Below are positions 1 to 64,000 of a DNA stretch of 64,000 nucleotides, one piece after another. A model generated the notes under the pieces. The model was not told where the DNA came from. It ran no database searches and was given only the letters and a program-made list of their open reading frames with translations. The position numbers and the translations under genes are program-made. The stretch lies in NCBI GenBank assembly GCA_017526785.1, contig JAFXQV010000004.1:1-64000 (forward strand). The letters are read 5' to 3'. How positions within the stretch are numbered: the first letter of the stretch is position 1; every line of letters starts with the position of its first letter. Origin of the DNA: Oscillibacter sp. (GTDB lineage: Bacteria > Bacillota > Clostridia > Oscillospirales > Oscillospiraceae).

Positions 1-1
1 C

Positions 2-3000
2 GGAGGCGGAGGCGGAGGCGGAGGCGGTTCGTCCACCACCCGCTACTACTTGAAAGTCAACGCCTTCTTTGCTCCCTTCACGGGCGGTAAGGTGTATCTG
101 ACGCAGACAATACCCGAAGCAAACAATGTCATTCCGACCACCGCGGACGCGATGAAGTCCAGCGGCACCTTCTTCCGGAATAACGAAAGAGGTACGGACG
201 TTTCTGTCTACGCGGTGTTTGTGCCGAATCCCAATTACACGTACTCCAAAGTCGAGGCAGACCCCCAGACTACAACCCTTGGCAATGCCACGAAACTGGA
301 CATGTACCGCACCAGCGCGAAGGCCGCGAGTGACAAAGTAACCGTAACGTATGTTCAGGTGACGGCCTCCGGTAGCACCGTGGAAGCCAGCGCTCCTTCT
401 GTGACCGTGAGAGGCTACTTCACCACCGGAACCACCCCGCAGCCCACCGAAAAGACGTGGACTGTCAGCGCCAGCGGCACGGGTGCCTACTTCCAGTTGG
501 CCAAGACCCAAGCCGAGCTTGCCACGACGGAAGTTACCTCCAACAGCGGAAACTCTGTGACGGTTGAGAAAGTCGTCGACGGCACCGAAAGCGAGGTCTT
601 CCTTGCGGTTTCCCCGCAGGCGGATTACGAATTCGGCAACGACGCCCAGTTGCAATACACTGGCGTCACTGTCAAGCCGCTCAGCGCAACTGACAAGCTC
701 CAAGTGTACCAAATCACGCGGAGCGAGTTTAAGGACGCCAAGACCACCACGACCCTTACCATGAACCTGTCCAAGAAAGATAATGCGCAACAGCCGGACG
801 AGTTGGAGTACAAGGTCAAACTCGTCATTGAGGGCAAGGGCAGTGTGGCCTTGAAGGCCGGTAACGAGACGCTGACCGAAGCGAAAGAAGTTACCGTCAA
901 GATGACGAAGTCCGAGTACACCAGCCGCTATCCCAACCGCTCTCCGAAGAGTACCGAGGAGTATGTGCTTCCCGTGTTCCTGACGAGCATGCCGGTCGCC
1001 GATAAGGGCTACAAGTACGAAGGCAAAGTCAGCTACAACGGCACCGAGAGAGACGCGAAAGTGTTCGCCGCCAACGCCGACACGTCCGGCGAGCTGTCCG
1101 GCGTATATTTCGCGGCCAAGTCGGGCGAGACTTACACGGTAACTGTCAAGTTTGACAAGTTGCTGTCCTACGGCTACAACCTGACTATTATCGGCAACGA
1201 GAAAGTTACGGCTGAATTTAACGGCGGTTCCCAGACCTACAGCGGCAACGCGGACAACACGCCCAAGACCTACAGCAGCGGTCTGATTGTCACCGACCAA
1301 AAGACGCTGAGGCTTACGCTGGACAGCAGCTTCACAAAGCAGAGCGACGGCACCTACAAAAAGGGTAACGACGCAACTGGATTCACCGCCGAAAAGCCCG
1401 TCGTCGACGGTACGGACATGGACTACGGTCAAGACATCCCCCTGACCGAGAACGCCCTGACCGACATCGTGGTGGAAATCCACAAGACGACCCGCGAACT
1501 CTACAAGTTCACGGTGAAAGTGGAGACTGGCACCACGGGTGAGGTAACGGTCAAGTCCGAAAGCGGCGAAATCTTTAAAGACGCGCAAAAGAACAAAGCC
1601 ACAGACACAGACAAAGTCGTTAAGAGCGGCGGCGAGACTGAATTCCATGCCTACGAGGATACGGTCATTACGATTGTCCCGAAAGCCGACGATACGGGCA
1701 AGGTCAAGTCTATCACTGTCACGCCCACTGCGTCCTATACGCGCGATGTGATGGCTACGGCTGGCTACTCGTTCCAGTTGAAGCAGGACGATATCAAAGC
1801 CGTGGTTGCGTTCGGCGAGTTCAAAGACTACAGTTTCCTCTTACAGGCTCCCTACGGCGCGAGTAAGAGTGCGGAGACGCACAGCCAGAAAATCACGAAG
1901 GACAACACGCTGCAACAGATTCTCTACTCTCTGAACGACGGCACGAGCGACAAATTCATGGAAGCCACTTCGGGAATTGAGAACAAATTTGGTGCGCCTA
2001 CTATCCTCAATATGTTCGTGAAGAACTACCTGACGATGAATGGTGTCGCCAAGTTGAAGAATGGCTCTTTCGGGACGGGCGCTCAACTTCTCCAAGAGAC
2101 CTTGCAGGACGCGATTAAGCCCAACATCACCACCATGGTTCCGTCCATTGTCGAGGCTAAGAAGGCCGACTTGAATGTGGATGAAATCAAAGCCTCGATG
2201 AAAAAGGCCATGGAGGACGAGCAGAACAGGACGCAACCCATTACTATCACCGGAGACGCTAAGACCCAGATTCTCAGCATGATTCCCGGCGCTTCCGCTC
2301 TCAATGCAAACGACATTACAGTGACGGCCACGCCGGTTATCTCCGAAGCCAAAGCGGCGGAACTCGGCATTGCCGGACAGAGCGTGCAGACGCAGATGGA
2401 AGGCTTTGTCGAAAGGTACCTCAAAGCGATTCGCGTCCAGAGCGGCTACGAGAACGATTTGGAGCCGTCTGTCACGGTAACTGCTTCCACATCCGCGAGC
2501 GACTACAGCGCCGTCATTTCCGCCACAGTCAGCAGCACCAGTGGCAAATGGCCGACGCTGGACCCGAGCGTGACGATGACCTCTTATCTTGACCAGCTCA
2601 ATGTCATGGTTGCCATCAACGCCACGCAGGGAAGCACGAACCTCCTCACGACGCCCAAACTGGTCAGCAGTGGCGAAATCAGCGGCTACAACTTCACGAA
2701 TACGCTCGAACCGCTCATGAAGGATGTGGACGCGCAGGTTTCCACCGCGTGGGACGATACCTTTAAGGCCATGCTGAAGGACGGCAAACTTCCCATTGAC
2801 ATGACCATGGTTCTGGCTCAGGACAAGACGGGCAAGGAACTCCTTGACGGGGTTGTCGACCAGATGATTCAGCCGCCCTCCGTGACGCTGACCGAAAAGG
2901 TTGGCAGTCTCGGCGACGGTGAGGGAACCAAGGCCGCGATTCTGAATATCTATCGTGACTTTGTTGTGTTCGACAACACCAATCCCACGACTCGCCTGCT

Positions 3001-3556
3001 GTACCTCAAGACCAATAATGAATCCGACAAATCGTATGTCGTTGGCAAGATTGACGCGGACAAGAACTTTGTCCTGACGTATGACTTTGAGAAGATTCTC
3101 AGAGACACGAATCAGTCGGATATGGTTCCTTACGAACAACTGGCTGACCTGATTCTCGCAGTTCGGAACGGTATGTCCGAGGATATCCGGACGAATCCCA
3201 AGAACACGAACGGGCAGACCGCTCAAAGCGTGATTGCCTCCCTCATTGAGGGCAAGATTGGCAATGTCAAGGCCGTCAAGTGGGGTCGGGAGACCACCGA
3301 CTGGACGGAAGCGGAGCGGAAGGAAATTTCCAACCTGCTCGCGGCGTTCCTGATGAACTCCGAGACCTCCGACAACATGGGCAAGCTCTGGGCGGACTTC
3401 GAGAACAGCGGCTACACCTCTGTGGAATTCAGAGTTGCTATGGACGCCAGCAAGCGCCCCGGTGTCAGCGGATTTGTGGACGCATTTAACAAGGCCGCTG
3501 GTGCAAGTGGCAGCAAACTGACGGTCGGCTTCAAGGTTCAACAGGAATTCAAGTAA
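2..3556 (+). CDS. Large surface/secreted protein, C-terminal part (5' truncated by window edge)
   Basis: The frame is open from base 2 and begins with about nine Gly codons followed by SSTTRYYLKV, so the true start lies upstream; the TTG at 50 is only an internal codon. About 1,180 residues are visible. They are rich in Thr, Ser, Val, Lys and Asp with no membrane segment, as in repetitive beta-rich extracellular proteins. The next gene has SLH domains, then a Gly/Ser-rich linker, then a helical tail. By analogy I infer that this protein also has an anchoring domain upstream of its Gly linker. The central part (about 600-1160) is more helical. No enzyme motif was recognised. A 12-bp hairpin follows the stop. 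Confidence 0.75.
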   Translation, partial: GGGGGGGGGSSTTRYYLKVNAFFAPFTGGKVYLTQTIPEANNVIPTTADAMKSSGTFFRNNERGTDVSVYAVFVPNPNYTYSKVEADPQTTTLGNATKLDMYRTSAKAASDKVTVTYVQVTASGSTVEASAPSVTVRGYFTTGTTPQPTEKTWTVSASGTGAYFQLAKTQAELATTEVTSNSGNSVTVEKVVDGTESEVFLAVSPQADYEFGNDAQLQYTGVTVKPLSATDKLQVYQITRSEFKDAKTTTTLTMNLSKKDNAQQPDELEYKVKLVIEGKGSVALKAGNETLTEAKEVTVKMTKSEYTSRYPNRSPKSTEEYVLPVFLTSMPVADKGYKYEGKVSYNGTERDAKVFAANADTSGELSGVYFAAKSGETYTVTVKFDKLLSYGYNLTIIGNEKVTAEFNGGSQTYSGNADNTPKTYSSGLIVTDQKTLRLTLDSSFTKQSDGTYKKGNDATGFTAEKPVVDGTDMDYGQDIPLTENALTDIVVEIHKTTRELYKFTVKVETGTTGEVTVKSESGEIFKDAQKNKATDTDKVVKSGGETEFHAYEDTVITIVPKADDTGKVKSITVTPTASYTRDVMATAGYSFQLKQDDIKAVVAFGEFKDYSFLLQAPYGASKSAETHSQKITKDNTLQQILYSLNDGTSDKFMEATSGIENKFGAPTILNMFVKNYLTMNGVAKLKNGSFGTGAQLLQETLQDAIKPNITTMVPSIVEAKKADLNVDEIKASMKKAMEDEQNRTQPITITGDAKTQILSMIPGASALNANDITVTATPVISEAKAAELGIAGQSVQTQMEGFVERYLKAIRVQSGYENDLEPSVTVTASTSASDYSAVISATVSSTSGKWPTLDPSVTMTSYLDQLNVMVAINATQGSTNLLTTPKLVSSGEISGYNFTNTLEPLMKDVDAQVSTAWDDTFKAMLKDGKLPIDMTMVLAQDKTGKELLDGVVDQMIQPPSVTLTEKVGSLGDGEGTKAAILNIYRDFVVFDNTNPTTRLLYLKTNNESDKSYVVGKIDADKNFVLTYDFEKILRDTNQSDMVPYEQLADLILAVRNGMSEDIRTNPKNTNGQTAQSVIASLIEGKIGNVKAVKWGRETTDWTEAERKEISNLLAAFLMNSETSDNMGKLWADFENSGYTSVEFRVAMDASKRPGVSGFVDAFNKAAGASGSKLTVGFKVQQEFK

Positions 3557-3604
3557 GTGAAAATCCGAACTGTTCGCGCACATAGCGCGGACATGTGAAG
3601 CGCG

Positions 3605-3640
3605 GGAGACCGCCGCTCCCAGCACGGGGCGGCGGTCTCC
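3605..3640 (+). terminator. Hairpin after the surface protein gene
   Basis: A perfect 12-bp GC-rich stem (3605-3616 with 3629-3640, loop 12) lies between the two surface genes. It is followed by ATTTA, not a full T tract, so it may be a weak terminator or an mRNA-stabilising hairpin. The ribosome binding site of the next gene (AGGAGG, 3647-3652) follows directly. Confidence 0.55.
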
Positions 3641-3656
3641 ATTTACAGGAGGTTGT

Positions 3657-5477
3657 ATGAAACAGTTACGAAAATGTGCCTCTCTGCTGGTCACGTTTTC
3701 ATTGCTTGTCAGCCTGCTGACGGGCGTTCCGGTGAGGGCGGCGGCGTCCACGTCCCTTGACGCGGCGTCGGCTCTCGGCGACACGGACATGGAGGAAGGC
3801 ACGGCTTCCGGCGGTGCCGACGAGGGTACAGGCGAGGAAGAGGACGTTATGAGTACGCTGTCCGGTGAAACCGGGGACACCACGACAACCAATGACGGCG
3901 GCGACACGGCGTCGACGGGCGACAGCGGCGGCACGGCGTCGACCGGAGACAACGGCGACACGGCGTCGACCGGAGACAGCGGCGGCACGGCGTCGACGGG
4001 CGACAACGGCGATACGGCGACAACCGGAGACGGCGGCACGGCGACCGGAGGCGGAACTTCCGGCACGTCCGAAGACGACAAGGCGGCCGACGGTGAAACC
4101 CCCGTGGAGGAAGATACCGTCTCTTCCGGCACGAAAGAGGACGAGGCCGGGGGAACCGATGTCACGGACGACGGAATGACCCTGCCCTTTACGGATGTCC
4201 CCAACAACCATTGGAGTTTCCCCTATGTGCTGTACGCCTACGAACATAATCTTGTCCGCGGCGTCACGGAGACGGTCTTTAACCCGACTGGTGTTATGAC
4301 GCGTGCCGCGTTTGTGACCGTGCTGTATCGGCTGTCCGCGACCATTGCGGGGGCGGACATGACACTCGGCGACACGTCCTTTACGGATATCGGCGACATT
4401 AACGCGGAATTCCAGTCGGCAATTCGCTGGGGCGTGGCACATGGAATCGTGACCGGGAAGAACCCGGAGACGTTCGCGCCCAGAGAAAATGTGTCCCGCC
4501 AACAGATGTGCGCTATTTTAGTGCGCTATCTCCGGGACTATCTGCGCTATGATTTGTCGGCCTTCGCCGGACAAATCCTGTTTGCCGACAATTCCGCCAT
4601 TTCCAGTTACGCCAAAGAGGCCGTCGCCATTATGCGGAATATGGACATCATCAGCGGCCGGGAGACGGACGGCGTGACGATTTTTGACCCGGCGGGGTCG
4701 GCGAGCCGCGCGGCGGTCGTGAAAGTGCTGTCCATCGCGGTACAGCAAATGCCCGATTTGCGGAAACTGTCCGCGACTGAACCCGATACGGGCGACAGTG
4801 GCGACAGTACCGATACCGGGGACAGTGGCAAGACGGATACCGGAGACAGTGACAAAACCGATAGCGGAGACAGCAAGAAAACCGATACCGGAGATAGTGA
4901 CAAGAAGTCCGGCGGCGGCGGCAGTTCCGGCGGTAGCGGCGGCGGTTCCGGCGGTGGCGGCGGAGACAGTTCCGGCGGTGGCGGAAGCAGTTCCGGCGGC
5001 GGTTCCAGTGGCGGCGGAGGCAGTTCCGGCGGCGGTTCCGGCGGTACAAGCACTTCCAGCGGCGGCACCAGTACCAATAGCGGCGGCGGCACTACCGATA
5101 CGCCTACAACGCCCACGCCCTCCGGCCCCCCCGCTAACGAACCCGAAAACGCCGCGGCCGTGTTCGCCTCCGTGGATAAAATGGTCAAGGCCTACGAGGC
5201 CAACCCGCCCGAGAACGAGACGATAAAAGCCTATATGGATATCTTAATGCCGACGTGGAAGGCCATGAGCGAGGCCAGAAACAACGGCGAACTGGTCGAC
5301 GAGGCTTACTTCAAGTCCCATTACCAATCGGAAATCAATCAACTGAAGGAAAAATACGACGCTACCTCTCTGGAAAGCCTGATGAAAATAGCGGAGTACG
5401 CGCAGACGCTGGCTCCCCTGAGCGAATTTAAACAGGTCGCGGATTACTTTGGCATTAGCACATCTTTATTTGGCTAA
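3657..5477 (+). CDS. SLH-domain surface protein with Gly-rich linker
   Basis: This 606-residue exported protein is probably anchored to the cell wall. It has an N-terminal signal peptide (KQLRK, then a hydrophobic stretch ending near VRAAA), then a low-complexity region of TGD/ASTGD repeats (about 70-145). Three SLH modules follow at about 180-370, with the FTDV..HW..PY and F.P...MTRAAFV..L signatures. Next come a second TGDSGKTD repeat, a Gly/Ser-rich linker (about 420-485) and a helical C-terminal domain of about 110 residues that I do not recognise. SLH modules typically bind pyruvylated wall polymers. The ATG has AGGAGG 4 bases upstream. The upstream gene probably shares this layout, suggesting a surface-layer pair. 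Confidence 0.85.
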   Translation: MKQLRKCASLLVTFSLLVSLLTGVPVRAAASTSLDAASALGDTDMEEGTASGGADEGTGEEEDVMSTLSGETGDTTTTNDGGDTASTGDSGGTASTGDNGDTASTGDSGGTASTGDNGDTATTGDGGTATGGGTSGTSEDDKAADGETPVEEDTVSSGTKEDEAGGTDVTDDGMTLPFTDVPNNHWSFPYVLYAYEHNLVRGVTETVFNPTGVMTRAAFVTVLYRLSATIAGADMTLGDTSFTDIGDINAEFQSAIRWGVAHGIVTGKNPETFAPRENVSRQQMCAILVRYLRDYLRYDLSAFAGQILFADNSAISSYAKEAVAIMRNMDIISGRETDGVTIFDPAGSASRAAVVKVLSIAVQQMPDLRKLSATEPDTGDSGDSTDTGDSGKTDTGDSDKTDSGDSKKTDTGDSDKKSGGGGSSGGSGGGSGGGGGDSSGGGGSSSGGGSSGGGGSSGGGSGGTSTSSGGTSTNSGGGTTDTPTTPTPSGPPANEPENAAAVFASVDKMVKAYEANPPENETIKAYMDILMPTWKAMSEARNNGELVDEAYFKSHYQSEINQLKEKYDATSLESLMKIAEYAQTLAPLSEFKQVADYFGISTSLFG

Positions 5478-5480
5478 CGG

Positions 5481-5513
5481 AAAGCCGCCGTTTCGACACG
5501 GAACGGCGGCTTT
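5481..5513 (+). terminator. Rho-independent terminator after the SLH gene
   Basis: A 12-bp perfect stem (AAAGCCGCCGTT, 5481-5492, with 5502-5513) ends in TTTT. It starts 3 bases after the SLH stop codon and ends just before the mutY ribosome binding site. mutY must therefore depend on readthrough or on a promoter I could not identify. Confidence 0.85.
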
Positions 5514-5529
5514 TCATGAGGAACTGACG

Positions 5530-6591
5530 ATGAACAATACAGACTTTACGCCGCTTCTGCTGGACTGGTACCGACGCAACGCACGGGATTTGCCGTGGCG
5601 GCGTACCCGTGACCCGTACTGTGTCTGGGTGTCGGAGATTATGTTGCAACAAACCCGTGTGGCCGCCGTTATCGGGTATTATGCGCGCTTTCTGGACGCG
5701 TTCCCGACCGTGGACGCACTCGCGGACGCTTCCGAAGAACAGTTGTTATCACTCTGGCAGGGCTTGGGCTACTACAGCCGCGCCCGGAATCTGTACCGGG
5801 CGGCGCGGGAAATCAAAGCCCGCGGCGGCTTCCCCGAAACGTACGACGAGTTACGCGCACTGCCCGGAGTCGGCGCGTACACCGCCGGGGCGATTGCCTC
5901 CGCCGCGTTCGGACTGCGTACCCCCGCCGTCGACGGAAATGTACTGCGCGTTATGTCGCGTCTGACGGACAACCACGGCGACATACTCTCCCCGTCTGTG
6001 CGCCGGGAGATTGAGGCCGAAGTCTTGAAACGTTTCCCGGAATCGCCCGGCGACGCCCGGATTTTCAATCAGGCGCTAATGGAACTGGGCGCGACGGTGT
6101 GCGTACCGAACGCCCCGCCGAAATGTGAACGCTGTCCGGTGTCGGCGCACTGTCTGGCGCGGGAGCGCGGCACGGCCGAGGCGTTACCCGTACGCGCCGC
6201 GAAGAAAGCGCGCCGTGCCGAGGCGCGTACCGTGCTTGTACTGTGCCGGGGAAACTGCGTTGCTCTGCGCAAGCGTCCGGGACGCGGACTGCTGGCGGGG
6301 CTTTGGGAGTTCCCGAACGCCGACGGCGCGCTGTCGGAAGCGGAGGTTACAAAACTGCTTTCGTCGTGGGGGCTGTCCCCGGTCGACTGGTATCAAAAAC
6401 TCTCCGCCAAGCACATTTTCACGCATATCGAGTGGCATATGACAGGCTACGTCCTGTCCGTGACGGGCGGCGACACGCAACAATTCACATGGGCGGACGC
6501 CGACGCCTTGCGAACATACGCGGTACCGTCCGCGTTTGCGCGATTCCGCGAGGCGGCGTCGGCGCGGATTTCGGAGGCGGACGACGTATGA
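5530..6591 (+). CDS. mutY: A/G-specific adenine glycosylase MutY
   Basis: MutY is a base-excision repair glycosylase that removes adenine mispaired with 8-oxoguanine. The protein is 353 residues. The catalytic Glu is E36 in SEIMLQQT, the helix-hairpin-helix is LPGVGAYTAG (111-120), the catalytic Asp is D135 in AVDGN, and four cysteines (191, 199, 202, 208) form the [4Fe-4S] site. The first cysteine spacing is seven residues, one more than in E. coli. The C-terminal NUDIX-like 8-oxoG domain contains AKHIFTHIEW. The ATG at 5530 is preferred over the upstream in-frame codon at 5449, because GAGGAA lies 7 bases upstream and the longer start would overlap the previous gene and its terminator. It overlaps the radical SAM gene by 4 bases (ATGA). 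Confidence 0.95.
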   Translation: MNNTDFTPLLLDWYRRNARDLPWRRTRDPYCVWVSEIMLQQTRVAAVIGYYARFLDAFPTVDALADASEEQLLSLWQGLGYYSRARNLYRAAREIKARGGFPETYDELRALPGVGAYTAGAIASAAFGLRTPAVDGNVLRVMSRLTDNHGDILSPSVRREIEAEVLKRFPESPGDARIFNQALMELGATVCVPNAPPKCERCPVSAHCLARERGTAEALPVRAAKKARRAEARTVLVLCRGNCVALRKRPGRGLLAGLWEFPNADGALSEAEVTKLLSSWGLSPVDWYQKLSAKHIFTHIEWHMTGYVLSVTGGDTQQFTWADADALRTYAVPSAFARFREAASARISEADDV

Positions 6592-7451
6592 TTTGCAACT
6601 TGTGTCCGCGTGACTGTCACGCCGTACGCACACCGGACAGCGGCGGCGGCGTCTGCGGCATGCCGTCCGCAGCGGTCGTGGCGAAGTCCATGCTCCACCG
6701 CTGGGAGGAACCGTGTCTGACGGGCGAACACGGCGCGGGCGCGGTCTTTTTCGCGGGGTGTTCGCTGCAATGTAACTACTGTCAAAACCGCGTGATTTCG
6801 CGTCCGGACGCCGCAAGGTGTCAGACGGTCGATGTCGCGGGACTGCGGGAGACGTTCCGTAACCTGATACGGCGCGGCGCGGCCTGTCTCGACCTCGTGA
6901 CGCCCACGCATTTTGTGCATGTCGTCCGGGAGGCACTGCGCGGCGAACAATACCCCGTCCCCGTTGTCTGGAACAGCGGCGGCTATGAGAAGCCCGACAC
7001 TTTGCGTACGCTGGACGGACTGGTACAGATTTACATGCCCGATTTGAAGTACGCGCTCCCGGAACCCGCGCAAGCCTATTCCGGCGCGGCGGACTACTTC
7101 CGGTGGGCGGCGGCGGCGATTCCGGAAATGTTCCGCCAGACAGGCCGCTACCGTATGGAAAACGGGCAACTGCTGTCCGGGGTACTCATCCGGCACCTGA
7201 TACTACCCGGCGAAATGGAGAATACACGCCGCGTCATTGACTGGGTGTCGCGGACGTTCCGGCCGGGCGACGTACTCTTTTCGCTTATGCGTCAGTACAC
7301 GCCCCAACCCGGCGCGACTGGCAGACTTGCGCGGCGCGTCACGGGCGCGGAGTACCGCGCCGCCGTGGCGTATATGCGGAACTGCGGCATTACGGACGGC
7401 TACACCCAAGACGCCGCCTCCGCCGTCTCCGACTATACCCCCGACTTTTGA
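6588..7451 (+). CDS. PflX-like radical SAM protein (COG1313 type)
   Basis: This 287-residue protein has the radical SAM cluster motif C58-x3-C62-x2-C65 (GCSLQCNYCQN). Its cysteine-rich N-terminus (C3, C6, C10, C23; MICNLCPRDC) is typical of the PflX group related to pyruvate formate-lyase activating enzymes. HRWEEPC and FFAGC are also conserved in that group. The substrate is unknown, and no pyruvate formate-lyase gene lies nearby. The start overlaps the mutY stop by 4 bases, with GGAGG 10 bases upstream, so translation is probably coupled. A longer in-frame reading from 6243 runs antiparallel to nothing useful inside mutY and is rejected. Confidence 0.85.
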   Translation: MICNLCPRDCHAVRTPDSGGGVCGMPSAAVVAKSMLHRWEEPCLTGEHGAGAVFFAGCSLQCNYCQNRVISRPDAARCQTVDVAGLRETFRNLIRRGAACLDLVTPTHFVHVVREALRGEQYPVPVVWNSGGYEKPDTLRTLDGLVQIYMPDLKYALPEPAQAYSGAADYFRWAAAAIPEMFRQTGRYRMENGQLLSGVLIRHLILPGEMENTRRVIDWVSRTFRPGDVLFSLMRQYTPQPGATGRLARRVTGAEYRAAVAYMRNCGITDGYTQDAASAVSDYTPDF

Positions 7452-7515
7452 CAGGTGAAACCGCTTGTCACAAGTCCGGCGCGGAAAAAACATGGAATTT
7501 TAGCGAATTTTACGC

Positions 7516-8626
<1,111 letters not shown>

Positions 8627-8640
8627 GGTCAATTTATGAT

Positions 8641-8669
8641 AAGGGGCGGGGCTATGTCCCGCCCCTTTT
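8641..8669 (+). terminator. Terminator between ilvC and ilvD
   Basis: A 10-bp stem (AAGGGGCGGG, 8641-8650, with 8658-8667) ends in TTTTC. It probably lowers ilvD expression relative to ilvC. I see no separate ilvD promoter in the 30 bases after it. Confidence 0.8.
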
Positions 8670-8699
8670 CACAAATAAGGGACGAAAAGGAGAATATTT

Positions 8700-10358
8700 A
8701 TGCGTAGTGACAACGTGACAAAAGGCGCGGAACGCGCTCCGAACCGTAGCCTGTTCTATGCGCTGGGCTACACGCAATCAGATTTGGAAAAGCCGTTAAT
8801 CGCGGTTGTCAGCGCCCACAGCGACATTGTACCCGGTCACATGAACCTTGACAAGCTGACGGACGCCGTCAAGGCGGGTATCGAGGCGGCGGGCGGTACG
8901 CCGTTCATGGTTCCGGCAATCGGCGTCTGCGACGGTATCGCAATGGGACATATCGGCATGAAATACTCCCTTGCGAGCCGTGAATTGATTTGCGACAGCG
9001 TAGAGACCATGTTTATGGCGCACCAGTTCGACGGCATGGTATTACTGCCCAACTGTGACAAGATTGTGCCGGGAATGGTCATGGCGGCGGTGCGGATGAA
9101 TGTCCCGGCGGTTGTGTGCAGTGGGGGACCCATGCTGGCCGGGACGTACGGCGGCGCGGAAGTCAGCCTGTCCAAGATGTTCGAGGCCGTCGGCGCGTAC
9201 AAGGCCGGGATGATTGACGATGCCAAACTTGAAGAGTGTACGCAAAACTGTTGTCCGAGTTGCGGAAGCTGTTCCGGGATGTACACGGCAAACTCAATGA
9301 ACTGCCTGTGTGAAGCAATCGGAATCGCGTTGCCGGGAAACGGCACGATTCCGGCCGTGTACAGCCGCCGCCTGCAACTGGGACGCCTGTCCGGCGCGGC
9401 GATTATGGAAATGGTGCGCCGCAACATCACGGCGCGGGACATCATCAACGAGCGGAGTATCCGCAACGCGCTGACTTGTGACATGGCGCTGGGCTGTTCC
9501 ACGAATACCGTTTTGCACCTGCTGGCAATCGCCCACGAAGCCGGGGTTGACCTTGACCTGAAAGTGTTCAACGAGATTTCGGCGCGTACGCCGAATCTGT
9601 GCCACCTTGCCCCGGCGGGCGCGACGCACATGCCGGATTTGTATAACGCGGGCGGCATTCCGGCGGTACAGTCGGAGCTTGCCAAGAAGAACCTGCTTGA
9701 CCTTGACTGCATGACCGTCACGGGCAAGACCGTCGGCGAAAACATTCGCGGCGCGGTGAACCGGAATCACGAGGCAATCCGGCCTATTGAGGAGCCGTAC
9801 AGCGAGACGGGCGGCTTACAGATTCTGTGGGGCAATCTTGCGCCTAACGGGTGTGTCGTGAAGCGCAGCGCGGTAGCGCCGGAAATGCAGTCCCACACGG
9901 GGCCGGCGCGGGTGTTCGACAGCGAAGATGACGCCATTGCCGCCATTTACGCCGGGAAGATTGTCCCCGGCGACGTGGTTGTGATTCGTTACGAAGGCCC
10001 CAAGGGAGGCCCCGGCATGCGGGAGATGTTGAATCCCACATCGGCACTCGCCGGAATGGGGCTGGACAAGACGGTAGCGCTTATCACGGACGGGCGCTTT
10101 TCGGGCGCGAGCCGCGGGGCGTCTATCGGGCATGTCAGCCCGGAGGCGGCGTCGGGCGGTACCATTGGCCTTGTGAAAGAGGGAGACCAAATCGCCATTG
10201 ACATTCCGAACGCGTCTGTAACGCTTCTTGTGGAGGATTCGGAACTCGCGGCGCGGAAAGCGGCGTACGTCCAGCCGGAGCCGAAGATTACCACCGGATG
10301 GCTGAGCCGTTACGCCCGCATGGTGGCCAGCGCCGACGAAGGCGCGGTTCTGCACTGA
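8700..10358 (+). CDS. ilvD: Dihydroxy-acid dehydratase
   Basis: IlvD is an iron-sulfur enzyme that dehydrates dihydroxyisovalerate and dihydroxymethylvalerate to the 2-keto acids of valine and isoleucine. The length of 552 residues is normal. Cluster-ligand candidates are C119 in PNCDK and C191 in [14 protein letters not shown], with C77 in GVCDGI nearby. [10 protein letters not shown] near the C-terminus is characteristic. AAGGAG (8687-8692) precedes the ATG. The last base of its TGA is the first base of the next ATG, so the downstream ATPase gene is probably translationally coupled. Confidence 0.97.
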
Positions 10359-11596
10359 TGGGCAGTACACTTGAAAACTTGCCGCGTCCGGTGGGCGACG
10401 CGGCGGAAATGGCGCAAATGCTGGACTTGTGCCGCCGTCTGGACACGCTGGTGATATTCCGCGACCTGTTGCGGGACGACGCAATCCGGGAACTGTCAAA
10501 GGCGCTGGGCGATTGCGTCAGGGGACATCAGGAACGGTTTCTAAGGCACTTGGCGGCGTTTGAGGCGCGGATTTTCGAGGACGGCGGCGACTGGAGCGCG
10601 TATCTGTTCCGGCGGGTTTCCGAGAGCGAAAACGTGTGTATCCGCAAATGCGGACACGCCCCCCTGAACGCGGCGCTGTTGGGGGCGCTGGAAAAGGAAC
10701 TCGATTTCTTACAGCGTCTGGCCGCGCTGAAAGTGGAGGATTTGCCGGGCGTTCCGGTGTTCATGACGGGCTGGCTAACGTCCGCCGTGGACATCCCCGG
10801 CGCGTACCGCGAACGTATGCGCAACGTCGGCACGGTGGGCTATGGGCTGTTCGCGCGCTACAAGGTGTTCACGGTGTCGGAGGGCGTGCTGTCGCCCGTG
10901 AAGCACCCCGACCCGCAGACATTGAGCGAGTTGCCGGGATACGAGCGCGAACGCGAGCAGATTATCAGCAACACGGAAGCCCTGTTGAACGGACAGCCCG
11001 CGAACAATGTTTTGTTGTACGGCGACGCCGGGACGGGCAAATCCAGCACGGTCAAGGCGATTGTCAACGAGTACGCGGGGCGCGGTCTGCGGTTAGTGGA
11101 GGTCAAGAAGAATCAGCTCTACGAACTCCCCGCGCTTATGGACACGCTCTCCGAAAACCCGTTGAAGTTCGTAATTTTCATCGACGACCTGAGCTTTACT
11201 GTCAACGACGACAACTTTGCCGCGCTGAAAGCGATTCTGGAAGGCAGTGTCGGGGGACGCGCCGACAACGTGGCGGTGTACGCGACGAGCAACCGTCGGC
11301 ACCTTATCAAGGAGACCTTTTCCGACCGCGAGGGCGACGACATCCACGCCTCTGACACGCGTCAGGAGCTGATGAGCCTTTCGGCGCGGTTCGGGCTGAC
11401 GGTCACTTTTGGCAGTCCGGACAGGGAACGCTATCTGTATATTGTGCGGAAGCTGGCGGAGCGCTACGGCGTGTCGCTGACGGAAACGGAACTGTCCGTA
11501 CGCGCCGAGGCGTTCGCAATCCGCGCCGGAGGCCGGAGCGCCCGCGTGGCGAAACAGTTCGTGGAACTCTGCCGCGCCGGCGTCCTGCACGGTTGA
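10358..11596 (+). CDS. DUF815-type AAA ATPase
   Basis: This 412-residue protein has a C-terminal P-loop ATPase domain typical of the DUF815 family. Walker A is GDAGTGKSS and Walker B is FVIFIDDLSF; TSNRRHLIKE and a C-terminal helical lid are also present. The N-terminal half is helical and unassigned. Molecular function is not established for the family. I chose the ATG at 10358 (TGATG overlap with ilvD) over the in-frame codon at 10298 inside ilvD, which would add an Arg-rich tail encoded by antisense-like sequence. The link to ilvD may be positional only. The promoter of the next gene overlaps this stop codon. Confidence 0.85.
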   Translation: MGSTLENLPRPVGDAAEMAQMLDLCRRLDTLVIFRDLLRDDAIRELSKALGDCVRGHQERFLRHLAAFEARIFEDGGDWSAYLFRRVSESENVCIRKCGHAPLNAALLGALEKELDFLQRLAALKVEDLPGVPVFMTGWLTSAVDIPGAYRERMRNVGTVGYGLFARYKVFTVSEGVLSPVKHPDPQTLSELPGYEREREQIISNTEALLNGQPANNVLLYGDAGTGKSSTVKAIVNEYAGRGLRLVEVKKNQLYELPALMDTLSENPLKFVIFIDDLSFTVNDDNFAALKAILEGSVGGRADNVAVYATSNRRHLIKETFSDREGDDIHASDTRQELMSLSARFGLTVTFGSPDRERYLYIVRKLAERYGVSLTETELSVRAEAFAIRAGGRSARVAKQFVELCRAGVLHG

Positions 11597-11620
11597 CAGA
11601 CGCGAAAAATAGTGTACAAT
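11593..11620 (+). promoter_or_regulatory. Promoter of the CAP-domain protein gene
   Basis: TTGACA (11593-11598, overlapping the previous stop codon), 16-base spacer, TACAAT (11615-11620). An 11-bp leader hairpin (11622-11632 with 11640-11650) starts at about the transcription start, and AGGAGG (11675-11680) precedes the ATG. Confidence 0.8.
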
Positions 11621-11688
11621 GGGGGCAGAGGATATCATTTCCTCTGTCCCATTGCGCAAACAGTTCTTGTACACAGGAGGCATGACAA

Positions 11689-13641
11689 ATGAAGCTGAAA
11701 CAAAAAGCAACGGCTATGCTCTTGGCGCTGTTCATGGCGCTGACGCCGCTGTTTCCGGCGTTCGCGGCGGACGGCGGAGAGACCGAAATCATCGTAACGC
11801 CCACATTTGGCCAGACGGACGCCCGCTCTATGCTGGACATGATAAACACATTCCGCACGGGCGACGAGGCCTTTTACTGGAACGAAACCAACACGGGGTA
11901 TGTCACTTCCAAGGGCGAGCCGCTGGCGTACAGTTACGCGTTGGAAGAAATCGCCATGCAGCGCGCCGCCGAAGTCGCGTTAAGTTTCTCCCACACCCGC
12001 CCGGACGGCACAAGCTGTTTCACCGCGACAAGCTACGATATCTTATCCAGCGTACAGAGCTGGGGAGAGAACATCGCCGCAGGGAGTTCTACGGCGGAGG
12101 GCGCGTTCAAGCAGTGGCGTGAGGACAACGACAAATACTCCGGGCAGGGACACCGCCGCAATATGCTGAACCCGGAATACAGCGCCGTCGGAATCGGACA
12201 CGTTACGCTGAACGGAACCCATTACTGGGTACAGGAATTTGGCTTTGAACAGGACCTTGCCCCGGCAACAACAGCTCTGGACACGCAACGCGCAACCAGT
12301 GTAACGGTCTCCGCAGCGCGGCTGGCGAACGTGGGAAGCGTGACCGCCACCCCGGAGAGCGTGACAATGCAAGTGGGGCAACGCGCCGCGCTTCCTGTAG
12401 CGAGTGCGTCCGTGGAACTGTCGGAGGCGTGGCCGTCGGGGCGTCAGACAGCGGTCGACGTGAATCCCGCGTGGACGAGCGACAACGCGTCGGTGTGTAC
12501 GGTGGACGGACAGGAACTTGTCGGCGTTGCGGCGGGTAGCGCCACATTATCCGCCACGGTGCTTGGGAAATCACTGTCGGTGTCCGTGACTGTCGGCGGT
12601 AACGGCGGCGGCGGAACTGGCGGAGACCCCGCGCCCGCTGACGGCGTATACGCGATTCTGTACGACGACGGAACGCTTGTTTTCCAGAACGGCAACACCC
12701 CCGAACCCGGCAAGACGGTTACAAATACGTATGCGGTCAATTTGAATGCCTGTTATGACGGTATTATATCAAGTAATGTGCCTTGGTTTGGTGAGCGTAA
12801 ATCTGTACGTGTTGTGAACTTTGCGGACAAAATCACTCCGAAAGTTCCGGCGTACTGGTTTAATAAATGTGAAAATCTGGAACGCGTGGACAATATCCGA
12901 AATCTGGATACTTCCAAAGCTACGTATATGCAACATATGTTTTCCTATTGTAGCAGACTGACAACGCTGGACGCCTATTTTGATACCGCTAACGTTACAC
13001 ATATGTACGAGATGTTTTACGGCTGTAGCGGGCTGACGGCGCTGGATGTGTCCCACTTCGATACCGCTAAAGTTACGGATATGGCTCATATGTTTTACGG
13101 CTGTAGCGGACTGACAGTGCTGGATGTCTCCAACTTCGATACCGCGAATGTCACGAATATGGTAGGTATGTTTTCCGGCTGTTCCAAGCTGAAAACAATT
13201 TACGCCTCCGACAAGTTCACAACTGCGTCCGTGACGGAAAGGGATAAAATGTTCTATGGTTGCACATCCCTTGTCGGCGGCAACGGGACAAAATACGATG
13301 AGACGTATGTTGACGCGACATACGCCCGGCTTGATACGGCGTCCGCGCCCGGTTACTTTACCGACAAAAACGCCCCCGCGCCCGTCGTGTACGCCATTAC
13401 AGACGCCGTGACCAACAACGGCAATCTGTCCGTGACGTTGACCAATCCCGCCGCCGTGACTGTGGCTGTCGCGTACTTCGACACCAACGGGCAATTCCTG
13501 TCCGCGAACTTGCGGGACGTGGAAGCCAGCGCCGGAAGCGTGGAAGTCACGCTGTCGCCGAACGCGAAAACCGCCCGTGTCATGCTGTATGACAACGACT
13601 GCCGCCCGGTGTGTGACCCCTTCGAGGCGAAAGTAGGCTGA
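11689..13641 (+). CDS. Secreted CAP/SCP-domain protein with Big2 and DUF285 repeats
   Basis: This 650-residue exported protein has a signal peptide ending near FPAFAA. A CAP (SCP/PR-1-like) domain spans about 40-190, with SHTRPDG, WGENIAAG and GHRRNMLNP carrying the usual His/Glu/His cavity residues. A bacterial Ig-like Big2 domain follows (about 205-300), then a Gly spacer. Next come DUF285-type repeats (FDTANVTHMYEMFYGCSGL and variants, about 385-520), and finally a beta-rich tail. Both CAP and DUF285 proteins are common at the surface of gut Firmicutes; the ligand is unknown. The DUF285 section is visibly more AT-rich than the rest, which suggests domain acquisition. It is monocistronic, with its own promoter. 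Confidence 0.85.
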   Translation: MKLKQKATAMLLALFMALTPLFPAFAADGGETEIIVTPTFGQTDARSMLDMINTFRTGDEAFYWNETNTGYVTSKGEPLAYSYALEEIAMQRAAEVALSFSHTRPDGTSCFTATSYDILSSVQSWGENIAAGSSTAEGAFKQWREDNDKYSGQGHRRNMLNPEYSAVGIGHVTLNGTHYWVQEFGFEQDLAPATTALDTQRATSVTVSAARLANVGSVTATPESVTMQVGQRAALPVASASVELSEAWPSGRQTAVDVNPAWTSDNASVCTVDGQELVGVAAGSATLSATVLGKSLSVSVTVGGNGGGGTGGDPAPADGVYAILYDDGTLVFQNGNTPEPGKTVTNTYAVNLNACYDGIISSNVPWFGERKSVRVVNFADKITPKVPAYWFNKCENLERVDNIRNLDTSKATYMQHMFSYCSRLTTLDAYFDTANVTHMYEMFYGCSGLTALDVSHFDTAKVTDMAHMFYGCSGLTVLDVSNFDTANVTNMVGMFSGCSKLKTIYASDKFTTASVTERDKMFYGCTSLVGGNGTKYDETYVDATYARLDTASAPGYFTDKNAPAPVVYAITDAVTNNGNLSVTLTNPAAVTVAVAYFDTNGQFLSANLRDVEASAGSVEVTLSPNAKTARVMLYDNDCRPVCDPFEAKVG

Positions 13642-13665
13642 CGACAAAACTTTCTGACGTTCCCT

Positions 13666-13714
13666 ATTGAATCGGGGCTGGAAAAAGCGTATAATAACCC
13701 CGTTCCGATTCAAT
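13666..13714 (+). promoter_or_regulatory. Promoter flanked by a 10-bp inverted repeat, upstream of the DUF1858 gene
   Basis: TTGAAT (13667-13672), 17-base spacer, consensus TATAAT (13690-13695). The perfect inverted repeat ATTGAATCGG (13666-13675) / CCGATTCAAT (13705-13714) has one arm over the -35 box and the other just past the expected start site. Arm centres are 39 bp apart, close to four helical turns. This placement is typical of an operator; the regulator is unknown. Confidence 0.75.
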
Positions 13715-13739
13715 TTACGAGTAAGTGGAGGAAATTCCC

Positions 13740-13949
13740 ATGGTAAACATCACCAAAGACACGGTTATCGGCGACATTCTGGACATCGCGCCGCAGACCG
13801 CGCCCATTTTCATGTCCATCGGCATGCACTGCTTAGGCTGTCCGGCGTCGCGGGGCGAGACTGTCGAGGAGGCCTGTTACGTCCACGGCGTCGACGCTGA
13901 CAAACTCATTGAGCTTGTCAACGAGGAGGCCAACCGCAAAGAGGCCTGA
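13740..13949 (+). CDS. DUF1858 redox-disulfide protein
   Basis: This 69-residue protein matches the DUF1858 family (hybrid-cluster-protein-associated redox disulfide domain). It starts TKDTVIGDILDIAPQTAPIFMSIGMHCLGC and carries a C-x2-C pair. The family often sits beside redox enzymes; here it stands alone with its own promoter. The ATG at 13740 has GGAGG 8 bases upstream; the GTG at 13725 would overlap that site. No hybrid-cluster protein gene is in view, so its partner is unknown. Confidence 0.9.
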   Translation: MVNITKDTVIGDILDIAPQTAPIFMSIGMHCLGCPASRGETVEEACYVHGVDADKLIELVNEEANRKEA

Positions 13950-13958
13950 ACGGATTTC

Positions 13959-13985
13959 GGGGACGGGGCGTCGCGCCCTGTCCCC
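13959..13985 (+). terminator. Hairpin between DUF1858 gene and trmK
   Basis: A 12-bp stem with one G-T pair (13959-13970 with 13974-13985, loop TCG) ends in CCCCTT. The T tract is minimal and the trmK GGAG site begins three bases later, so it may be a weak terminator or a leader structure for trmK. Confidence 0.5.
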
Positions 13986-13998
13986 TTGGAGACAGACC

Positions 13999-14712
13999 AT
14001 GAAGCAATTGGAACTGACGCCCCGTCTGCGGCAACTGGCGGACTGGGTTCCGGACGGCGCTATGTTCGCGGATATCGGCACTGACCACGCCCTGTTGCCC
14101 GTGTGGCTCGTGTTGCGCGGACGCGTTCACGGGTGCATTGCCAGTGACTTACGCCCCGAACCGTTGCGGCGGGCGAAGGCCACGGCGAAACTCTGGGGCG
14201 TGTCGGGGATTGTGTTCCGGCTGTGCGACGGGCTTTCGGGAATCCGCCCGGAGGAGGCCGACACAATCACGATAGCCGGACTGGGCGGGGAGAATATCGC
14301 GGCTATTTTGGCCAAAGCCCCGTGGACACGCGACGGAAAACATGTCCTGTTGTTGCAACCTATGACACGCGTAGAGACACTGCGCCGTTACCTCTCCGAA
14401 AACGGCTACGCAATCCGCCGGGAGGCGCTGGTACAGGAGCGCGGCATTTTGTATCCGGTCATGGAGGCGTCGGGCGGGGAAACGCGTCTGACGCCGGGGC
14501 AGTGGTACGGCGGCGCGAAATTGTTACAAGACCCGCTCGGCGACCGATACCTGATTGAGAAAATCATCCGGCTACAGAACGCCTTAGCCGGACTGAACCG
14601 CGGAAGCCGCGACCCCGGCAACGCCGTCAAGGCCGACGAACTCCGGGACATTCTCACGGAACTTTTGCAAATGAGGGAGGCTTGGCGACATGCCAACTGT
14701 CCACGAAATTGA
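13999..14712 (+). CDS. trmK: tRNA (adenine22-N1)-methyltransferase TrmK
   Basis: TrmK methylates N1 of A22 in the D-loop region of bacterial tRNAs using S-adenosylmethionine. The 237-residue protein has the SAM-binding motif FADIGTDHALLPVWL near the start, the second motif TITIAGLGGENI, and a C-terminal helical region. The ATG at 13999 has GGAG 7 bases upstream; the longer reading from 13909 begins inside the previous gene. It overlaps nif3 by 23 bases. The trmK-nif3 pairing is also seen in Bacillus and supports both assignments. Confidence 0.93.
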   Translation: MKQLELTPRLRQLADWVPDGAMFADIGTDHALLPVWLVLRGRVHGCIASDLRPEPLRRAKATAKLWGVSGIVFRLCDGLSGIRPEEADTITIAGLGGENIAAILAKAPWTRDGKHVLLLQPMTRVETLRRYLSENGYAIRREALVQERGILYPVMEASGGETRLTPGQWYGGAKLLQDPLGDRYLIEKIIRLQNALAGLNRGSRDPGNAVKADELRDILTELLQMREAWRHANCPRN

Positions 14713-15490
14713 AGCGTTTCTGTACCGACTCGCGCCGAAAGAGCTTGCCGCCGACTGGGATAATGTCGGACACCTCTTGGGCGACCCGGAACAGGAAGTA
14801 CGGCGCGTGTTAGTGGCGCTGGACATCACGGAGGCCGTCGCGGAGGAGGCCTTAGACGGCGGCTGTGAGCTGATTGTGGCACATCATCCGGTGATGAACT
14901 GCCGCTGGCACCCCGTCCAGAGTGTGCGCCGCGACACCCCGCAGGGACGGCTACTCATGAAACTGCTATGCGGCGGGGTCTCGTGTATCTGCATGCACAC
15001 AAACCTTGACGCCGCGCCGGGGGGCGTCAACGACCGTCTGGCGGCGGTCTTGGGGCTGTCGGGCGCGGAACTTCTGCCGAGGGGAGACAATATCTGTCGC
15101 GTGGGCGAACTGCCCGAACCCATGCCGTTACGGCAATTCGTGCGGCACGCGCTGGCGGCGCTGGGCTGTCGCGGGATTCGCTACGCCGACGCCGGGAAGC
15201 CCGTCCGGCGGGTAGCCGTCGGCGGGGGCGCTTGCGGGGAGTACGCCGACGCGGCCTTGTGCGCGGGCTGTGACACGTTCGTGACCGCCGATATCAAGTA
15301 CCACGCCTTTCTTGACGCGGCGGCGGCGGGGCTGAACCTCATCGACGCCGGACACTTTCCGACGGAAGACCCGGTTTGTGAGACGCTTGTCACGAAGTTG
15401 CGTACGGAGTTTCCGGCGCTGCGTGTCTGGAAATCGGCACTGCACCGGGATGTCGTCCGGTTCGAGTGCGACGCGGAAAACGGAATTTAA
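14690..15490 (+). CDS. Nif3-like dinuclear metal centre protein (DUF34)
   Basis: This 266-residue member of the NIF3/YqfO family binds two metal ions through H65-H66 (VAHHPV), the Asp in HTNLDAAPGG, and His and Glu in DAGHFPTED near the end. It lacks the CutA1-like insert of longer Bacillus YqfO proteins. The biochemical role is unsettled, with GTP cyclohydrolase-like chemistry proposed for some members. It starts inside the end of trmK, with a GAGGGAGG-like site upstream. Confidence 0.9.
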   Translation: MPTVHEIEAFLYRLAPKELAADWDNVGHLLGDPEQEVRRVLVALDITEAVAEEALDGGCELIVAHHPVMNCRWHPVQSVRRDTPQGRLLMKLLCGGVSCICMHTNLDAAPGGVNDRLAAVLGLSGAELLPRGDNICRVGELPEPMPLRQFVRHALAALGCRGIRYADAGKPVRRVAVGGGACGEYADAALCAGCDTFVTADIKYHAFLDAAAAGLNLIDAGHFPTEDPVCETLVTKLRTEFPALRVWKSALHRDVVRFECDAENGI

Positions 15491-15507
15491 TCAGGAGGAA
15501 TCATCGT

Positions 15508-16245
15508 ATGTCCGGACATTCCAAGTGGCATAACATCCAGAAAACAAAGGGCGCGGCGGACGCGAAACGCTCCGCGGCTTTTACAAAAATTGCGAAAGAA
15601 ATCATTGTGGCCGTCAAAGAGGGCGGCGGCTCCGGCGACCCTAACAATAACTCCCGTTTGGCTACCGTTATCGCCAAGGCGAAGGCCGTCAACATGCCTA
15701 ACGACAACATCAAGCGTACGATTGACAAGGCGTTAGGCGCGGGGAGTACGGAGAATTTCGAGGCCGTCACGTACGAGGGATACGGCCCCGGCGGCGTGGC
15801 TGTGATTGTGGAGGCGCTGACCGACAACCGACAGCGCACCGCGCCGGAAGTCCGGCACGCGTTCGACAAGTGCAACGGCAATCTGGGCGCGATTGGGTGC
15901 GTGAGCTGGTCGTTCGACCGCAAGGGCGTAATCGTCATCGACAACGAGGACGGCGACTTTGACGAAGACAAGGTCATGGAGGACGCCTTAGAGGCGGGCG
16001 CGGACGATTTCGAGGCCGACGGCTCCGCGCTGGAAATCACGACCGACCCCGATTCTTTCAACGACGTTGTGAAGGCGCTGGAGGAAAAGGGCTACACGTT
16101 CGTCACGGCGGAAGTCGAGATGGTGCCGCAAAACTACATTTCGCTTTCGGGCGAGGGCGACATCAAGAACATGGAAAAGCTCATCGATATGCTCGAAGGC
16201 AATGACGACGTGCAAAGCGTCTGGCACAACTGGGACAACGAGTAA
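15508..16245 (+). CDS. yebC: YebC/PmpR/TACO1 family protein
   Basis: The 245-residue protein starts MSGHSKWHNIQKTKGAADAKR, the family signature, and has the three-domain YebC layout. Family members were long annotated as DNA-binding regulators; recent work on the family supports a role in translation of polyproline stretches. I cannot tell which applies here. AGGAGG (15493-15498) lies 9 bases before the chosen ATG. The 14-residue upstream extension in frame overlaps nif3 and is rejected. Confidence 0.95.
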   Translation: MSGHSKWHNIQKTKGAADAKRSAAFTKIAKEIIVAVKEGGGSGDPNNNSRLATVIAKAKAVNMPNDNIKRTIDKALGAGSTENFEAVTYEGYGPGGVAVIVEALTDNRQRTAPEVRHAFDKCNGNLGAIGCVSWSFDRKGVIVIDNEDGDFDEDKVMEDALEAGADDFEADGSALEITTDPDSFNDVVKALEEKGYTFVTAEVEMVPQNYISLSGEGDIKNMEKLIDMLEGNDDVQSVWHNWDNE

Positions 16246-16246
16246 C

Positions 16247-16285
16247 AAAAAGCCGCCGGGGGCGATATCGCCTCCGACGCTTTTT
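16247..16285. terminator. Bidirectional terminator shared by yebC and rnpB
   Basis: The outer AAAAAGC/GCTTTTT arms (16247-16253 and 16279-16285) flank a GC-rich inner stem around an ATAT loop. On the plus strand it gives TTTTTT after yebC, and on the minus strand TTTTT directly after the 3' end of rnpB. Two convergent transcripts therefore end on one 39-bp element. Confidence 0.85.
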
Positions 16286-16286
16286 T

Positions 16287-16654
16287 GTGCGAGCAAAACT
16301 GTAAGCCGGGTTCTGTATTAAGCGGTCATCTATCTGGGCGCGGCGTTGCCGACGCGCTCAAGCCACCTCCGGGAAGCGGCCGGGCAGGCCATATGCTTCC
16401 AGTCCACGGTGTTGCTTCGGATAGAGTTTACAGCGACGAGCGGTTCCCCGTCGTCGAGTGCGCTCTTACCGCACTTTTCCACCCTTGCCGACCGACGCAC
16501 CGAAATAGCGCGCCCGTCGGCGGTATATCTCTGTTGCACTTTTCCTGAAGTCGCCTTCGGCGGGCGTTACCCGTTATCCTTGCCCTGTGAAGCCCGGACT
16601 TTCCTCATGGACGGCCTTTCGGCGTGTCCACGCGACCGCCTGTCTTACTCGCAC
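16287..16654 (-). ncRNA. rnpB: RNase P RNA, bacterial class A
   Basis: This is the catalytic RNA that trims the 5' leaders of pre-tRNAs. On the minus strand I read the universal blocks GAGGAAAGTCC, GGGTAACGCCCG, ACAGAGA, GTGCGGTAAGAGCGCAC, AGATAGATGACCGC and ACAGAACCCGGCTTAC in the right order. The ends are set by the P1 helix: GTGCGAG at the 5' end (16654-16648) pairs with CTCGCAC at the 3' end (16293-16287). The length is about 368 nt. A near-consensus promoter sits immediately upstream, and a bidirectional terminator follows. Confidence 0.95.
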
Positions 16655-16658
16655 GGGC

Positions 16659-16687
16659 ATTGTATAACGAAAGCGCCGCTTTGTCAA
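16659..16687 (-). promoter_or_regulatory. rnpB promoter
   Basis: On the minus strand: TTGACA (16687-16682), 17-base spacer, TACAAT (16664-16659). This places the start about 5 bases downstream, at the P1 helix. Confidence 0.88.
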
Positions 16688-16976
16688 TCGGAAAGTGTCC
16701 GTTGCAGGACTTTTGGGGCAAGAAGGGATGGTGTACTTTTACGGAACGGATAGGAAGAGAAACCGCCCTGTCACGGTACACGGTTTGGCGGTTAGAAGAA
16801 TTGCCCTCTTTCTTTTTTAAGAAATCGACCGGAGGTAAGGACAGGGACAAAATGCCGGAAATTATCCGCTATTTTCACCGCGCGGGTGCCTAATTTTTCC
16901 GGAACCGCCGCAAATTTCAGTTTCATTTAAGCGACATGCCCTATACTGTGCCGACAGAAAGAAAGGAGTTGACGCA
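16688..16976. other. Intergenic stretch between rnpB promoter and VTC gene
   Basis: No convincing gene is seen. Two overlapping antiparallel open frames have no family features and run into rnpB. A TATACT box (16942-16947) and AAAGGAG (16961-16967) belong to the VTC gene, but the matching -35 is poor (TTTCAT at 15 bases). Confidence 0.5.
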
Positions 16977-17645
16977 ATGCAATATCGGCACGAGTGGAAA
17001 CACGAACTGACGTGGGCGGACGTGCTGGAACTCCGCCAGCGCCTCCGGGCTGTGGCGCGTCCCGACCCCCACGCCGTCGACGGACGCTATTTGATACGCA
17101 GTCTGTACTTTGACACGCTCTCCGACAAGGCGCTCCGGGAAAAGCTGGACGGCGTAAACCGCCGCGAGAAGTTCCGGATTCGCTACTACAACCGCGACAC
17201 GAGCGTGATACATCTGGAGAAGAAGAGCAAACGCAACGGCTTAGGTACGAAAGCGAGTGCCGCGCTGACGGCGGAGGAAGCGCAGGCCATTGTCGACGGG
17301 GACATAACTTGGATGTTATCGTCTGGGCGTCCGCTGGTCGAGGAACTCTACAGCAAGCTCCGCGCCGGACTCCGCCCCCGGACAATTGTTGACTACACCC
17401 GCGAGCCGTTCATTTACGCGCCGGGAAATGTGCGTGTCACCTTTGACTACGACATCCGAACGGGCTTGCGGTGTACGGACTTCCTCAACCCCGACTGCCC
17501 CACGATTCCCGCCGGGGACGCCCCGATTTTGATGGAAGTCAAGTGGGACGCCTACCTGCCCGACATCATCCGCGACGCCGTACAGCTTCCCGGCCGCCAC
17601 GCCTCCGCCTTTTCCAAGTACGCGCAGTGCCGTATTTACGGCTGA
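16977..17645 (+). CDS. VTC-domain polyphosphate polymerase-like protein
   Basis: The 222-residue protein consists of one VTC domain, the catalytic domain of vacuolar polyphosphate polymerase. Basic and acidic tunnel residues are visible: RHEWKHEL at the start, RSLYFDT, KFRIRYYN, LEKKSKRNG, VDYTREPF, VRVTFDYDIRTG and LMEVKWD. By family knowledge it would make polyphosphate from ATP or hydrolyse polyphosphate. It leads an operon with a DUF4956 membrane protein and CotH, a combination recurrent in Firmicutes. AAAGGAG precedes the ATG. Confidence 0.88.
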   Translation: MQYRHEWKHELTWADVLELRQRLRAVARPDPHAVDGRYLIRSLYFDTLSDKALREKLDGVNRREKFRIRYYNRDTSVIHLEKKSKRNGLGTKASAALTAEEAQAIVDGDITWMLSSGRPLVEELYSKLRAGLRPRTIVDYTREPFIYAPGNVRVTFDYDIRTGLRCTDFLNPDCPTIPAGDAPILMEVKWDAYLPDIIRDAVQLPGRHASAFSKYAQCRIYG

Positions 17646-17675
17646 GCCTGACACCAATATAAGGAGAAAACCGAC

Positions 17676-18347
17676 ATGACCTTCAACGACATTTTCAAGT
17701 CCAACTTTCTGGACAACGTCTCCGCCGTCACCCCGCTGGACATGCTTTTGTCCCTGTTACTGGCCTTCGGCGTCGGCCTGTTCATCTTCTATGTGTACAA
17801 GAAAACCTATCAAGGCGTGTTGTACTCGTCGAGCTTCGGCGTGACCCTCGTCGCCCTCACGATGATTACGACGCTGGTCATTTTGGCCGTGACAAGTAAT
17901 GTCGTGCTGTCGCTGGGCATGGTCGGCGCGTTGTCGATTGTGCGTTTCCGCACGGCCATTAAAGAGCCGCTGGACATCGCTTTCCTGTTCTGGTCAATCG
18001 CGGCGGGTATCGTGCTGGCCGCCGGCATGATTCCGCTTGCCGTCATCGGGAGTGTGTTTATCGGCGTGGTTCTGCTGTTGTTCGTCAATAAGAAATCCGC
18101 CGTCAATCCCTACATCGTCGTGTTGCAGTGCGACGGCGCGGAGAGCGAAAAGCGCGCTATGGACTACCTGAAAGCGAACACGTCACGCTGTGTCGTCAAG
18201 AGCAAGACCGCCCGCAAGGGTGCCGTGGAGGTCAACGCGGAAATTCGTCTCAAAGACGACAACACCGATTTCGTCAACGCGCTTTCTGACCTGAACGGCG
18301 TCAGCAGTGCCGTACTGGTCAGCTACAACGGGGACTACATGGGATGA
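17676..18347 (+). CDS. DUF4956 membrane protein
   Basis: The 223-residue integral membrane protein has about four hydrophobic segments between residues 20 and 145, followed by a soluble C-terminal alpha/beta domain. The family core GALSIVRFRTAIKEPLDIAFLFWSIAAGI is present. Function is unknown. Its constant association with VTC-domain proteins suggests it works with polyphosphate synthesis or export at the membrane. AAGGAG precedes the ATG, and its TGA overlaps the cotH ATG (ATGA). Confidence 0.88.
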   Translation: MTFNDIFKSNFLDNVSAVTPLDMLLSLLLAFGVGLFIFYVYKKTYQGVLYSSSFGVTLVALTMITTLVILAVTSNVVLSLGMVGALSIVRFRTAIKEPLDIAFLFWSIAAGIVLAAGMIPLAVIGSVFIGVVLLLFVNKKSAVNPYIVVLQCDGAESEKRAMDYLKANTSRCVVKSKTARKGAVEVNAEIRLKDDNTDFVNALSDLNGVSSAVLVSYNGDYMG

Positions 18348-20533
18348 GTACGCACAAGAATTTCGACCGAATCTGTGTCGCGGTTCTGATTGCGTCGTTA
18401 CTGCTGACGGCGCTTTTCATGAACGGTGCCGCGCTCGGACTGGACGCCGCGTCCCGCGCCATGGGCTACGAGAGCCGCCTGTTCGACCCGTCGAGAGTTC
18501 ACACACTGTCGATTGTCATCGACGACTGGGAGGGCTTTCTGGACACCTGCGAAAATGAGGAATACGCGGCCTGCTCCGTCGTGATTGACAGCGAGAGTTA
18601 CAAAAACGTCGGCCTCCGCGCCAAGGGCAACACGTCCTTGACGACCGTCCGCTCTATGGACAGCGACCGCTACAGCCTGAAACTCGAATTCGACCACTAC
18701 GAGACCGGAAAAACCTATCACGGCCTTGACAAGCTCTGCCTGAACAACATCATTCAGGACAACACCTACATGAAAGATTATCTGGTCTACCGCATGATGG
18801 GCGAATTTGGCGTGAGCGCGCCGCTCTGCTCTTACGTCTGGATTACGGTCAACGGCGAGGACTGGGGGCTTTACTTGGCAGTCGAGGGCGTGGAGGATTC
18901 ATTTTTACAGCGCAATTACGGCAGTGACTACGGCGAACTCTACAAGCCGGATTCACAGGGCTTCGGCGGCGGCCCCGGACGCGGACGGGATTTCCGGATG
19001 TCGGAGTTTATGGACGAGTGGGAGCGCGAATCCGCGAACGAAAGCAGCGTTTCCGGCAAGTCCGATGAAAGCGCCGCGCGGCGCGGCAATATGCCCTTTC
19101 CCGGGAATACGGTCAACTCCGGCGGTGCTTTCATGAGCGGCTTTCCGTTCCCCGGAAATACGGTTGCTTCCGGCAGCGCTTTCCCAAATCCCGGTGACAT
19201 GAGCGGCTTTCCGTTTCCCGGGAATACGGTCAACTCCGGCGGCGCTTTCCCAAATCCCGGTGACATGGGCGGCTTTCCGTTCCCCGGAAATACGGTTGCT
19301 TCGGGCGGCGCTTTCCCCGGCTTCGGCGGCCGGAACGGCGGCGGTATGCGCGGCATGGGCAGTGACGACGTGAAGCTGAAGTATTCCGACGACGCCCCCG
19401 ACAGTTACGGCAGTATCTTCGGCAACGCGAAAACCGATGTCACGGACGCCGACAAATCCCGTCTGATTGCCTCCTTAAAGGCTCTCGGGGAGATGTCCGA
19501 CTTGGAAAGCGTCGTGGACATTGACGCCGCGCTCCGCTACTTCGTGGTGCATAACTACGTCGTCAACGGCGACAGCTACACGGGCGGCATGATTCACAAT
19601 TACTACCTGTACGAGAAGGACGGGCGGCTTTCCATGATTCCGTGGGACTATAATCTTGCGTTCGGGGGCTTTCAGGGCGGGAGCGCGTCCGGGAGCGTCA
19701 ATGACCCCATCGACACGCCGCTGTCAGTCTCCGGCGACGGAGACCGCCCCATGGCCGACTGGTTCCTGCAACAGGACGAATATACCGAATTATACCACGC
19801 GTATTTTCACGATTTTCTCGATACTGTGGACGCGTCCTCCATCATTGACGAGGCCTGTACGCTGATAGCGCCGTACGTCGAGCGCGACCCCACAAAGTTT
19901 TGCACCTATGAGGAGTTTACAAAGGGCGCGGAGACGTTGCGGACGTTCTGCGAACTGCGTACCGAGAGCGTACGCGGACAGCTTGGCGGCGTGATTCCGG
20001 CGACCGACGACGGGCAAAGCGCCGACAGTTCCGCGTTGGTTGACACGGGTTCCCTGACGATTTCCGACATGGGAAGTATGGGTTTCGGGGGCGGGCGTCC
20101 CGGCGGGAGAGGTTCCGGCACTGAAACGGGCGATTCCGGTACCGTACGTTCCGGCAGTGCCGGGAACGAGACCTCTAACGGCACCAGCGCGGACAGCGCG
20201 GAAACGGTCAGCCAGCCGGACGGGCGTCCGACATTTTCCGGCGGCGGAAACGGCGGCTTTCCGGGTAACGGCTTCGGCGGGTTTCCGGGTTCCGGTAACG
20301 GGAACAACGGCTTTCCGGGCGGCGGCTTCCCGGGCGGCGGTGACGGGAACAACGGCTTTCCGGGTGGCGGAAATGGCGGATTCCCCGACCCGTTCGGCGG
20401 CGCGGACAGCGTTTCCCCCGGCGCGGGACACCTGTCCGCGGAAGCATGGACGTTGTTGGGCGTCTCCGCCGCCGTACTCCTTGCCGGACTTGTCACGGCG
20501 CGACGGGCGCGGCGTCGAACCGCCTATAGATAA
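18344..20533 (+). CDS. cotH: CotH family protein with repeat insert and C-terminal anchor
   Basis: This 729-residue CotH-type protein is related to the spore-coat kinase CotH. It has an N-terminal membrane segment, then LRAKGNTS, SLKLEFD, LNNIIQDNTYMKDYLVYRMM and the metal-binding IPWDYNLAFGG, all typical. A low-complexity insert (about 205-345) interrupts the kinase-like domain and carries four FPFPGNT..SGGAF.. repeats plus Gly-rich stretches. The C-terminal 170 residues are a second Gly/Phe/Pro/Asn-rich region (GNNGFPGGGFPGGG) ending in a transmembrane helix and Arg-rich tail. Here the context is the VTC operon, not a spore-coat cluster. Both ends would place the protein at the cell surface. 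Confidence 0.85.
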   Translation: MSTHKNFDRICVAVLIASLLLTALFMNGAALGLDAASRAMGYESRLFDPSRVHTLSIVIDDWEGFLDTCENEEYAACSVVIDSESYKNVGLRAKGNTSLTTVRSMDSDRYSLKLEFDHYETGKTYHGLDKLCLNNIIQDNTYMKDYLVYRMMGEFGVSAPLCSYVWITVNGEDWGLYLAVEGVEDSFLQRNYGSDYGELYKPDSQGFGGGPGRGRDFRMSEFMDEWERESANESSVSGKSDESAARRGNMPFPGNTVNSGGAFMSGFPFPGNTVASGSAFPNPGDMSGFPFPGNTVNSGGAFPNPGDMGGFPFPGNTVASGGAFPGFGGRNGGGMRGMGSDDVKLKYSDDAPDSYGSIFGNAKTDVTDADKSRLIASLKALGEMSDLESVVDIDAALRYFVVHNYVVNGDSYTGGMIHNYYLYEKDGRLSMIPWDYNLAFGGFQGGSASGSVNDPIDTPLSVSGDGDRPMADWFLQQDEYTELYHAYFHDFLDTVDASSIIDEACTLIAPYVERDPTKFCTYEEFTKGAETLRTFCELRTESVRGQLGGVIPATDDGQSADSSALVDTGSLTISDMGSMGFGGGRPGGRGSGTETGDSGTVRSGSAGNETSNGTSADSAETVSQPDGRPTFSGGGNGGFPGNGFGGFPGSGNGNNGFPGGGFPGGGDGNNGFPGGGNGGFPDPFGGADSVSPGAGHLSAEAWTLLGVSAAVLLAGLVTARRARRRTAYR

Positions 20534-20536
20534 CAA

Positions 20537-20570
20537 AGCCGGAATCAGAACACAGTTTCTGATTCCGGCT
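20537..20570. terminator. Terminator between convergent cotH and GH32 genes
   Basis: A perfect 14-bp stem (20537-20550 with 20557-20570) with a 6-base loop. The minus-strand side continues TTTGTTA, so it serves the GH32 gene best. Confidence 0.75.
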
Positions 20571-20577
20571 CGCGTCG

Positions 20578-22122
20578 TTACACGACAATATCGTATTTCT
20601 CAACGGAACGGAACTCGCACGCGCCGCCCTCCGCGAAAAATTCCACGCCGACATCCGTTCCCACGTCAGGGTATACGTTCCCGGTCATGGTACGCTTTCC
20701 GCCGTCGACGAACACTTCCAGTGAGCAGACATCCAAATACAAATCCAGTTCGAGCGCGTCGACCTGTCCGACATCGAGGTATCTGCGCACAACGTCCTTT
20801 TCGCGGCCTTCCAGTTCCCGCCCGGCGCGGCCGCGGTCAAAGACAAGCGTACCTTGGGCGCGGTCGTAGTAAAGCAGGGTCTCGTGTTCGCCGCCCTTGA
20901 AGAGTTTCAGGCCGGACTTGGACGCCGTACCCGGCGCAAGCGTGACGCGAAGCTCGATAACGTCCCCGGAGATTCCGTCCACGGACACCGACGCGTCCTC
21001 CACGGCGAGACTGTCGCGTGAGACCGGGTTCCGACGGTACGCCGCGATTTCGCGTACGGGCTTCTGAATCAGCCAGCCGTCGCGCACGGTCAATTCACGC
21101 GGCAGGGTGTACGTACCCGCCCAGCCTTCCGGGCGCGTGGGAAAGCTCCTGTCCCACATCTCTTTCCACGCAATCATGATAACGCGTCCGTCCGGCACGC
21201 GGAGCGTCTGCGCGGCGTAGAAGTCAAAGCCAGCGTCGATTTCCTCAATTTTCCGGACATCGAAGCGCCCGGTCTCGAAACTCAACTTGCCCAGCATGTA
21301 CAGCGACGAGTGGATATTCTGATAGCGGTTGCCCATGCGCGGCAGGTTCTGCGGACTGGACAGTAACACTTCCTCGCCGTTGTCCGTGAAGTAGTCCGGG
21401 CATTCGTAGACGCCGTTCAGGCGGTAGTAGGCAAGGTCATATTCGGGCTGTTCGTGGATGAGGTGTCCGACGTACTCCCAGTGATACAAATCCCTGCTTC
21501 TGGCCAGAATCATGTTGCCGTATCCGGTCTTGGGGGGTTCGCCCTCGGAGACATGTCCCTCCGACGGGGAAGCGCCGGGGAGCGTGTCCGGCGGGGGCTG
21601 GACGTAACCGCCGTTGGGGTCACGGGCGGCCTCCTCGGGCGTCAGCACGCGCGCCCCGGCTATCATGTAGTACCAGTCGCCTTTCCTGAACATGCGCGGG
21701 TCGCGGAAGTCCGTCCGGGACACCTCCGGGTTGAGCATGTCCGCCGTGAGAATCGGGTTGCCGGGGTCTTTCTCGAAGTGTACCCCGTCGCCGGACACCG
21801 CCACGCACTGCCGTTGTAAGTCCGGCTGCGCGGCCGTGTACATCAGGTACAGCTTGCCGTCCTTCTCAATCGTGGAGCCGGAACAACAGCCGCAAATGAC
21901 CTCGTAATCTTGGTCGGGTACGAGCGTAATGGGCAGGTTCTCCCAGCGTACGAAATCTTCCGTTGTGAAGTGTCCCCAGTGCATGGTTCCCCACTCGGCC
22001 TTGTGGGGGTAGTGCTGATAGAAGAGATGCGCTTTTCCGCCATAGAAAATTGTACCGTTCGGGTCATTGGCCCATCCGGACATCACGCTGGCGTGATATC
22101 TCGGCCTGTAACTACGGTTCAT
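20578..22122 (-). CDS. Glycoside hydrolase family 32 (sucrose/fructan hydrolase)
   Basis: This 514-residue GH32 enzyme hydrolyses beta-fructofuranosyl bonds in sucrose, sucrose-6-phosphate or fructans. The nucleophile is D20 in WANDPNG (17-23), the transition-state Asp D141 is in FRDP, and the acid/base E240 is in YECPD. A Pro/Gly-rich insert of about 40 residues lies at 162-200 between blades. The C-terminal beta-sandwich is present (VFVDGGKRTMTG). There is no signal peptide, so it acts in the cytoplasm. No sugar transporter or kinase adjoins it, so the precise substrate is open. GGGGAG precedes the ATG. Confidence 0.92.
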   Translation of the reverse strand: MNRSYRPRYHASVMSGWANDPNGTIFYGGKAHLFYQHYPHKAEWGTMHWGHFTTEDFVRWENLPITLVPDQDYEVICGCCSGSTIEKDGKLYLMYTAAQPDLQRQCVAVSGDGVHFEKDPGNPILTADMLNPEVSRTDFRDPRMFRKGDWYYMIAGARVLTPEEAARDPNGGYVQPPPDTLPGASPSEGHVSEGEPPKTGYGNMILARSRDLYHWEYVGHLIHEQPEYDLAYYRLNGVYECPDYFTDNGEEVLLSSPQNLPRMGNRYQNIHSSLYMLGKLSFETGRFDVRKIEEIDAGFDFYAAQTLRVPDGRVIMIAWKEMWDRSFPTRPEGWAGTYTLPRELTVRDGWLIQKPVREIAAYRRNPVSRDSLAVEDASVSVDGISGDVIELRVTLAPGTASKSGLKLFKGGEHETLLYYDRAQGTLVFDRGRAGRELEGREKDVVRRYLDVGQVDALELDLYLDVCSLEVFVDGGKRTMTGNVYPDVGTDVGVEFFAEGGACEFRSVEKYDIVV

Positions 22123-22172
22123 TCACTTGCTCCCCTTTCCTCTGACTGGCGTTTCCTCGACGCGGCCTCCTG

Positions 22173-22201
22173 AGTATAGCACAAAATTCCAGCCTTGTCG
22201 A
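22173..22201 (-). promoter_or_regulatory. Promoter of the GH32 gene
   Basis: On the minus strand: TCGACA (22201-22196), 17-base spacer, TATACT (22178-22173). Confidence 0.7.
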
Positions 22202-22423
22202 GAGAATTTCGTATGTGTAAGATTTTCTGGACAGACAAAAGTTCGGCACCCCACCCGGCGCGGGACTGCTGATGAGGAAAACGTAACAATTTCAAAAGAA
22301 ATGTCGGGTTTTGTGCTTCCGCCGCACGGCGGGGAGGTGTCACGGAGTGACGGAGGGGACAGAAACGGACTTTGCCAATGATTCCTTTACACATACGGTA
22401 ACGCGACGCGGCAAAAGTTTCTC
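22202..22423. repeat. Intergenic stretch with a REP-like hairpin pair
   Basis: No gene is seen between the GH32 and leuA promoters. At 22319-22355 two short GC-rich hairpins sit in tandem (CCGCCG/CGGCGG, then GTCAC-GGA-GTGAC) inside a G-rich strand. This resembles short dispersed palindromic elements of gut Firmicutes. Only one copy is visible in this window. Confidence 0.35.
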
Positions 22424-22452
22424 TTGACAAACGCGGGATTCTTTGTTATGCT
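22424..22452 (+). promoter_or_regulatory. Promoter of the leuA T-box leader
   Basis: TTGACA (22424-22429), 17-base spacer, TATGCT (22447-22452). Transcription would start near 22459 and include the full T-box. Confidence 0.8.
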
Positions 22453-22458
22453 GTCACA

Positions 22459-22746
22459 TGTCATCACAAAAACGCGTGGACGGAGAAAGAGCCGCATACA
22501 GAAGTTTCAGAGAGCCGCCGGAGGCTGCGAGGCGGTACGGAGTATGTCGGCGTCACTGGCTCCCGAGCGGTTCCGCTGAGACGGCACGCCGTGTCGGTTA
22601 GGCGGGGACGGGTTTCCTCACCGTTACCAGAGAGGCGGGATTCTGACGGATTCCGGGAGCGGACAGGCGAAGCCTGTCAAAAAGAGTGGTACCGCGGGGG
22701 ACTTTGTACGCCTTCCGTCTCTTTACACGGAGACGGAGGGCGTTTT
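22459..22746 (+). promoter_or_regulatory. T-box leader (leucine) of the leu operon
   Basis: This leader senses uncharged tRNA and switches transcription. The AGAGAG element (22510-22515) lies in stem I. The T-box bulge AGTGGTACCGCG lies within 22681-22698. A 14-bp terminator (22708-22721 with 22730-22743) is followed by TTTT. By alignment with the cys leader in this window, the likely specifier codon is CUC (Leu) at 22560-22562. Leucine starvation would favour readthrough into leuA. Confidence 0.93.
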
Positions 22747-22779
22747 GTCAGCCCGCGAAACCGGATGGGAGGAGTTTTC

Positions 22780-24363
22780 ATGAAACGCGTCAAAATCTTT
22801 GATACCACGCTCCGCGACGGGGAACAGTCGCCGGGTTGCAGTATGAACCTACCCGAAAAAATCGAAATGGCCAAGCAGTTGGAAAAGCTGGGCGTCGACA
22901 TCATAGAGGCCGGATTCGCTATCGCCTCCCCGATGGACTTTAAGAGCGTGGAGGCGATTTCCGCCGCCGTCGAACATTGCACGGTTGCCAGTCTCGCCCG
23001 TTGCACGAAGGGCGACATTGACGCCGCGTGGAACGCCGTCAAGGGCGCGAAACATCCCCGGATTCACGTTTTCCTCGCCACAAGTGACATACACATGCAG
23101 TACAAACTCAAAATGACCCGGGAACAGGTGTTACAGCGTATCAGCGATATGACCGCGTACGCCAAGAGTTTCTGCGACGACATCGAGTTTTCCGCCGAGG
23201 ACGCGTCCCGCTCCGACTGGGCGTTTCTGGCGCAGTGCTACACAAACGCCGTCCGCGCGGGTGCCACAACGTTAAACGTACCCGATACCGTCGGCTACTC
23301 CATGCCGCAGGAAATGGCCGCGCTGATAACGTATCTCCGCGAAAACGTGGAGGGTATCGAGAACACGGACATTTCCGTACACTGCCACGACGATTTGGGG
23401 CTTGCGGTCGCCAACTCGCTGGCCAGCATTCAGGCGGGCGCGACGCAGGTGGAATGCACCGTAAACGGAATCGGCGAACGCGCCGGGAACGCCAGTCTGG
23501 AAGAAATCGTGATGAATCTCCGCGTACGCAAGGACATTTACGACGCCGACACAGGCGTCAACACCAAGCAGATTTACCGCAGCAGCAAACTTTTGAGTAA
23601 CATTACGGGCGTCGCTATCGCGCCGAGCAAGTCGATTGTGGGCGCGAACGCCTTCGCGCATGAATCCGGCATTCACCAGCACGGCGTGATTTCCAACGCG
23701 CAGACCTACGAAATCATGAAGTCAACGGATGTCGGCATTCCGCAGAATACCATGGTTCTGGGCAAGCACTCCGGCAAACACGCGCTCCGCGACAAACTTG
23801 CCTCCATGGGCTACGACCTCGACGACGCCACGCTTGAAAATGTGTTCGTGCGCTTCAAAGACCTCGCCGACAAAAAGAAGAACATTACCGGCTCTGACTT
23901 GGAAGCGCTGGTCTTGCAGGGTCAAAACTTAGTCCGTACGGCGGGTTCCTGCCAGTTCGTCCGGCACGTTATCAACACCGGAAACGGCCTCCCGAACACG
24001 GCCTATGTCAAGCTGGAACGCGACGGAAAGGAAATGGAAGACGTGGCGATTGGTTCGGGGCCTCTGGACGCCGCTTTCAAGGCTGTCAACCGTATGTTAA
24101 ACATGGATGTCCGCCTCGACAGTTACGGCCTCACGGCGCTGACCGACGGAGAGGACGCTATCGGGGAGGCCATTGTGAAAGTGTCCGTCGGCGACGGCGA
24201 GAGTTATACCGGCACCGGGCTTTCCACGGACGTGATTGAAGCGTCTATCCGGGCGTACGTGAACGGAATCAATAAGATTATCGAGTCCGGGAATATCTCG
24301 TCGACCGTGACCGCCATGCCCACCGACTGGGGCGATTTCGTCTTTGCAAGCGACGTGTACTGA
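22780..24363 (+). CDS. leuA: 2-isopropylmalate synthase
   Basis: LeuA condenses acetyl-CoA with 2-ketoisovalerate, the first step of leucine synthesis. The protein is 527 residues with a full C-terminal regulatory domain, so leucine feedback inhibition is expected. Visible motifs are DTTLRDGEQSPG, the metal site HCHDDLGLAVANS and HESGIHQHGV. The ATG at 22780 has GGAGG 7 bases upstream; the frame is open further back only because it crosses the T-box leader, so the earlier start is rejected. Confidence 0.97.
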   Translation: MKRVKIFDTTLRDGEQSPGCSMNLPEKIEMAKQLEKLGVDIIEAGFAIASPMDFKSVEAISAAVEHCTVASLARCTKGDIDAAWNAVKGAKHPRIHVFLATSDIHMQYKLKMTREQVLQRISDMTAYAKSFCDDIEFSAEDASRSDWAFLAQCYTNAVRAGATTLNVPDTVGYSMPQEMAALITYLRENVEGIENTDISVHCHDDLGLAVANSLASIQAGATQVECTVNGIGERAGNASLEEIVMNLRVRKDIYDADTGVNTKQIYRSSKLLSNITGVAIAPSKSIVGANAFAHESGIHQHGVISNAQTYEIMKSTDVGIPQNTMVLGKHSGKHALRDKLASMGYDLDDATLENVFVRFKDLADKKKNITGSDLEALVLQGQNLVRTAGSCQFVRHVINTGNGLPNTAYVKLERDGKEMEDVAIGSGPLDAAFKAVNRMLNMDVRLDSYGLTALTDGEDAIGEAIVKVSVGDGESYTGTGLSTDVIEASIRAYVNGINKIIESGNISSTVTAMPTDWGDFVFASDVY

Positions 24364-24372
24364 TTGGCTCCC

Positions 24373-24936
24373 ATGGACGAAACGTTAGAACGCTGGGAAG
24401 AACTGATTGACGGTCAGGCGGTTGTTTTCAACCGCTGTCCGTCCCTCAATCACAACTCGATTTCAGGGAATCTTTGCTTTATTTTTGGCAATTATCTGTA
24501 CGGAAAAAAGGAAATGCGCCCGTTGTGCCATTTTGATACTTGGCTGACGGAGAAAGACCATTTTTTACCGGATTTCACAGTAATTTTCGACAAAAGCAAA
24601 GTAAAGCGCACACATGTGGAAGGCGCGCCGGATTTGGTGGTAGAGGTTTTGTCGCCGGGTACCGCCAAACGCGATAAGGGACACAAAAAGGACGTTTACG
24701 AGCGTTGCGGCGTCCGGGAATACTGGATTGTCGACCCGGTAGGCCGTTCTATTGAGCAATACGTACTGGAAGACGGCGCGTTTACGCTCCGCGATGTGTA
24801 CTATCACTACCGCCCTTATGAACTGGACGACATGACGGATGAGGAAAAAGCGGAAGTCGTCACGGATATTCGCTGTACGCTGTTTGACGACCTCTCCATA
24901 AAACTGGAGGAAGTCTTCTACTACGTCGGCGATTAG
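24373..24936 (+). CDS. Uma2 family (putative restriction endonuclease-like) protein
   Basis: This 187-residue protein has the Uma2/DUF820 core of the PD-(D/E)xK nuclease fold: DFTVIFDKSK, then PDLVVEVLSPGTAKRDKGHKKDVYERCGVREYWIVDP. The family is widespread and its function unproven. It sits between leuA and leuC, 9 bases after the leuA stop, with no clear ribosome binding site. ATG 24373 is preferred over TTG 24364. It is probably an accessory insertion that uses the leu transcript. Confidence 0.85.
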   Translation: MDETLERWEELIDGQAVVFNRCPSLNHNSISGNLCFIFGNYLYGKKEMRPLCHFDTWLTEKDHFLPDFTVIFDKSKVKRTHVEGAPDLVVEVLSPGTAKRDKGHKKDVYERCGVREYWIVDPVGRSIEQYVLEDGAFTLRDVYYHYRPYELDDMTDEEKAEVVTDIRCTLFDDLSIKLEEVFYYVGD

Positions 24937-24950
24937 AGGAGGAATCAACT

Positions 24951-26087
24951 ATGAACACTGTCACGCTTCCCGCCAATCGGGAGCGTCAATCCGGCGTGGA
25001 ACTGCTCAAAATTCTGGCGATTTTCTTGATTGTCTTCAATCACGTCACGCAGACATTGCAAGTCGAAAATCTCTATATTCCCTATCATGATTACGTGATA
25101 GGAATGCCTTCCGACACCGGAATGACTTTTTTGCAGTTCCTTTTGATGAGCTTTCGTTACAGCGGGACATTGGGAAACCATATCTTTTTCTTCTGCTCGG
25201 CATGGTTCCTGCTGGATACGAATCACGGGGGAACGCGAAAAATGACGCGCATTGCCTCGGATACATGGGCGCTGTCTTGGAGTATCTGCCTGTTGACGGC
25301 TTTGATATTGAAGGGAAACCTTCCCGCTTCCCGGATTTTGTATCAGCTCTTCCCGATACTCGCGCAAGGAAACTGGTACGTTACCTACTACCTGTTCTTT
25401 TTGTTCCTCTACCCCTCCCTTAACTTCCTGATTCGACGGATGAACCAGCGCAATATGCTCCGCGCTGTGCTTGCCCTCGGGCTGATTAGCCGCGCTTTCA
25501 TAAGGTGCAACTTGGCTATATGGGTAGTTTTCTATTTTCTTATCGGCTATATGAAAATTTACCTGAAAAATTTTTGCGCGGACGTGAAGAAAAATCTCGT
25601 GCTTTTGATTTTCAGCGCCTCGAGCCTCGCGCTTTTTACATCACTTCTCTATGCCCTGAGTCTGCGCGTTCCCTCCGCATCCTCGCTTCTGTATCCGCTC
25701 ATGTTGGGATATTCCTTTTATAATCCCTTCCTGTTTCTTATCGTCATCGCTTTGCTGAACCTTGCCAGAAGTATTCCCATGCAAAGCCGCCTGATTAACA
25801 ATATTGCAGGCCATTCGCTGTTTATTTATCTCATCCACGAAAATGACCTCGTACGCACGTATTTTCGTCCATGGATTTGGCAAAAAATCTATATAGAGGG
25901 GGGGTACAGCCATATAATTTTGTGCATTTTTGCCTATTCCGCCGCGCTGTTCCTGTGTTCCCTGGCTTTGAGCGTATTCTATACGAGCGTACTGCAGAAA
26001 TCTGTGTGGCGTATCGGCGACGCGCTGTTTGGGCGCGTGTTCCGCCTGTGGGAGAAACTCGAACTTCGTTTACTTTCCCTGCATTGA
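24951..26087 (+). CDS. Acyltransferase-3 family membrane protein
   Basis: This 378-residue polytopic membrane protein of the acyltransferase-3 family starts with GVELLKILAIFLIVFNHVTQ, including the conserved N-H of the catalytic region near residue 31. About ten hydrophobic segments follow. Such enzymes O-acylate cell-envelope sugars; the acceptor cannot be told. AGGAGG (24937-24942) precedes the ATG by 8 bases. Base use is visibly more AT-rich than leuA and leuC, consistent with transfer into the operon. Confidence 0.85.
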   Translation: MNTVTLPANRERQSGVELLKILAIFLIVFNHVTQTLQVENLYIPYHDYVIGMPSDTGMTFLQFLLMSFRYSGTLGNHIFFFCSAWFLLDTNHGGTRKMTRIASDTWALSWSICLLTALILKGNLPASRILYQLFPILAQGNWYVTYYLFFLFLYPSLNFLIRRMNQRNMLRAVLALGLISRAFIRCNLAIWVVFYFLIGYMKIYLKNFCADVKKNLVLLIFSASSLALFTSLLYALSLRVPSASSLLYPLMLGYSFYNPFLFLIVIALLNLARSIPMQSRLINNIAGHSLFIYLIHENDLVRTYFRPWIWQKIYIEGGYSHIILCIFAYSAALFLCSLALSVFYTSVLQKSVWRIGDALFGRVFRLWEKLELRLLSLH

Positions 26088-26134
26088 TTCGGGAACGCCC
26101 GTTATCAAGACCTATCATGTGAGGAGGAGTATTT

Positions 26135-27502
26135 ATGGGAATGACCATGACGCAAAAGATTCTGGCGCAACACGCCGGACTGCCCGAAGTCCGCGCCGGA
26201 CAACTTATCCAGTCGAAACTTGACCTTGTACTCGGCAACGATATCACGACGCCCGTCGCTATCAACGAGTTCGAGGCCGCCGGATTCGATACCGTCTTTG
26301 ACAAGTCGAAAATCGCCCTTGTCATGGACCATTTCGTGCCGAACAAGGACATTAAGGCCGCCACACAGTGTCAGCAGTGCCGCAACTTCGCCCGCCGTTT
26401 CGACATCGACCACTATTACGACGTGGGGACAATGGGCATTGAACACGCGTTACTCCCGGAACAGGGGCTTGTAGCCCCCGGTGAGGCCGTCATCGGCGCG
26501 GATTCCCATACCTGCACTTACGGCGCGTTGGGCGCGTTCTCCACGGGCGTCGGCTCCACCGACATGGGCGCGGCTATGGCGACGGGTGAAACGTGGTTCA
26601 AAGTCCCCTCCGCGATTCGGGTACACTTGACCGGAAAACTCCGCCCGTACGTCTCCGGGAAAGACGTAATTCTGACGCTGATTGGCAAGATTGGCGTGGA
26701 CGGGGCGCGGTACCAGTCACTGGAATTCACGGGGCCGGGCGTCGCGGAACTCTCGATTTACGACCGCCTGACGATTTGCAACATGGCCATTGAGGCCGGG
26801 GCGAAAAACGGTATCTTCCCCGTCGACAAAATCACGCGGGATTACGTCCGGAACCGCGTCAACCGTCCTTGGAACGCCGTCGAGGCCGACCCCGACGCCG
26901 ACTATGAGCGTACCATAGAAATCAATCTCGGCGACGTGGACTGTACGGTAGCCTATCCGCACCTGCCCGAAAACGCCCACAGCGCCCATGAGGGTTCCGA
27001 TATCGCCATTGACCAGATTGTGATTGGCTCGTGTACGAATGGACAGTTGCCCGATTTGGCGGCGGCGGCGGCGGTTCTGAAAGGGCGTCACTTGGCACCC
27101 GGCATCCGCGGCATCGTGATTCCCGCGACGCCCACCGTATGGCGCGAGAGTATCCGGCGCGGCTATACCGATATTTTCATGGACGCGGGCTGTACTGTGT
27201 CCACACCGACTTGTGGCCCCTGTCTGGGCGGCTACATGGGCATTCTTGCCAAGGGTGAGCGCTGCGTGTCCACGACGAACCGAAACTTTGTCGGGCGTAT
27301 GGGACATGTCGAGAGCGAGGTATATTTGGCGTCCCCGGCGACGGCGGCGGCGTCCGGCGTCATGGGTCACATCGCGCACCCCGACGACCTCCCGGAGATT
27401 AACCCCGTGGACGCGGGCTTGATGGGCAGTTACCGCCTGTCCGGACAGGACGGCCATACCACGCAGGATAACCCCGGCCTCATGGGTTCTTACCACGTCT
27501 GA
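26135..27502 (+). CDS. leuC: 3-isopropylmalate dehydratase large subunit
   Basis: LeuC with LeuD isomerises 2- to 3-isopropylmalate. The 455-residue protein has aconitase-type cluster motifs: [21 protein letters not shown] and [14 protein letters not shown]. It ends with an extra tail of about 30 residues beyond the usual C-terminus, carrying two copies of GLMGSY about 21 residues apart. GAGGAGGAG precedes the ATG. It follows the inserted acyltransferase and precedes leuD by 14 bases. Confidence 0.96.
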
Positions 27503-27516
27503 CAAGGAGGTTTCAC

Positions 27517-28011
27517 ATGAACGCGAAAGGCACAGTGCATAAGTACGGCGACCACGTTGACACGGACGTTATCATCCCGGCGCGGTATCTCGCCACGCAA
27601 GACCCCAAAGAGCTTGCGTCCCACTGCATGGAGGACATCGACAGCGCCTTCCCGTCGAAAGTGCGTGACGGCGACATCATGGTAGCGGGCGCGAATTTCG
27701 GCTGCGGCTCGTCCCGCGAACACGCCCCGATTGCGATTAAGGCGTCCGGGGTGTCGTGCGTAATCGCCGCGAGTTTTGCGCGTATCTTCTACCGCAACGC
27801 GATTAATATCGGGCTTGCGATTCTGGAATGCCCCGCCGCGTCCGCCGCGATTCGGGACGGCGACACGGTTTCGGTCGACTTCAACACAGGCACCATTACC
27901 GACGAGACCACGGGCGCGACGTTCGAGGCCGAACCGTTCCCGCCGTTCATCCGCGACATGATTGAGAAGGGCGGCCTCATGGCGTCCCTGAAAGCCAAAG
28001 CCGCAAAATAA
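27517..28011 (+). CDS. leuD: 3-isopropylmalate dehydratase small subunit
   Basis: The 164-residue LeuD has the swivelling-domain motifs [13 protein letters not shown] and [18 protein letters not shown]. It pairs with LeuC to form the active site. AAGGAGG precedes the ATG, and leuB follows after 21 bases, giving a compact leuCDB block. Confidence 0.97.
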
Positions 28012-28032
28012 ACATCGTAAGGAGGACAACCA

Positions 28033-29103
28033 ATGGAAAAGACGATAGCGGTCATTCGCGGGGACGGAATCGGCCCCGAGATTATCGGGGAGGCGCTGTC
28101 CGTTCTCGACACCGTGGCGGAGAAGTTCGGCCACAAGTTCACGTATCTGGAAGCGCCCATGGGCGGCAACGCAATCGACCGCTTCGGCGTACCCCTGCCC
28201 GACGAGAGCCTGCAAACCTGTCTGAACTCGGACAGCGTGTTACTCGGCGCGGTCGGCGGCCCCAAGTGGGACGCCCAGCCGTCCGAAAACCGCCCCGAAC
28301 GCGGTTTACTGAAACTGCGCGGCGGTATGAAGCTCTATACCAATCTGCGTCCGGCGAAAGTGTTTCCGGAACTCGCCGCCGCGTGTCCGCTTCGTACGGA
28401 TATCGCCGAAAGGGGTATTGACTTCGTGGTGGTGCGGGAGTTAATCGGCGGCGTGTACTTCGGAGAGCATAAGACTTTCGACGAGAACGGCGAACAGAAG
28501 GCCGTCGATGTCATGTCCTACGCCGAACACGAGATAAAGCGCGTGGCGCGCGTGGCGTTCGAGCTTGCCCGCAAGCGCCGGAAGCGCGTCACGTCCGTGG
28601 ACAAGGCCAACGTGCTGGACACGTCGCGCCTGTGGCGTCGGGTCGTGTCCGAACTCGCGGCGGAGTATCCCGACGTGGAATTGTTGCATATGTACGTGGA
28701 TAACGCCGCCATGCAGATGGTGCGCGACCCCAGTCAATTCGACGTGATTGTGACGGAAAATCTCTTCGGCGACATTCTCTCCGATGAGGCCAGCCAGATT
28801 ACGGGGTCAATCGGCATGAATCCGTCGTCGAGCATGGGCGACGGCACACGCGGACTTTACGAGCCTATCCACGGTTCCGCGCCCGATATCGCCGGGCAGG
28901 ACAAGGCCAACCCCATTGCTACAATTTTGTCCGTGGCCATGATGCTGCGCAACAGCTTCGGCATGTCGGCGGAGGCCGACGCCATTGAAAACGCCGTGGA
29001 CGCCGTATTAAAGGCGGGGTACCGTTGCGGCGACATCGCCCGGCGCGGGGAAGCCGTTATCGGGTGTAAGGAAATGGGACGCCGTATCCGTGAGGCCATT
29101 TAA
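28033..29103 (+). CDS. leuB: 3-isopropylmalate dehydrogenase
   Basis: LeuB oxidatively decarboxylates 3-isopropylmalate with NAD+ to give 2-ketoisocaproate. The 356-residue protein has GDGIGPEI at the start, the substrate-binding REL(I)GGVYFG segment, the metal-binding DNAAMQMVRDP and NLFGDILSDEAS motifs, and GSAPDIAGQDKANP. AAGGAGG lies 7 bases before the ATG. It is the last leu gene; the transaminase step is not encoded here. Confidence 0.97.
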   Translation: MEKTIAVIRGDGIGPEIIGEALSVLDTVAEKFGHKFTYLEAPMGGNAIDRFGVPLPDESLQTCLNSDSVLLGAVGGPKWDAQPSENRPERGLLKLRGGMKLYTNLRPAKVFPELAAACPLRTDIAERGIDFVVVRELIGGVYFGEHKTFDENGEQKAVDVMSYAEHEIKRVARVAFELARKRRKRVTSVDKANVLDTSRLWRRVVSELAAEYPDVELLHMYVDNAAMQMVRDPSQFDVIVTENLFGDILSDEASQITGSIGMNPSSSMGDGTRGLYEPIHGSAPDIAGQDKANPIATILSVAMMLRNSFGMSAEADAIENAVDAVLKAGYRCGDIARRGEAVIGCKEMGRRIREAI

Positions 29104-29195
29104 AACGCAAGCCCCCGCCCGACGCATTCAGTGGCGCGGAAACGCCGTCCAAAATCGCCCGACAACCGTGTACCCGTACAGCACGGAAAAAGCGC

Positions 29196-29224
29196 TTGTA
29201 ATCCTGTCCGGGACACGGTATAAT
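29196..29224 (+). promoter_or_regulatory. Promoter of the PqqD-like gene
   Basis: TTGTAA (29196-29201), 17-base spacer, consensus TATAAT (29219-29224). The expected start near 29231 excludes translation starts inside leuB and supports the short form of the next gene. Confidence 0.8.
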
Positions 29225-29272
29225 TATCGTGGACGTTATGGCACGGTTTCTTTCGGGGAGGGGGCGTTGTTC

Positions 29273-29533
29273 GTGAAACTGAAACAGGGATTTTTGACGC
29301 GAACCATCGGGGACACAAAAATTTCATTCGCGGCGGATGATTCGACATTCGGCGGCATGGTACGGAGTAACGAGACCGCCGCCTTTGTCGTCGACCGTCT
29401 CCGCCGCGAGACTACCCCGGAATCCATCATTGCCGACATGTACGCCGAGGGTGACGCGTCAATCGGCGTCGTGTCGGCCGACGTGGAACGCATACTCAAC
29501 TTTCTGCGCGGTATCGGCGCTCTGGACGAATAA
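29273..29533 (+). CDS. PqqD-like RiPP recognition protein (orphan)
   Basis: This 86-residue protein resembles the PqqD family, a winged-helix-like fold that binds leader peptides of ribosomally made peptides. It reads MKLKQGFLTRTIGDTKISFAAD, then GMVRSNETAAFVVDRLR and a C-terminal helix LNFLRGIGAL. I chose GTG 29273 (GGGAGGGG 9-10 bases upstream) because it matches the family start and follows the promoter; TTG 29267 is possible, and the ATG at 29090 is upstream of the promoter. No precursor peptide or radical SAM maturase is adjacent, so its partner is unknown. Confidence 0.8.
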   Translation: MKLKQGFLTRTIGDTKISFAADDSTFGGMVRSNETAAFVVDRLRRETTPESIIADMYAEGDASIGVVSADVERILNFLRGIGALDE

Positions 29534-29540
29534 AACGCGC

Positions 29541-29563
29541 AACCGGCGGGGCAACCGCCGGTT
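29541..29563. terminator. Terminator between convergent PqqD-like and phosphoesterase genes
   Basis: A 9-bp stem AACCGGCGG (29541-29549) with 29555-29563, followed by TCTCGC on the plus strand. The T tract is weak. Confidence 0.6.
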
Positions 29564-29570
29564 TCTCGCT

Positions 29571-30320
29571 TCATGTCTGCAAATGCACGATTTGCTCATA
29601 GAGCAGGATGTACTTTTCCTTGACCATGCAGTTACTGTGATAGTGTCCGAAGAACCAGAGCCGGAACTGCAGGCGCTTGGAGACCGAGTCCAGAAAATCC
29701 GTCAGTTCGTTGGATTCGTAGCCGTCATGGATGAGTGTGTGCTGTACGGAAGTCGGGGCGCAGTGCGTGACGACGTAATCCACCTGCCACTTGTTGCGTT
29801 CGAGCGTGTCCAGCGCGGTCTCGTACTCGTCGGCGCTGGGGAGTTCCTCTTTCCACCACGACACATGATTGATACGGAAATAGGCGTTCCGGCGCTGGAG
29901 TTCGCGGTACTTCTTGCGGAACTGCGGGTCGTCGGGTTCCAGTACGCCGTCCGGGATATCGTGGCAGGCCGCGCCGCCCATTGTGAAGAAGCGTTTCCCG
30001 TCCAGTTCAAACACCTGCCCGCGTGTCAGGTGGATGACGGAAGGCCGGATACGCTGTACCGTGCCGCCGCGCCATTCCTCCGTGGGGAACGCCGCCAGCA
30101 GGTCGTAATTCTCGTGATTCCCCGTGACAAAGAGCGTCGTAAACGGACGCTCGTCCAGCCAGTTGAGCCAATACTGCTGTTCGCGGCTCTGATTCCAGAC
30201 GCCGCCGAAGTCCCCGCAAATTATCACGTAGTCCGCCTTGGTCAGTTGGTCGAGTTCCGGGAACGAACCCTCACGGAAGCGCCGGAAATCGCCGTGCGTG
30301 TCTCCGGTCAGATAAATCAA
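29571..30320 (-). CDS. Metallophosphoesterase
   Basis: The 249-residue calcineurin-like phosphoesterase has the five metal motifs in order: GDTHGDF, GDFGGVW, GNHEN, THCAP and FGHYHSN. The substrate is unknown. I place the start at TTG 30320 (reading MIYLTGDTHGD), because a GGGGGG run lies 8 bases upstream and a good promoter lies at 30351-30379. The longer reading to 30389 would start upstream of that promoter. GTG at 30329 is an alternative. The convergent PqqD-like gene ends 38 bases away. Confidence 0.88.
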   Translation of the reverse strand: MIYLTGDTHGDFRRFREGSFPELDQLTKADYVIICGDFGGVWNQSREQQYWLNWLDERPFTTLFVTGNHENYDLLAAFPTEEWRGGTVQRIRPSVIHLTRGQVFELDGKRFFTMGGAACHDIPDGVLEPDDPQFRKKYRELQRRNAYFRINHVSWWKEELPSADEYETALDTLERNKWQVDYVVTHCAPTSVQHTLIHDGYESNELTDFLDSVSKRLQFRLWFFGHYHSNCMVKEKYILLYEQIVHLQT

Positions 30321-30350
30321 CGCTGTCACCCCCCTGTCTTGTCCGGCTCT

Positions 30351-30379
30351 ATGATAGCGCCTTTCCCGGGAAATGTCAA
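30351..30379 (-). promoter_or_regulatory. Phosphoesterase promoter with palindromic spacer
   Basis: On the minus strand: TTGACA (30379-30374), 17-base spacer, TATCAT (30356-30351). The spacer half next to the -35 box is the perfect 12-bp palindrome TTTCCCGGGAAA (30362-30373), a possible operator. Confidence 0.75.
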
Positions 30380-30389
30380 TCGGTTTCAA

Positions 30390-30821
30390 ATTCTCGTCGG
30401 TGTCAAGTTATTGCAGGACTTTTTCCGAGCCGCCGTAAAGCGCATATTTTGCCAACGCCGCAAGGCAATTTTGGCGGGGATTCAAGGCGCATTTTGGATA
30501 GCAACCCTCATTTCACGCCTATTTGAATTTCCAAAATATGGAAATCAAAAAGTCCTACAATTATTTTACACCGACCTTTTTCACTTGGCTCTTGACAAAT
30601 AGCATGGAGTTGGGTATAATATTATGGTAAACATCCTTGCCTTTGCCGCTTTAAGCCGTCCAAATAGTTTGAAATTTGCGCGAACTGAAGGATATTAGGG
30701 CTTGAATACGTGCAAGCGTTTCCCATCTGGGAGGCGGGGCGACACGTTCAAAGTCGTTTACTATAAAAGGTATTTCCCAAATGAACCGTAAATGTATTAC
30801 GAAAAATAGAGGTCGTATGTT
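30390..30821. other. Intergenic stretch and 195-nt leader of the MBOAT gene
   Basis: No gene is seen. Bases 30390-30590 are AT-rich without recognisable content. A strong promoter follows: TTGACA (30592-30597), 17-base spacer, TATAAT (30615-30620). The long leader includes a small TCCC-ATCT-GGGA hairpin; I do not recognise a riboswitch class. Confidence 0.6.
30592..30620 (+). promoter_or_regulatory. Promoter of the MBOAT/SGNH operon
   Basis: Consensus -35 TTGACA and -10 TATAAT with a 17-base spacer. It drives the MBOAT gene and the SGNH gene 6 bases after it. Confidence 0.88.
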
Positions 30822-32261
30822 ATGCTTTTTAACTCGCTCCATTTTGCGCTTTTTCTGCCCATTGTCTTTACGCTCTACTGGATATCTCCGCACAGGTTCC
30901 GATGGATGATTTTGCTTCTTTCCAGCTATTACTTCTACATGAGTTGGAATGTCAAGTATGTGGTGCTGATTGTTTTTACAACAGTGGTTTCCTATTTTGC
31001 GGCCATTATGATGGAAAAAACTAAAAGTGCGCGCAAAAAGCAACTCATTTTGTTTGTCTCGCTCTTGCTTTGCCTGAGTACGCTGTTTGTTTTCAAGTAT
31101 TTCAACTTCTTCTTTGAATCCCTCTCCGGACTGCTTTCGGCCTTTTCCATTCCGTTGCACCCGGTCACGTTGAATCTGCTCCTGCCCGTTGGCATTTCTT
31201 TCTATACCTTTCAGACGCTCAGTTACGTCATCGACGTATACCGCGGGGAAGTGAAGGCGGAACCGAATCTGGGCGTGTACGCTACATTCATTTCCTTTTT
31301 TCCACAACTCGTTGCCGGCCCGATTGAGCGAACTCAAAACCTTCTGCCGCAGATAAAGGCGGAGCATTTTTTCCAAAGTGAGCGCGGAATTTACGGCTTG
31401 AAGCTGATGGTGTGGGGGTATTTCAAAAAAGTAATTGTGGCGGACACAATCGCCGTCTATGTGGATAAAGTCTACGGCATGCTGCCGGAGTACCACGGCT
31501 TTTCGCTTGTCTTGGCAACCCTTTTCTTCACGCTCCAGATATACTGTGACTTTTCCGGCTACTCGGACATCGCCCGCGGCACGGCGGAACTGCTGGACAT
31601 TGATTTAATGCGCAATTTTGCCAGTCCGTATTTTTCCGCAAGCGTCAAGGAATTTTGGTCACGCTGGCACATCTCCCTGTCCACATGGTTCCGGGATTAC
31701 GTTTACATCCCGCTGGGCGGAAACAGAGGCTCGAAGATTCGGCGCTATTGGAATCTGCTTGTAACCTTCCTCGTCAGCGGACTGTGGCATGGGGCAAATG
31801 GAACATTTGTTGCATGGGGAGGGGTACACGCACTTGCGCAGATTGCGGAATATGGCTTGCGAATCAAAGCTCCGAAAACAGGATTCTCGCGTTGTCTGCG
31901 GGTTTTGATGGTATTCTGCTTTGTCGCGCTGGCGTGGGTATTCTTCCGGGCTGAAAGCATGTCGGACGCGTTTTATGTGTTCCTGCATATGTTGGACGGC
32001 GCAACGCATCCGGTGCGCTATCTGCGCGACGGTCTGGGCGTGGTGATATCCGTCAAGCGTCTGGCGCTGTTTTGCGCGCTCTATTTCGCGCCGTTGGGAA
32101 TCGTGGACTACTGGGGCGCGAAAAACGGCGGCGACGGAATCGCCGCCATAGAGGTGTGGCCCCGTGTGTTCCGGTGGAGCTTTTACGTTGTAATCGGATT
32201 AATCATCCTGTTCTTTTCCAAGAAAGGAGTAGCGACTGAATTTGTGTATTTTCAGTTCTGA
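30822..32261 (+). CDS. MBOAT family O-acyltransferase (AlgI/DltB-like)
   Basis: This 479-residue polytopic membrane protein of the MBOAT family moves acyl groups across the membrane for O-acylation of extracellular polymers. It has the typical start (LFNSLHFALFLPIVF), the segment LQIYCDFSGYSDIARG, the EFWSRWHISLSTWFRDYVYIPLGGNR block and the catalytic His in SGLWHGA. It is paired with an SGNH-type protein, as in alginate or cellulose acetylation systems. The acceptor polymer is not evident. AGAGG lies 9 bases before the ATG. Confidence 0.93.
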   Translation: MLFNSLHFALFLPIVFTLYWISPHRFRWMILLLSSYYFYMSWNVKYVVLIVFTTVVSYFAAIMMEKTKSARKKQLILFVSLLLCLSTLFVFKYFNFFFESLSGLLSAFSIPLHPVTLNLLLPVGISFYTFQTLSYVIDVYRGEVKAEPNLGVYATFISFFPQLVAGPIERTQNLLPQIKAEHFFQSERGIYGLKLMVWGYFKKVIVADTIAVYVDKVYGMLPEYHGFSLVLATLFFTLQIYCDFSGYSDIARGTAELLDIDLMRNFASPYFSASVKEFWSRWHISLSTWFRDYVYIPLGGNRGSKIRRYWNLLVTFLVSGLWHGANGTFVAWGGVHALAQIAEYGLRIKAPKTGFSRCLRVLMVFCFVALAWVFFRAESMSDAFYVFLHMLDGATHPVRYLRDGLGVVISVKRLALFCALYFAPLGIVDYWGAKNGGDGIAAIEVWPRVFRWSFYVVIGLIILFFSKKGVATEFVYFQF

Positions 32262-32267
32262 TATGCG

Positions 32268-33206
32268 ATGAAAAAATTTTTGACCACGCTCTTTCTGTAT
32301 TTTTTGATTGTGGGCTCCATCACAGTCGCAATCAACGGGGCGTATCTGATGGTGGCGGAGGATGATGTCACGGAGCGCTTTCTGAACGTCCCCGACCAGA
32401 TTCAAATCAGCACTTTCGGCTCCAGCCACGGCGAGTGCGGGTTTGATTACGAAGATGTTACAGACAAAATCTGCTTTAACTTCTCCTTGACCGCCCAGTT
32501 TCCCTCCTATGACTACAGACTGATGCGATACTATGGAGACAAACTGGCGGCAGGAGGCACGGCATACCTTGTTGTATCCTATTTTTCTCTTTTTGGCATA
32601 GATGAGACGAAAACCGAGACGTTTGCCTCGAAAAACGCGAGATACTACAGTTTCCTTCCGCCGGAATATATCAAGGAATATGACTGGAAAACGTCGTTGT
32701 TTGCGAAATACTTCCCTTCTATGACGCAGGGAGAGGACTTATTGCTCATTTTTATGCAAAGAAGCGCCACGACGGAGACGGATAACCGGGACAGAACGGT
32801 TAATACAGAAACCTTGGAGCATGACGCCCACGACCGTTCCCGCGCTCATCTGATAGTGGAGAAGTTAGACAACTCCGGTGCCAGAATCAGAAATCAGGAG
32901 GAAATTACATCGCTCTATGAGATGATTTCGTTCTGCCGCGAAAGAGACGTGGAACCTGTACTGGTGACGACGCCCTTTTTAGCGGAGTACAGCGACGCCG
33001 TCATGGAAACCGCCCCCGGATTTTTGGAGGAATTTCACGACATCATCCGTGAGATTACGACCACTACGGGCGTTCGATACTATGATTACTCTGCGGACAG
33101 TCGGTTTATACATGATTACTCTCTCTTCATGAACTCTGACCACCTCAACCGAACAGGAGCCAGAAAGTTCACCAACCTGCTTCTTCAGGAAACGTTGCAA
33201 TCATAA
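32268..33206 (+). CDS. SGNH-like partner of the MBOAT acyltransferase
   Basis: The 312-residue protein has one N-terminal membrane anchor (about 5-28) and an extracytoplasmic SGNH-hydrolase-like domain. The Ser block is TFGSSHGECGFD (about 49-60) and the His block is NSDHLNRTGARKF near the end. The usual D-x-x-H catalytic pair reads N-x-D-H here, so catalysis may differ. It begins 6 bases after the MBOAT stop and would transfer the acyl group to the polymer. No strong ribosome binding site is seen, so translation is probably coupled. Confidence 0.8.
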   Translation: MKKFLTTLFLYFLIVGSITVAINGAYLMVAEDDVTERFLNVPDQIQISTFGSSHGECGFDYEDVTDKICFNFSLTAQFPSYDYRLMRYYGDKLAAGGTAYLVVSYFSLFGIDETKTETFASKNARYYSFLPPEYIKEYDWKTSLFAKYFPSMTQGEDLLLIFMQRSATTETDNRDRTVNTETLEHDAHDRSRAHLIVEKLDNSGARIRNQEEITSLYEMISFCRERDVEPVLVTTPFLAEYSDAVMETAPGFLEEFHDIIREITTTTGVRYYDYSADSRFIHDYSLFMNSDHLNRTGARKFTNLLLQETLQS

Positions 33207-33283
33207 TCACGGAGTCCTTGAAAACGAGGATGTCGCCGCCGGGAACTCGTGTTTCCCGCGCCGTTCGCGGACTCCCATTTCGA

Positions 33284-33308
33284 CCGGACAGGGACTGCCC
33301 CTGTCCGG
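33284..33308. terminator. Hairpin between convergent SGNH and YitT genes
   Basis: A 10-bp perfect stem CCGGACAGGG (33284-33293) with 33299-33308. There is no T tract on either side, so it is a candidate weak bidirectional terminator. Confidence 0.5.
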
Positions 33309-33322
33309 CAAAATGCGCCGCG

Positions 33323-34207
33323 TCACTCGATTTTCCGGTGATAGTTGCCGTAAATCTGCACGCCTTTTTGTACCGTTATAAAGGCGTGGGGGTCGATGTT
33401 GTGTACCGCGTGAAGCAGTTCCTCTATCTCGTACTTGGAGAGGCTGACGCACAGCACATGTATCGGGCTTCCGGTATACGCCCCGGTTCCCTCCCAGTAC
33501 GTCACGCCGCGATGTAACTTTTCCATGATGAACGCGCCTAACTTCTGCTCGTCCTCTTTTGTGAAAATCAGCGCCTGCATGGTGACGTTCTGCTGGTGTA
33601 CGCGGTCAAGAACCATGTTCGACGTGAAATTGTAAATCACGGAGTAAATGGCGACCTCCGGCACGAACAACAGCAGACACGCGCCGTACAGAATGGCGTT
33701 GAAGCCAATGGAGAAGCGCCCCACCGTGAACGCACTGCCGCGCTTGCTGAGAATCAGCCCCACGATGTCCAGTCCCCCGGTACTGCACCCGCACGTCAGC
33801 ACCAGTCCCGCGCCGAGGCCGTTGAGAATGCCGCCCAGCAGGCACCCCGTCAGATACTCGTCGACAAGGGGCGCGTCCGGCACGGGAAGCGCGCTGTAGA
33901 TAACCGTGTAACTGGCCACACAAACCATGGTGCGGAACGTCAACTGGCGTCCCAGATAGCGGAACGAGAGCATGAGAATCGGGATGTTGAACAGGAAATA
34001 GAGGATTCCGGCAATGTCCGTGGAGCCGAACGAGAAGCCCGCGAAGTCCTGCAAGAGCGTCCGGAAGAACTGGCAGTACCCCATGAGGCCGCCCGTGTAG
34101 AGGTGGAGCGGGACAATGAAGAGATTCTGTGACAGACACATGATGAGCGTGCCGAAAATGGCCGTCAGCAGACGGAACCATTTATTGTGAATGGAGTTGT
34201 AAAGCAA
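33323..34207 (-). CDS. YitT family membrane protein
   Basis: The 294-residue protein has about five membrane segments (two DUF161-type repeats, with TGCLLGGILNGLGAGLVLTCGCSTGGLDI) and a cytosolic C-terminal DUF2179 domain (about 215-290). Function is unknown. The start is TTG 34207, since AAGGAGG lies 7 bases upstream on the minus strand and no ATG fits. It is transcribed divergently from cysE. Confidence 0.9.
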   Translation of the reverse strand: MLYNSIHNKWFRLLTAIFGTLIMCLSQNLFIVPLHLYTGGLMGYCQFFRTLLQDFAGFSFGSTDIAGILYFLFNIPILMLSFRYLGRQLTFRTMVCVASYTVIYSALPVPDAPLVDEYLTGCLLGGILNGLGAGLVLTCGCSTGGLDIVGLILSKRGSAFTVGRFSIGFNAILYGACLLLFVPEVAIYSVIYNFTSNMVLDRVHQQNVTMQALIFTKEDEQKLGAFIMEKLHRGVTYWEGTGAYTGSPIHVLCVSLSKYEIEELLHAVHNIDPHAFITVQKGVQIYGNYHRKIE

Positions 34208-34260
34208 GGCGATTCCTCCTTTATCGTGGAGCGTGTCCGGGGCGGAGACGCGGTATTTTG

Positions 34261-34288
34261 ATTATACGTCTTTTCGCACAAAAGGCAA
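34261..34288 (-). promoter_or_regulatory. Promoter of the yitT-like gene
   Basis: On the minus strand: TTGCCT (34288-34283), 16-base spacer, consensus TATAAT (34266-34261). Confidence 0.75.
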
Positions 34289-34308
34289 GCGAAACTTTCT
34301 CCGAACCC

Positions 34309-34337
34309 TTGACACGGGCGCGGACTTCCGGTAATAT
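34309..34337 (+). promoter_or_regulatory. Promoter of the cysE T-box leader
   Basis: TTGACA (34309-34314), 17-base spacer, TAATAT (34332-34337). It is back to back with the yitT-like promoter. Confidence 0.8.
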
Positions 34338-34344
34338 ACTGTCA

Positions 34345-34564
34345 TAAGACCATAGCGCGGTGAACGGAAAGAGTACCGGACATCCCAACGGACAGAGAGC
34401 GCCCGTCGACAGGCTGGAAGCGGACGCACAGCGGGAGCCGGGAAAGTGCGTCCGGGAGCGCGGGGCGTCCAGTCCCCGGAATTGGACTTCGTTTGAGTGA
34501 GAAATGAGAGTGGAACCGCGGTCACGCCGCCTCTCGTACGTACGCCGTACGGGGGGCGGCTTTT
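34345..34564 (+). promoter_or_regulatory. T-box leader (cysteine) of cysE-cysS
   Basis: The leader has the AGAGAG element (34394-34399) and the T-box bulge AGTGGAACCGCGG (34509-34521). A 15-bp terminator (34526-34540 with 34546-34560) is followed by TTTT. The likely specifier is UGC (Cys) at 34447-34449, in line with the downstream cysteine genes. Uncharged tRNA-Cys would allow readthrough. Confidence 0.93.
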
Positions 34565-34588
34565 CGCGGCAAAAGGAGAATCGTTATC

Positions 34589-35278
34589 ATGAATAAGCGC
34601 GTAACACGTCTTGGCGGACTTCTTGCAGCGTACCAGCGCCGTGACCCCGCCGCAAGAAGCAAGTTAGAAATCTTCCTGCTCTACCCCGGCGTACACGCCA
34701 TTCTGTGGCACCGCCTCGCCCACTGGCTCTACATGCACGACTTGCGCTTTCTGGCACGTTGCGTGTCGCAGTGGTCGCGCTTCTGGACGGGTATCGAAAT
34801 CCACCCCGGCGCGGTCATCGGACACCGCCTCGTCATTGACCACGGCATGGGCGTCGTTATCGGCGAGACAACCGAAATCGGCGACGACTGCCTCCTGTAT
34901 CAGGGCGTGACCCTCGGCGGCACCGGCAAGGACAAGGGCAAGCGTCACCCCACACTTGGCGACAACGTGCTTGTGGGTTGCGGGGCGAAAGTGTTAGGTC
35001 CCTTCCGCGTCGGCGACAACGCCCGTATTGCGGGCGGGGCGGTCGTCGTCCGGGAGGTGCCGCCGAACTGTACCGCCGTCGGCGTCCCCGCGCAGATTGT
35101 GCGCCGCGCCGGGGAACCCGTCTATTACGCCGACGACGTTGACCATACCAGCGTCCGGAATCCCACGCTGGACAGAATCGCCGCGCTTGCGGCGCGTGTC
35201 GCCGAACTGGAAAAGAAACTCGACATGCACACCGAACCCATGCACACCGTTGAGGAATACGACGATTATGTGATATAA
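34589..35278 (+). CDS. cysE: Serine O-acetyltransferase
   Basis: CysE makes O-acetylserine from serine and acetyl-CoA, the entry step to cysteine. The 229-residue protein has the left-handed beta-helix hexapeptide region with IEIHPGAVIG, VIDHGMGVVIGET, GVTLGGTGKDKGKRHP and VGVPAQIVRR. The N-terminal helical domain is short, as in Firmicute enzymes. The last 45 residues are a coiled-coil-like acidic tail. AAAAGGAG precedes the ATG, and cysS follows after 18 bases. Confidence 0.95.
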   Translation: MNKRVTRLGGLLAAYQRRDPAARSKLEIFLLYPGVHAILWHRLAHWLYMHDLRFLARCVSQWSRFWTGIEIHPGAVIGHRLVIDHGMGVVIGETTEIGDDCLLYQGVTLGGTGKDKGKRHPTLGDNVLVGCGAKVLGPFRVGDNARIAGGAVVVREVPPNCTAVGVPAQIVRRAGEPVYYADDVDHTSVRNPTLDRIAALAARVAELEKKLDMHTEPMHTVEEYDDYVI

Positions 35279-35296
35279 TTTCAGGAGGAAAGTTAT

Positions 35297-36748
35297 ATGT
35301 ATCTCTACAACTCCGCGACGCACCGCAAGGCCGAATTTACGACCCACACCCCCGGACATGTCGAAATGTACACCTGCGGCCCCACCGTGTACCACTTCGC
35401 GCACATCGGGAATCTGCGTTCGTATCTCTGCGAGGACGTGCTGGAAAAGTTTTTCCGTTACGCCGGGTACAGCGTCAATCGCGTGATGAACATCACGGAC
35501 GTTGGGCATTTGACATCCGACGCCGACGAGGGCGAGGACAAAATGTTAAAGGGTGCGCGGCGCGAACACAAAACCGTCATGGAAATTGCCCAGTTCTACA
35601 CGGACTGTTTCTTTGACGACTGCCGCAAGCTCAACATCAAGCGTCCCGACACCGTACAGCCCGCCACGGGTTGTATAGATGAGTATATCAAAATCATCAC
35701 GCGCCTGATGGATACCGGGTACGCCTACTTTGCCGGGGGCAACGTCTACTTTGACACGTCCAAACTCCCGCGCTACTACGTTTTCAACGCCCACGACAAG
35801 GACGCGCTGGAAGTCGGCGTACGGGACGGCGTGGAGGCCGACGCAAACAAGCGCAACAGCAACGATTTTGTGTTATGGTTCACGAAGTCGAAATTTGAAG
35901 ACCAAGCGTTAAAGTGGGATTCCCCGTGGGGAACCGGTTACCCCGGCTGGCATATTGAGTGTTCCGGAATCTCGTTGAAGTACAACGGAGAGTATTTAGA
36001 CCTGCACTGTGGCGGCGTCGACAACGCTTTCCCGCACCATACGAACGAAATCGCGCAGTCCGAAAGTTATTTAGGACACGCGTGGTGTCCGTGGTGGTTC
36101 CACGTCGCGCACCTGAACACGTCCGACGGCAAAATGAGCAAGTCCGCCGGGGAATTTCTGACGGTCTCCCTGCTCGAAGAAAAGGGCTATGACCCGCTCG
36201 ACTACCGTTTCTTCTGCCTGCAGAGCCACTACCGGAAAATGTTGGTGTTTACGTGGGAGAATTTGGATAACGCCCGCGGCGCGTACCGGAAACTTGTAAA
36301 GCGTGTCGCGGCACTGAATCCCGACGCGGGTGCAGTCGACGATTCTGCGGTACAGGCTTTCCGGGAGAAGTTCATTAGCGTTGTGGGCAACGACTTAAAC
36401 ACGGCGTCGGGGCTTTCGGCGGTGTACGACGCGCTGAAAGCCGACGCAAGCGACGCCACGAAACTTGCCATCATCGGCGGATATGACAGCGTCTTAGGCC
36501 TGTCCCTGCTGGACAAGGCGGAGGCAATCCGGCGACAGGAACGCCAAAGCGCGTCGGCGTCGCACGGGGGCTATACGATTACGGGCGAAAACGGAGCCGA
36601 CACAGACATTGAAGCGTTGATTTTGTCGCGGTACGAGGCGAAAAAGGCGAAAAATTTCGCGGAGGCCGACCGTATCCGGGACGCGTTGCGGGAAAAGGGC
36701 GTCGAACTGACGGACGTACCCGGCGGCGCGGTCTGGAAGCGCGTCTGA
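35297..36748 (+). CDS. cysS: Cysteinyl-tRNA synthetase
   Basis: CysS charges tRNA-Cys. The 483-residue class I enzyme has the zinc ligand C27 in YTCGPTVY, the HIGH-type motif HIGN (36-39), GWHIECS, HHTNEIAQSE and KMSKS in GKMSKSAG. The C-terminal region (YEAKKAKNFAEADRIRDAL) is the usual anticodon-binding part. Co-transcription with cysE behind a cysteine T-box couples cysteine supply and charging. AGGAGG precedes the ATG. Confidence 0.97.
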   Translation: MYLYNSATHRKAEFTTHTPGHVEMYTCGPTVYHFAHIGNLRSYLCEDVLEKFFRYAGYSVNRVMNITDVGHLTSDADEGEDKMLKGARREHKTVMEIAQFYTDCFFDDCRKLNIKRPDTVQPATGCIDEYIKIITRLMDTGYAYFAGGNVYFDTSKLPRYYVFNAHDKDALEVGVRDGVEADANKRNSNDFVLWFTKSKFEDQALKWDSPWGTGYPGWHIECSGISLKYNGEYLDLHCGGVDNAFPHHTNEIAQSESYLGHAWCPWWFHVAHLNTSDGKMSKSAGEFLTVSLLEEKGYDPLDYRFFCLQSHYRKMLVFTWENLDNARGAYRKLVKRVAALNPDAGAVDDSAVQAFREKFISVVGNDLNTASGLSAVYDALKADASDATKLAIIGGYDSVLGLSLLDKAEAIRRQERQSASASHGGYTITGENGADTDIEALILSRYEAKKAKNFAEADRIRDALREKGVELTDVPGGAVWKRV

Positions 36749-36760
36749 CGGCAACCGAAA

Positions 36761-36790
36761 AGCGCGGACGCCTGCCCCGGTGTCCGCGCT
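36761..36790. terminator. Terminator between convergent cysS and helicase genes
   Basis: A 9-bp stem AGCGCGGAC (36761-36769) with 36782-36790. The minus-strand side continues TTTTCGG, so it is a good terminator for the helicase gene. Confidence 0.7.
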
Positions 36791-36817
36791 GCGTGACAAC
36801 GCAAACTGTACGGCGTC

Positions 36818-38863
36818 TTAACGCTGGTTGCGGGAAGTCCAGACGGGACGGGCAGAGGAAAATTTCTCTTTCCGGAAACATTCGTCACAGAGATTCCCGC
36901 GATGATGAGGCGGCAGCGCTTTTCCGCACCGCTTGCAGAAGCGGATGTTACTCCGCAGACGGTAAAGCAAGATTTCGTTAATCTCATTCGCGACCTGTTC
37001 CCGGGTGTCATAAAGCCGTTCCTCGTCCACGGGGAAGCCAAAGGCTTTGGAGAAGGAAAAGTAGAGGTCAAGTTTCCGGTAATAGGCCTCCAGTTCCGGA
37101 AGCGTCCGCTCCCCGTTGTCGGGGAAGCCGGGCTGTTCGATACGCTCCCCCTCCTGAAAGGCGCGCAAGAAGTGAAAAAACAATTCCCACAGAGAATCGT
37201 CCGTTTCGTCAAAGGGGATGTTGGCCGCCCGGAGTTCCTGCTCTTTGGAGAACGAAAAGCCCGTTTCGCGCATTTTCGAGATGACGGAAAGATAGCGGGA
37301 GATGTCCAGTTTCCGGTAAGGCTCCGGGGCTGGCATTTTGCTCCATTCGCTGAGGACTTCCAGCAGGTCGAAGTCCGCTTTGAGAACCATGTCCGAAAAG
37401 CCCACGACCGCATACGAAATTTGCGGCACGGAAGCGCGAAGTCCGGCGCGAATGGCGCCTATGTTCTCCGTCGCGCCGACGTAGCCCGTATCGTACATCC
37501 CGAACCGTCCGGCGCGCCCGGCAATCTGGCGTATCTCCTCCGGCTTCAACTCCCGCCGCTCCACGCCGTCGAACTTCTCCGTAGCCATGAAGAGAACACG
37601 CCGAATCGGCAGATTCAGCCCCATTCCAATGGCGTCCGTGGCCACGATATACCGCATTCGCCCCTCTAAGAAGCCCTCCATTTGTTTCCGGCGCGTCGCG
37701 TACGGAAGCGCGCCGTAGATAATGGCGGGTTCCTTGCCCGCCTGCCGCAAGTCCTCCGCGACGCTCAGAACCTCCACTTTCGAGAACGTAATCAGGGCGT
37801 CACCCGGCTGGACGCGCTCCGGGCTCACGGCGTGGGTCATGCAGACTAAGGGCGTTTGCCGCTTGTGACGCTCTATTTCGTAGCTGTCGCCGCAGCTTTC
37901 GATAAGGCGCAAGAGAATATTTTCCGCCTCCGGCGCGGCGCACAGATGAATTTCCGGTGCCTGTACGCCCAAAATGGCGCGTGTCCACGCGTAGCCGCGC
38001 TGGCTGTCGGCTATCATCTGGCACTCGTCAATCACCGCGACTTCGTAACGCTGTTTCAGGTTCAGCTTTTCGGCGGTCGCGGCAATGTGGGTGTCGTCGT
38101 CCCTGTAGTCCTCCTCCTCCCCGGTGGTCAGGCCGCAGTAAAGCCCGGCGTCAAGTAGCGTCTCCTGCGCCTCCAGCGCCAGCAGGCGCAACGGCGCGAG
38201 ATACACGCCCGTTTCCGCCCGTATCAGGCGCTGAAATCCGGCGTAGGTCTTGCCGGTATTCGTCCCGCCGAGGTGCAGAATAAAGTGACGCCGCATAGCC
38301 CGCGCCTCCGGGTACTCGTCTTTCGGATTCAAGGCCAGCAACAGGGAAAGGCTTGTACGAATCGCCTGCGGCACGTACCAGACCGACCAGACCTTCTCCA
38401 AGCCGCCCTTCAAAAGCTGTTGGCTCGGGAACTGTTCCCGCATGAGCATATGGCGCAAGTCGGCTTCCGGCCGGGCGTCCCTGAAATCCCGTATGGCCTG
38501 CCGCGAGGCGGCGAGGAGTACCAGCGGATAGCGCGCCAAGACCTTGCGCGTCAGACTGTGCTTCCCATTGTCGTCTATCCACAGTCCCGCCCGGAGGAAG
38601 TTCTTCAGGATTTCTGGGAGGCGTTCACTGTCGCAACGCTGTTCCAGCGCGAGAAATTCGCGCAGATACCCCTCCGCCTGCGACATCCGCAGTCCGCTGA
38701 CCCCCGCCTTTGTCCGAAGATAATTACATATGGCTCTGTGATAGTACGCGGCCAGCATCCATAACATGGAGCCGTTTTTCTGTTGGGCGTGCCACGCGGA
38801 CGCCAGTGCTTGCACGACGCGCTCCAATTTTTTCCTTTCGCTTGCGCGTTTTTGTCCCGACAT
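36818..38863 (-). CDS. Suv3-like DExH RNA helicase
   Basis: This 681-residue protein resembles the Suv3 helicase of mitochondrial degradosomes. It has Walker A GGTNTGKT (about 199-206), YLAPLRLLALE, TTGEEE, the DExH-like box DECQ (about 279-282), DALITFSK, IVATDAIGMGLNLPIRRV and QIAGRAGRFG. The first 190 residues are helical and unassigned. The end is a C-x2-C-x12-C-x2-C zinc ribbon. The role is probably RNA unwinding or turnover. The ATG at 38863 (AAGGGGTGG upstream) is preferred over the codon at 38911, which would run into a strong hairpin. Confidence 0.87.
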   Translation of the reverse strand: MSGQKRASERKKLERVVQALASAWHAQQKNGSMLWMLAAYYHRAICNYLRTKAGVSGLRMSQAEGYLREFLALEQRCDSERLPEILKNFLRAGLWIDDNGKHSLTRKVLARYPLVLLAASRQAIRDFRDARPEADLRHMLMREQFPSQQLLKGGLEKVWSVWYVPQAIRTSLSLLLALNPKDEYPEARAMRRHFILHLGGTNTGKTYAGFQRLIRAETGVYLAPLRLLALEAQETLLDAGLYCGLTTGEEEDYRDDDTHIAATAEKLNLKQRYEVAVIDECQMIADSQRGYAWTRAILGVQAPEIHLCAAPEAENILLRLIESCGDSYEIERHKRQTPLVCMTHAVSPERVQPGDALITFSKVEVLSVAEDLRQAGKEPAIIYGALPYATRRKQMEGFLEGRMRYIVATDAIGMGLNLPIRRVLFMATEKFDGVERRELKPEEIRQIAGRAGRFGMYDTGYVGATENIGAIRAGLRASVPQISYAVVGFSDMVLKADFDLLEVLSEWSKMPAPEPYRKLDISRYLSVISKMRETGFSFSKEQELRAANIPFDETDDSLWELFFHFLRAFQEGERIEQPGFPDNGERTLPELEAYYRKLDLYFSFSKAFGFPVDEERLYDTREQVANEINEILLYRLRSNIRFCKRCGKALPPHHRGNLCDECFRKEKFSSARPVWTSRNQR

Positions 38864-38895
38864 CAGATACCACCCCTTATCGCTTGTCAGCCGAC

Positions 38896-38930
38896 AAAGA
38901 AGGACGCCCACGGGAACGGCGTCCTTCTTT
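38896..38930 (-). promoter_or_regulatory. Hairpin in the helicase leader (candidate attenuator)
   Basis: A perfect 13-bp stem AAAGAAGGACGCC (38896-38908) with 38918-38930 and a 9-base loop. On the minus strand it continues TTCTTTGTC. It sits between the helicase promoter and its start codon, so it may end transcription early. Confidence 0.6.
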
Positions 38931-38985
38931 GTGATTTTGTGTCAGTGCCACATTTTTACGCTCCGCCCGCGCTCCGTTTTTTGAC

Positions 38986-39014
38986 AGTATACCACAATTC
39001 TTCGGGGGTGTAAA
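38986..39014 (-). promoter_or_regulatory. Promoter of the Suv3-like helicase gene
   Basis: On the minus strand: TTTACA (39014-39009), 17-base spacer, TATACT (38991-38986). The leader would be about 115 nt. Confidence 0.78.
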
Positions 39015-39097
39015 CAAAAAACTGTGCCGCCGTGCCGGAAATTTGCGCTTTCTCAAACGTCACTTTCGTTGCCTGCCGCCCTTTTCCCACACAAAAC

Positions 39098-39125
39098 GCC
39101 CTCCCCCGCGCATACGGGAGAGGGC
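39098..39125 (-). terminator. Terminator after the small minus-strand gene
   Basis: An 11-bp stem with one mismatch (GCCCTCCCCCG 39098-39108, with 39115-39125). The minus-strand side continues GTTTTG. A near-identical hairpin occurs at 51535-51563. Confidence 0.75.
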
Positions 39126-39130
39126 AACCG

Positions 39131-39310
39131 TTATCCGGTTTTGGCGTCGCCGGGGAGAGGGTTCACCCGCTTGAACTGCCGTAACTGCTCTTCGGTCATT
39201 TCCGGGCAGTCCTCGTCAAAGACAATGGGATATTTTGCGGCCTCCTCAATCTCCGCGATTTGCTCCGGCGTGAGAGGCGTTCCCCGCTTTAAGGTGTATC
39301 TAACAATCAC
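39131..39310 (-). CDS. Small unknown protein downstream of the BspA-like gene
   Basis: This 59-residue reading frame starts with GTG at 39310, with GGAGG 7 bases upstream, and ends with TAA. It reads MIVRYTLKRGTPLTPEQIAEIEEA, then YPIVFDEDCPEMTEEQLRQFKR. Codon use is like the neighbours, and the frame is bounded by a ribosome binding site and a terminator. It begins 22 bases after the BspA-like stop, so the two are likely co-transcribed. Its sequence is compatible with the small antitoxin-like or regulatory proteins common in gut Clostridia, but I recognise no family. No toxin gene adjoins it. Confidence 0.78.
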   Translation of the reverse strand: MIVRYTLKRGTPLTPEQIAEIEEAAKYPIVFDEDCPEMTEEQLRQFKRVNPLPGDAKTG

Positions 39311-39332
39311 GATACCGCCTCCTTAGCGCAAC

Positions 39333-41423
39333 TTACGCCGGGAAACTGACCGGATTGCCAATCATGGACATGTCGGCGAACGAATTGACCGCGAACGCCT
39401 TTAACTGCGCGATGTTCCCGCCGGAGTTGTCCACGGGAAGCGTAACTTCCACAGTACCGCCCAACGGTTCTTTGACCGTGACGTACATCAGACCTTGATA
39501 CTGTCCAGAAGCCGTATAAGACGCCAAAAGCACAATAGGAGAACCCGCAACGCCAAGATTTGTAATAGAGAGCGTTACCAGACAGGAAGCAACGGGCAAA
39601 GCGTTCAGCATATTTCCATCGTTGTCGCGGAGTGAAATACTGTTGATTGTGCAGTCCTGACCGGATACATCATAGTGCATACTGGCGGCGCGAATCGGTT
39701 CGTTGTTATCCGCGATAGAAATCTCTTTCCATTGCGCCTCGTTGCCGCCGAAATAGACCTCAATTTGTCCAACGAGACTGCCGCAATCATAAAATGCGGA
39801 CTTGCCAATACGGGTAACGCTGTTAGCCATGACAACGTTTCTAAGATTTTTGCAACCCCGGAATGCTTCGGTTCCAATATTGATTACACTATTCGGAATG
39901 CTAACCCGGCTCAAAGCACTGCACCCATAAAATGATGAGTTTTCAATGCTGGTAATGCTGTCGGGGATTATCACAGCGCTTAGACCTGTGCAATTTTGAA
40001 ATGCGTTTGCTCCAATTCTGGTAAGGTTTTTGGAGAATGTCACACTTTTTAGACCTGTGCAACCGAGAAAGACGCTCTCTCCAATACTGGTCACACTGTC
40101 TGGAATCGTTACAATGTCCAAACTGCGACAATCTTTGAACGCGCTATTTCCAATACTGGTTGCGTTTGCGGAAATGGTCAAGCGGTTAAGGCTGTAGCAA
40201 CCGCAAAAGGCCTCCGCTTCAATGTTTGTGATACTGTCCGGGAGAATAACGCCGCTTAATGCGCTACACTTCTCAAACGCACTGTTCCCAATGCTAATGA
40301 CGTTATTTGGAATCGTGACATTGCTAAGCGCGGTACATCCTTCAAATGTAGCGTTTTCAATGCGGGTAATGGTGTCTGGAATTGATATGTTATTCAGACT
40401 ATTGCAATTTTGAAATGCGCTTGTTCCAATTCGTGTTACACCTTTTGGAATCGTTACAGCGCTGAGACTGCTACAATTTTGAAATGCGGCATTTCCAATC
40501 CGTGTAACCTTGGCAGGAATTTCTACACGGCTTAAACTTTGGCAACCTCTGAACGTCTCGTCCTCAATACTTACAAGATTTTTGGAGAGCGTTACAGAAC
40601 TCACACCAACGCAGTTTTTAAATGCGTATGTTCCAATTCGCGTCACGCTATCGGGAATCACGATTTCGCTTAAACTTTTACATTGATTGAAAGCGGAATT
40701 TCCGATGCTAACTGTGCCGTTGGCAATCGTAAGTTTGCTTAAACTGGTACAATTCAGGAACGCTTCTACACCAATATTGGTGACACTGGCGGGAATGCTG
40801 ATACCTCCCAAACTAACGCACCCTTCAAATGCGCTGTCTCCAATGCTGGTAACGCTTTCGGGAATTGTGATGGCGTTTATAGTGGTACAATCCTGAAATG
40901 CGCCGTTGCCAATGTTCATTACTCCGTCTGAAATTGTGACGTTGGAAAGGCTTTGACAGCCCTGAAAAGCGCCATTGCCAATACTATTGACGCCGGACGG
41001 AATTACAACCGCACTTAATGCTTTGCACTGCGCAAAGGCATTATTGCCAATGGATGTAACGCTGGTAGGAATCGAAATATTAGATAAACTGCCACACCCG
41101 TTAAACGCGCTACTTCCAATACTGGTCAAACCATCAGGAAGATTAATTTGAGTTAGTTGTTTACAGCCCGAAAACACATTGTTTCCTAAATTGCCTACCC
41201 CGCTTTCAACGGTAGCGGAGAAAATTTGTTTACCCCACGGGGGGTCGTTGTAATTGGACATGAGGCCGTTTCCCGTGATGATAAGTGCGCCTTTATCATC
41301 CAGTGTCCATGTAAGATTGTCGCCACATTTACCATTTTTTACGACTTCCGCCCCCGCGCTCACCGTCAGCAGAACCGCCAGCGGCAAGCACAGCAAAAAC
41401 ATCTGTAACAGTCTTTTCTTCAT
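39333..41423 (-). CDS. BspA-type leucine-rich repeat surface protein
   Basis: This 696-residue exported protein has a signal peptide (KKRLLQMFLLCLPLAVLLTVSAGA), a short domain with LTWTLDDKGALIITGNG, and then 20 consecutive LRR_5/BspA repeats. Each repeat is exactly 23 residues (consensus L..I.IP.SVTSIG..AF..C.S). A C-terminal domain of about 130 residues has no sorting motif. Such proteins bind host or bacterial ligands. The ATG at 41423 has GGAGGGG 6 bases upstream; the frame continues 81 codons further back without a start signal and is rejected. The gene is clearly more AT-rich than its surroundings. Confidence 0.88.
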   Translation of the reverse strand: MKKRLLQMFLLCLPLAVLLTVSAGAEVVKNGKCGDNLTWTLDDKGALIITGNGLMSNYNDPPWGKQIFSATVESGVGNLGNNVFSGCKQLTQINLPDGLTSIGSSAFNGCGSLSNISIPTSVTSIGNNAFAQCKALSAVVIPSGVNSIGNGAFQGCQSLSNVTISDGVMNIGNGAFQDCTTINAITIPESVTSIGDSAFEGCVSLGGISIPASVTNIGVEAFLNCTSLSKLTIANGTVSIGNSAFNQCKSLSEIVIPDSVTRIGTYAFKNCVGVSSVTLSKNLVSIEDETFRGCQSLSRVEIPAKVTRIGNAAFQNCSSLSAVTIPKGVTRIGTSAFQNCNSLNNISIPDTITRIENATFEGCTALSNVTIPNNVISIGNSAFEKCSALSGVILPDSITNIEAEAFCGCYSLNRLTISANATSIGNSAFKDCRSLDIVTIPDSVTSIGESVFLGCTGLKSVTFSKNLTRIGANAFQNCTGLSAVIIPDSITSIENSSFYGCSALSRVSIPNSVINIGTEAFRGCKNLRNVVMANSVTRIGKSAFYDCGSLVGQIEVYFGGNEAQWKEISIADNNEPIRAASMHYDVSGQDCTINSISLRDNDGNMLNALPVASCLVTLSITNLGVAGSPIVLLASYTASGQYQGLMYVTVKEPLGGTVEVTLPVDNSGGNIAQLKAFAVNSFADMSMIGNPVSFPA

Positions 41424-41609
41424 AGCAACCCCTCCGTGTCGAGCGTTGAACGTGTCCGACAGCCGGGGGCGTGGAACGCCGGACAATTCCGCCGTTCCGC
41501 CCGTCCGGTCTGCCGGAAACACAATAACGGCGTTGAGTACCGTACTCAACGCCGCCTTTACGCAAGGCAACCACATAGCCCCTGCATGACACATTTCCCC
41601 GCTGTACCC

Positions 41610-41639
41610 TTGATAAAAAAACGGGCGTACGGGTATAAT
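41610..41639 (+). promoter_or_regulatory. Plus-strand promoter toward the ECF gene
   Basis: TTGATA (41610-41615), 18-base spacer, consensus TATAAT (41634-41639). The leader to the ECF start codon would be about 248 nt. Confidence 0.7.
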
Positions 41640-41761
41640 AGGGCTTGCGGTGCGATTCATTCTCATAAATCGCTGTTGTTGAGTGGTAGTAGCACTCGAC
41701 GCATGGCCGTTTGGGTGTAGGCTACCCGGCGGCCTGCCGCCTTTACCGTGTTTCCACCGTC

Positions 41762-41790
41762 ACTATACCACACCCGCCGCCGGAATGCAA
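41762..41790 (-). promoter_or_regulatory. Minus-strand promoter toward the BspA-like gene
   Basis: On the minus strand: TTGCAT (41790-41785), 17-base spacer, TATAGT (41767-41762). The leader to the BspA start would be about 330 nt and is antisense to the ECF leader. Confidence 0.7.
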
Positions 41791-41893
41791 GCGTTTTTGT
41801 GCGATTGTCGCGGAAAATTTGTAAGTGTTCCGCACTCTGTCCCCCGCCCCGCAAGGGGAGGGGGTTATCACATATCGGAAAGGGAGTATCACA

Positions 41894-42457
41894 ATGGAAA
41901 CCACATCGAAACATCCCATGACCCGGAAGCAAATCCGGCAACTGACGACATCGGCGGTATGTCTGGCGCTGTGCATGGTTCTGCCGTTCGTCACCGGACA
42001 CATCCCGCAAATCGGCAAGGCGTTAAGCCCCATGCACATTCCTGTCTTTCTGTGCGGCTTCCTCTGCGAATGGCCGTACGCGGTGCTGACGGCTTTCATT
42101 GCGCCGCTGCTCCGGAATCTGCTCTTTAACATGCCGGCCATGCCCGGCGCGTTCGCCATGGCCTTTGAGCTGGCGACATACGGCCTTGTGGCGTCGGTGC
42201 TGTACCGCAAGTTCCCGAAGACAACGCCGTTCCTCTATGTTACGCTGTTGTGTGGCATGGTGGCGGGGCGTCTGGTGTGGGGCGCGGCGCGGTTCGTGCT
42301 GGCGGGGCTGAGCGGCTCCACATTCCCGTTTTCGGCGTTTCTGGCGGGCGCGGTCACGAACGCGATACCGGGTATCATTCTGCACATTGTGCTGATTCCG
42401 GCCTTGGCGCTTGCGCTGAAGCGCGCGGGTGTTCTGCGGGACGGCGGCATTTCTTGA
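41894..42457 (+). CDS. ECF transporter S component
   Basis: This 187-residue integral membrane protein has about six hydrophobic segments and the S-component pattern HIPQIGKALSPMHIPVFLCGFLCEWPYAVLTAFIAPLLRNLLF. S components bind a vitamin-like substrate and work with shared EcfA/A'/T subunits encoded elsewhere. The substrate cannot be assigned. The ATG at 41894 has AAAGGGAG upstream; an in-frame extension from 41825 crosses the GC-rich hairpin and is rejected. Confidence 0.85.
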   Translation: METTSKHPMTRKQIRQLTTSAVCLALCMVLPFVTGHIPQIGKALSPMHIPVFLCGFLCEWPYAVLTAFIAPLLRNLLFNMPAMPGAFAMAFELATYGLVASVLYRKFPKTTPFLYVTLLCGMVAGRLVWGAARFVLAGLSGSTFPFSAFLAGAVTNAIPGIILHIVLIPALALALKRAGVLRDGGIS

Positions 42458-42524
42458 CGCTTTCCATAAAAACGCGGGACGCTTTTATGAAACACGCCGA
42501 ATCCGCGCAAAAGTTACGAATCTC

Positions 42525-42553
42525 TTGCAATTTCCGGCGGATACGTGTATAAT
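42525..42553 (+). promoter_or_regulatory. Promoter of the modA-like gene
   Basis: TTGCAA (42525-42530), 17-base spacer, consensus TATAAT (42548-42553). The expected start near 42560 excludes the frame-open start at 42545. Confidence 0.82.
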
Positions 42554-42613
42554 AGCGCGAAAAGCGGTCATTCCGCTGGCGGAACTTCCATAGAATGGGA
42601 AACGGTGGGGAAC

Positions 42614-43501
42614 ATGAAAAGATTGTTGCTGTTACTCTGTCCGCTTCTGTTGCTGTCGGCCTGCGGCGGCGCGGACAGAAACGGCGTCGAGACTTTCCAA
42701 GAACTCCGGAACGTGGAATTGACGGTTTTCGCCGACTCCTCGCTCTCCGGCATATGCGAAACGCTTGCCGCGCGCTATCGGGACGCCTATCCGGGAATCC
42801 GGCTGCGGTTTCAGTTCGGCTCGTCGGCGGCGCTTCTGGGGCGTGTCCGGGACGGCGCGGCGTGTGACTTGTTTGTGTCGGCCTCGGACGCGGTGATGGA
42901 CGCGCTCGACGGCGGCGGGTTCCTGTCGGACAACAGCCGCGTGAAGTTTCTGGAAAATGCACTGGTGCTGGCGGTGCCGGACGGCAACCCGCGCAAGATA
43001 CGGAGTTTCGCGCACATGGCCTCCCTGATTCGTCAGCGGAGTGTACGCCTCGCGGCGGCGAATATCAGTGACCCGCTGGGAGCGTACACGCAGAAACTGT
43101 TTTCGTACCACTCCCTGAACAAATCCGCGCTGTCGCGCTGTGTCTCGTACGCGCTGGACGCGCGGGAAGCCGTGACGCGTATCCGCGCCGGGATGGTCGA
43201 CGGCGGCATAGTCTACCGTACGGACGCCGACGGGCTGGACATCATCGAGACGGCAGACGGGGATATCGCGTATTCCGTGGCGGTACTGTCGGAGAGCAGG
43301 CACCCGCTGGCGGCGACCGCGTTTCTGGAATACTTAACGGGCTTGGAGGCGGCCGAACTTTTTGCGAACGCGGGCTTTACGCCGTCCGCGCCGGACATGG
43401 CGCGGCGGTACGGGCAGTATTGGGAATCGCTTGTACCCGGCGAGGACTCCACGGCGGGCAGTATCTGGGAGGAACCCGACGCCGAGGATGGCTTCCTGTA
43501 A
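42614..43501 (+). CDS. modA: ModA-like molybdate-binding lipoprotein
   Basis: This 295-residue periplasmic-binding-protein-like lipoprotein has a signal with lipobox LSAC (C17). The ModA pattern follows: LTVFADSSLSGICETLAARYRDAYPGIRLRFQFGSSAALLGRVRDGAACDLFVSASDAVMDAL. This fits binding of molybdate or tungstate. ATG 42614 starts the signal peptide, and the upstream extension lies before the transcript start. No modB or modC follows, so the permease and ATPase must be elsewhere, or the specificity differs. Confidence 0.85.
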   Translation: MKRLLLLLCPLLLLSACGGADRNGVETFQELRNVELTVFADSSLSGICETLAARYRDAYPGIRLRFQFGSSAALLGRVRDGAACDLFVSASDAVMDALDGGGFLSDNSRVKFLENALVLAVPDGNPRKIRSFAHMASLIRQRSVRLAAANISDPLGAYTQKLFSYHSLNKSALSRCVSYALDAREAVTRIRAGMVDGGIVYRTDADGLDIIETADGDIAYSVAVLSESRHPLAATAFLEYLTGLEAAELFANAGFTPSAPDMARRYGQYWESLVPGEDSTAGSIWEEPDAEDGFL

Positions 43502-43557
43502 TTTGACATTTGTTACCATTTTTCGCTTTTCGTTGTCAATTTGTAGCCCTTTATTTG

Positions 43558-43587
43558 TTGATTTGCTTCCGGGATATGCGGTATACT
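43558..43587 (+). promoter_or_regulatory. Promoter of the DUF4231 gene
   Basis: TTGATT (43558-43563), 18-base spacer, TATACT (43582-43587). Confidence 0.65.
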
Positions 43588-43661
43588 GGGAACCGGAAAC
43601 CGCCGGGGACGGGACGCATTGCCGGACAGCCCGAATAATTCGTTAAGGAGGCCTCAGCGCT

Positions 43662-45005
43662 ATGGGAAAGAAGAACCGCGTCCCGGAACCGGAAAAGAGC
43701 GCGTTTGACCGCGCGAAGGCGGCGTTTGACCGCGTGGGGGAGGATTATGTCCCCGCGTCAAAGGCGGTGGAACCGTCCAAGACGGAAGCGCCGGAAGTAT
43801 CCGTTGACGACGCCGCGACGCCGGAAACGCCCGTTGACGCCGCCGCGACGCCCGTTGACGTGCCGGACACGGACGACGCCGAAGCCGTGTCCGAACCCGC
43901 CGAAACGTCAGACGCAGAAAGCGTCGAACCCGCCGACAGTGACGCGAACGGCGTCGAATCCGCCGACAGTAACGCGGAAAGCGTCGAACCCGGCGACAGT
44001 GGCGTGAAAAGTGTCGAACCCGGCGACAGTGACGCGGACGGCGTCGAACCGGAGACCGACGCGGACGCGGACAGCGCGGAGACATCCGAGGACGCCGACA
44101 ATGACGCGGCACCGGAAGAACCCGTGTCGGAGACCGTCGACGACGCCACCCCGGAAACGTCCGTTGACGAAACCCCGGACACCGACACCACCGCGCCCGA
44201 AATCGGCGACGATTCCGGCACGCCGGAACCGGACGCCGCCGACGACGAATCGGACGACTTCTGGACGTTTGGCGCGGACGAGCCGGAATCAGAAGAAGTC
44301 ACAGAGATGGAGAAACTCACTATGGAAACAAAGGAAATCACGCTGGGCGTTCACCGCAGTCCGTCCGCCGAGGTCGACACGGAGTCGCGGGAACAGGAGA
44401 AGAAACCGAAATTCTATGTCAAGGCGTTTGACCGCCTGAAAGACGCGCTCCGCGCACGCGCCGACAGTACGGAACATGTCGAACACGCGGACGACAGCAC
44501 CCCGCCGTCGGGCGGCAGTTCCAGAGACGCCGCAATCCGGAAACGGGTCATGCAGATTGAGGACGAGGAGACCCGGAATTACCTGCTTGACCGCGTACTC
44601 CCCCAAATGGCGTGGTACGGAAAGAAAGTGACGCAATACCGGACGATGTATTTTCGCCTGATGGCGGCTACGATTCTTCTGGGCGCGTTGATTCCCGTCT
44701 TTTCGGTGGGCGCAAACAGTACCGCCGTCAAGGTAATCATTGCCTTTTTGGGCGCTTCCGTCACGGGAATCAACGCCTATATTGCCCTTCACAATTACCG
44801 CGATTTGTGGCTTACCTATCAGACGACCCGTGAAACGCTCATTCATACCCTGTACTGCTACTTCAATCAGGCTGGCTTGTTCTCTTATAACAATATGTCG
44901 GCGGAAGATTTAAACGTCCTGCTGGTGAACGTCTGCGAAGATACGCTTTCCAGAGAACACGGCGGATGGACGACCATTTTACAGAAAACGCCCACAATCT
45001 CATGA
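43662..45005 (+). CDS. DUF4231 two-TM membrane protein with long acidic N-terminus
   Basis: The 447-residue protein has a C-terminal DUF4231 domain (about 290-440) with two membrane segments (YFRLMAATILLGALIPVFSV and AVKVIIAFLGASVTGINAYIALHNY) and conserved YQTTRETLIH. The first 215 residues are very acidic, of low complexity, with repeats such as VEPGDSDA and TPETPVD. DUF4231 is related to two-TM SLATT proteins, some of which act as effectors in nucleotide-signalling systems. No cyclase or SLOG gene adjoins it. AAGGAGG precedes the ATG. A second ATG at 44331, preceded by GGAG, could give the DUF4231 part alone. Confidence 0.8.
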   Translation: MGKKNRVPEPEKSAFDRAKAAFDRVGEDYVPASKAVEPSKTEAPEVSVDDAATPETPVDAAATPVDVPDTDDAEAVSEPAETSDAESVEPADSDANGVESADSNAESVEPGDSGVKSVEPGDSDADGVEPETDADADSAETSEDADNDAAPEEPVSETVDDATPETSVDETPDTDTTAPEIGDDSGTPEPDAADDESDDFWTFGADEPESEEVTEMEKLTMETKEITLGVHRSPSAEVDTESREQEKKPKFYVKAFDRLKDALRARADSTEHVEHADDSTPPSGGSSRDAAIRKRVMQIEDEETRNYLLDRVLPQMAWYGKKVTQYRTMYFRLMAATILLGALIPVFSVGANSTAVKVIIAFLGASVTGINAYIALHNYRDLWLTYQTTRETLIHTLYCYFNQAGLFSYNNMSAEDLNVLLVNVCEDTLSREHGGWTTILQKTPTIS

Positions 45006-45019
45006 AATCGCACATAGCA

Positions 45020-45049
45020 CAACGCCCGCCGGAAACCCGACGGGCGTTG
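45020..45049. terminator. Terminator between DUF4231 and gapA
   Basis: A 9-bp stem CAACGCCCG (45020-45028) with 45041-45049, followed on the plus strand by ATTGTTGTT. Confidence 0.7.
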
Positions 45050-45108
45050 ATTGTTGTTGGAGCGCATGTCGCGGGGATTCCCGTCAACACGCCGTGTTTT
45101 CGGACAAA

Positions 45109-46734
<1,626 letters not shown>

Positions 46735-46869
46735 TTACATATATGCAACCTTGAATGTGTTTCTCCAGCGTGACGCCCAGACAATCCTTATAGGACTTGT
46801 CCTTGCTTCTCTCCGTCTGAACTGTTACACGCGTCAAGCGCAAGGGTCAAAAATTTTTTCGGAAAAGGC

Positions 46870-46898
46870 TTGACAAACACTCCCGTATCGTGTATAAT
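46870..46898 (+). promoter_or_regulatory. tRNA operon promoter
   Basis: TTGACA (46870-46875), 17-base spacer, consensus TATAAT (46893-46898). It drives the five-tRNA cluster. Confidence 0.9.
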
Positions 46899-46933
46899 CT
46901 CCCACGTTGCCGCACATGAGGCAAACCGATTCC

Positions 46934-47010
46934 GGGAGCATAGCTCAGCTGGTTAGAGCGCCTGCCTTACAAGCAGGAGGTCACTGGTTCGAGTCCAGTT
47001 GTTCCCACCA
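46934..47010 (+). tRNA. tRNA-Val (anticodon TAC)
   Basis: A full cloverleaf with encoded CCA. Acceptor GGGAGCA pairs with TGTTCCC, anticodon TAC is at 46978-46980 and GTTCGAGTC is the T arm. Confidence 0.97.
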
Positions 47011-47016
47011 TTACAC

Positions 47017-47093
47017 GGCCCGGTAGTTCAGTTGGTTAGAACGCTAGCCTGTCACGCTAGAGGTCGACGGTTCAAGTCCGTTCCGGGTCGCCA
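47017..47093 (+). tRNA. tRNA-Asp (anticodon GTC)
   Basis: Acceptor GGCCCGG pairs with CCGGGTC. Anticodon GTC is at 47051-47053, and CCA is encoded. Confidence 0.97.
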
Positions 47094-47149
47094 CTTTTGG
47101 AATCGGTTTCGGTATCTGGGCGGGATTTCGTCGGAGAATATAGAAATTC

Positions 47150-47225
<76 letters not shown>

Positions 47226-47228
47226 CAT

Positions 47229-47304
47229 GCGGGCATAGCTCATCTGGTAGAGCGCCACCTTGCCAAGGTGGAGGTAGCGAGTTCGAGCCTCGTTGCCCGC
47301 TCCA
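47229..47304 (+). tRNA. tRNA-Gly (anticodon GCC)
   Basis: Acceptor GCGGGCA pairs with TGCCCGC. Anticodon GCC is at 47272-47274, and CCA is encoded. Confidence 0.97.
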
Positions 47305-47322
47305 TTTTTTTATCCGCCACCC

Positions 47323-47397
47323 GGTGACATAGCCAAGTGGTAAGGCAAGGGTCTGCAAAACCCTGATTCCCCGGTTCAAATCCGGGTGTCACCTCCA
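47323..47397 (+). tRNA. tRNA-Cys (anticodon GCA)
   Basis: Acceptor GGTGACA pairs with TGTCACC. Anticodon GCA is at 47355-47357, and CCA is encoded. It is the tRNA read by the cysE T-box specifier, and the last tRNA before the accessory genes. Confidence 0.97.
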
Positions 47398-47402
47398 AAA
47401 CA

Positions 47403-47438
47403 AAAGCCTCCGGAACCCGAACGGGTTTCGGAGGCTTT
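47403..47438 (+). terminator. Terminator of the tRNA operon
   Basis: A 16-bp stem with one G-T pair (47403-47418 with 47423-47438), loop GAAC, ending TTTCCC. Confidence 0.85.
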
Positions 47439-47510
47439 CCCGTTGCGCGGAAGGCTTGCATTTCTCTTTCCGAATATGATATACTACCGGATAAAGAGAG
47501 GTGCAGGGGA

Positions 47511-48788
47511 ATGAAATTGACGAAACTCCATTTTACAAACTTCAAGTCACTCCGCGACGTGTCGTTTGAGCCGGGGCGCGTGAACGTGTTCATTGGTGCG
47601 AATGGTTCGGGGAAAACCGCGCTTCTGGAAGCGCTGGGGCTTTGCACCGCCGCCATGTCCGGCGCGGTAAACGAAGACCGCTTCCAGCGCCGCGGAATCC
47701 GTCTCAGTGTTCCGGAATTGTACCGTTCAAGTTTTGTTGATGATAAACCGGAGCGAACGATGTCTTTTGCCTTGGACTGGGTGGAGAACGAAGGCGAGAA
47801 CACGGCAAAATTTTCGTGCCGTGCCGGACTTGGGCCGTATCGCATAACCGCACGCGGACACTCAAAAAAGACGGCGGAAAAACGGACTCCCGACCTTGCC
47901 CCCAAACCCGTTTGGCGTTGGCTCACAAATCAGTTTATCTATAAAAAAGACGGCGACACGCTCTTTGACCGGGGACTGCCCCCCTCGATAACGCCTTTAG
48001 ACATGTATTTCCTGTCTGGTTTCTCGAATGACATATTCGCACAGCACGCCGGAGACAGTGGTATTGACGCCTATGAAAAGTTCAGACAATATATAGCCTC
48101 GTATGGCATTTATCAGCCGACGACGCCCGTTTTGCGCGGCACGATTCCCGACCCGAACCAGACCGAACCCGTCGGACTGAACGGCGGACGGCTGGCAGAG
48201 GCCATGAAAGAGTTAATACGGACAGATGAAGAGGGCGATTCGTACTTTGGCAGTCTGTATATGGACGACGTTCTGGAGATGATTGACTGGCTGCAAAGCG
48301 TCAAAATCACGGAACCCAAGAAAAGCACCCTGAACGCCAACATTCCCACCACCCGGAATGTCATCGAGTTTCAAGACCGCTATATGAAATCAACCGCCCG
48401 GTTTACTGCCTACGACGCAAGCGAAGGCGCGCTGTATGTATTTTTCCTGCTGTCGCTGGCCATGCACCCGGACGCGCCGCCGGTGTTCGCCGTGGACAAT
48501 TTCGACCAAGCCCTGAATCCCCGCCTTGCCAGACACCTGACGGAGACTTTCTGCGAACTGATTCTGGAACAGAAAAAGCAAGTCTTTCTGACGACGCACA
48601 ATCCCCTTGTGCTGGACGGGCTGGATTTGAGTAACGACGACATCCGCCTCTTTACCGTCGAACGCGATTCTGAAAGCGGGAAAACGAACGTGAAGCGGGT
48701 GGAACTGACCACGAATTTGCTCAAACAGGAACAACCCGCGTCGCGGCTCTGGGTGAATGGCCTTTTGGGAGGTGTCCCCCTCCTATGA
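47511..48788 (+). CDS. AAA family ATPase (OLD/AAA_21-like), candidate defence protein
   Basis: The 425-residue ABC/SMC-type ATPase has Walker A GANGSGKT (29-36), a signature-like ASEGALYV (303-310), a Walker B region VFAVDNFDQALNP (325-337) and the switch TTHNP (361-365). The Walker B carries Asn where the catalytic Glu usually follows the Asp. The middle part (about 100-290) is unique. It overlaps the next gene by 4 bases (ATGA), which makes a two-gene module. By analogy with OLD, Gabija and PARIS, an ATPase with a TOPRIM-like partner suggests anti-phage defence. It lies 110 bp after a tRNA cluster, a common integration site. RBS AGAGAGGTGCAGGGGA. Confidence 0.82.
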   Translation: MKLTKLHFTNFKSLRDVSFEPGRVNVFIGANGSGKTALLEALGLCTAAMSGAVNEDRFQRRGIRLSVPELYRSSFVDDKPERTMSFALDWVENEGENTAKFSCRAGLGPYRITARGHSKKTAEKRTPDLAPKPVWRWLTNQFIYKKDGDTLFDRGLPPSITPLDMYFLSGFSNDIFAQHAGDSGIDAYEKFRQYIASYGIYQPTTPVLRGTIPDPNQTEPVGLNGGRLAEAMKELIRTDEEGDSYFGSLYMDDVLEMIDWLQSVKITEPKKSTLNANIPTTRNVIEFQDRYMKSTARFTAYDASEGALYVFFLLSLAMHPDAPPVFAVDNFDQALNPRLARHLTETFCELILEQKKQVFLTTHNPLVLDGLDLSNDDIRLFTVERDSESGKTNVKRVELTTNLLKQEQPASRLWVNGLLGGVPLL

Positions 48789-49606
48789 GCGAAGAAAACC
48801 CAAAAAATTTGTCAATCGGCATTGTCTACGAGGGGAATACCGATTACTTGATTTTGAATGGCATCGTTCGTCACATTATCGGCTGCAGAGACTGCCTTCC
48901 CCTTCAGCCGAGCCATGACCTCAAAAAGAGTCTCTATAGACCGGGCTGGAAAGGTGTCCTCCGATGGTGCCAAGCCCACGGTTCACCAGACAGCGCTTTG
49001 GACTGGAACAACGATGGACAATTTCTTGTCGTGGACAGGGTTAAAGTGGATTTGCTGATTATCCATTTGGACGGGGATGTCTCCCGCAATGAGGATAACA
49101 GGATTGTGCATTGCATGTCCGGCTGTCCGTCCGCCCGGAATTGTCAGCACTACGGGCAAAAGACGGTGAATCCATTAAGTTGCGACACCAAAACATGCCC
49201 TGTGAAAATTCCCTGTCCGGAACACGCGCCGAATCCCGACGGGTATACCTCCCACCTCTCCCGGTTGATTCTCGATTTGCTGAAAGCCCCGAAAGCGGCG
49301 TCCGACAGGATTTGCCCCGTGATTATCTGCGACAGCATGGAAGCGTGGATTATCTCCGCGTATGACAAGACGCCCAACCCGGAAGCGATTCTAAATCCCT
49401 ATGAGACAGTTATCGCGAAATCAAAGGCGTACCACGGTTTGAGAATCCATAGAAAAGGAAACAAAAAAGATGTCACGGTTTATCGGGAGTTCCTGAAAAC
49501 CCTGAAAGCAAACTGGGAGCATGTCAAGACACAATGCCCGTCCGCGCAGAGATTCGAGGACAGCGTTTGTCATGCGCTTCAAATCGCACCCGCAAAAAGC
49601 CCTTGA
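48785..49606 (+). CDS. TOPRIM/DUF4276-like protein with Cys cluster
   Basis: This 273-residue protein has features of DUF4276/TOPRIM-like nucleases: E16 in VYEGNTDYLIL, D96 and D98 in LLIIHLDGDVS, and E186 in CDSMEAWIISAYD. A cysteine-rich insert (C110, C114, C120, C133, C138, C144, with H122 and H147) lies between the DxD and the last Glu and could bind zinc. Assignment rests on motif order only. The start overlaps the ATPase stop, so the products are probably made together. The promoter of the next gene overlaps its stop. Confidence 0.72.
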   Translation: MSEENPKNLSIGIVYEGNTDYLILNGIVRHIIGCRDCLPLQPSHDLKKSLYRPGWKGVLRWCQAHGSPDSALDWNNDGQFLVVDRVKVDLLIIHLDGDVSRNEDNRIVHCMSGCPSARNCQHYGQKTVNPLSCDTKTCPVKIPCPEHAPNPDGYTSHLSRLILDLLKAPKAASDRICPVIICDSMEAWIISAYDKTPNPEAILNPYETVIAKSKAYHGLRIHRKGNKKDVTVYREFLKTLKANWEHVKTQCPSAQRFEDSVCHALQIAPAKSP

Positions 49607-49631
49607 CTTTTCCCGCCGCGCAAAATATACT
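49603..49631 (+). promoter_or_regulatory. Promoter of the large membrane protein gene
   Basis: TTGACT (49603-49608, overlapping the upstream stop codon), 17-base spacer, TATACT (49626-49631). Confidence 0.8.
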
Positions 49632-49676
49632 GGTTTCCGGCGAACCCGTATTTTTTCGGAGAAAGGGGCGTTTTGA

Positions 49677-51527
49677 GTGCCTTTTATCAATTTCAATTTC
49701 GGTGGGTCGTTCCCGCCCGACGGATTCGGCGGCGACTTCAACGGCGATTTCCCGCCGCCCCGGCCGCGTCCGCCGCGTCGACCCATCGGCAACGCCGCCA
49801 CGCGCACACTCATTAATCTGCTGGTGACACTAGTTGTCGGGCTTGTGTGGTTCTATCTCGAACTGCCCGCCATCAACCCGCACACGGGGGACTTTTATTT
49901 CTTCATCTTCCTGCTCTGCGCCACCTACTGCGCCAGCGCCGTTTTCACGACCGGGTTTCAGGGAGAGGGCGTCGGCGGCTATGTGCGGTTCGTCGCCAAA
50001 CAGTGCCGGATACCGTTTTTCACGGTTCTGCTTCTGTGCGCCGTGATTGCCGGGGGCATGTTGAGTTCGTGGGTGGTCATCCGCGCCGGAAGCTACAGCG
50101 CACTGCTCCCGATTCAGTCCGGCGACTTCGCGGCGGAGGTCGAGGAAATCAGTTACGACCAAATCCCCATGCTCGACGCCAACTCCGCCGCGTTACTCGG
50201 GAATCGGCGCTTGGGCGAACTCGCCGACATGGTGTCACAGTTCGAGATTCTGCCGTCCTACACGCAAATCAACTACCGGGGGCGTCCGGTACGCGTCACG
50301 TCGCTTGCCTACGGCGACATCTTCAAGTGGTTCAACAACCGCAAAAACGGCCTCCCGGCCTATATCGTCATTGACATGGTAACGCGGGAAGCCGAAGTCG
50401 TGCGGTTGAGTGAGGGCATGAAGTACACCACCGCCGAACATTTCGGGCGCAATCTCTACCGTTATCTGCGCTTCCACTACCCTACCATGATGTTTGACGC
50501 GCCGGTGCTGGAACTCGACGAGAACGGCGTGCCGTGGTGGGTCTGCTCGCGGATAATTAAGAGAATCGGCCTGTTCGGCGGCGTGGACATTCAGGGCGCG
50601 GTACTCGTGAACTCCATCACGGGCGAACACTCCTACATGGAGCAGGTGCCGGAATGGGTCGACAGGCTCTACTCCGCCGGAATCATCGTGCAGCAGTACG
50701 ACTTCTACGGGCGCTATCACAACGGGTTCCTGAACTCGCTTCTCGGACAGCGGGATGTCACCGTCACCACGGAGGGCTACAACTATATCGCAATCGCCGA
50801 CGACGTTTATATGTACACGGGCGTCACGTCCGTGACCTCCGACGAATCCAACATTGGCTTCATTCTCTCGAACCAGCGCACGAAAGAGACGCGTTTCTAC
50901 TCCATCGCGGGTGCCAAGGAGTATTCCGCCATGGACAGCGCCCAGAGCCAGATTCAGCAAATGCGTTACACGGCCACATTCCCGCTACTTTTGAACATTG
51001 CCAGCCAGCCCACGTATTTTATGGCGCTCAAAGGCGGCGACGGCCTTGTGAAAATGTACGCCATGGTCAATGTCCAGCAGTACGACATTGTCTCGACGGG
51101 TTCCACGGTCGCCGACTGCGAGAACAGTTACCGCCAGACACTGGCCAGCCGCGGCATTATCGACAAGACGCTTGCAAGCCCCATTGAGGCAGAACCCGTC
51201 GACGAGTACGAGGCGGTCGGCGTCATTACGGACATCCGGTCGTCGGTCATCGGCGGCGACACCCACTACTATGTAAAGCTGTCGGACGTTCCGGGGTATC
51301 TGGATTTCGACGCGGCGTCCGTGCCGACGGCGGTACTGCTGAACGTCGGCGACCGTATCCGCTACCGCTGTGAGGCGTTCGCGGGCGACGAACTGATTTC
51401 AGCGTCCGGGTTCGAGTACGACCCCGCCCCCGCAACGCCGACCCCCACCGCCACCGACACGGCACCGGAACCCGTCACCGACACGGCGGCACCTGTCCAA
51501 CCCGATACGGCAACCCCCGCGCAATAA
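49677..51527 (+). CDS. Large membrane-anchored protein of unknown function
   Basis: The 616-residue protein starts at GTG, with AAAGGGGCG upstream. A Gly/Phe/Pro-rich cytosolic head (about 1-40) is followed by three hydrophobic segments (about 45-62, 75-95, 112-135). The large extracytoplasmic domain is rich in Tyr, Val and Thr (for example YIAIADDVYMYTGVTSVTSDESNIGF), and the tail is Pro/Thr-rich (TPTPTATDTAPEPVTD). I do not recognise a family. It lies between the ATPase module and hsdS but has its own promoter, and its base composition resembles the core genes, so it need not belong to the defence genes. Confidence 0.75.
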   Translation: MPFINFNFGGSFPPDGFGGDFNGDFPPPRPRPPRRPIGNAATRTLINLLVTLVVGLVWFYLELPAINPHTGDFYFFIFLLCATYCASAVFTTGFQGEGVGGYVRFVAKQCRIPFFTVLLLCAVIAGGMLSSWVVIRAGSYSALLPIQSGDFAAEVEEISYDQIPMLDANSAALLGNRRLGELADMVSQFEILPSYTQINYRGRPVRVTSLAYGDIFKWFNNRKNGLPAYIVIDMVTREAEVVRLSEGMKYTTAEHFGRNLYRYLRFHYPTMMFDAPVLELDENGVPWWVCSRIIKRIGLFGGVDIQGAVLVNSITGEHSYMEQVPEWVDRLYSAGIIVQQYDFYGRYHNGFLNSLLGQRDVTVTTEGYNYIAIADDVYMYTGVTSVTSDESNIGFILSNQRTKETRFYSIAGAKEYSAMDSAQSQIQQMRYTATFPLLLNIASQPTYFMALKGGDGLVKMYAMVNVQQYDIVSTGSTVADCENSYRQTLASRGIIDKTLASPIEAEPVDEYEAVGVITDIRSSVIGGDTHYYVKLSDVPGYLDFDAASVPTAVLLNVGDRIRYRCEAFAGDELISASGFEYDPAPATPTPTATDTAPEPVTDTAAPVQPDTATPAQ

Positions 51528-51534
51528 CTGTAAC

Positions 51535-51563
51535 GCCCTCCCCCGCACGACACGGGGGAGGGC
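51535..51563 (+). terminator. GC-rich hairpin after the membrane protein gene
   Basis: A perfect 11-bp stem GCCCTCCCCCG (51535-51545) with 51553-51563. It is followed by AACGCC, so a weak terminator. The arms match those at 39098-39125. Confidence 0.6.
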
Positions 51564-51587
51564 AACGCCGAAATGTGAGGTGCCGCA

Positions 51588-52742
51588 ATGAGAGTAAAGT
51601 TATCGGACATTTTTGACCTACAAATGGGGAAAACCCCGTCCAGAAACGAGCTTTCTTATTGGGGCGGAAATCACAAATGGGTTTCTATCGCCGACATCAG
51701 CGGCGCGGAAAAGTATATCCGCACCACAAAGGAATGTATCACCGACAGAGGCGTACAGGAAAGCGGCATAAAGGCCGTTCCAAAGGGAACTGTCATTATG
51801 AGTTTCAAGCTGTCCATCGGCCGGGCGGCGATTACGGCCGAAGATATGTTTACCAACGAGGCGATTATGGCCTTTATTGATAAACATGTTTTGGACATTG
51901 ACGCCAGTTATCTGTACTATCTGTTCAGCGGCACGGACTGGAGCGCCGGAACGAATAGGGCGGTATTGGGCTTGACGCTGAACAAGGCGGTTCTGTCCCA
52001 GAAAGAAATTGAGATTCCGCCGTTAGACGCGCAATTATCCGCCGTCAGAACACTGGATAAAATCAGCGGCCTGCTTGCCCTCCGTAAACGGCAACTTGTC
52101 AAACTGGATGAACTTGTTAAAGCCCGATTTGTGGAGTTGTTCGGCGACGTAGTTTGGAATAACCGAGACTGGCCTTTATACCAGTTTTCTAAAATCACAA
52201 CTTCCCGCCTTGGAAAAATGCTGGACGCAAAACAACAGACAGGAAACTATCAATACCCGTATTTAGCAAACTTTAATGTCCAATGGTTTCGATTTGATTT
52301 GGACAAATTGAACGAAATGGATTTCAGTAAAGAGGAACAAATCGAATTTTCACTAAGAGACGGCGATTTACTCGTTTGTGAGGGCGGGGAAATAGGCCGT
52401 TGCGCAGTATGGCACAATGAAACACAGCCTTGTTATTTTCAAAAAGCTATTCATAGGGTACGATGTAACAAAAACTATATCATACCTGACTATTTAGCAT
52501 GGTGGTTTAAGTATAACTGTGACCACGGCGGATTTGCTTCCATTGAAGGAGCCAAAGCAACAATATCGCATTTACCCGGCGCGAAATTAAAAGTGTTGAA
52601 TGTGGCAGTTCCCCCGCTTGACTTACAAGAACGCTTTGCGGCGTTTGTGGAACAGAGCGACAAATCAAAACTTGCGATTCAAAACAGCGTCGACAAACTG
52701 GAAACGCTGAAAGCCGCGTGCATGCAGGCATATTTCGGGTGA
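51588..52742 (+). CDS. hsdS: Type I restriction-modification specificity subunit (orphan)
   Basis: The 384-residue HsdS has two target-recognition domains separated by conserved helical spacers: TRD1 starts RVKLSDIFDLQMGKTPSRNEL, spacer 1 is around IPPLDAQLSAVRTLDKISGLLALRKRQL, TRD2 starts WPLYQFSKITTSR, and the final helix is PPLDLQERFAAFVEQ. HsdS selects the DNA site for the methylase and nuclease. No hsdM or hsdR is next to it. It starts after the GC-rich hairpin with GAGG upstream, and a convergent hairpin separates it from the opp operon. Confidence 0.92.
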   Translation: MRVKLSDIFDLQMGKTPSRNELSYWGGNHKWVSIADISGAEKYIRTTKECITDRGVQESGIKAVPKGTVIMSFKLSIGRAAITAEDMFTNEAIMAFIDKHVLDIDASYLYYLFSGTDWSAGTNRAVLGLTLNKAVLSQKEIEIPPLDAQLSAVRTLDKISGLLALRKRQLVKLDELVKARFVELFGDVVWNNRDWPLYQFSKITTSRLGKMLDAKQQTGNYQYPYLANFNVQWFRFDLDKLNEMDFSKEEQIEFSLRDGDLLVCEGGEIGRCAVWHNETQPCYFQKAIHRVRCNKNYIIPDYLAWWFKYNCDHGGFASIEGAKATISHLPGAKLKVLNVAVPPLDLQERFAAFVEQSDKSKLAIQNSVDKLETLKAACMQAYFG

Positions 52743-52751
52743 CAATAGTAA

Positions 52752-52781
52752 GCCGGACAAGGAAACGGTTCCCTGTCCGGC
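52752..52781. terminator. Bidirectional terminator between hsdS and the opp operon
   Basis: A stem GCCGGACA (52752-52759) with TGTCCGGC (52774-52781), extended by GGAA/TTCC after one mismatch. Convergent genes end on both sides. Confidence 0.7.
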
Positions 52782-52787
52782 CTGTTG

Positions 52788-53522
52788 TTACTCTGCGGCG
52801 GCCAGCAATTCGCGGGTGTAGGCGTGGCGCGGACGCGCGAACACGTCCGCCACCGTCCCCTGTTCGACGACGCGCCCCTGTTTCATCACAAGAACCCGGT
52901 CACAGAGTTGGTACACCACGTTCAGGTCATGCGAGATGAACAGGAAACTCAATCCCAATTCCTCCCGCAAGGACTTCAAGAGCGCCAATATCTGCGCCTG
53001 CATCGTGACATCAAGCGCGGACACAGGTTCGTCGGCAATCAGGAAGCGCGGACGCCGCAACAGCGCCGCCGCGATACAAACCCGCTGGCGCTGTCCGCCC
53101 GACAACTCCGACGGCTTCGCGTACAGGCACTCGTCGGGCAGTCCGACGCGCGAGAGCATTTCGCGGACAAGCCGCCGCCGTTCGGGAATGTCCCGCACGC
53201 CGTCGAGCCGCAACGGCTCTTCGAGTATCCACGATACCGGGTACGCCGGGTTCAGGGAGCTGTAGGGGTCTTGGAAAATCATCTGCGGGTATTCGGTACG
53301 CTGTACGACTTCGCCCCGTTCGGGCTTGACCATGCCCAGTATCACGCGGGCAAGCGTCGACTTCCCGGTACCCGATTCCCCCACGAGGCCTAATATCTCG
53401 TTCCGGTACACGTCAAAGGACACGTCGTGCAGGACTTCGTGAAACGTACGCCTCCCGAACAGTCCGCCCTCCCGGTACCCCGCGACAACGTTCCGGAGCG
53501 TCAAAACGGGTTCGCGTGTCAT
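52788..53522 (-). CDS. oppF: Oligopeptide ABC transporter ATP-binding protein (OppF/DppF-like)
   Basis: The 244-residue ATPase has Walker [18 protein letters not shown] signature, Walker B FLIADEP and switch SHDL. It is the last gene of a minus-strand operon and overlaps oppD by 4 bases. It lacks the long C-terminal extension of some OppF proteins. It powers uptake of di- or oligopeptides, or another SBP_bac_5 ligand such as nickel. Confidence 0.92.
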
Positions 53523-54322
53523 GCGCTCTCCCTTCTGCCGTCCCGCGTGGGGATTGCGTCAATTAAACGGCGCGTGTAGGCGTGGCGCGGGTGCCTGAAT
53601 ACGCGTTCGGTGTCGCCCTCCTCCACAATCACGCCGTTTTGCATGACCGCCGCGCGGGCGCAGAGTTTCCGCACAACGCCCAAATTGTGCGAGATAAACA
53701 GCATGGAAACGCCGCTTTCGCGGTTGAGCTTCTTTAAGAGTTCCAGAATCTGCGCCTGTACCGTCACGTCAAGCGCGGTCGTGGGTTCGTCCAGCAGTAA
53801 CAGCGCCGGGCGAATCACCACCGCCGCCGCGATACAAGCCCGCTGCCGCATGCCCCCCGACAACTCGTGAGGCCAACTGTCATAAACGCGTTCCGGGTTC
53901 GGGAGTTCGACGGCCGCTAACGCGTCCAGCGCCATTTGACGCCGTTCCGCCTTCGACAAGTCTGTGTGCAAGAGCAGAGTTTCTTCGACTTGCGCCCCGA
54001 CTTTCATTAACGGGTCCATACAGCTCAGCGGGTCTTGGAACACGACGCCGATTGACCGCCCCTGTATGCCGCGCAAAACGCGGCGGTCAGCGTGGAGCAG
54101 TTCCACGCCGTCAAGCAGGATTGTCCCGGAGTAGTCGCAACGCTTCCGGGGGAGAAGTCCCGCGACACTCATCGCCGTGACGGTCTTGCCCGAACCCGAT
54201 TCGCCCACGAGTCCGACAATCTCCCCCCGTCCGATGGACAGCGACGCCCCCGCCACCGCGTCGCGGTCGCGGTTGCGGAACCGGACGCGCAAATCGTCGA
54301 TTTTCAACAGCGGCGCATTCAT
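53519..54322 (-). CDS. oppD: Oligopeptide ABC transporter ATP-binding protein (OppD/DppD-like)
   Basis: The 267-residue ATPase has Walker A GESGSGKT, a Q-loop in [11 protein letters not shown], the signature LSGGMRQR, Walker B LLLDEP and switch SHNL. ATG 54322 with GGAG 7 bases upstream is preferred; the longer frame to 54418 lies inside oppC. It overlaps oppC by 4 bases and oppF by 4. Confidence 0.92.
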
Positions 54323-55122
54323 AAAGTTTCTCCTTCCCGGGCGCGCAGTCCCTCCCCGATAAGCCCCACGCCGAAGAGGAACAGTATCATGACGCCGCCC
54401 GTCGTCAGCGCGTACCACGGGGCGCGGCCGAATACGCTTTGCGCCTCCGAGAGCATGTAGCCCAAGGACGCGTCCGGCGGCGTCACGCCGATTCCAAGGT
54501 AACTCATGGACGCCTCCGCCAAGACGGCGTTGTTAAAGCCGATTGTCAGGGCGCTGAGCAGTACGGGCGTCGTGTTCGGCAGGATGTGGACAAGCATTAT
54601 CCGGGCGTGGGACGCGCCCATCAGGCGCACACTCTTTACATAGTTGATTTCCCGCGCCTCCGCGAACGCGGCACGCGTCACGCGGGCGAAACTGGGGATA
54701 AAGACCAGTCCGAGCGACAGCACGAGATTGACGGGCTTGCCGGGGCCGAGCAGGCTAATCACGACCAGCGCGAGCAAGATACTGGGGAACGCCGTCAGGG
54801 CGTCGCCGATGCGGATTAAAATTTCGTCGGCGAGGCCGCCGAAATAGCCCGTGACCGCGCCGAGTACGATTCCGCCCGACGCGCCGATAACGATTGTGGA
54901 CAGCGCAATCACAAACGACGTTCCCGCGCCCTCTATGACGCGCGAGAAGATGTCGCGCCCGAAATTGTCGGTTCCGAAGATGTGCGCGGCGCACGGCGGG
55001 AGAAATTTGTCCGCGCTCATGGCGGCGCTGTCGTAGGGCGTCCAGAAGAAGCCCGCGAGCGTCACCGCCGCGAGAAAGCCGGTCAGAACCAGTCCGGCGC
55101 AAAGATAATAATTCCGTTTCAT
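54319..55122 (-). CDS. oppC: Oligopeptide ABC transporter permease (OppC/DppC-like)
   Basis: The 267-residue permease has an N-terminal segment with FGTDNFGRDIFSRVIEG, typical of OppC/DppC, and the EAA-type cytosolic loop AREINYVKSVRLMGASHARIMLVHILPN. About six membrane segments are seen. Its ATG overlaps the stop of the inserted acyltransferase (ATGA), so its translation depends on that gene. Confidence 0.92.
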   Translation of the reverse strand: MKRNYYLCAGLVLTGFLAAVTLAGFFWTPYDSAAMSADKFLPPCAAHIFGTDNFGRDIFSRVIEGAGTSFVIALSTIVIGASGGIVLGAVTGYFGGLADEILIRIGDALTAFPSILLALVVISLLGPGKPVNLVLSLGLVFIPSFARVTRAAFAEAREINYVKSVRLMGASHARIMLVHILPNTTPVLLSALTIGFNNAVLAEASMSYLGIGVTPPDASLGYMLSEAQSVFGRAPWYALTTGGVMILFLFGVGLIGEGLRAREGETL

Positions 55123-56225
55123 AGTTTCCTTTTCGTAGGGTTCACATCGAAACGCGTTTCAAAGCGGAGAAAGTGTTCCGACGAGAGCCATTTTTTCAGC
55201 GTTACGCGTTCTATCGCCTGACGGGCGAAGTCTATCGTCATCCCCACGAAAAAAATCCCGGCGCATACGGCTAAGATTTGCGGAATCAGCACAGGCGAAT
55301 CCACTCTTTCCGTGAAGCGGCATAAGGTTTTCCATATCCATTGCCGGAGTATTCCATCGTGGAAAAGATAAATCCCAAAAGTAGTGGAAGCCACACAGTT
55401 TATCCATGAAACATAAGGAATATTCAGTTGCAGAAACGCGTAAAACGTGCTTACGCTCAGAATCAGCATAGGGATAGTATTAGGCGGCCAGAAATAGGCG
55501 ATTTCCTGCGTACTCCCCAACGCACGATTCAGCGCGTAAATCACGAAGATTGAACTCACCATAAAGGCGAACGTACCCAGAGCGCAGAGAAGCGGATACT
55601 TCATGAAGCGGGACGGCAACGGGTACAGGCGGATATACGCGCCTATGAAATATATAATGAAAAACCATATCAGCCGACTGTAATAGAGACTGCTTTCCGT
55701 ATTTCCTATGATTAACCCCCAAAAAGTGGGGATAACGCAGTATAGAGATAATAATGTGAATAGCAGACGCCGGAACGTTTTTTCGTCCATGCTTTTGATA
55801 AGCAGATTCATATAGGGGCTGAGCAGATAGATGATAACATAGGCCGTGGCGAACCAGTATTGAGAGCGGATAATGGGAAAGGCGCTTCTTTTCAGAACAA
55901 CCGCAAATCCGGAAAATTGAACCGCCCCGGTGTAAAAGGCGGCAAGATTTCCCAGCAAGGAGTAAAACAATACCTGCGCCAGCAGAAGAAACAGTTTCTT
56001 CCATTTAAAATGGCCGTTGACCTGAAAATATCCGCTTATCAGGACAAACAGATTCACGCCCCATTCCCCGAAAAACCAGAAAATCCGCACCGTTAGTATA
56101 TTATAGGTCAAATATGTGGGCGGGGGGTACAGGAGGAAGCCACTGTGGAAGGCGGCGTGAAAGACGATAATCAGGTACATACTGACAATACGCAACAGTT
56201 CCATATTGGATTGTCTTTTAGGCAT
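55119..56225 (-). CDS. Acyltransferase-3 family membrane protein inside the opp operon
   Basis: The 368-residue polytopic protein starts SNMELLRIVSMYLIIVFHAAFHSG with the H-A/N-H type catalytic region of acyltransferase-3 proteins, and has about ten hydrophobic segments. It lies between oppB and oppC, 15 bases after oppB, and overlaps oppC by 4 bases. It is more AT-rich than the opp genes, which suggests acquisition. Its likely role is O-acylation of an envelope glycan, not transport. It differs in sequence from the acyltransferase in the leu operon. Confidence 0.85.
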   Translation of the reverse strand: MPKRQSNMELLRIVSMYLIIVFHAAFHSGFLLYPPPTYLTYNILTVRIFWFFGEWGVNLFVLISGYFQVNGHFKWKKLFLLLAQVLFYSLLGNLAAFYTGAVQFSGFAVVLKRSAFPIIRSQYWFATAYVIIYLLSPYMNLLIKSMDEKTFRRLLFTLLSLYCVIPTFWGLIIGNTESSLYYSRLIWFFIIYFIGAYIRLYPLPSRFMKYPLLCALGTFAFMVSSIFVIYALNRALGSTQEIAYFWPPNTIPMLILSVSTFYAFLQLNIPYVSWINCVASTTFGIYLFHDGILRQWIWKTLCRFTERVDSPVLIPQILAVCAGIFFVGMTIDFARQAIERVTLKKWLSSEHFLRFETRFDVNPTKRKL

Positions 56226-56240
56226 ATGTTTTCACCTCTG

Positions 56241-57179
56241 TTAAATATCTGCGAGGCGCGGGTCAATGCGGACGTTGATTAAGTCCGCGACCGTGTTCGA
56301 CGCCACGACCCAAAAGGCCAGTATGACGACGATTGCCTGTACCACCGGGTAATCCCGGTTGGAAATCGACACCACGAGCATACGCCCCAAGCCCGGCACC
56401 CCGAAAACCTGTTCCACCACAATGACGCCCGCGACAATCTCGGCCATCATCTGCGCCAGAAACGCGACGGTTGGCGTCAGCGCGTTCTTGAGGACGTGCC
56501 GCCGGAGTACGGAACTCCGGTCACTGCCGCGTGAAATCGCCGTCCGGACGTAATCCCGGTTCAGTTCGCGCAGAAGCGTTCCGCGCAACATGCGCACGGT
56601 CATGGCGGTACGCGGAACCGCAATCGCCACGGCCGGGAACAGCAGGAAGCGCAACGCGTCCCCCGTCCGGGACAGCCCCGGGAACGCCCCCGGCGTGAAC
56701 CAGTGCAACGCCACGCCGAACACCCACGAGAGCAACAGCCCCGTGAAGAACGGCGGAACCGACATGCAGAACTGATTCAATAGTGTGTGCGCGACATCGA
56801 GCGGCGTACCCGCCCAGCGTACCACCAGCAATGACAGCGGAATCGAACACAGCACAATCAGCGCGAAACTCATGCCGCTTAGCAGTAACGACACAAGCAC
56901 TTTGTCGCGCAGAAGTCCGCCGACGTTCTGGCGGTACGTCAGGGAATCGCCCAAGTTTCCGGTTGCGAAGCCCGAAAGCCATTCGGCGTAGCGGACGGCG
57001 AAGGGGCGGTTGAGGCCGAGTTCCTCCCGGAGTGCCGCGACGCGTTCGGGGGTGGCCTGCGTGCCTAAACGCGCCTCCGCCGCGCTCCCGGATATCCCCG
57101 AGAACGCCGCGAAGGTGCAAAGCGACACTAAAAACATCGTCAGCAACAGCGCCGAAAGACGCCGGAACGCGTATTTCAT
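56241..57179 (-). CDS. oppB: Oligopeptide ABC transporter permease (OppB/DppB-like)
   Basis: The 312-residue permease has the N-terminal membrane helix, RYAEWLSGFATGNLGDSLTYRQNV, and the EAA loop LNRDYVRTAISRGSDRSSVLRRHVLKNALTP followed by VEQVFGVPGLGRML, all typical of OppB. It overlaps oppA by 4 bases at the upstream side. Confidence 0.92.
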   Translation of the reverse strand: MKYAFRRLSALLLTMFLVSLCTFAAFSGISGSAAEARLGTQATPERVAALREELGLNRPFAVRYAEWLSGFATGNLGDSLTYRQNVGGLLRDKVLVSLLLSGMSFALIVLCSIPLSLLVVRWAGTPLDVAHTLLNQFCMSVPPFFTGLLLSWVFGVALHWFTPGAFPGLSRTGDALRFLLFPAVAIAVPRTAMTVRMLRGTLLRELNRDYVRTAISRGSDRSSVLRRHVLKNALTPTVAFLAQMMAEIVAGVIVVEQVFGVPGLGRMLVVSISNRDYPVVQAIVVILAFWVVASNTVADLINVRIDPRLADI

Positions 57180-58699
57180 GATTCCCAGTGAAGCCCGTAC
57201 AGGTCAAGCACGTAAATCGGGTAGAACCGGACGCCCGCCAGTCCGTGCCGAACCGCTAACAGGTCGGCCATGTCCTGAATGTAGACGTTGGCGGCGTTTT
57301 CGGTGAGGTTGCGTTCCATGGCGCGGTAGACCTCTGTCTGTTCGTCGTCGTCGGTGCATGCCTGCGCCTGCTGAAAGAGGTTGTCGTAGGCCTCGTTATT
57401 GTAGTTGATGAAGTTGTTCCCCGCCGTGGACGTGAAGCGCTCCAAGAGCGCCCGCGCCGTCATGGTCGACGCGTCCACGCCGATGACCGTTGATTCAAAA
57501 TTCCGCCCGGTGTAGGTCTCACTGAGCCACGTTTCCCACTCCACGGGGAGAATCTCCGCGCGTACGCCGACTTCCTTTAACTGCTCCACGATAACCTGCG
57601 CCGTGTCGATATGCGGCTGATAGTTCGAGGGTACGGTAATCGTCATGGAGAATCCGTCGGGGTATCCGGCGGCGGCAAGCAGTTCTTTGGCCTTTTCGGT
57701 GTCGTGGGGGTAGTAGTCCGTGAGTGCGTCGTCGAAGTATTTGCTGAAAGCCGGGTACATGCTGGAACCAATCGGGAAGCCGAAGCCGTCAAAGGCAAGG
57801 TCGATAATCGCCTGCTTGTCAACGGCGTAACAAAGCGCCTGCCGGACGCGCACATCATTGAACGGCTCCACGGCGTTGTTGAGGTAGAGCGCCTGAACCA
57901 GATTCATCGCGCCCTGTTCAATGGCAAAGTCCGCGGTGAGCTGTTGCGCCTGCGTAATGGTCAAGTGCGCGAACAAGTCCACGGCTCCGCTCTGCAAACT
58001 CATCAGGATACTGTCGGCGTTCTCGATGACGCGGCAAGTGACCGTTTTGAGCGCCGCCGCGCCGCCCCAGTAGTCGTCGAAGCGTTCCAGAACCACGGAC
58101 TCCTGCGCCGTACGCGACACGAACCGGAATGGCCCCGTGCCGACTGGCGCGGTGTCCTGTTGGTCGTAGTCCGCCGGGATAACCGCCGCCGTCAGATACG
58201 ACAAGAACTCGTTCGACGGTTCCGCGAGCCGCAGAATGACCGTCATTTCGTCGGGCGTCTCCATAGCGGTAATGTTCGAGAGCGCGTCCACGGTCACGAT
58301 ATCCGCCGCGCCCGACGTACCCGACGCCCGCTCCAGCGAGTACACCACATCCGCCGCCGTGACAATCGCGCCGTTGTGGAACTTCACGCCCGGCCGGAGG
58401 CGGAACGTGTATGCAAGTCTGTCCTCGGAAATCGTCCAGTTCTCGGCGAGCGCGGGGAGGAGGTCTCCCGACGGCGCGGGCTTCACAAGCCCCTCAAACA
58501 CGTTGAACATGATTTCTTTCGTTCCTGCCGCCACCATTTTGTGGGGGTCAAGACTGTCGAGGTCCTGCGCAATGCCGACGTACAATTCATCGGCGTGCGC
58601 GGCTTCCTGTTCGGGCGGGTTTCCGCCGCTTCCACAGCCTGTCAGCAGGCCGCAGAACAGCGCCGCGCCCGCAAGAAGCGCGAGAAAGGTTCTTTTCAT
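57176..58699 (-). CDS. oppA: Peptide-binding lipoprotein (OppA/DppA-like, SBP_bac_5)
   Basis: The 507-residue extracellular substrate-binding lipoprotein has lipobox LLTGC (C22) and the family pattern LDPHKMVAAGTKEIMFNVFEGLVK, WTISEDRLAYTFRLRPGVKFHNG and DVRVRQALCYAVDK. It is first in the operon and GAAAGGAG precedes the ATG. The ligand is uncertain: peptides are most common, but nickel and heme are known for relatives. Confidence 0.93.
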   Translation of the reverse strand: MKRTFLALLAGAALFCGLLTGCGSGGNPPEQEAAHADELYVGIAQDLDSLDPHKMVAAGTKEIMFNVFEGLVKPAPSGDLLPALAENWTISEDRLAYTFRLRPGVKFHNGAIVTAADVVYSLERASGTSGAADIVTVDALSNITAMETPDEMTVILRLAEPSNEFLSYLTAAVIPADYDQQDTAPVGTGPFRFVSRTAQESVVLERFDDYWGGAAALKTVTCRVIENADSILMSLQSGAVDLFAHLTITQAQQLTADFAIEQGAMNLVQALYLNNAVEPFNDVRVRQALCYAVDKQAIIDLAFDGFGFPIGSSMYPAFSKYFDDALTDYYPHDTEKAKELLAAAGYPDGFSMTITVPSNYQPHIDTAQVIVEQLKEVGVRAEILPVEWETWLSETYTGRNFESTVIGVDASTMTARALLERFTSTAGNNFINYNNEAYDNLFQQAQACTDDDEQTEVYRAMERNLTENAANVYIQDMADLLAVRHGLAGVRFYPIYVLDLYGLHWES

Positions 58700-58742
58700 G
58701 TCGTGTACTCCTTTCCATCACTGCCGCGTAGGGTCAGTGTGA

Positions 58743-58808
58743 CAAAAAGCCCGTGGGGGCGTTCACCCCACAAGGCGGTATTGTACAGGATTTCCGCGTC
58801 AATTGCAA
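58743..58808 (-). promoter_or_regulatory. opp operon promoter and leader hairpin
   Basis: On the minus strand: TTGCAA (58808-58803), 17-base spacer, TACAAT (58785-58780). A GTGGGG/CCCCAC hairpin (58753-58771) follows at once and ends CTTTTTG, so early termination is possible. Confidence 0.65.
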
Positions 58809-58960
58809 GCCCTTTACGCGTACGCGGTTTCTGGCATAATTTGTTTGCCCGACGCGCGGAAAGTATCATTACTTTGCACAAACTTCCGCGCTGAACTTTG
58901 AGCAATATGTGAAAAAGAGACACTTTTTTGTTCAAGCGCCCGAGAAAATCGGCAAGGCGA
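58809..58960. other. Intergenic stretch upstream of opp
   Basis: I see no gene, repeat or RNA here. It lies between two divergent promoters. Confidence 0.6.
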
Positions 58961-58989
58961 TTGACGAAACGCCCCGAAAGTGGTAAAGT
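58961..58989 (+). promoter_or_regulatory. Promoter of the mutL-miaA-hfq cluster
   Basis: TTGACG (58961-58966), 17-base spacer, TAAAGT (58984-58989). Confidence 0.65.
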
Positions 58990-59096
58990 GACGTGACTTC
59001 TTTGTGAACGCTGACAACGCGGGATAATCGCGCGACCCGGAGAGGCGGCGAACTGCGCGGGGCATGCGCGCAGTTTCACGGAAAGGATATGAGGCC

Positions 59097-59531
59097 ATGT
59101 CGGGGGAAATCACGGTCAAGGAGCGGAACCGGAAAGCGGAACTTGCGGCGTTTGCGGCGGCGTTCGCGCTGACAATGCTTGTACTCCGCTTTCTGGATGT
59201 CGGCGGCGCGGTACGCGGGGCGGCGGGCGCGGTGACGGCGTATGTAGTGTGCCGGGCGGCGTACGGACGCCTGAACCCGTCCGGGAACGTCCGCCGGATT
59301 GCGTGGACGCTCTCCGAGACGGAACTTGTCATAGACGGCGGGGCGATTCCGTGCGCGTCGATTCGGAATGTGTACTGCTGGCCGAACCGCGACGCCTTCG
59401 GGCATGAGTACCCCGGGCGCGTGGTCAATATCGAGACCGACCGCAAAAATACGCTTCTGCGTTCGGCCGACACCGACGACGCCGGGCGGGAATTAGAAGC
59501 GCTTGTCCGCGCTTTGCGAAAGGCGGAATAA
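59097..59531 (+). CDS. Small membrane protein of unknown function
   Basis: The 144-residue protein has two hydrophobic segments (about 12-32 and 38-55) followed by a soluble beta-rich domain (IAWTLSETELVIDGGAIPCASIRNVYCW), in layout like PH-like or YcxB-like proteins. I do not assign a family. ATG 59097 has GAGG just upstream; ATG 59064 is possible. mutL starts 2 bases after its stop, so they share a transcript. Confidence 0.65.
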   Translation: MSGEITVKERNRKAELAAFAAAFALTMLVLRFLDVGGAVRGAAGAVTAYVVCRAAYGRLNPSGNVRRIAWTLSETELVIDGGAIPCASIRNVYCWPNRDAFGHEYPGRVVNIETDRKNTLLRSADTDDAGRELEALVRALRKAE

Positions 59532-59533
59532 TC

Positions 59534-61522
59534 ATGGCGAGCATTCGGGTATTGGAACATCACGTAGCGGAGTTAATCGCGGCGGGGGAGGTTGTCGAGC
59601 GCCCCGCGAGCGTGGTTAAGGAACTTGTCGAGAACGCCATTGACGCGCAGAGTAAGACAATCAGCGTGTCGATTGAGCGCGGGGGCATGCGCTGTATCAC
59701 CGTCCGGGACGACGGAATCGGGATAGCGCCCGGCGAACTCCCGACGGCGTTTCTGCGCCACGCCACAAGCAAAGTACGCTCCGCCGACGACCTCGGCTGT
59801 ATCGAGACGCTGGGCTTTCGCGGGGAGGCTTTGGCGGCTGTCTGCGCCGTCAGCCGCGTGGAGATACAGACCCGTCAGCGCGGCGCGGAAATCGGCTGCA
59901 GGCTGTGCGTGGAGGGCGGCGAGTTCGGAAGCGTCGAGGACGCCGGAACCCCCGACGGCACCGTGATTACCGTCCGGGACTTGTTCTACAACACCCCGGC
60001 GCGGCTGAAGTTCATGCGCAAGGACAGCGCGGAGACCGCCGCCATTAACGGACTCGTGCAACATCTGGCGCTGTCACATCCTGACATTGCGTTTCGCTTC
60101 GACAAGGACGGCGTGAACGCGTTCCGGACGCCCGGAGACGGAAACTTACTATCGGCGATTTACGCGGCGTACGGGCGGGAATTCGCGCGTTCCCTGTTGC
60201 CGATAGAGGGGCGCGGCGGCGACATTGTGGTATCGGGCTTCGCCACGTCCCCGGCGTACGGACGCGGTTCCCGCGCCATGCAGATGTTTTTCCTGAACGG
60301 ACGCTTTATCAAGTCGCAACTGCTGACGGCGGCCTTGGAAGAGGCGTACCGGAATCAGATGTTGAAGGGCAAATTTCCGGGCTGTGTGCTGTCCGTGACC
60401 ATGCCCGCGCACATGGTCGACGTAAACGTGCACCCCGCGAAAACGGAAGTCAAATTTTCGCGGGAGCAGGACGTATTCCGGGCTGTGTACCACACCGTGT
60501 TGGACGACCTGAACGCGAAAGGCGGCGCTGTCACGCCGCAAGCGCCACAAAAGCCTGTCACGCCGCAAGCGCCACGAAAAAACGTGCCGGAACGCGCCGC
60601 GCCGTTTTTCCGGAGCATGGACGCGAAAGCGTACCGTCAGGAGGCCGCGACGAAAAACCGTTTCACGGACGTGGAGACAATCCCCGTACCCGCGACATCG
60701 GTGCCAGTGCCGGACATGTTCGCGGCGGCAGTTCCGGACGCGCCGGAACTGTCCATGACGCCGGACACGCTGGAAGTCCCGCCGGGGTTCGCCGACGCGC
60801 CGGGATTGTCCGCGGTTCCGGACACGCCCGAACCGTCCGCAGTTCCGGACACGCCGGAAGCGTCCGCAGTCCCCGACACGCCGGAAGCGTCCGCAGTCCC
60901 CGACACGCCGAAAAAGCCGTCCATTCCCGGACAGCGCGACATTCTCCCCGAACCCCGTACCGCGCCGTGGCGCATTGCCGGGGAAGTGCTGGCGACGTAC
61001 ATTGTCTGTGAGGACGCGTCCGGGAACCTGTTCCTGATTGACAAGCACGCCGCGCATGAACGCGTCCGCTTTGACGCGTTGCAGGCCGGCGACGCCCCGC
61101 CCATGCCGCAGACGCTGTTAAAGCCCGTGGCCGTGGAGCTGTCGCGGGAGGACACCGCGCTGTTGCTGGACAATCTGGAAGCGCTGGAAGCGCTGGGATT
61201 TTCGTATGAGGACTTCGGCGGGAATACGTTACTGGTACGCGAGATTCCGTCCGACATCGACCCGGGCGACATTACCGCCACGTTGGAGGAACTGTCCGAG
61301 GACTTGCGCGGCGGCCGCAGTACCGCCGAGCGCCGGGAGGCCTTATACCGGACAATGGCGTGCAAGTCGGCGATTCGGGGCGGCGAGGACACGTCGCCGC
61401 GGGAATTGCGCGCCCTTGTGGACAAAGTCCAGAGCGGGGAAGTGCGGTACTGCCCGCACGGACGCCCCGTCGCCGCAAAAATCACGAAATTGGAGATTGA
61501 AAAACTTTTCAAAAGGGTATAA
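59534..61522 (+). CDS. mutL: DNA mismatch repair protein MutL
   Basis: MutL couples mismatch recognition to strand incision. The 662-residue protein has the GHKL ATPase (E33/N34 in ELVENAIDAQ, DDGIGI, TLGFRGEAL). A long Pro-rich linker (about 330-470) has PDTPEASAV repeats, and the endonuclease domain has DKHAAHERVRFD (503-514), ACKSAIRGGED and CPHGRP. The endonuclease motif normally ends in Glu; here it is Asp. No mutS is in the window. It is followed after 160 bases by miaA. Confidence 0.95.
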   Translation: MASIRVLEHHVAELIAAGEVVERPASVVKELVENAIDAQSKTISVSIERGGMRCITVRDDGIGIAPGELPTAFLRHATSKVRSADDLGCIETLGFRGEALAAVCAVSRVEIQTRQRGAEIGCRLCVEGGEFGSVEDAGTPDGTVITVRDLFYNTPARLKFMRKDSAETAAINGLVQHLALSHPDIAFRFDKDGVNAFRTPGDGNLLSAIYAAYGREFARSLLPIEGRGGDIVVSGFATSPAYGRGSRAMQMFFLNGRFIKSQLLTAALEEAYRNQMLKGKFPGCVLSVTMPAHMVDVNVHPAKTEVKFSREQDVFRAVYHTVLDDLNAKGGAVTPQAPQKPVTPQAPRKNVPERAAPFFRSMDAKAYRQEAATKNRFTDVETIPVPATSVPVPDMFAAAVPDAPELSMTPDTLEVPPGFADAPGLSAVPDTPEPSAVPDTPEASAVPDTPEASAVPDTPKKPSIPGQRDILPEPRTAPWRIAGEVLATYIVCEDASGNLFLIDKHAAHERVRFDALQAGDAPPMPQTLLKPVAVELSREDTALLLDNLEALEALGFSYEDFGGNTLLVREIPSDIDPGDITATLEELSEDLRGGRSTAERREALYRTMACKSAIRGGEDTSPRELRALVDKVQSGEVRYCPHGRPVAAKITKLEIEKLFKRV

Positions 61523-61682
61523 AATGCGTTGCCATAGCGTGACACGCTGCCGCCCGGGCGGCGGGGCGGATGTTTCAATTGTGCAATGTCTAAATTTTTT
61601 CGCCGCGACCCCGAAAAAATCCGCCGATTTTACGAATTATCTTAATGAAATATGCCCATGTCGCGGGAGAGGAGGCGCTGGC

Positions 61683-62624
61683 ATGCCCGAGCCGATAATC
61701 TGTGTCACGGGGCCGACCGGCTGTGGCAAAACCGCATTGGGCGTCGCGCTGGCCGAACGCTTCCACGGGGAAGTAGTCTCCGCCGACTCCATGCAGATTT
61801 ACCGGGGCATGGCTATCGGTTCCGCCGCGCCGACCCCCGGCGAAATGCGCGGCGTCCCACATCACATGATAGCCGTTGCCGACCCTGCGGAATCATGGTC
61901 AGTGGCGCGTTACGTGGACGCCGCCGCGCCGATTGTCGACGACATTCTTGCACGCGGGAAACGTCCGCTACTGGTCGGCGGTACCGGGCTTTGGATGGAG
62001 GCGCTGCTGCGTCAACACGGATTCGCGCCCGGCAAGAGCGGCGGCCAGACCCGGCGCGCGTTAGAGGACGAACTGCGCCGCGACGGAATCGCGCCGTTGT
62101 TGCGCGAACTCCGCGCCGTCGACCCCGACGCCGCCGCGCGGATTCACCCCGCCGACGAAAAGCGCGTCCTCCGCGCCTTGGAGGTCTACCGTGAGACCGG
62201 AACCACGATTACGGCGCACAATGCCGCCACGCGTTCCCTGCCGCCGCGCTACCGCGCCGTTTGGCTGGGTCTGCGTTACCGCGACCGCGACGAGATGAAG
62301 GCCGCCTTAGACCGCCGCGTAGACCGCATGATGGAGGCCGGACTGCTGGAAGAAGTCCGGGTACTCGCGGCGCGCGTGCCGCGTGACGCCACCGCGCTGC
62401 AGGCTATCGGGTACAAGGAACTCCTGCCCGTACTCGACGGCGAAAAGACATTAGCGGATGGCGTCGCGGAGGTCAAACTTCGTACCCGGCAGTACGCCAA
62501 ACGCCAGTTGACGTGGTTCCGGCGCAACCGGGACATTTACTGGCTGGAACGCTGGGAGGGGCGGGATTTTTCAGAGATAGTCCGAGTTTCGACAGATTAT
62601 TGCTTAGGGAATGGCGTATGCTAA
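61683..62624 (+). CDS. miaA: tRNA dimethylallyltransferase MiaA
   Basis: MiaA prenylates A37 of tRNAs that read codons starting with U. The 313-residue protein has the P-loop GPTGCGKT (10-17), ADSMQIYRGM, the VGGTGLWMEALL block and the C-terminal RTRQYAKRQLTWFR motif. ATG 61683 has GGAGG (61671-61675) upstream; the longer open frame runs through mutL and is rejected. Order mutL-miaA-hfq is as in many bacteria. Confidence 0.96.
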   Translation: MPEPIICVTGPTGCGKTALGVALAERFHGEVVSADSMQIYRGMAIGSAAPTPGEMRGVPHHMIAVADPAESWSVARYVDAAAPIVDDILARGKRPLLVGGTGLWMEALLRQHGFAPGKSGGQTRRALEDELRRDGIAPLLRELRAVDPDAAARIHPADEKRVLRALEVYRETGTTITAHNAATRSLPPRYRAVWLGLRYRDRDEMKAALDRRVDRMMEAGLLEEVRVLAARVPRDATALQAIGYKELLPVLDGEKTLADGVAEVKLRTRQYAKRQLTWFRRNRDIYWLERWEGRDFSEIVRVSTDYCLGNGVC

Positions 62625-62671
62625 GAGCGCGGACAGGCTGTCCGCGTCGCGCGCCGTTCCGGACGGACGCC

Positions 62672-62693
62672 GTACGGGAGAGGTACCCCGTAC
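62672..62693 (+). promoter_or_regulatory. Hairpin in the miaA-hfq gap
   Basis: A 7-bp stem GTACGGG (62672-62678) with CCCGTAC (62687-62693). A second hairpin (CGCGGACA/TGTCCGCG, 62632-62650) lies upstream. They may tune hfq expression. Confidence 0.4.
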
Positions 62694-62741
62694 CGCGTGC
62701 GCCCGGTCACGGGGCGACAAACAGAAAAAGGAGTGTTAGAC

Positions 62742-62978
62742 ATGCAGAGTAAGGCCAATTTACAGGAACTTTTCCTCATCCGCGCAAGGCGCGACAGAAT
62801 CCCCGTCACGATGTTTCTCATGAACGGCTTTCAGATGCGCGGCGTCATTGTGGGCTTTGACGCCTGCGCCGTGATTCTCGACAGCGAGGGACGCCAGCAG
62901 ATGATTTACAAGCACGCCATTTCCACCATTGCCCCGTCCCGCCCCGTCGACCTGACCGAAGAGCGCGCCTTCCTGTAA
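62742..62978 (+). CDS. hfq: RNA chaperone Hfq
   Basis: The 78-residue Hfq has Sm1 ([20 protein letters not shown]) and Sm2 ([14 protein letters not shown]) and no long acidic tail. Hfq hexamers bind small RNAs and mRNAs. ATG 62742 has AAAAAGGAG upstream; the 15-codon upstream extension in frame lacks a signal. It follows miaA in the conserved order. Confidence 0.97.
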
Positions 62979-62996
62979 CAGTCCAAACCTACATCA

Positions 62997-63018
62997 CCGG
63001 AGCGCTTACACGCTCCGG
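62997..63018 (+). terminator. Hairpin after hfq
   Basis: An 8-bp stem CCGGAGCG (62997-63004) with CGCTCCGG (63011-63018), followed by ACTTTCC. Confidence 0.6.
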
Positions 63019-63051
63019 ACTTTCCGTAAAGACAGAGAGGGGTTACCGCCG

Positions 63052-64000
63052 ATGAATATACGCCGCTGGGGGTTCCGCCTGCTGGTGGGGCTTCTGGTAC
63101 TGTTGTCGTCCGCTTACTTCGGAATCCAGACCTACCGCTACTTCAACGACCCCTTTTCGACCACGGTCGTGTGGCTCTACCGCTTCGAGGAGAGCATGGA
63201 ACTCAACGGCTGTGTCGTCCGGGAGGAGGCCGCGCTGTCGGTCGACGACGGAACGTTTGTGCGTCCGAGCCGCGCCGAGGGCGAGCGCGTTTCCGTACAC
63301 GGCACCGTGGCACGGGTCTACGCCGACCAAGACGCACTGCGCATGCAGACGGAGACCGACGCCGTGGAGCGCCGTCTGGAGCAGTTGCGCTACGCGCGGG
63401 CGACCGCCACGGGCGCGGAGGTGTCGTCCCGGATGGACAGCCAGATTTTCCAGACGATGTTACAGCACCGCGCCGCGCTGTCGGCGGGGCGTCTCGACCG
63501 CGCCCGCGAACAGGGGGCGCAACTCCGCGCCATGGTTCTAAAGCGCGACTATACCCCCGTCGACCTCGACAACCTTGACATGGAAATCGGGGAACTGGAA
63601 AGCTCGCTGGAATCCCTGCGGAGCCGCGCCGAAACGGAAGTGCGCAAAATCACGGCGTCGCGCTCGGGGCTGTACTCGTCGGTCACGGACGGCTACGAGG
63701 CGCTTCTGACCCCCGCGACACTCCCGCAACTGACGCCCTCCGCCTTCGCGGCGCTTGACCCCGACGAACAAGCGATATCCCCCGCCGGGAAACTCGTCTA
63801 CGGCGACTACTGGTACTACGCCGCCATACTGCCCATGGAGCGCGTGGAGGAACTGCGCACCCGCGCGGCGTCCGCGTCGCCGGTACTGCGCTTCACGCGG
63901 GGCATTGACCGCGACTTTCCGGTGGAACTCTACATGGTCGGCAACGAGGAGAACGGACGCGCCGTCGTGGTGCTGCGCTGCAAGGAGTATCTGTCCGACG
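63052..64000 (+). CDS. HlyD-like membrane-anchored adaptor, 3' end cut by the window edge
   Basis: About 316 residues are visible. An N-terminal membrane segment (about 7-25) is followed by an extracytoplasmic part with YRFEESMELNGCVVREEAALS and RVSVHGTVARVY, which resembles the barrel-sandwich hybrid of HlyD-type adaptors. A long helical hairpin (about 100-215) follows. This is a known Clostridia gene type, often near cell-division genes. AGAGGGG lies 9 bases before the ATG. Its role is not clear without the rest. Confidence 0.78.
   Translation, partial: MNIRRWGFRLLVGLLVLLSSAYFGIQTYRYFNDPFSTTVVWLYRFEESMELNGCVVREEAALSVDDGTFVRPSRAEGERVSVHGTVARVYADQDALRMQTETDAVERRLEQLRYARATATGAEVSSRMDSQIFQTMLQHRAALSAGRLDRAREQGAQLRAMVLKRDYTPVDLDNLDMEIGELESSLESLRSRAETEVRKITASRSGLYSSVTDGYEALLTPATLPQLTPSAFAALDPDEQAISPAGKLVYGDYWYYAAILPMERVEELRTRAASASPVLRFTRGIDRDFPVELYMVGNEENGRAVVVLRCKEYLSD

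Follow-up and report, generated by a model that had tools for sequence, protein, structure and literature searches.

The two overlapping genes that follow the tRNA cluster of this Oscillibacter contig are a new, divergent member of the catalogued candidate defence system PDC-M31. Here, the window is the whole stretch of 64,000 nucleotides that was analysed, and the two genes are called A and B; the coordinates of the module and of the features around it are collected in Table 1. The PADLOC-DB model PDC-M31A matches A with an E value of 5e-135, residues 3–423 of the protein pairing with positions 2–393 of a profile of 395, and PDC-M31B matches the product of the adjacent gene, B, at 6.3e-67 (profile positions 3–238 of 241). 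The sequence-only reading had proposed a two-gene ATPase/TOPRIM-like candidate defence module, a proposal that is supported by these matches and by the accessory nature of the pair; its further statement that the details matched no system it knew must be given up, as PADLOC-DB already names the pair, with nearly end-to-end matches. Both window genes share the gene order and adjacency of PDC-M31, and a plasmid copy beside a CBASS locus matches it too. The divergence is seen in A, which shares no more than 54% of its residues with any one of the tree's 37 further rows, lies on a long branch, and is about 30 residues longer than other members.

The PDC systems are presented in PMC12988326 as unvalidated candidates from a guilt-by-embedding approach, with reference to a 2024 preprint of Payne et al., while PMC11811056 names Payne et al. 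2021 as their source. Searching main texts for PDC-M31 gave no paper, and searches of the same scope for DUF4276, and for DUF4276 together with AAA ATPase, found nothing.

Table 1. Positions of the PDC-M31 module and neighbouring features, numbered as in the window.
Feature	Coordinates	Strand	Description or basis
tRNA-Val, -Asp, -Phe, -Gly, -Cys cluster (neighbour, outside the module)	46934..47397	+	ARAGORN
Terminator-like hairpin, 17-nt arms, after tRNA-Cys	47403..47438	+	left edge of the acquired DNA follows it
Probable promoter of the pair: TTGCAT, 18 nt, extended -10 TGATATACT	47456..47485	+	by eye, alignment
Gene A, PDC-M31A	47511..48788	+	425 aa, OLD/AAA_21-like ABC ATPase
Altered Walker B of A, FAVDNFDQALNP	48486..48521	+	alignment of 36; control ORFs
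Gene B, PDC-M31B	48785..49606	+	273 aa, TOPRIM-like protein
Cys/His-rich insert of B, putative zinc site	49109..49225	+	alignment of 36
Right edge	49592..49593	.	homology to three same-genus genomes begins, within the last codons of B
Promoter-like site of the conserved neighbour gene, TTGACT-17-TATACT	49603..49631	+	consensus scan, homology

The two ORFs, their coordinates and their four-base overlap (ATGA) were all borne out, and both ORFs are complete. The same arrangement, A followed by B with an ATGA junction, is found in all 44 intact pairs (39 of them distinct) among 61 relatives' loci checked by HMM, a set in which some places occur twice. As for the remaining loci, by our reading five end at a contig boundary, four have B alone broken, two have A alone broken, and in six both genes are broken or A is missing. 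A preferential loss of B, as a sign of toxicity, was considered and set aside, because a bias of four loci to two is unconvincing. In a codon comparison of nine pairs of close relatives, dN/dS was 0.03–0.16 for A and 0.06–0.20 for B in eight; the ninth gave no computable dS. Such low values in close relatives argue that the gene pair is more than chance.

The assignment of A as an AAA_21/OLD-like ATPase proved correct (Pfam AAA_21, E 1.5e-22). The solved structures that match it are those of OLD, PtuA, Rad50, RecF, SMC and transporter ATPases, with nearly all of these matches confined to the first 40–50 positions. Conservation across 36 aligned A proteins extends to the Walker A motif, to the DASEG signature, and to the switch His in TTHNP, and D332 is invariant. 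The altered Walker B, which had been pointed out from the window copy, is equally a conserved property of these 36 sequences: it reads D-S-F-D in 32 and D-N-F-D in four, the position of the catalytic Glu (N330 in the window copy) thus being held by Ser or Asn, respectively. The plasmid copy has D-N-L-D at this motif, a copy from a phage collection has D-S-F-D, and the catalytic Glu is missing from all 38 sequences. By comparison, ten of 13 control ORFs, which are OLD proteins or DUF4435-linked, carry [D/E]-E-P-E, while a pattern search found none in the other three. Therefore, the missing Glu is a trait of all aligned copies of A. Hydrolysis can survive a change in Walker B, since PMC12796447 describes the archaeal OLD protein Cran1 as one in which alanine at either Walker-B Glu is without effect on ATPase activity. 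Of GajA, the same source states that ATP hydrolysis is likely lost and that the Toprim domain is freed on ATP depletion (PMC12796447).

The product of B likely has a TOPRIM fold, judging from its conserved acidic residues and from profile comparison. Twelve positions (D20, D89, D96, D98, H109, C110, C120, C133, C138, C144, H147, and E200) are invariant in 36 aligned B proteins, and E16 is kept in 35. Two of the motifs first noticed in the window copy, E16 and D96xD98 (36/36), are therefore conserved, and the third, E186, is not: 24 of the 36 have D at this position and 12 have E, and the plasmid relative, L155, has neither. This plasmid B keeps E16, D20, D89, D96, D98, and E200, and E16, D20, and D96xD98 are also kept in the distant phage-collection copy. 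The Cys-rich insert was also confirmed as a conserved feature of the 36 sequences; C112 is present in 35, the window copy carrying Ser. In the plasmid relative, C144 alone remains of the Cys/His residues, which places the insert outside the core in one proteobacterial example.

The description of B as DUF4276-like did not hold for the window protein, which scores 15.0 bits (E 0.029) against a Pfam gathering cut-off of 30.2. Weak Pfam matches among the 36 B proteins are to OLD-like_TOPRIM in 11, DUF4276 in five, and DUF3226 in two, the latter two being families that we take to be TOPRIM-like; there are also weak matches to DUF4838 in five, with the lowest E value of the scan (0.0014), and to a dozen scattered others. 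DUF4838 is among the matched families that are not known to be TOPRIM-like. When the B alignment was compared by hhalign with a profile of 11 OLD TOPRIMs (of 13 found), EGxTD of B fell on EGxTE, and DGD fell on DCD, with a score of 25.66, a probability of 6.4, and an E value of 0.0057. Far lower scores came from a reversal of the profile (11.5) and from the alignment of A (12.6), and the best of 298 column shuffles scored, of 300, gave 24.93, none reaching the score of B. Because the hhalign probability is low and the best shuffle is close, we grade the fold as likely and no firmer. No solved structure matching B was found.

How does the pair relate to systems already described? PARIS (AriA/AriB, class 4 OLD) resembles it in that the AriA model matches A (2.9e-22) and in that the genes are separate and adjacent here too, the TOPRIM nature of B resting on a weak profile match. 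The AriB effector is a DUF4435 protein, whereas none of the 36 B proteins matched DUF4435 at E values up to 1; members of that family are present in 3 of 148 genomes. Moreover, the Cys/His insert may set B apart from AriB, and A is without the catalytic Glu, in contrast to the DEPE of two DUF4435-linked control ORFs. Separate, adjacent genes for ATPase and TOPRIM are what characterises class 4 OLD systems according to PMC12796447. Gabija GajA (class 2 OLD) likewise joins an OLD-type ATPase with TOPRIM, but PMC10568477 describes it as one chain whose gene adjoins that of a UvrD-like helicase, whereas the window pair consists of two ORFs, and none of the four window proteins that were scanned matched a helicase.

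The AbiLi (4.8e-23) and HEC-01A (1.8e-23) models also match A, far below PDC-M31. AbiLii, the small partner of the AbiLi ATPase, is RloB-like, and a Pfam scan of the 36 B proteins gave no RloB match. The HEC-01B model matched 23 of these 36 weakly, the best at 4e-6, with the window B absent among the matches listed; a search for HEC-01B relatives across the phylum gave no match, its control being silent as well. MADS, a multi-gene cluster with a methylase around mad3, was rejected as an identity for the pair: mad3 models match A far below PDC-M31A, the NCBIfam model at 48.9 bits against a cut-off of 420. In the genome of the window, the methylase family PF02384 gave a single weak match (23.4 bits), on another contig, C1.

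The distribution of the pair is patchy. One way to dispose of a defence role was that its homologues might be core genes, present at the same locus in all relatives, and this is not what was found: B occurs in 2 of 37 same-genus genomes, many of them incomplete (its own and G022), and in none of 23 genomes from other families of the order; the PDLC04573 model, of the B family, matches 3 of 394 genomes of the order, its own included, and PDLC04571 matches 1 of 378 genomes of the phylum, again its own. The neighbour gene at 49677, on the other hand, is present in 53 of 61 same-genus genomes, including this one, so that the accessory part is the module and not its neighbour. A scan of a genome collection, made with two peptide patterns that are biased toward this branch, yielded 55 confirmed loci, by their titles Clostridia (e.g., Lachnospiraceae and Oscillospiraceae) or unplaced Bacillota, plus three viral contigs. 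The distant copies are one unverified, unannotated phage-collection record and one plasmid; the plasmid B gene had no match at the DNA level in 5,426 E. coli genomes.

The module is mobile and shared in a cassette-like manner. DNA comparison of 30 intact loci with flanks (of 41) gave 162 pairs that have 1400 nt or more of the module in common, and in 141 of these pairs the sharing is confined to it, meaning nothing beyond up to 200 nt on either side and no other match longer than 200 nt; the other 21 share more. The module thus behaves as a cassette of roughly 2 kb. Its right end is less sharp than its left, since many matches of shared DNA stop inside B. In the window, homology to four same-genus stretches stops at 47438–47446, which marks the left edge of the acquired DNA. 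The position of the right edge means that the last codons of B derive from the promoter region of the neighbour gene; the stop codon of B overlaps the -35 of that gene's promoter-like site. No clean empty site was found among the same-genus genomes compared. The promoter of the neighbour gene has three different left flanks in G003, G009, and G019, and therefore the spot looks rearranged rather than simply filled. As a separate observation, the segment 49593–49676, seen also in L125, L126, and L127, carries the neighbour promoter region conserved in four genomes with a left side that is different in every one, and is a recurrent rearrangement breakpoint.

The suggestion that tRNA-Cys served as the integration site fared less well. 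The terminator said to stand 110 bp after this tRNA exists as a hairpin, but the distance was wrong, because the hairpin starts at the 6th base after the tRNA and gene A at the 114th. No repeat links the 3′ end of tRNA-Cys to the far edge within 46900–49800, and no integrase match was obtained among the four window proteins scanned. Repeated co-occurrence with tRNAs was looked for, and a tRNA lies in the examined flanks of just 1 of 39 other intact loci. The tRNA association of the module is incidental.

Some copies lie in prophage-like, viral, or plasmid DNA. In one prophage-like locus (L041), the pair stands between an HNH gene and the genes for terminase small, terminase large, and portal proteins, and a viral contig (L061) carries the same stretch, with an HNH gene upstream too. 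On the conjugative Enterobacter plasmid pE5_001 (L155:3809-10699), traI and a gene of the DsbA family stand upstream of a distant PDC-M31 pair, and a CBASS locus follows the pair directly, its genes matching a SAVED effector, a cyclase, and an E1-E2 protein. Beside the clostridial pairs, no PADLOC family was found in more than three of 123 nearest neighbours (1e-15; 36 loci), and the Pfam tally of the same neighbours is mixed (25 of 112 families listed). A clostridial defence-island setting was accordingly dismissed as weak, given the few PADLOC matches. Three records named Flavonifractor, Anaeromassilibacillus, and Pseudoflavonifractor (L009, L010, and L012) are 99.7–99.99% identical over 13.7–16.5 kb around the module, a conjugative coupling-protein gene included, which reflects either recent transfer or a mislabelled or contaminated assembly.

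Many relatives share a signal upstream of A. A TTAGATA box precedes A in 28 of 39 modules, as against 2 of 398 other ORFs, mechanically called, from the same loci; it lies about 80–125 nt upstream of A in many relatives (e.g., L009, L030, and L047), and in the nine cases with both exact motifs it starts 28–30 nt before a -10-like TATAYTTAA. The wider consensus, read by eye from the upstream alignment, is AWTTAGATATGG, and in 7 of 39 copies the box is doubled, 45 nt apart. The window copy departs from these relatives, the box being absent upstream of its A. The probable promoter of the window pair was not listed by the consensus scan.

What, then, might the pair do? The account that we consider probable is that of a mobile two-gene defence system in which an ATP-clamped ATPase restrains a separate TOPRIM nuclease. 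The pairing, the overlap, the conserved motifs, the mobility, and the settings are observed, and the activity of B, poor hydrolysis by A, and the events in the infected cell are inferred. With Walker A, the signature, and the switch His present but no catalytic Glu, A would probably bind ATP as a long-lived switch, without turnover. In the resting cell, A with ATP bound would hold B inactive in a complex, both proteins coming from one coupled message. Infection, through a phage protein or falling nucleotide levels, would then free or open B, which could nick nucleic acid by means of a two-metal TOPRIM site (E16, D20, D96, and D98), and this nicking would kill or arrest the cell and so end the infection. 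The Cys/His insert of B would aid recognition of the substrate or of its partner. PARIS offers a precedent, for PMC12409363 reports that AriB, the TOPRIM protein, is sequestered by the ATPase AriA and set free once a phage protein binds; GajA, as described above, is another.

It is tempting to go further and to propose a distinct class, in which an ATPase that has lost its catalytic Glu for good acts as an ATP-occupancy clamp on the TOPRIM effector. A zinc-binding insert, which the clostridial branch has and which is largely absent in the single plasmid relative studied, would set the target of the effector, and its level would be set by a promoter box carried on the cassette and perhaps read by the complex itself. 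We regard this as improbable, and the Cran1 result, by which Walker-B changes need not stop hydrolysis, makes such a class less probable still. An addiction module, akin to toxin–antitoxin systems, with B as toxin and A as antitoxin, would persist because it stabilises prophages, conjugative elements, or plasmids and not because it stops phages. Consistent with that are one copy in a prophage-like locus, another carried by a conjugative plasmid, and one close to a gene for a conjugative coupling protein, as are the overlap coupling in 44 of 44 intact pairs and the conserved promoter box, which might serve as an operator for autoregulation. It is nevertheless an unlikely explanation, considering that models of two phage defence proteins, AriA and AbiLi, match A, that one copy is found beside CBASS, and that B is not clearly lost alone more often than A. 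In addition, typical toxin–antitoxin pairs are smaller than A and B.

The roles might also be exchanged, in a defence system where A is the effector and B, instead of being a nuclease, regulates it by binding nucleotide or zinc. To this we give little credence: the plasmid relative, from which most of the Cys insert is missing, still has E16, D20, and D96xD98, and an A without its catalytic Glu would be a poor stand-alone motor. In its favour are that the fold of B is unproven and that, in the 36 sequences, conservation is no lower for the Cys/His insert than for the acidic residues. Finally, an accessory DNA-repair or replication pair of RecF/OLD-like kind, with no immune role, appears very unlikely in view of the patchy presence, the cassette-like sharing, and the copies on viral contigs, in a phage-collection record, and on a plasmid; it would accord with the resemblance of the N-terminal part of A to RecF and Rad50 heads and with an archaeal OLD protein that, as PMC12796447 presents it, has a cell-cycle role and apparently none in defence.

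Irrespective of these readings, an anatomy is now given for PDC-M31: its invariant residues, a Glu-less ATPase, a cassette of roughly 2 kb, and prophage-like and CBASS settings. If the model of an ATP-clamped A restraining B is true, A could join GajA as an OLD-type protein that binds ATP without hydrolysing it and guards a TOPRIM enzyme. An HsdS (type I specificity) gene, at 51588–52742 (+), lies two genes downstream of B and may be orphaned, since its own genome holds the single weak PF02384 match given above.
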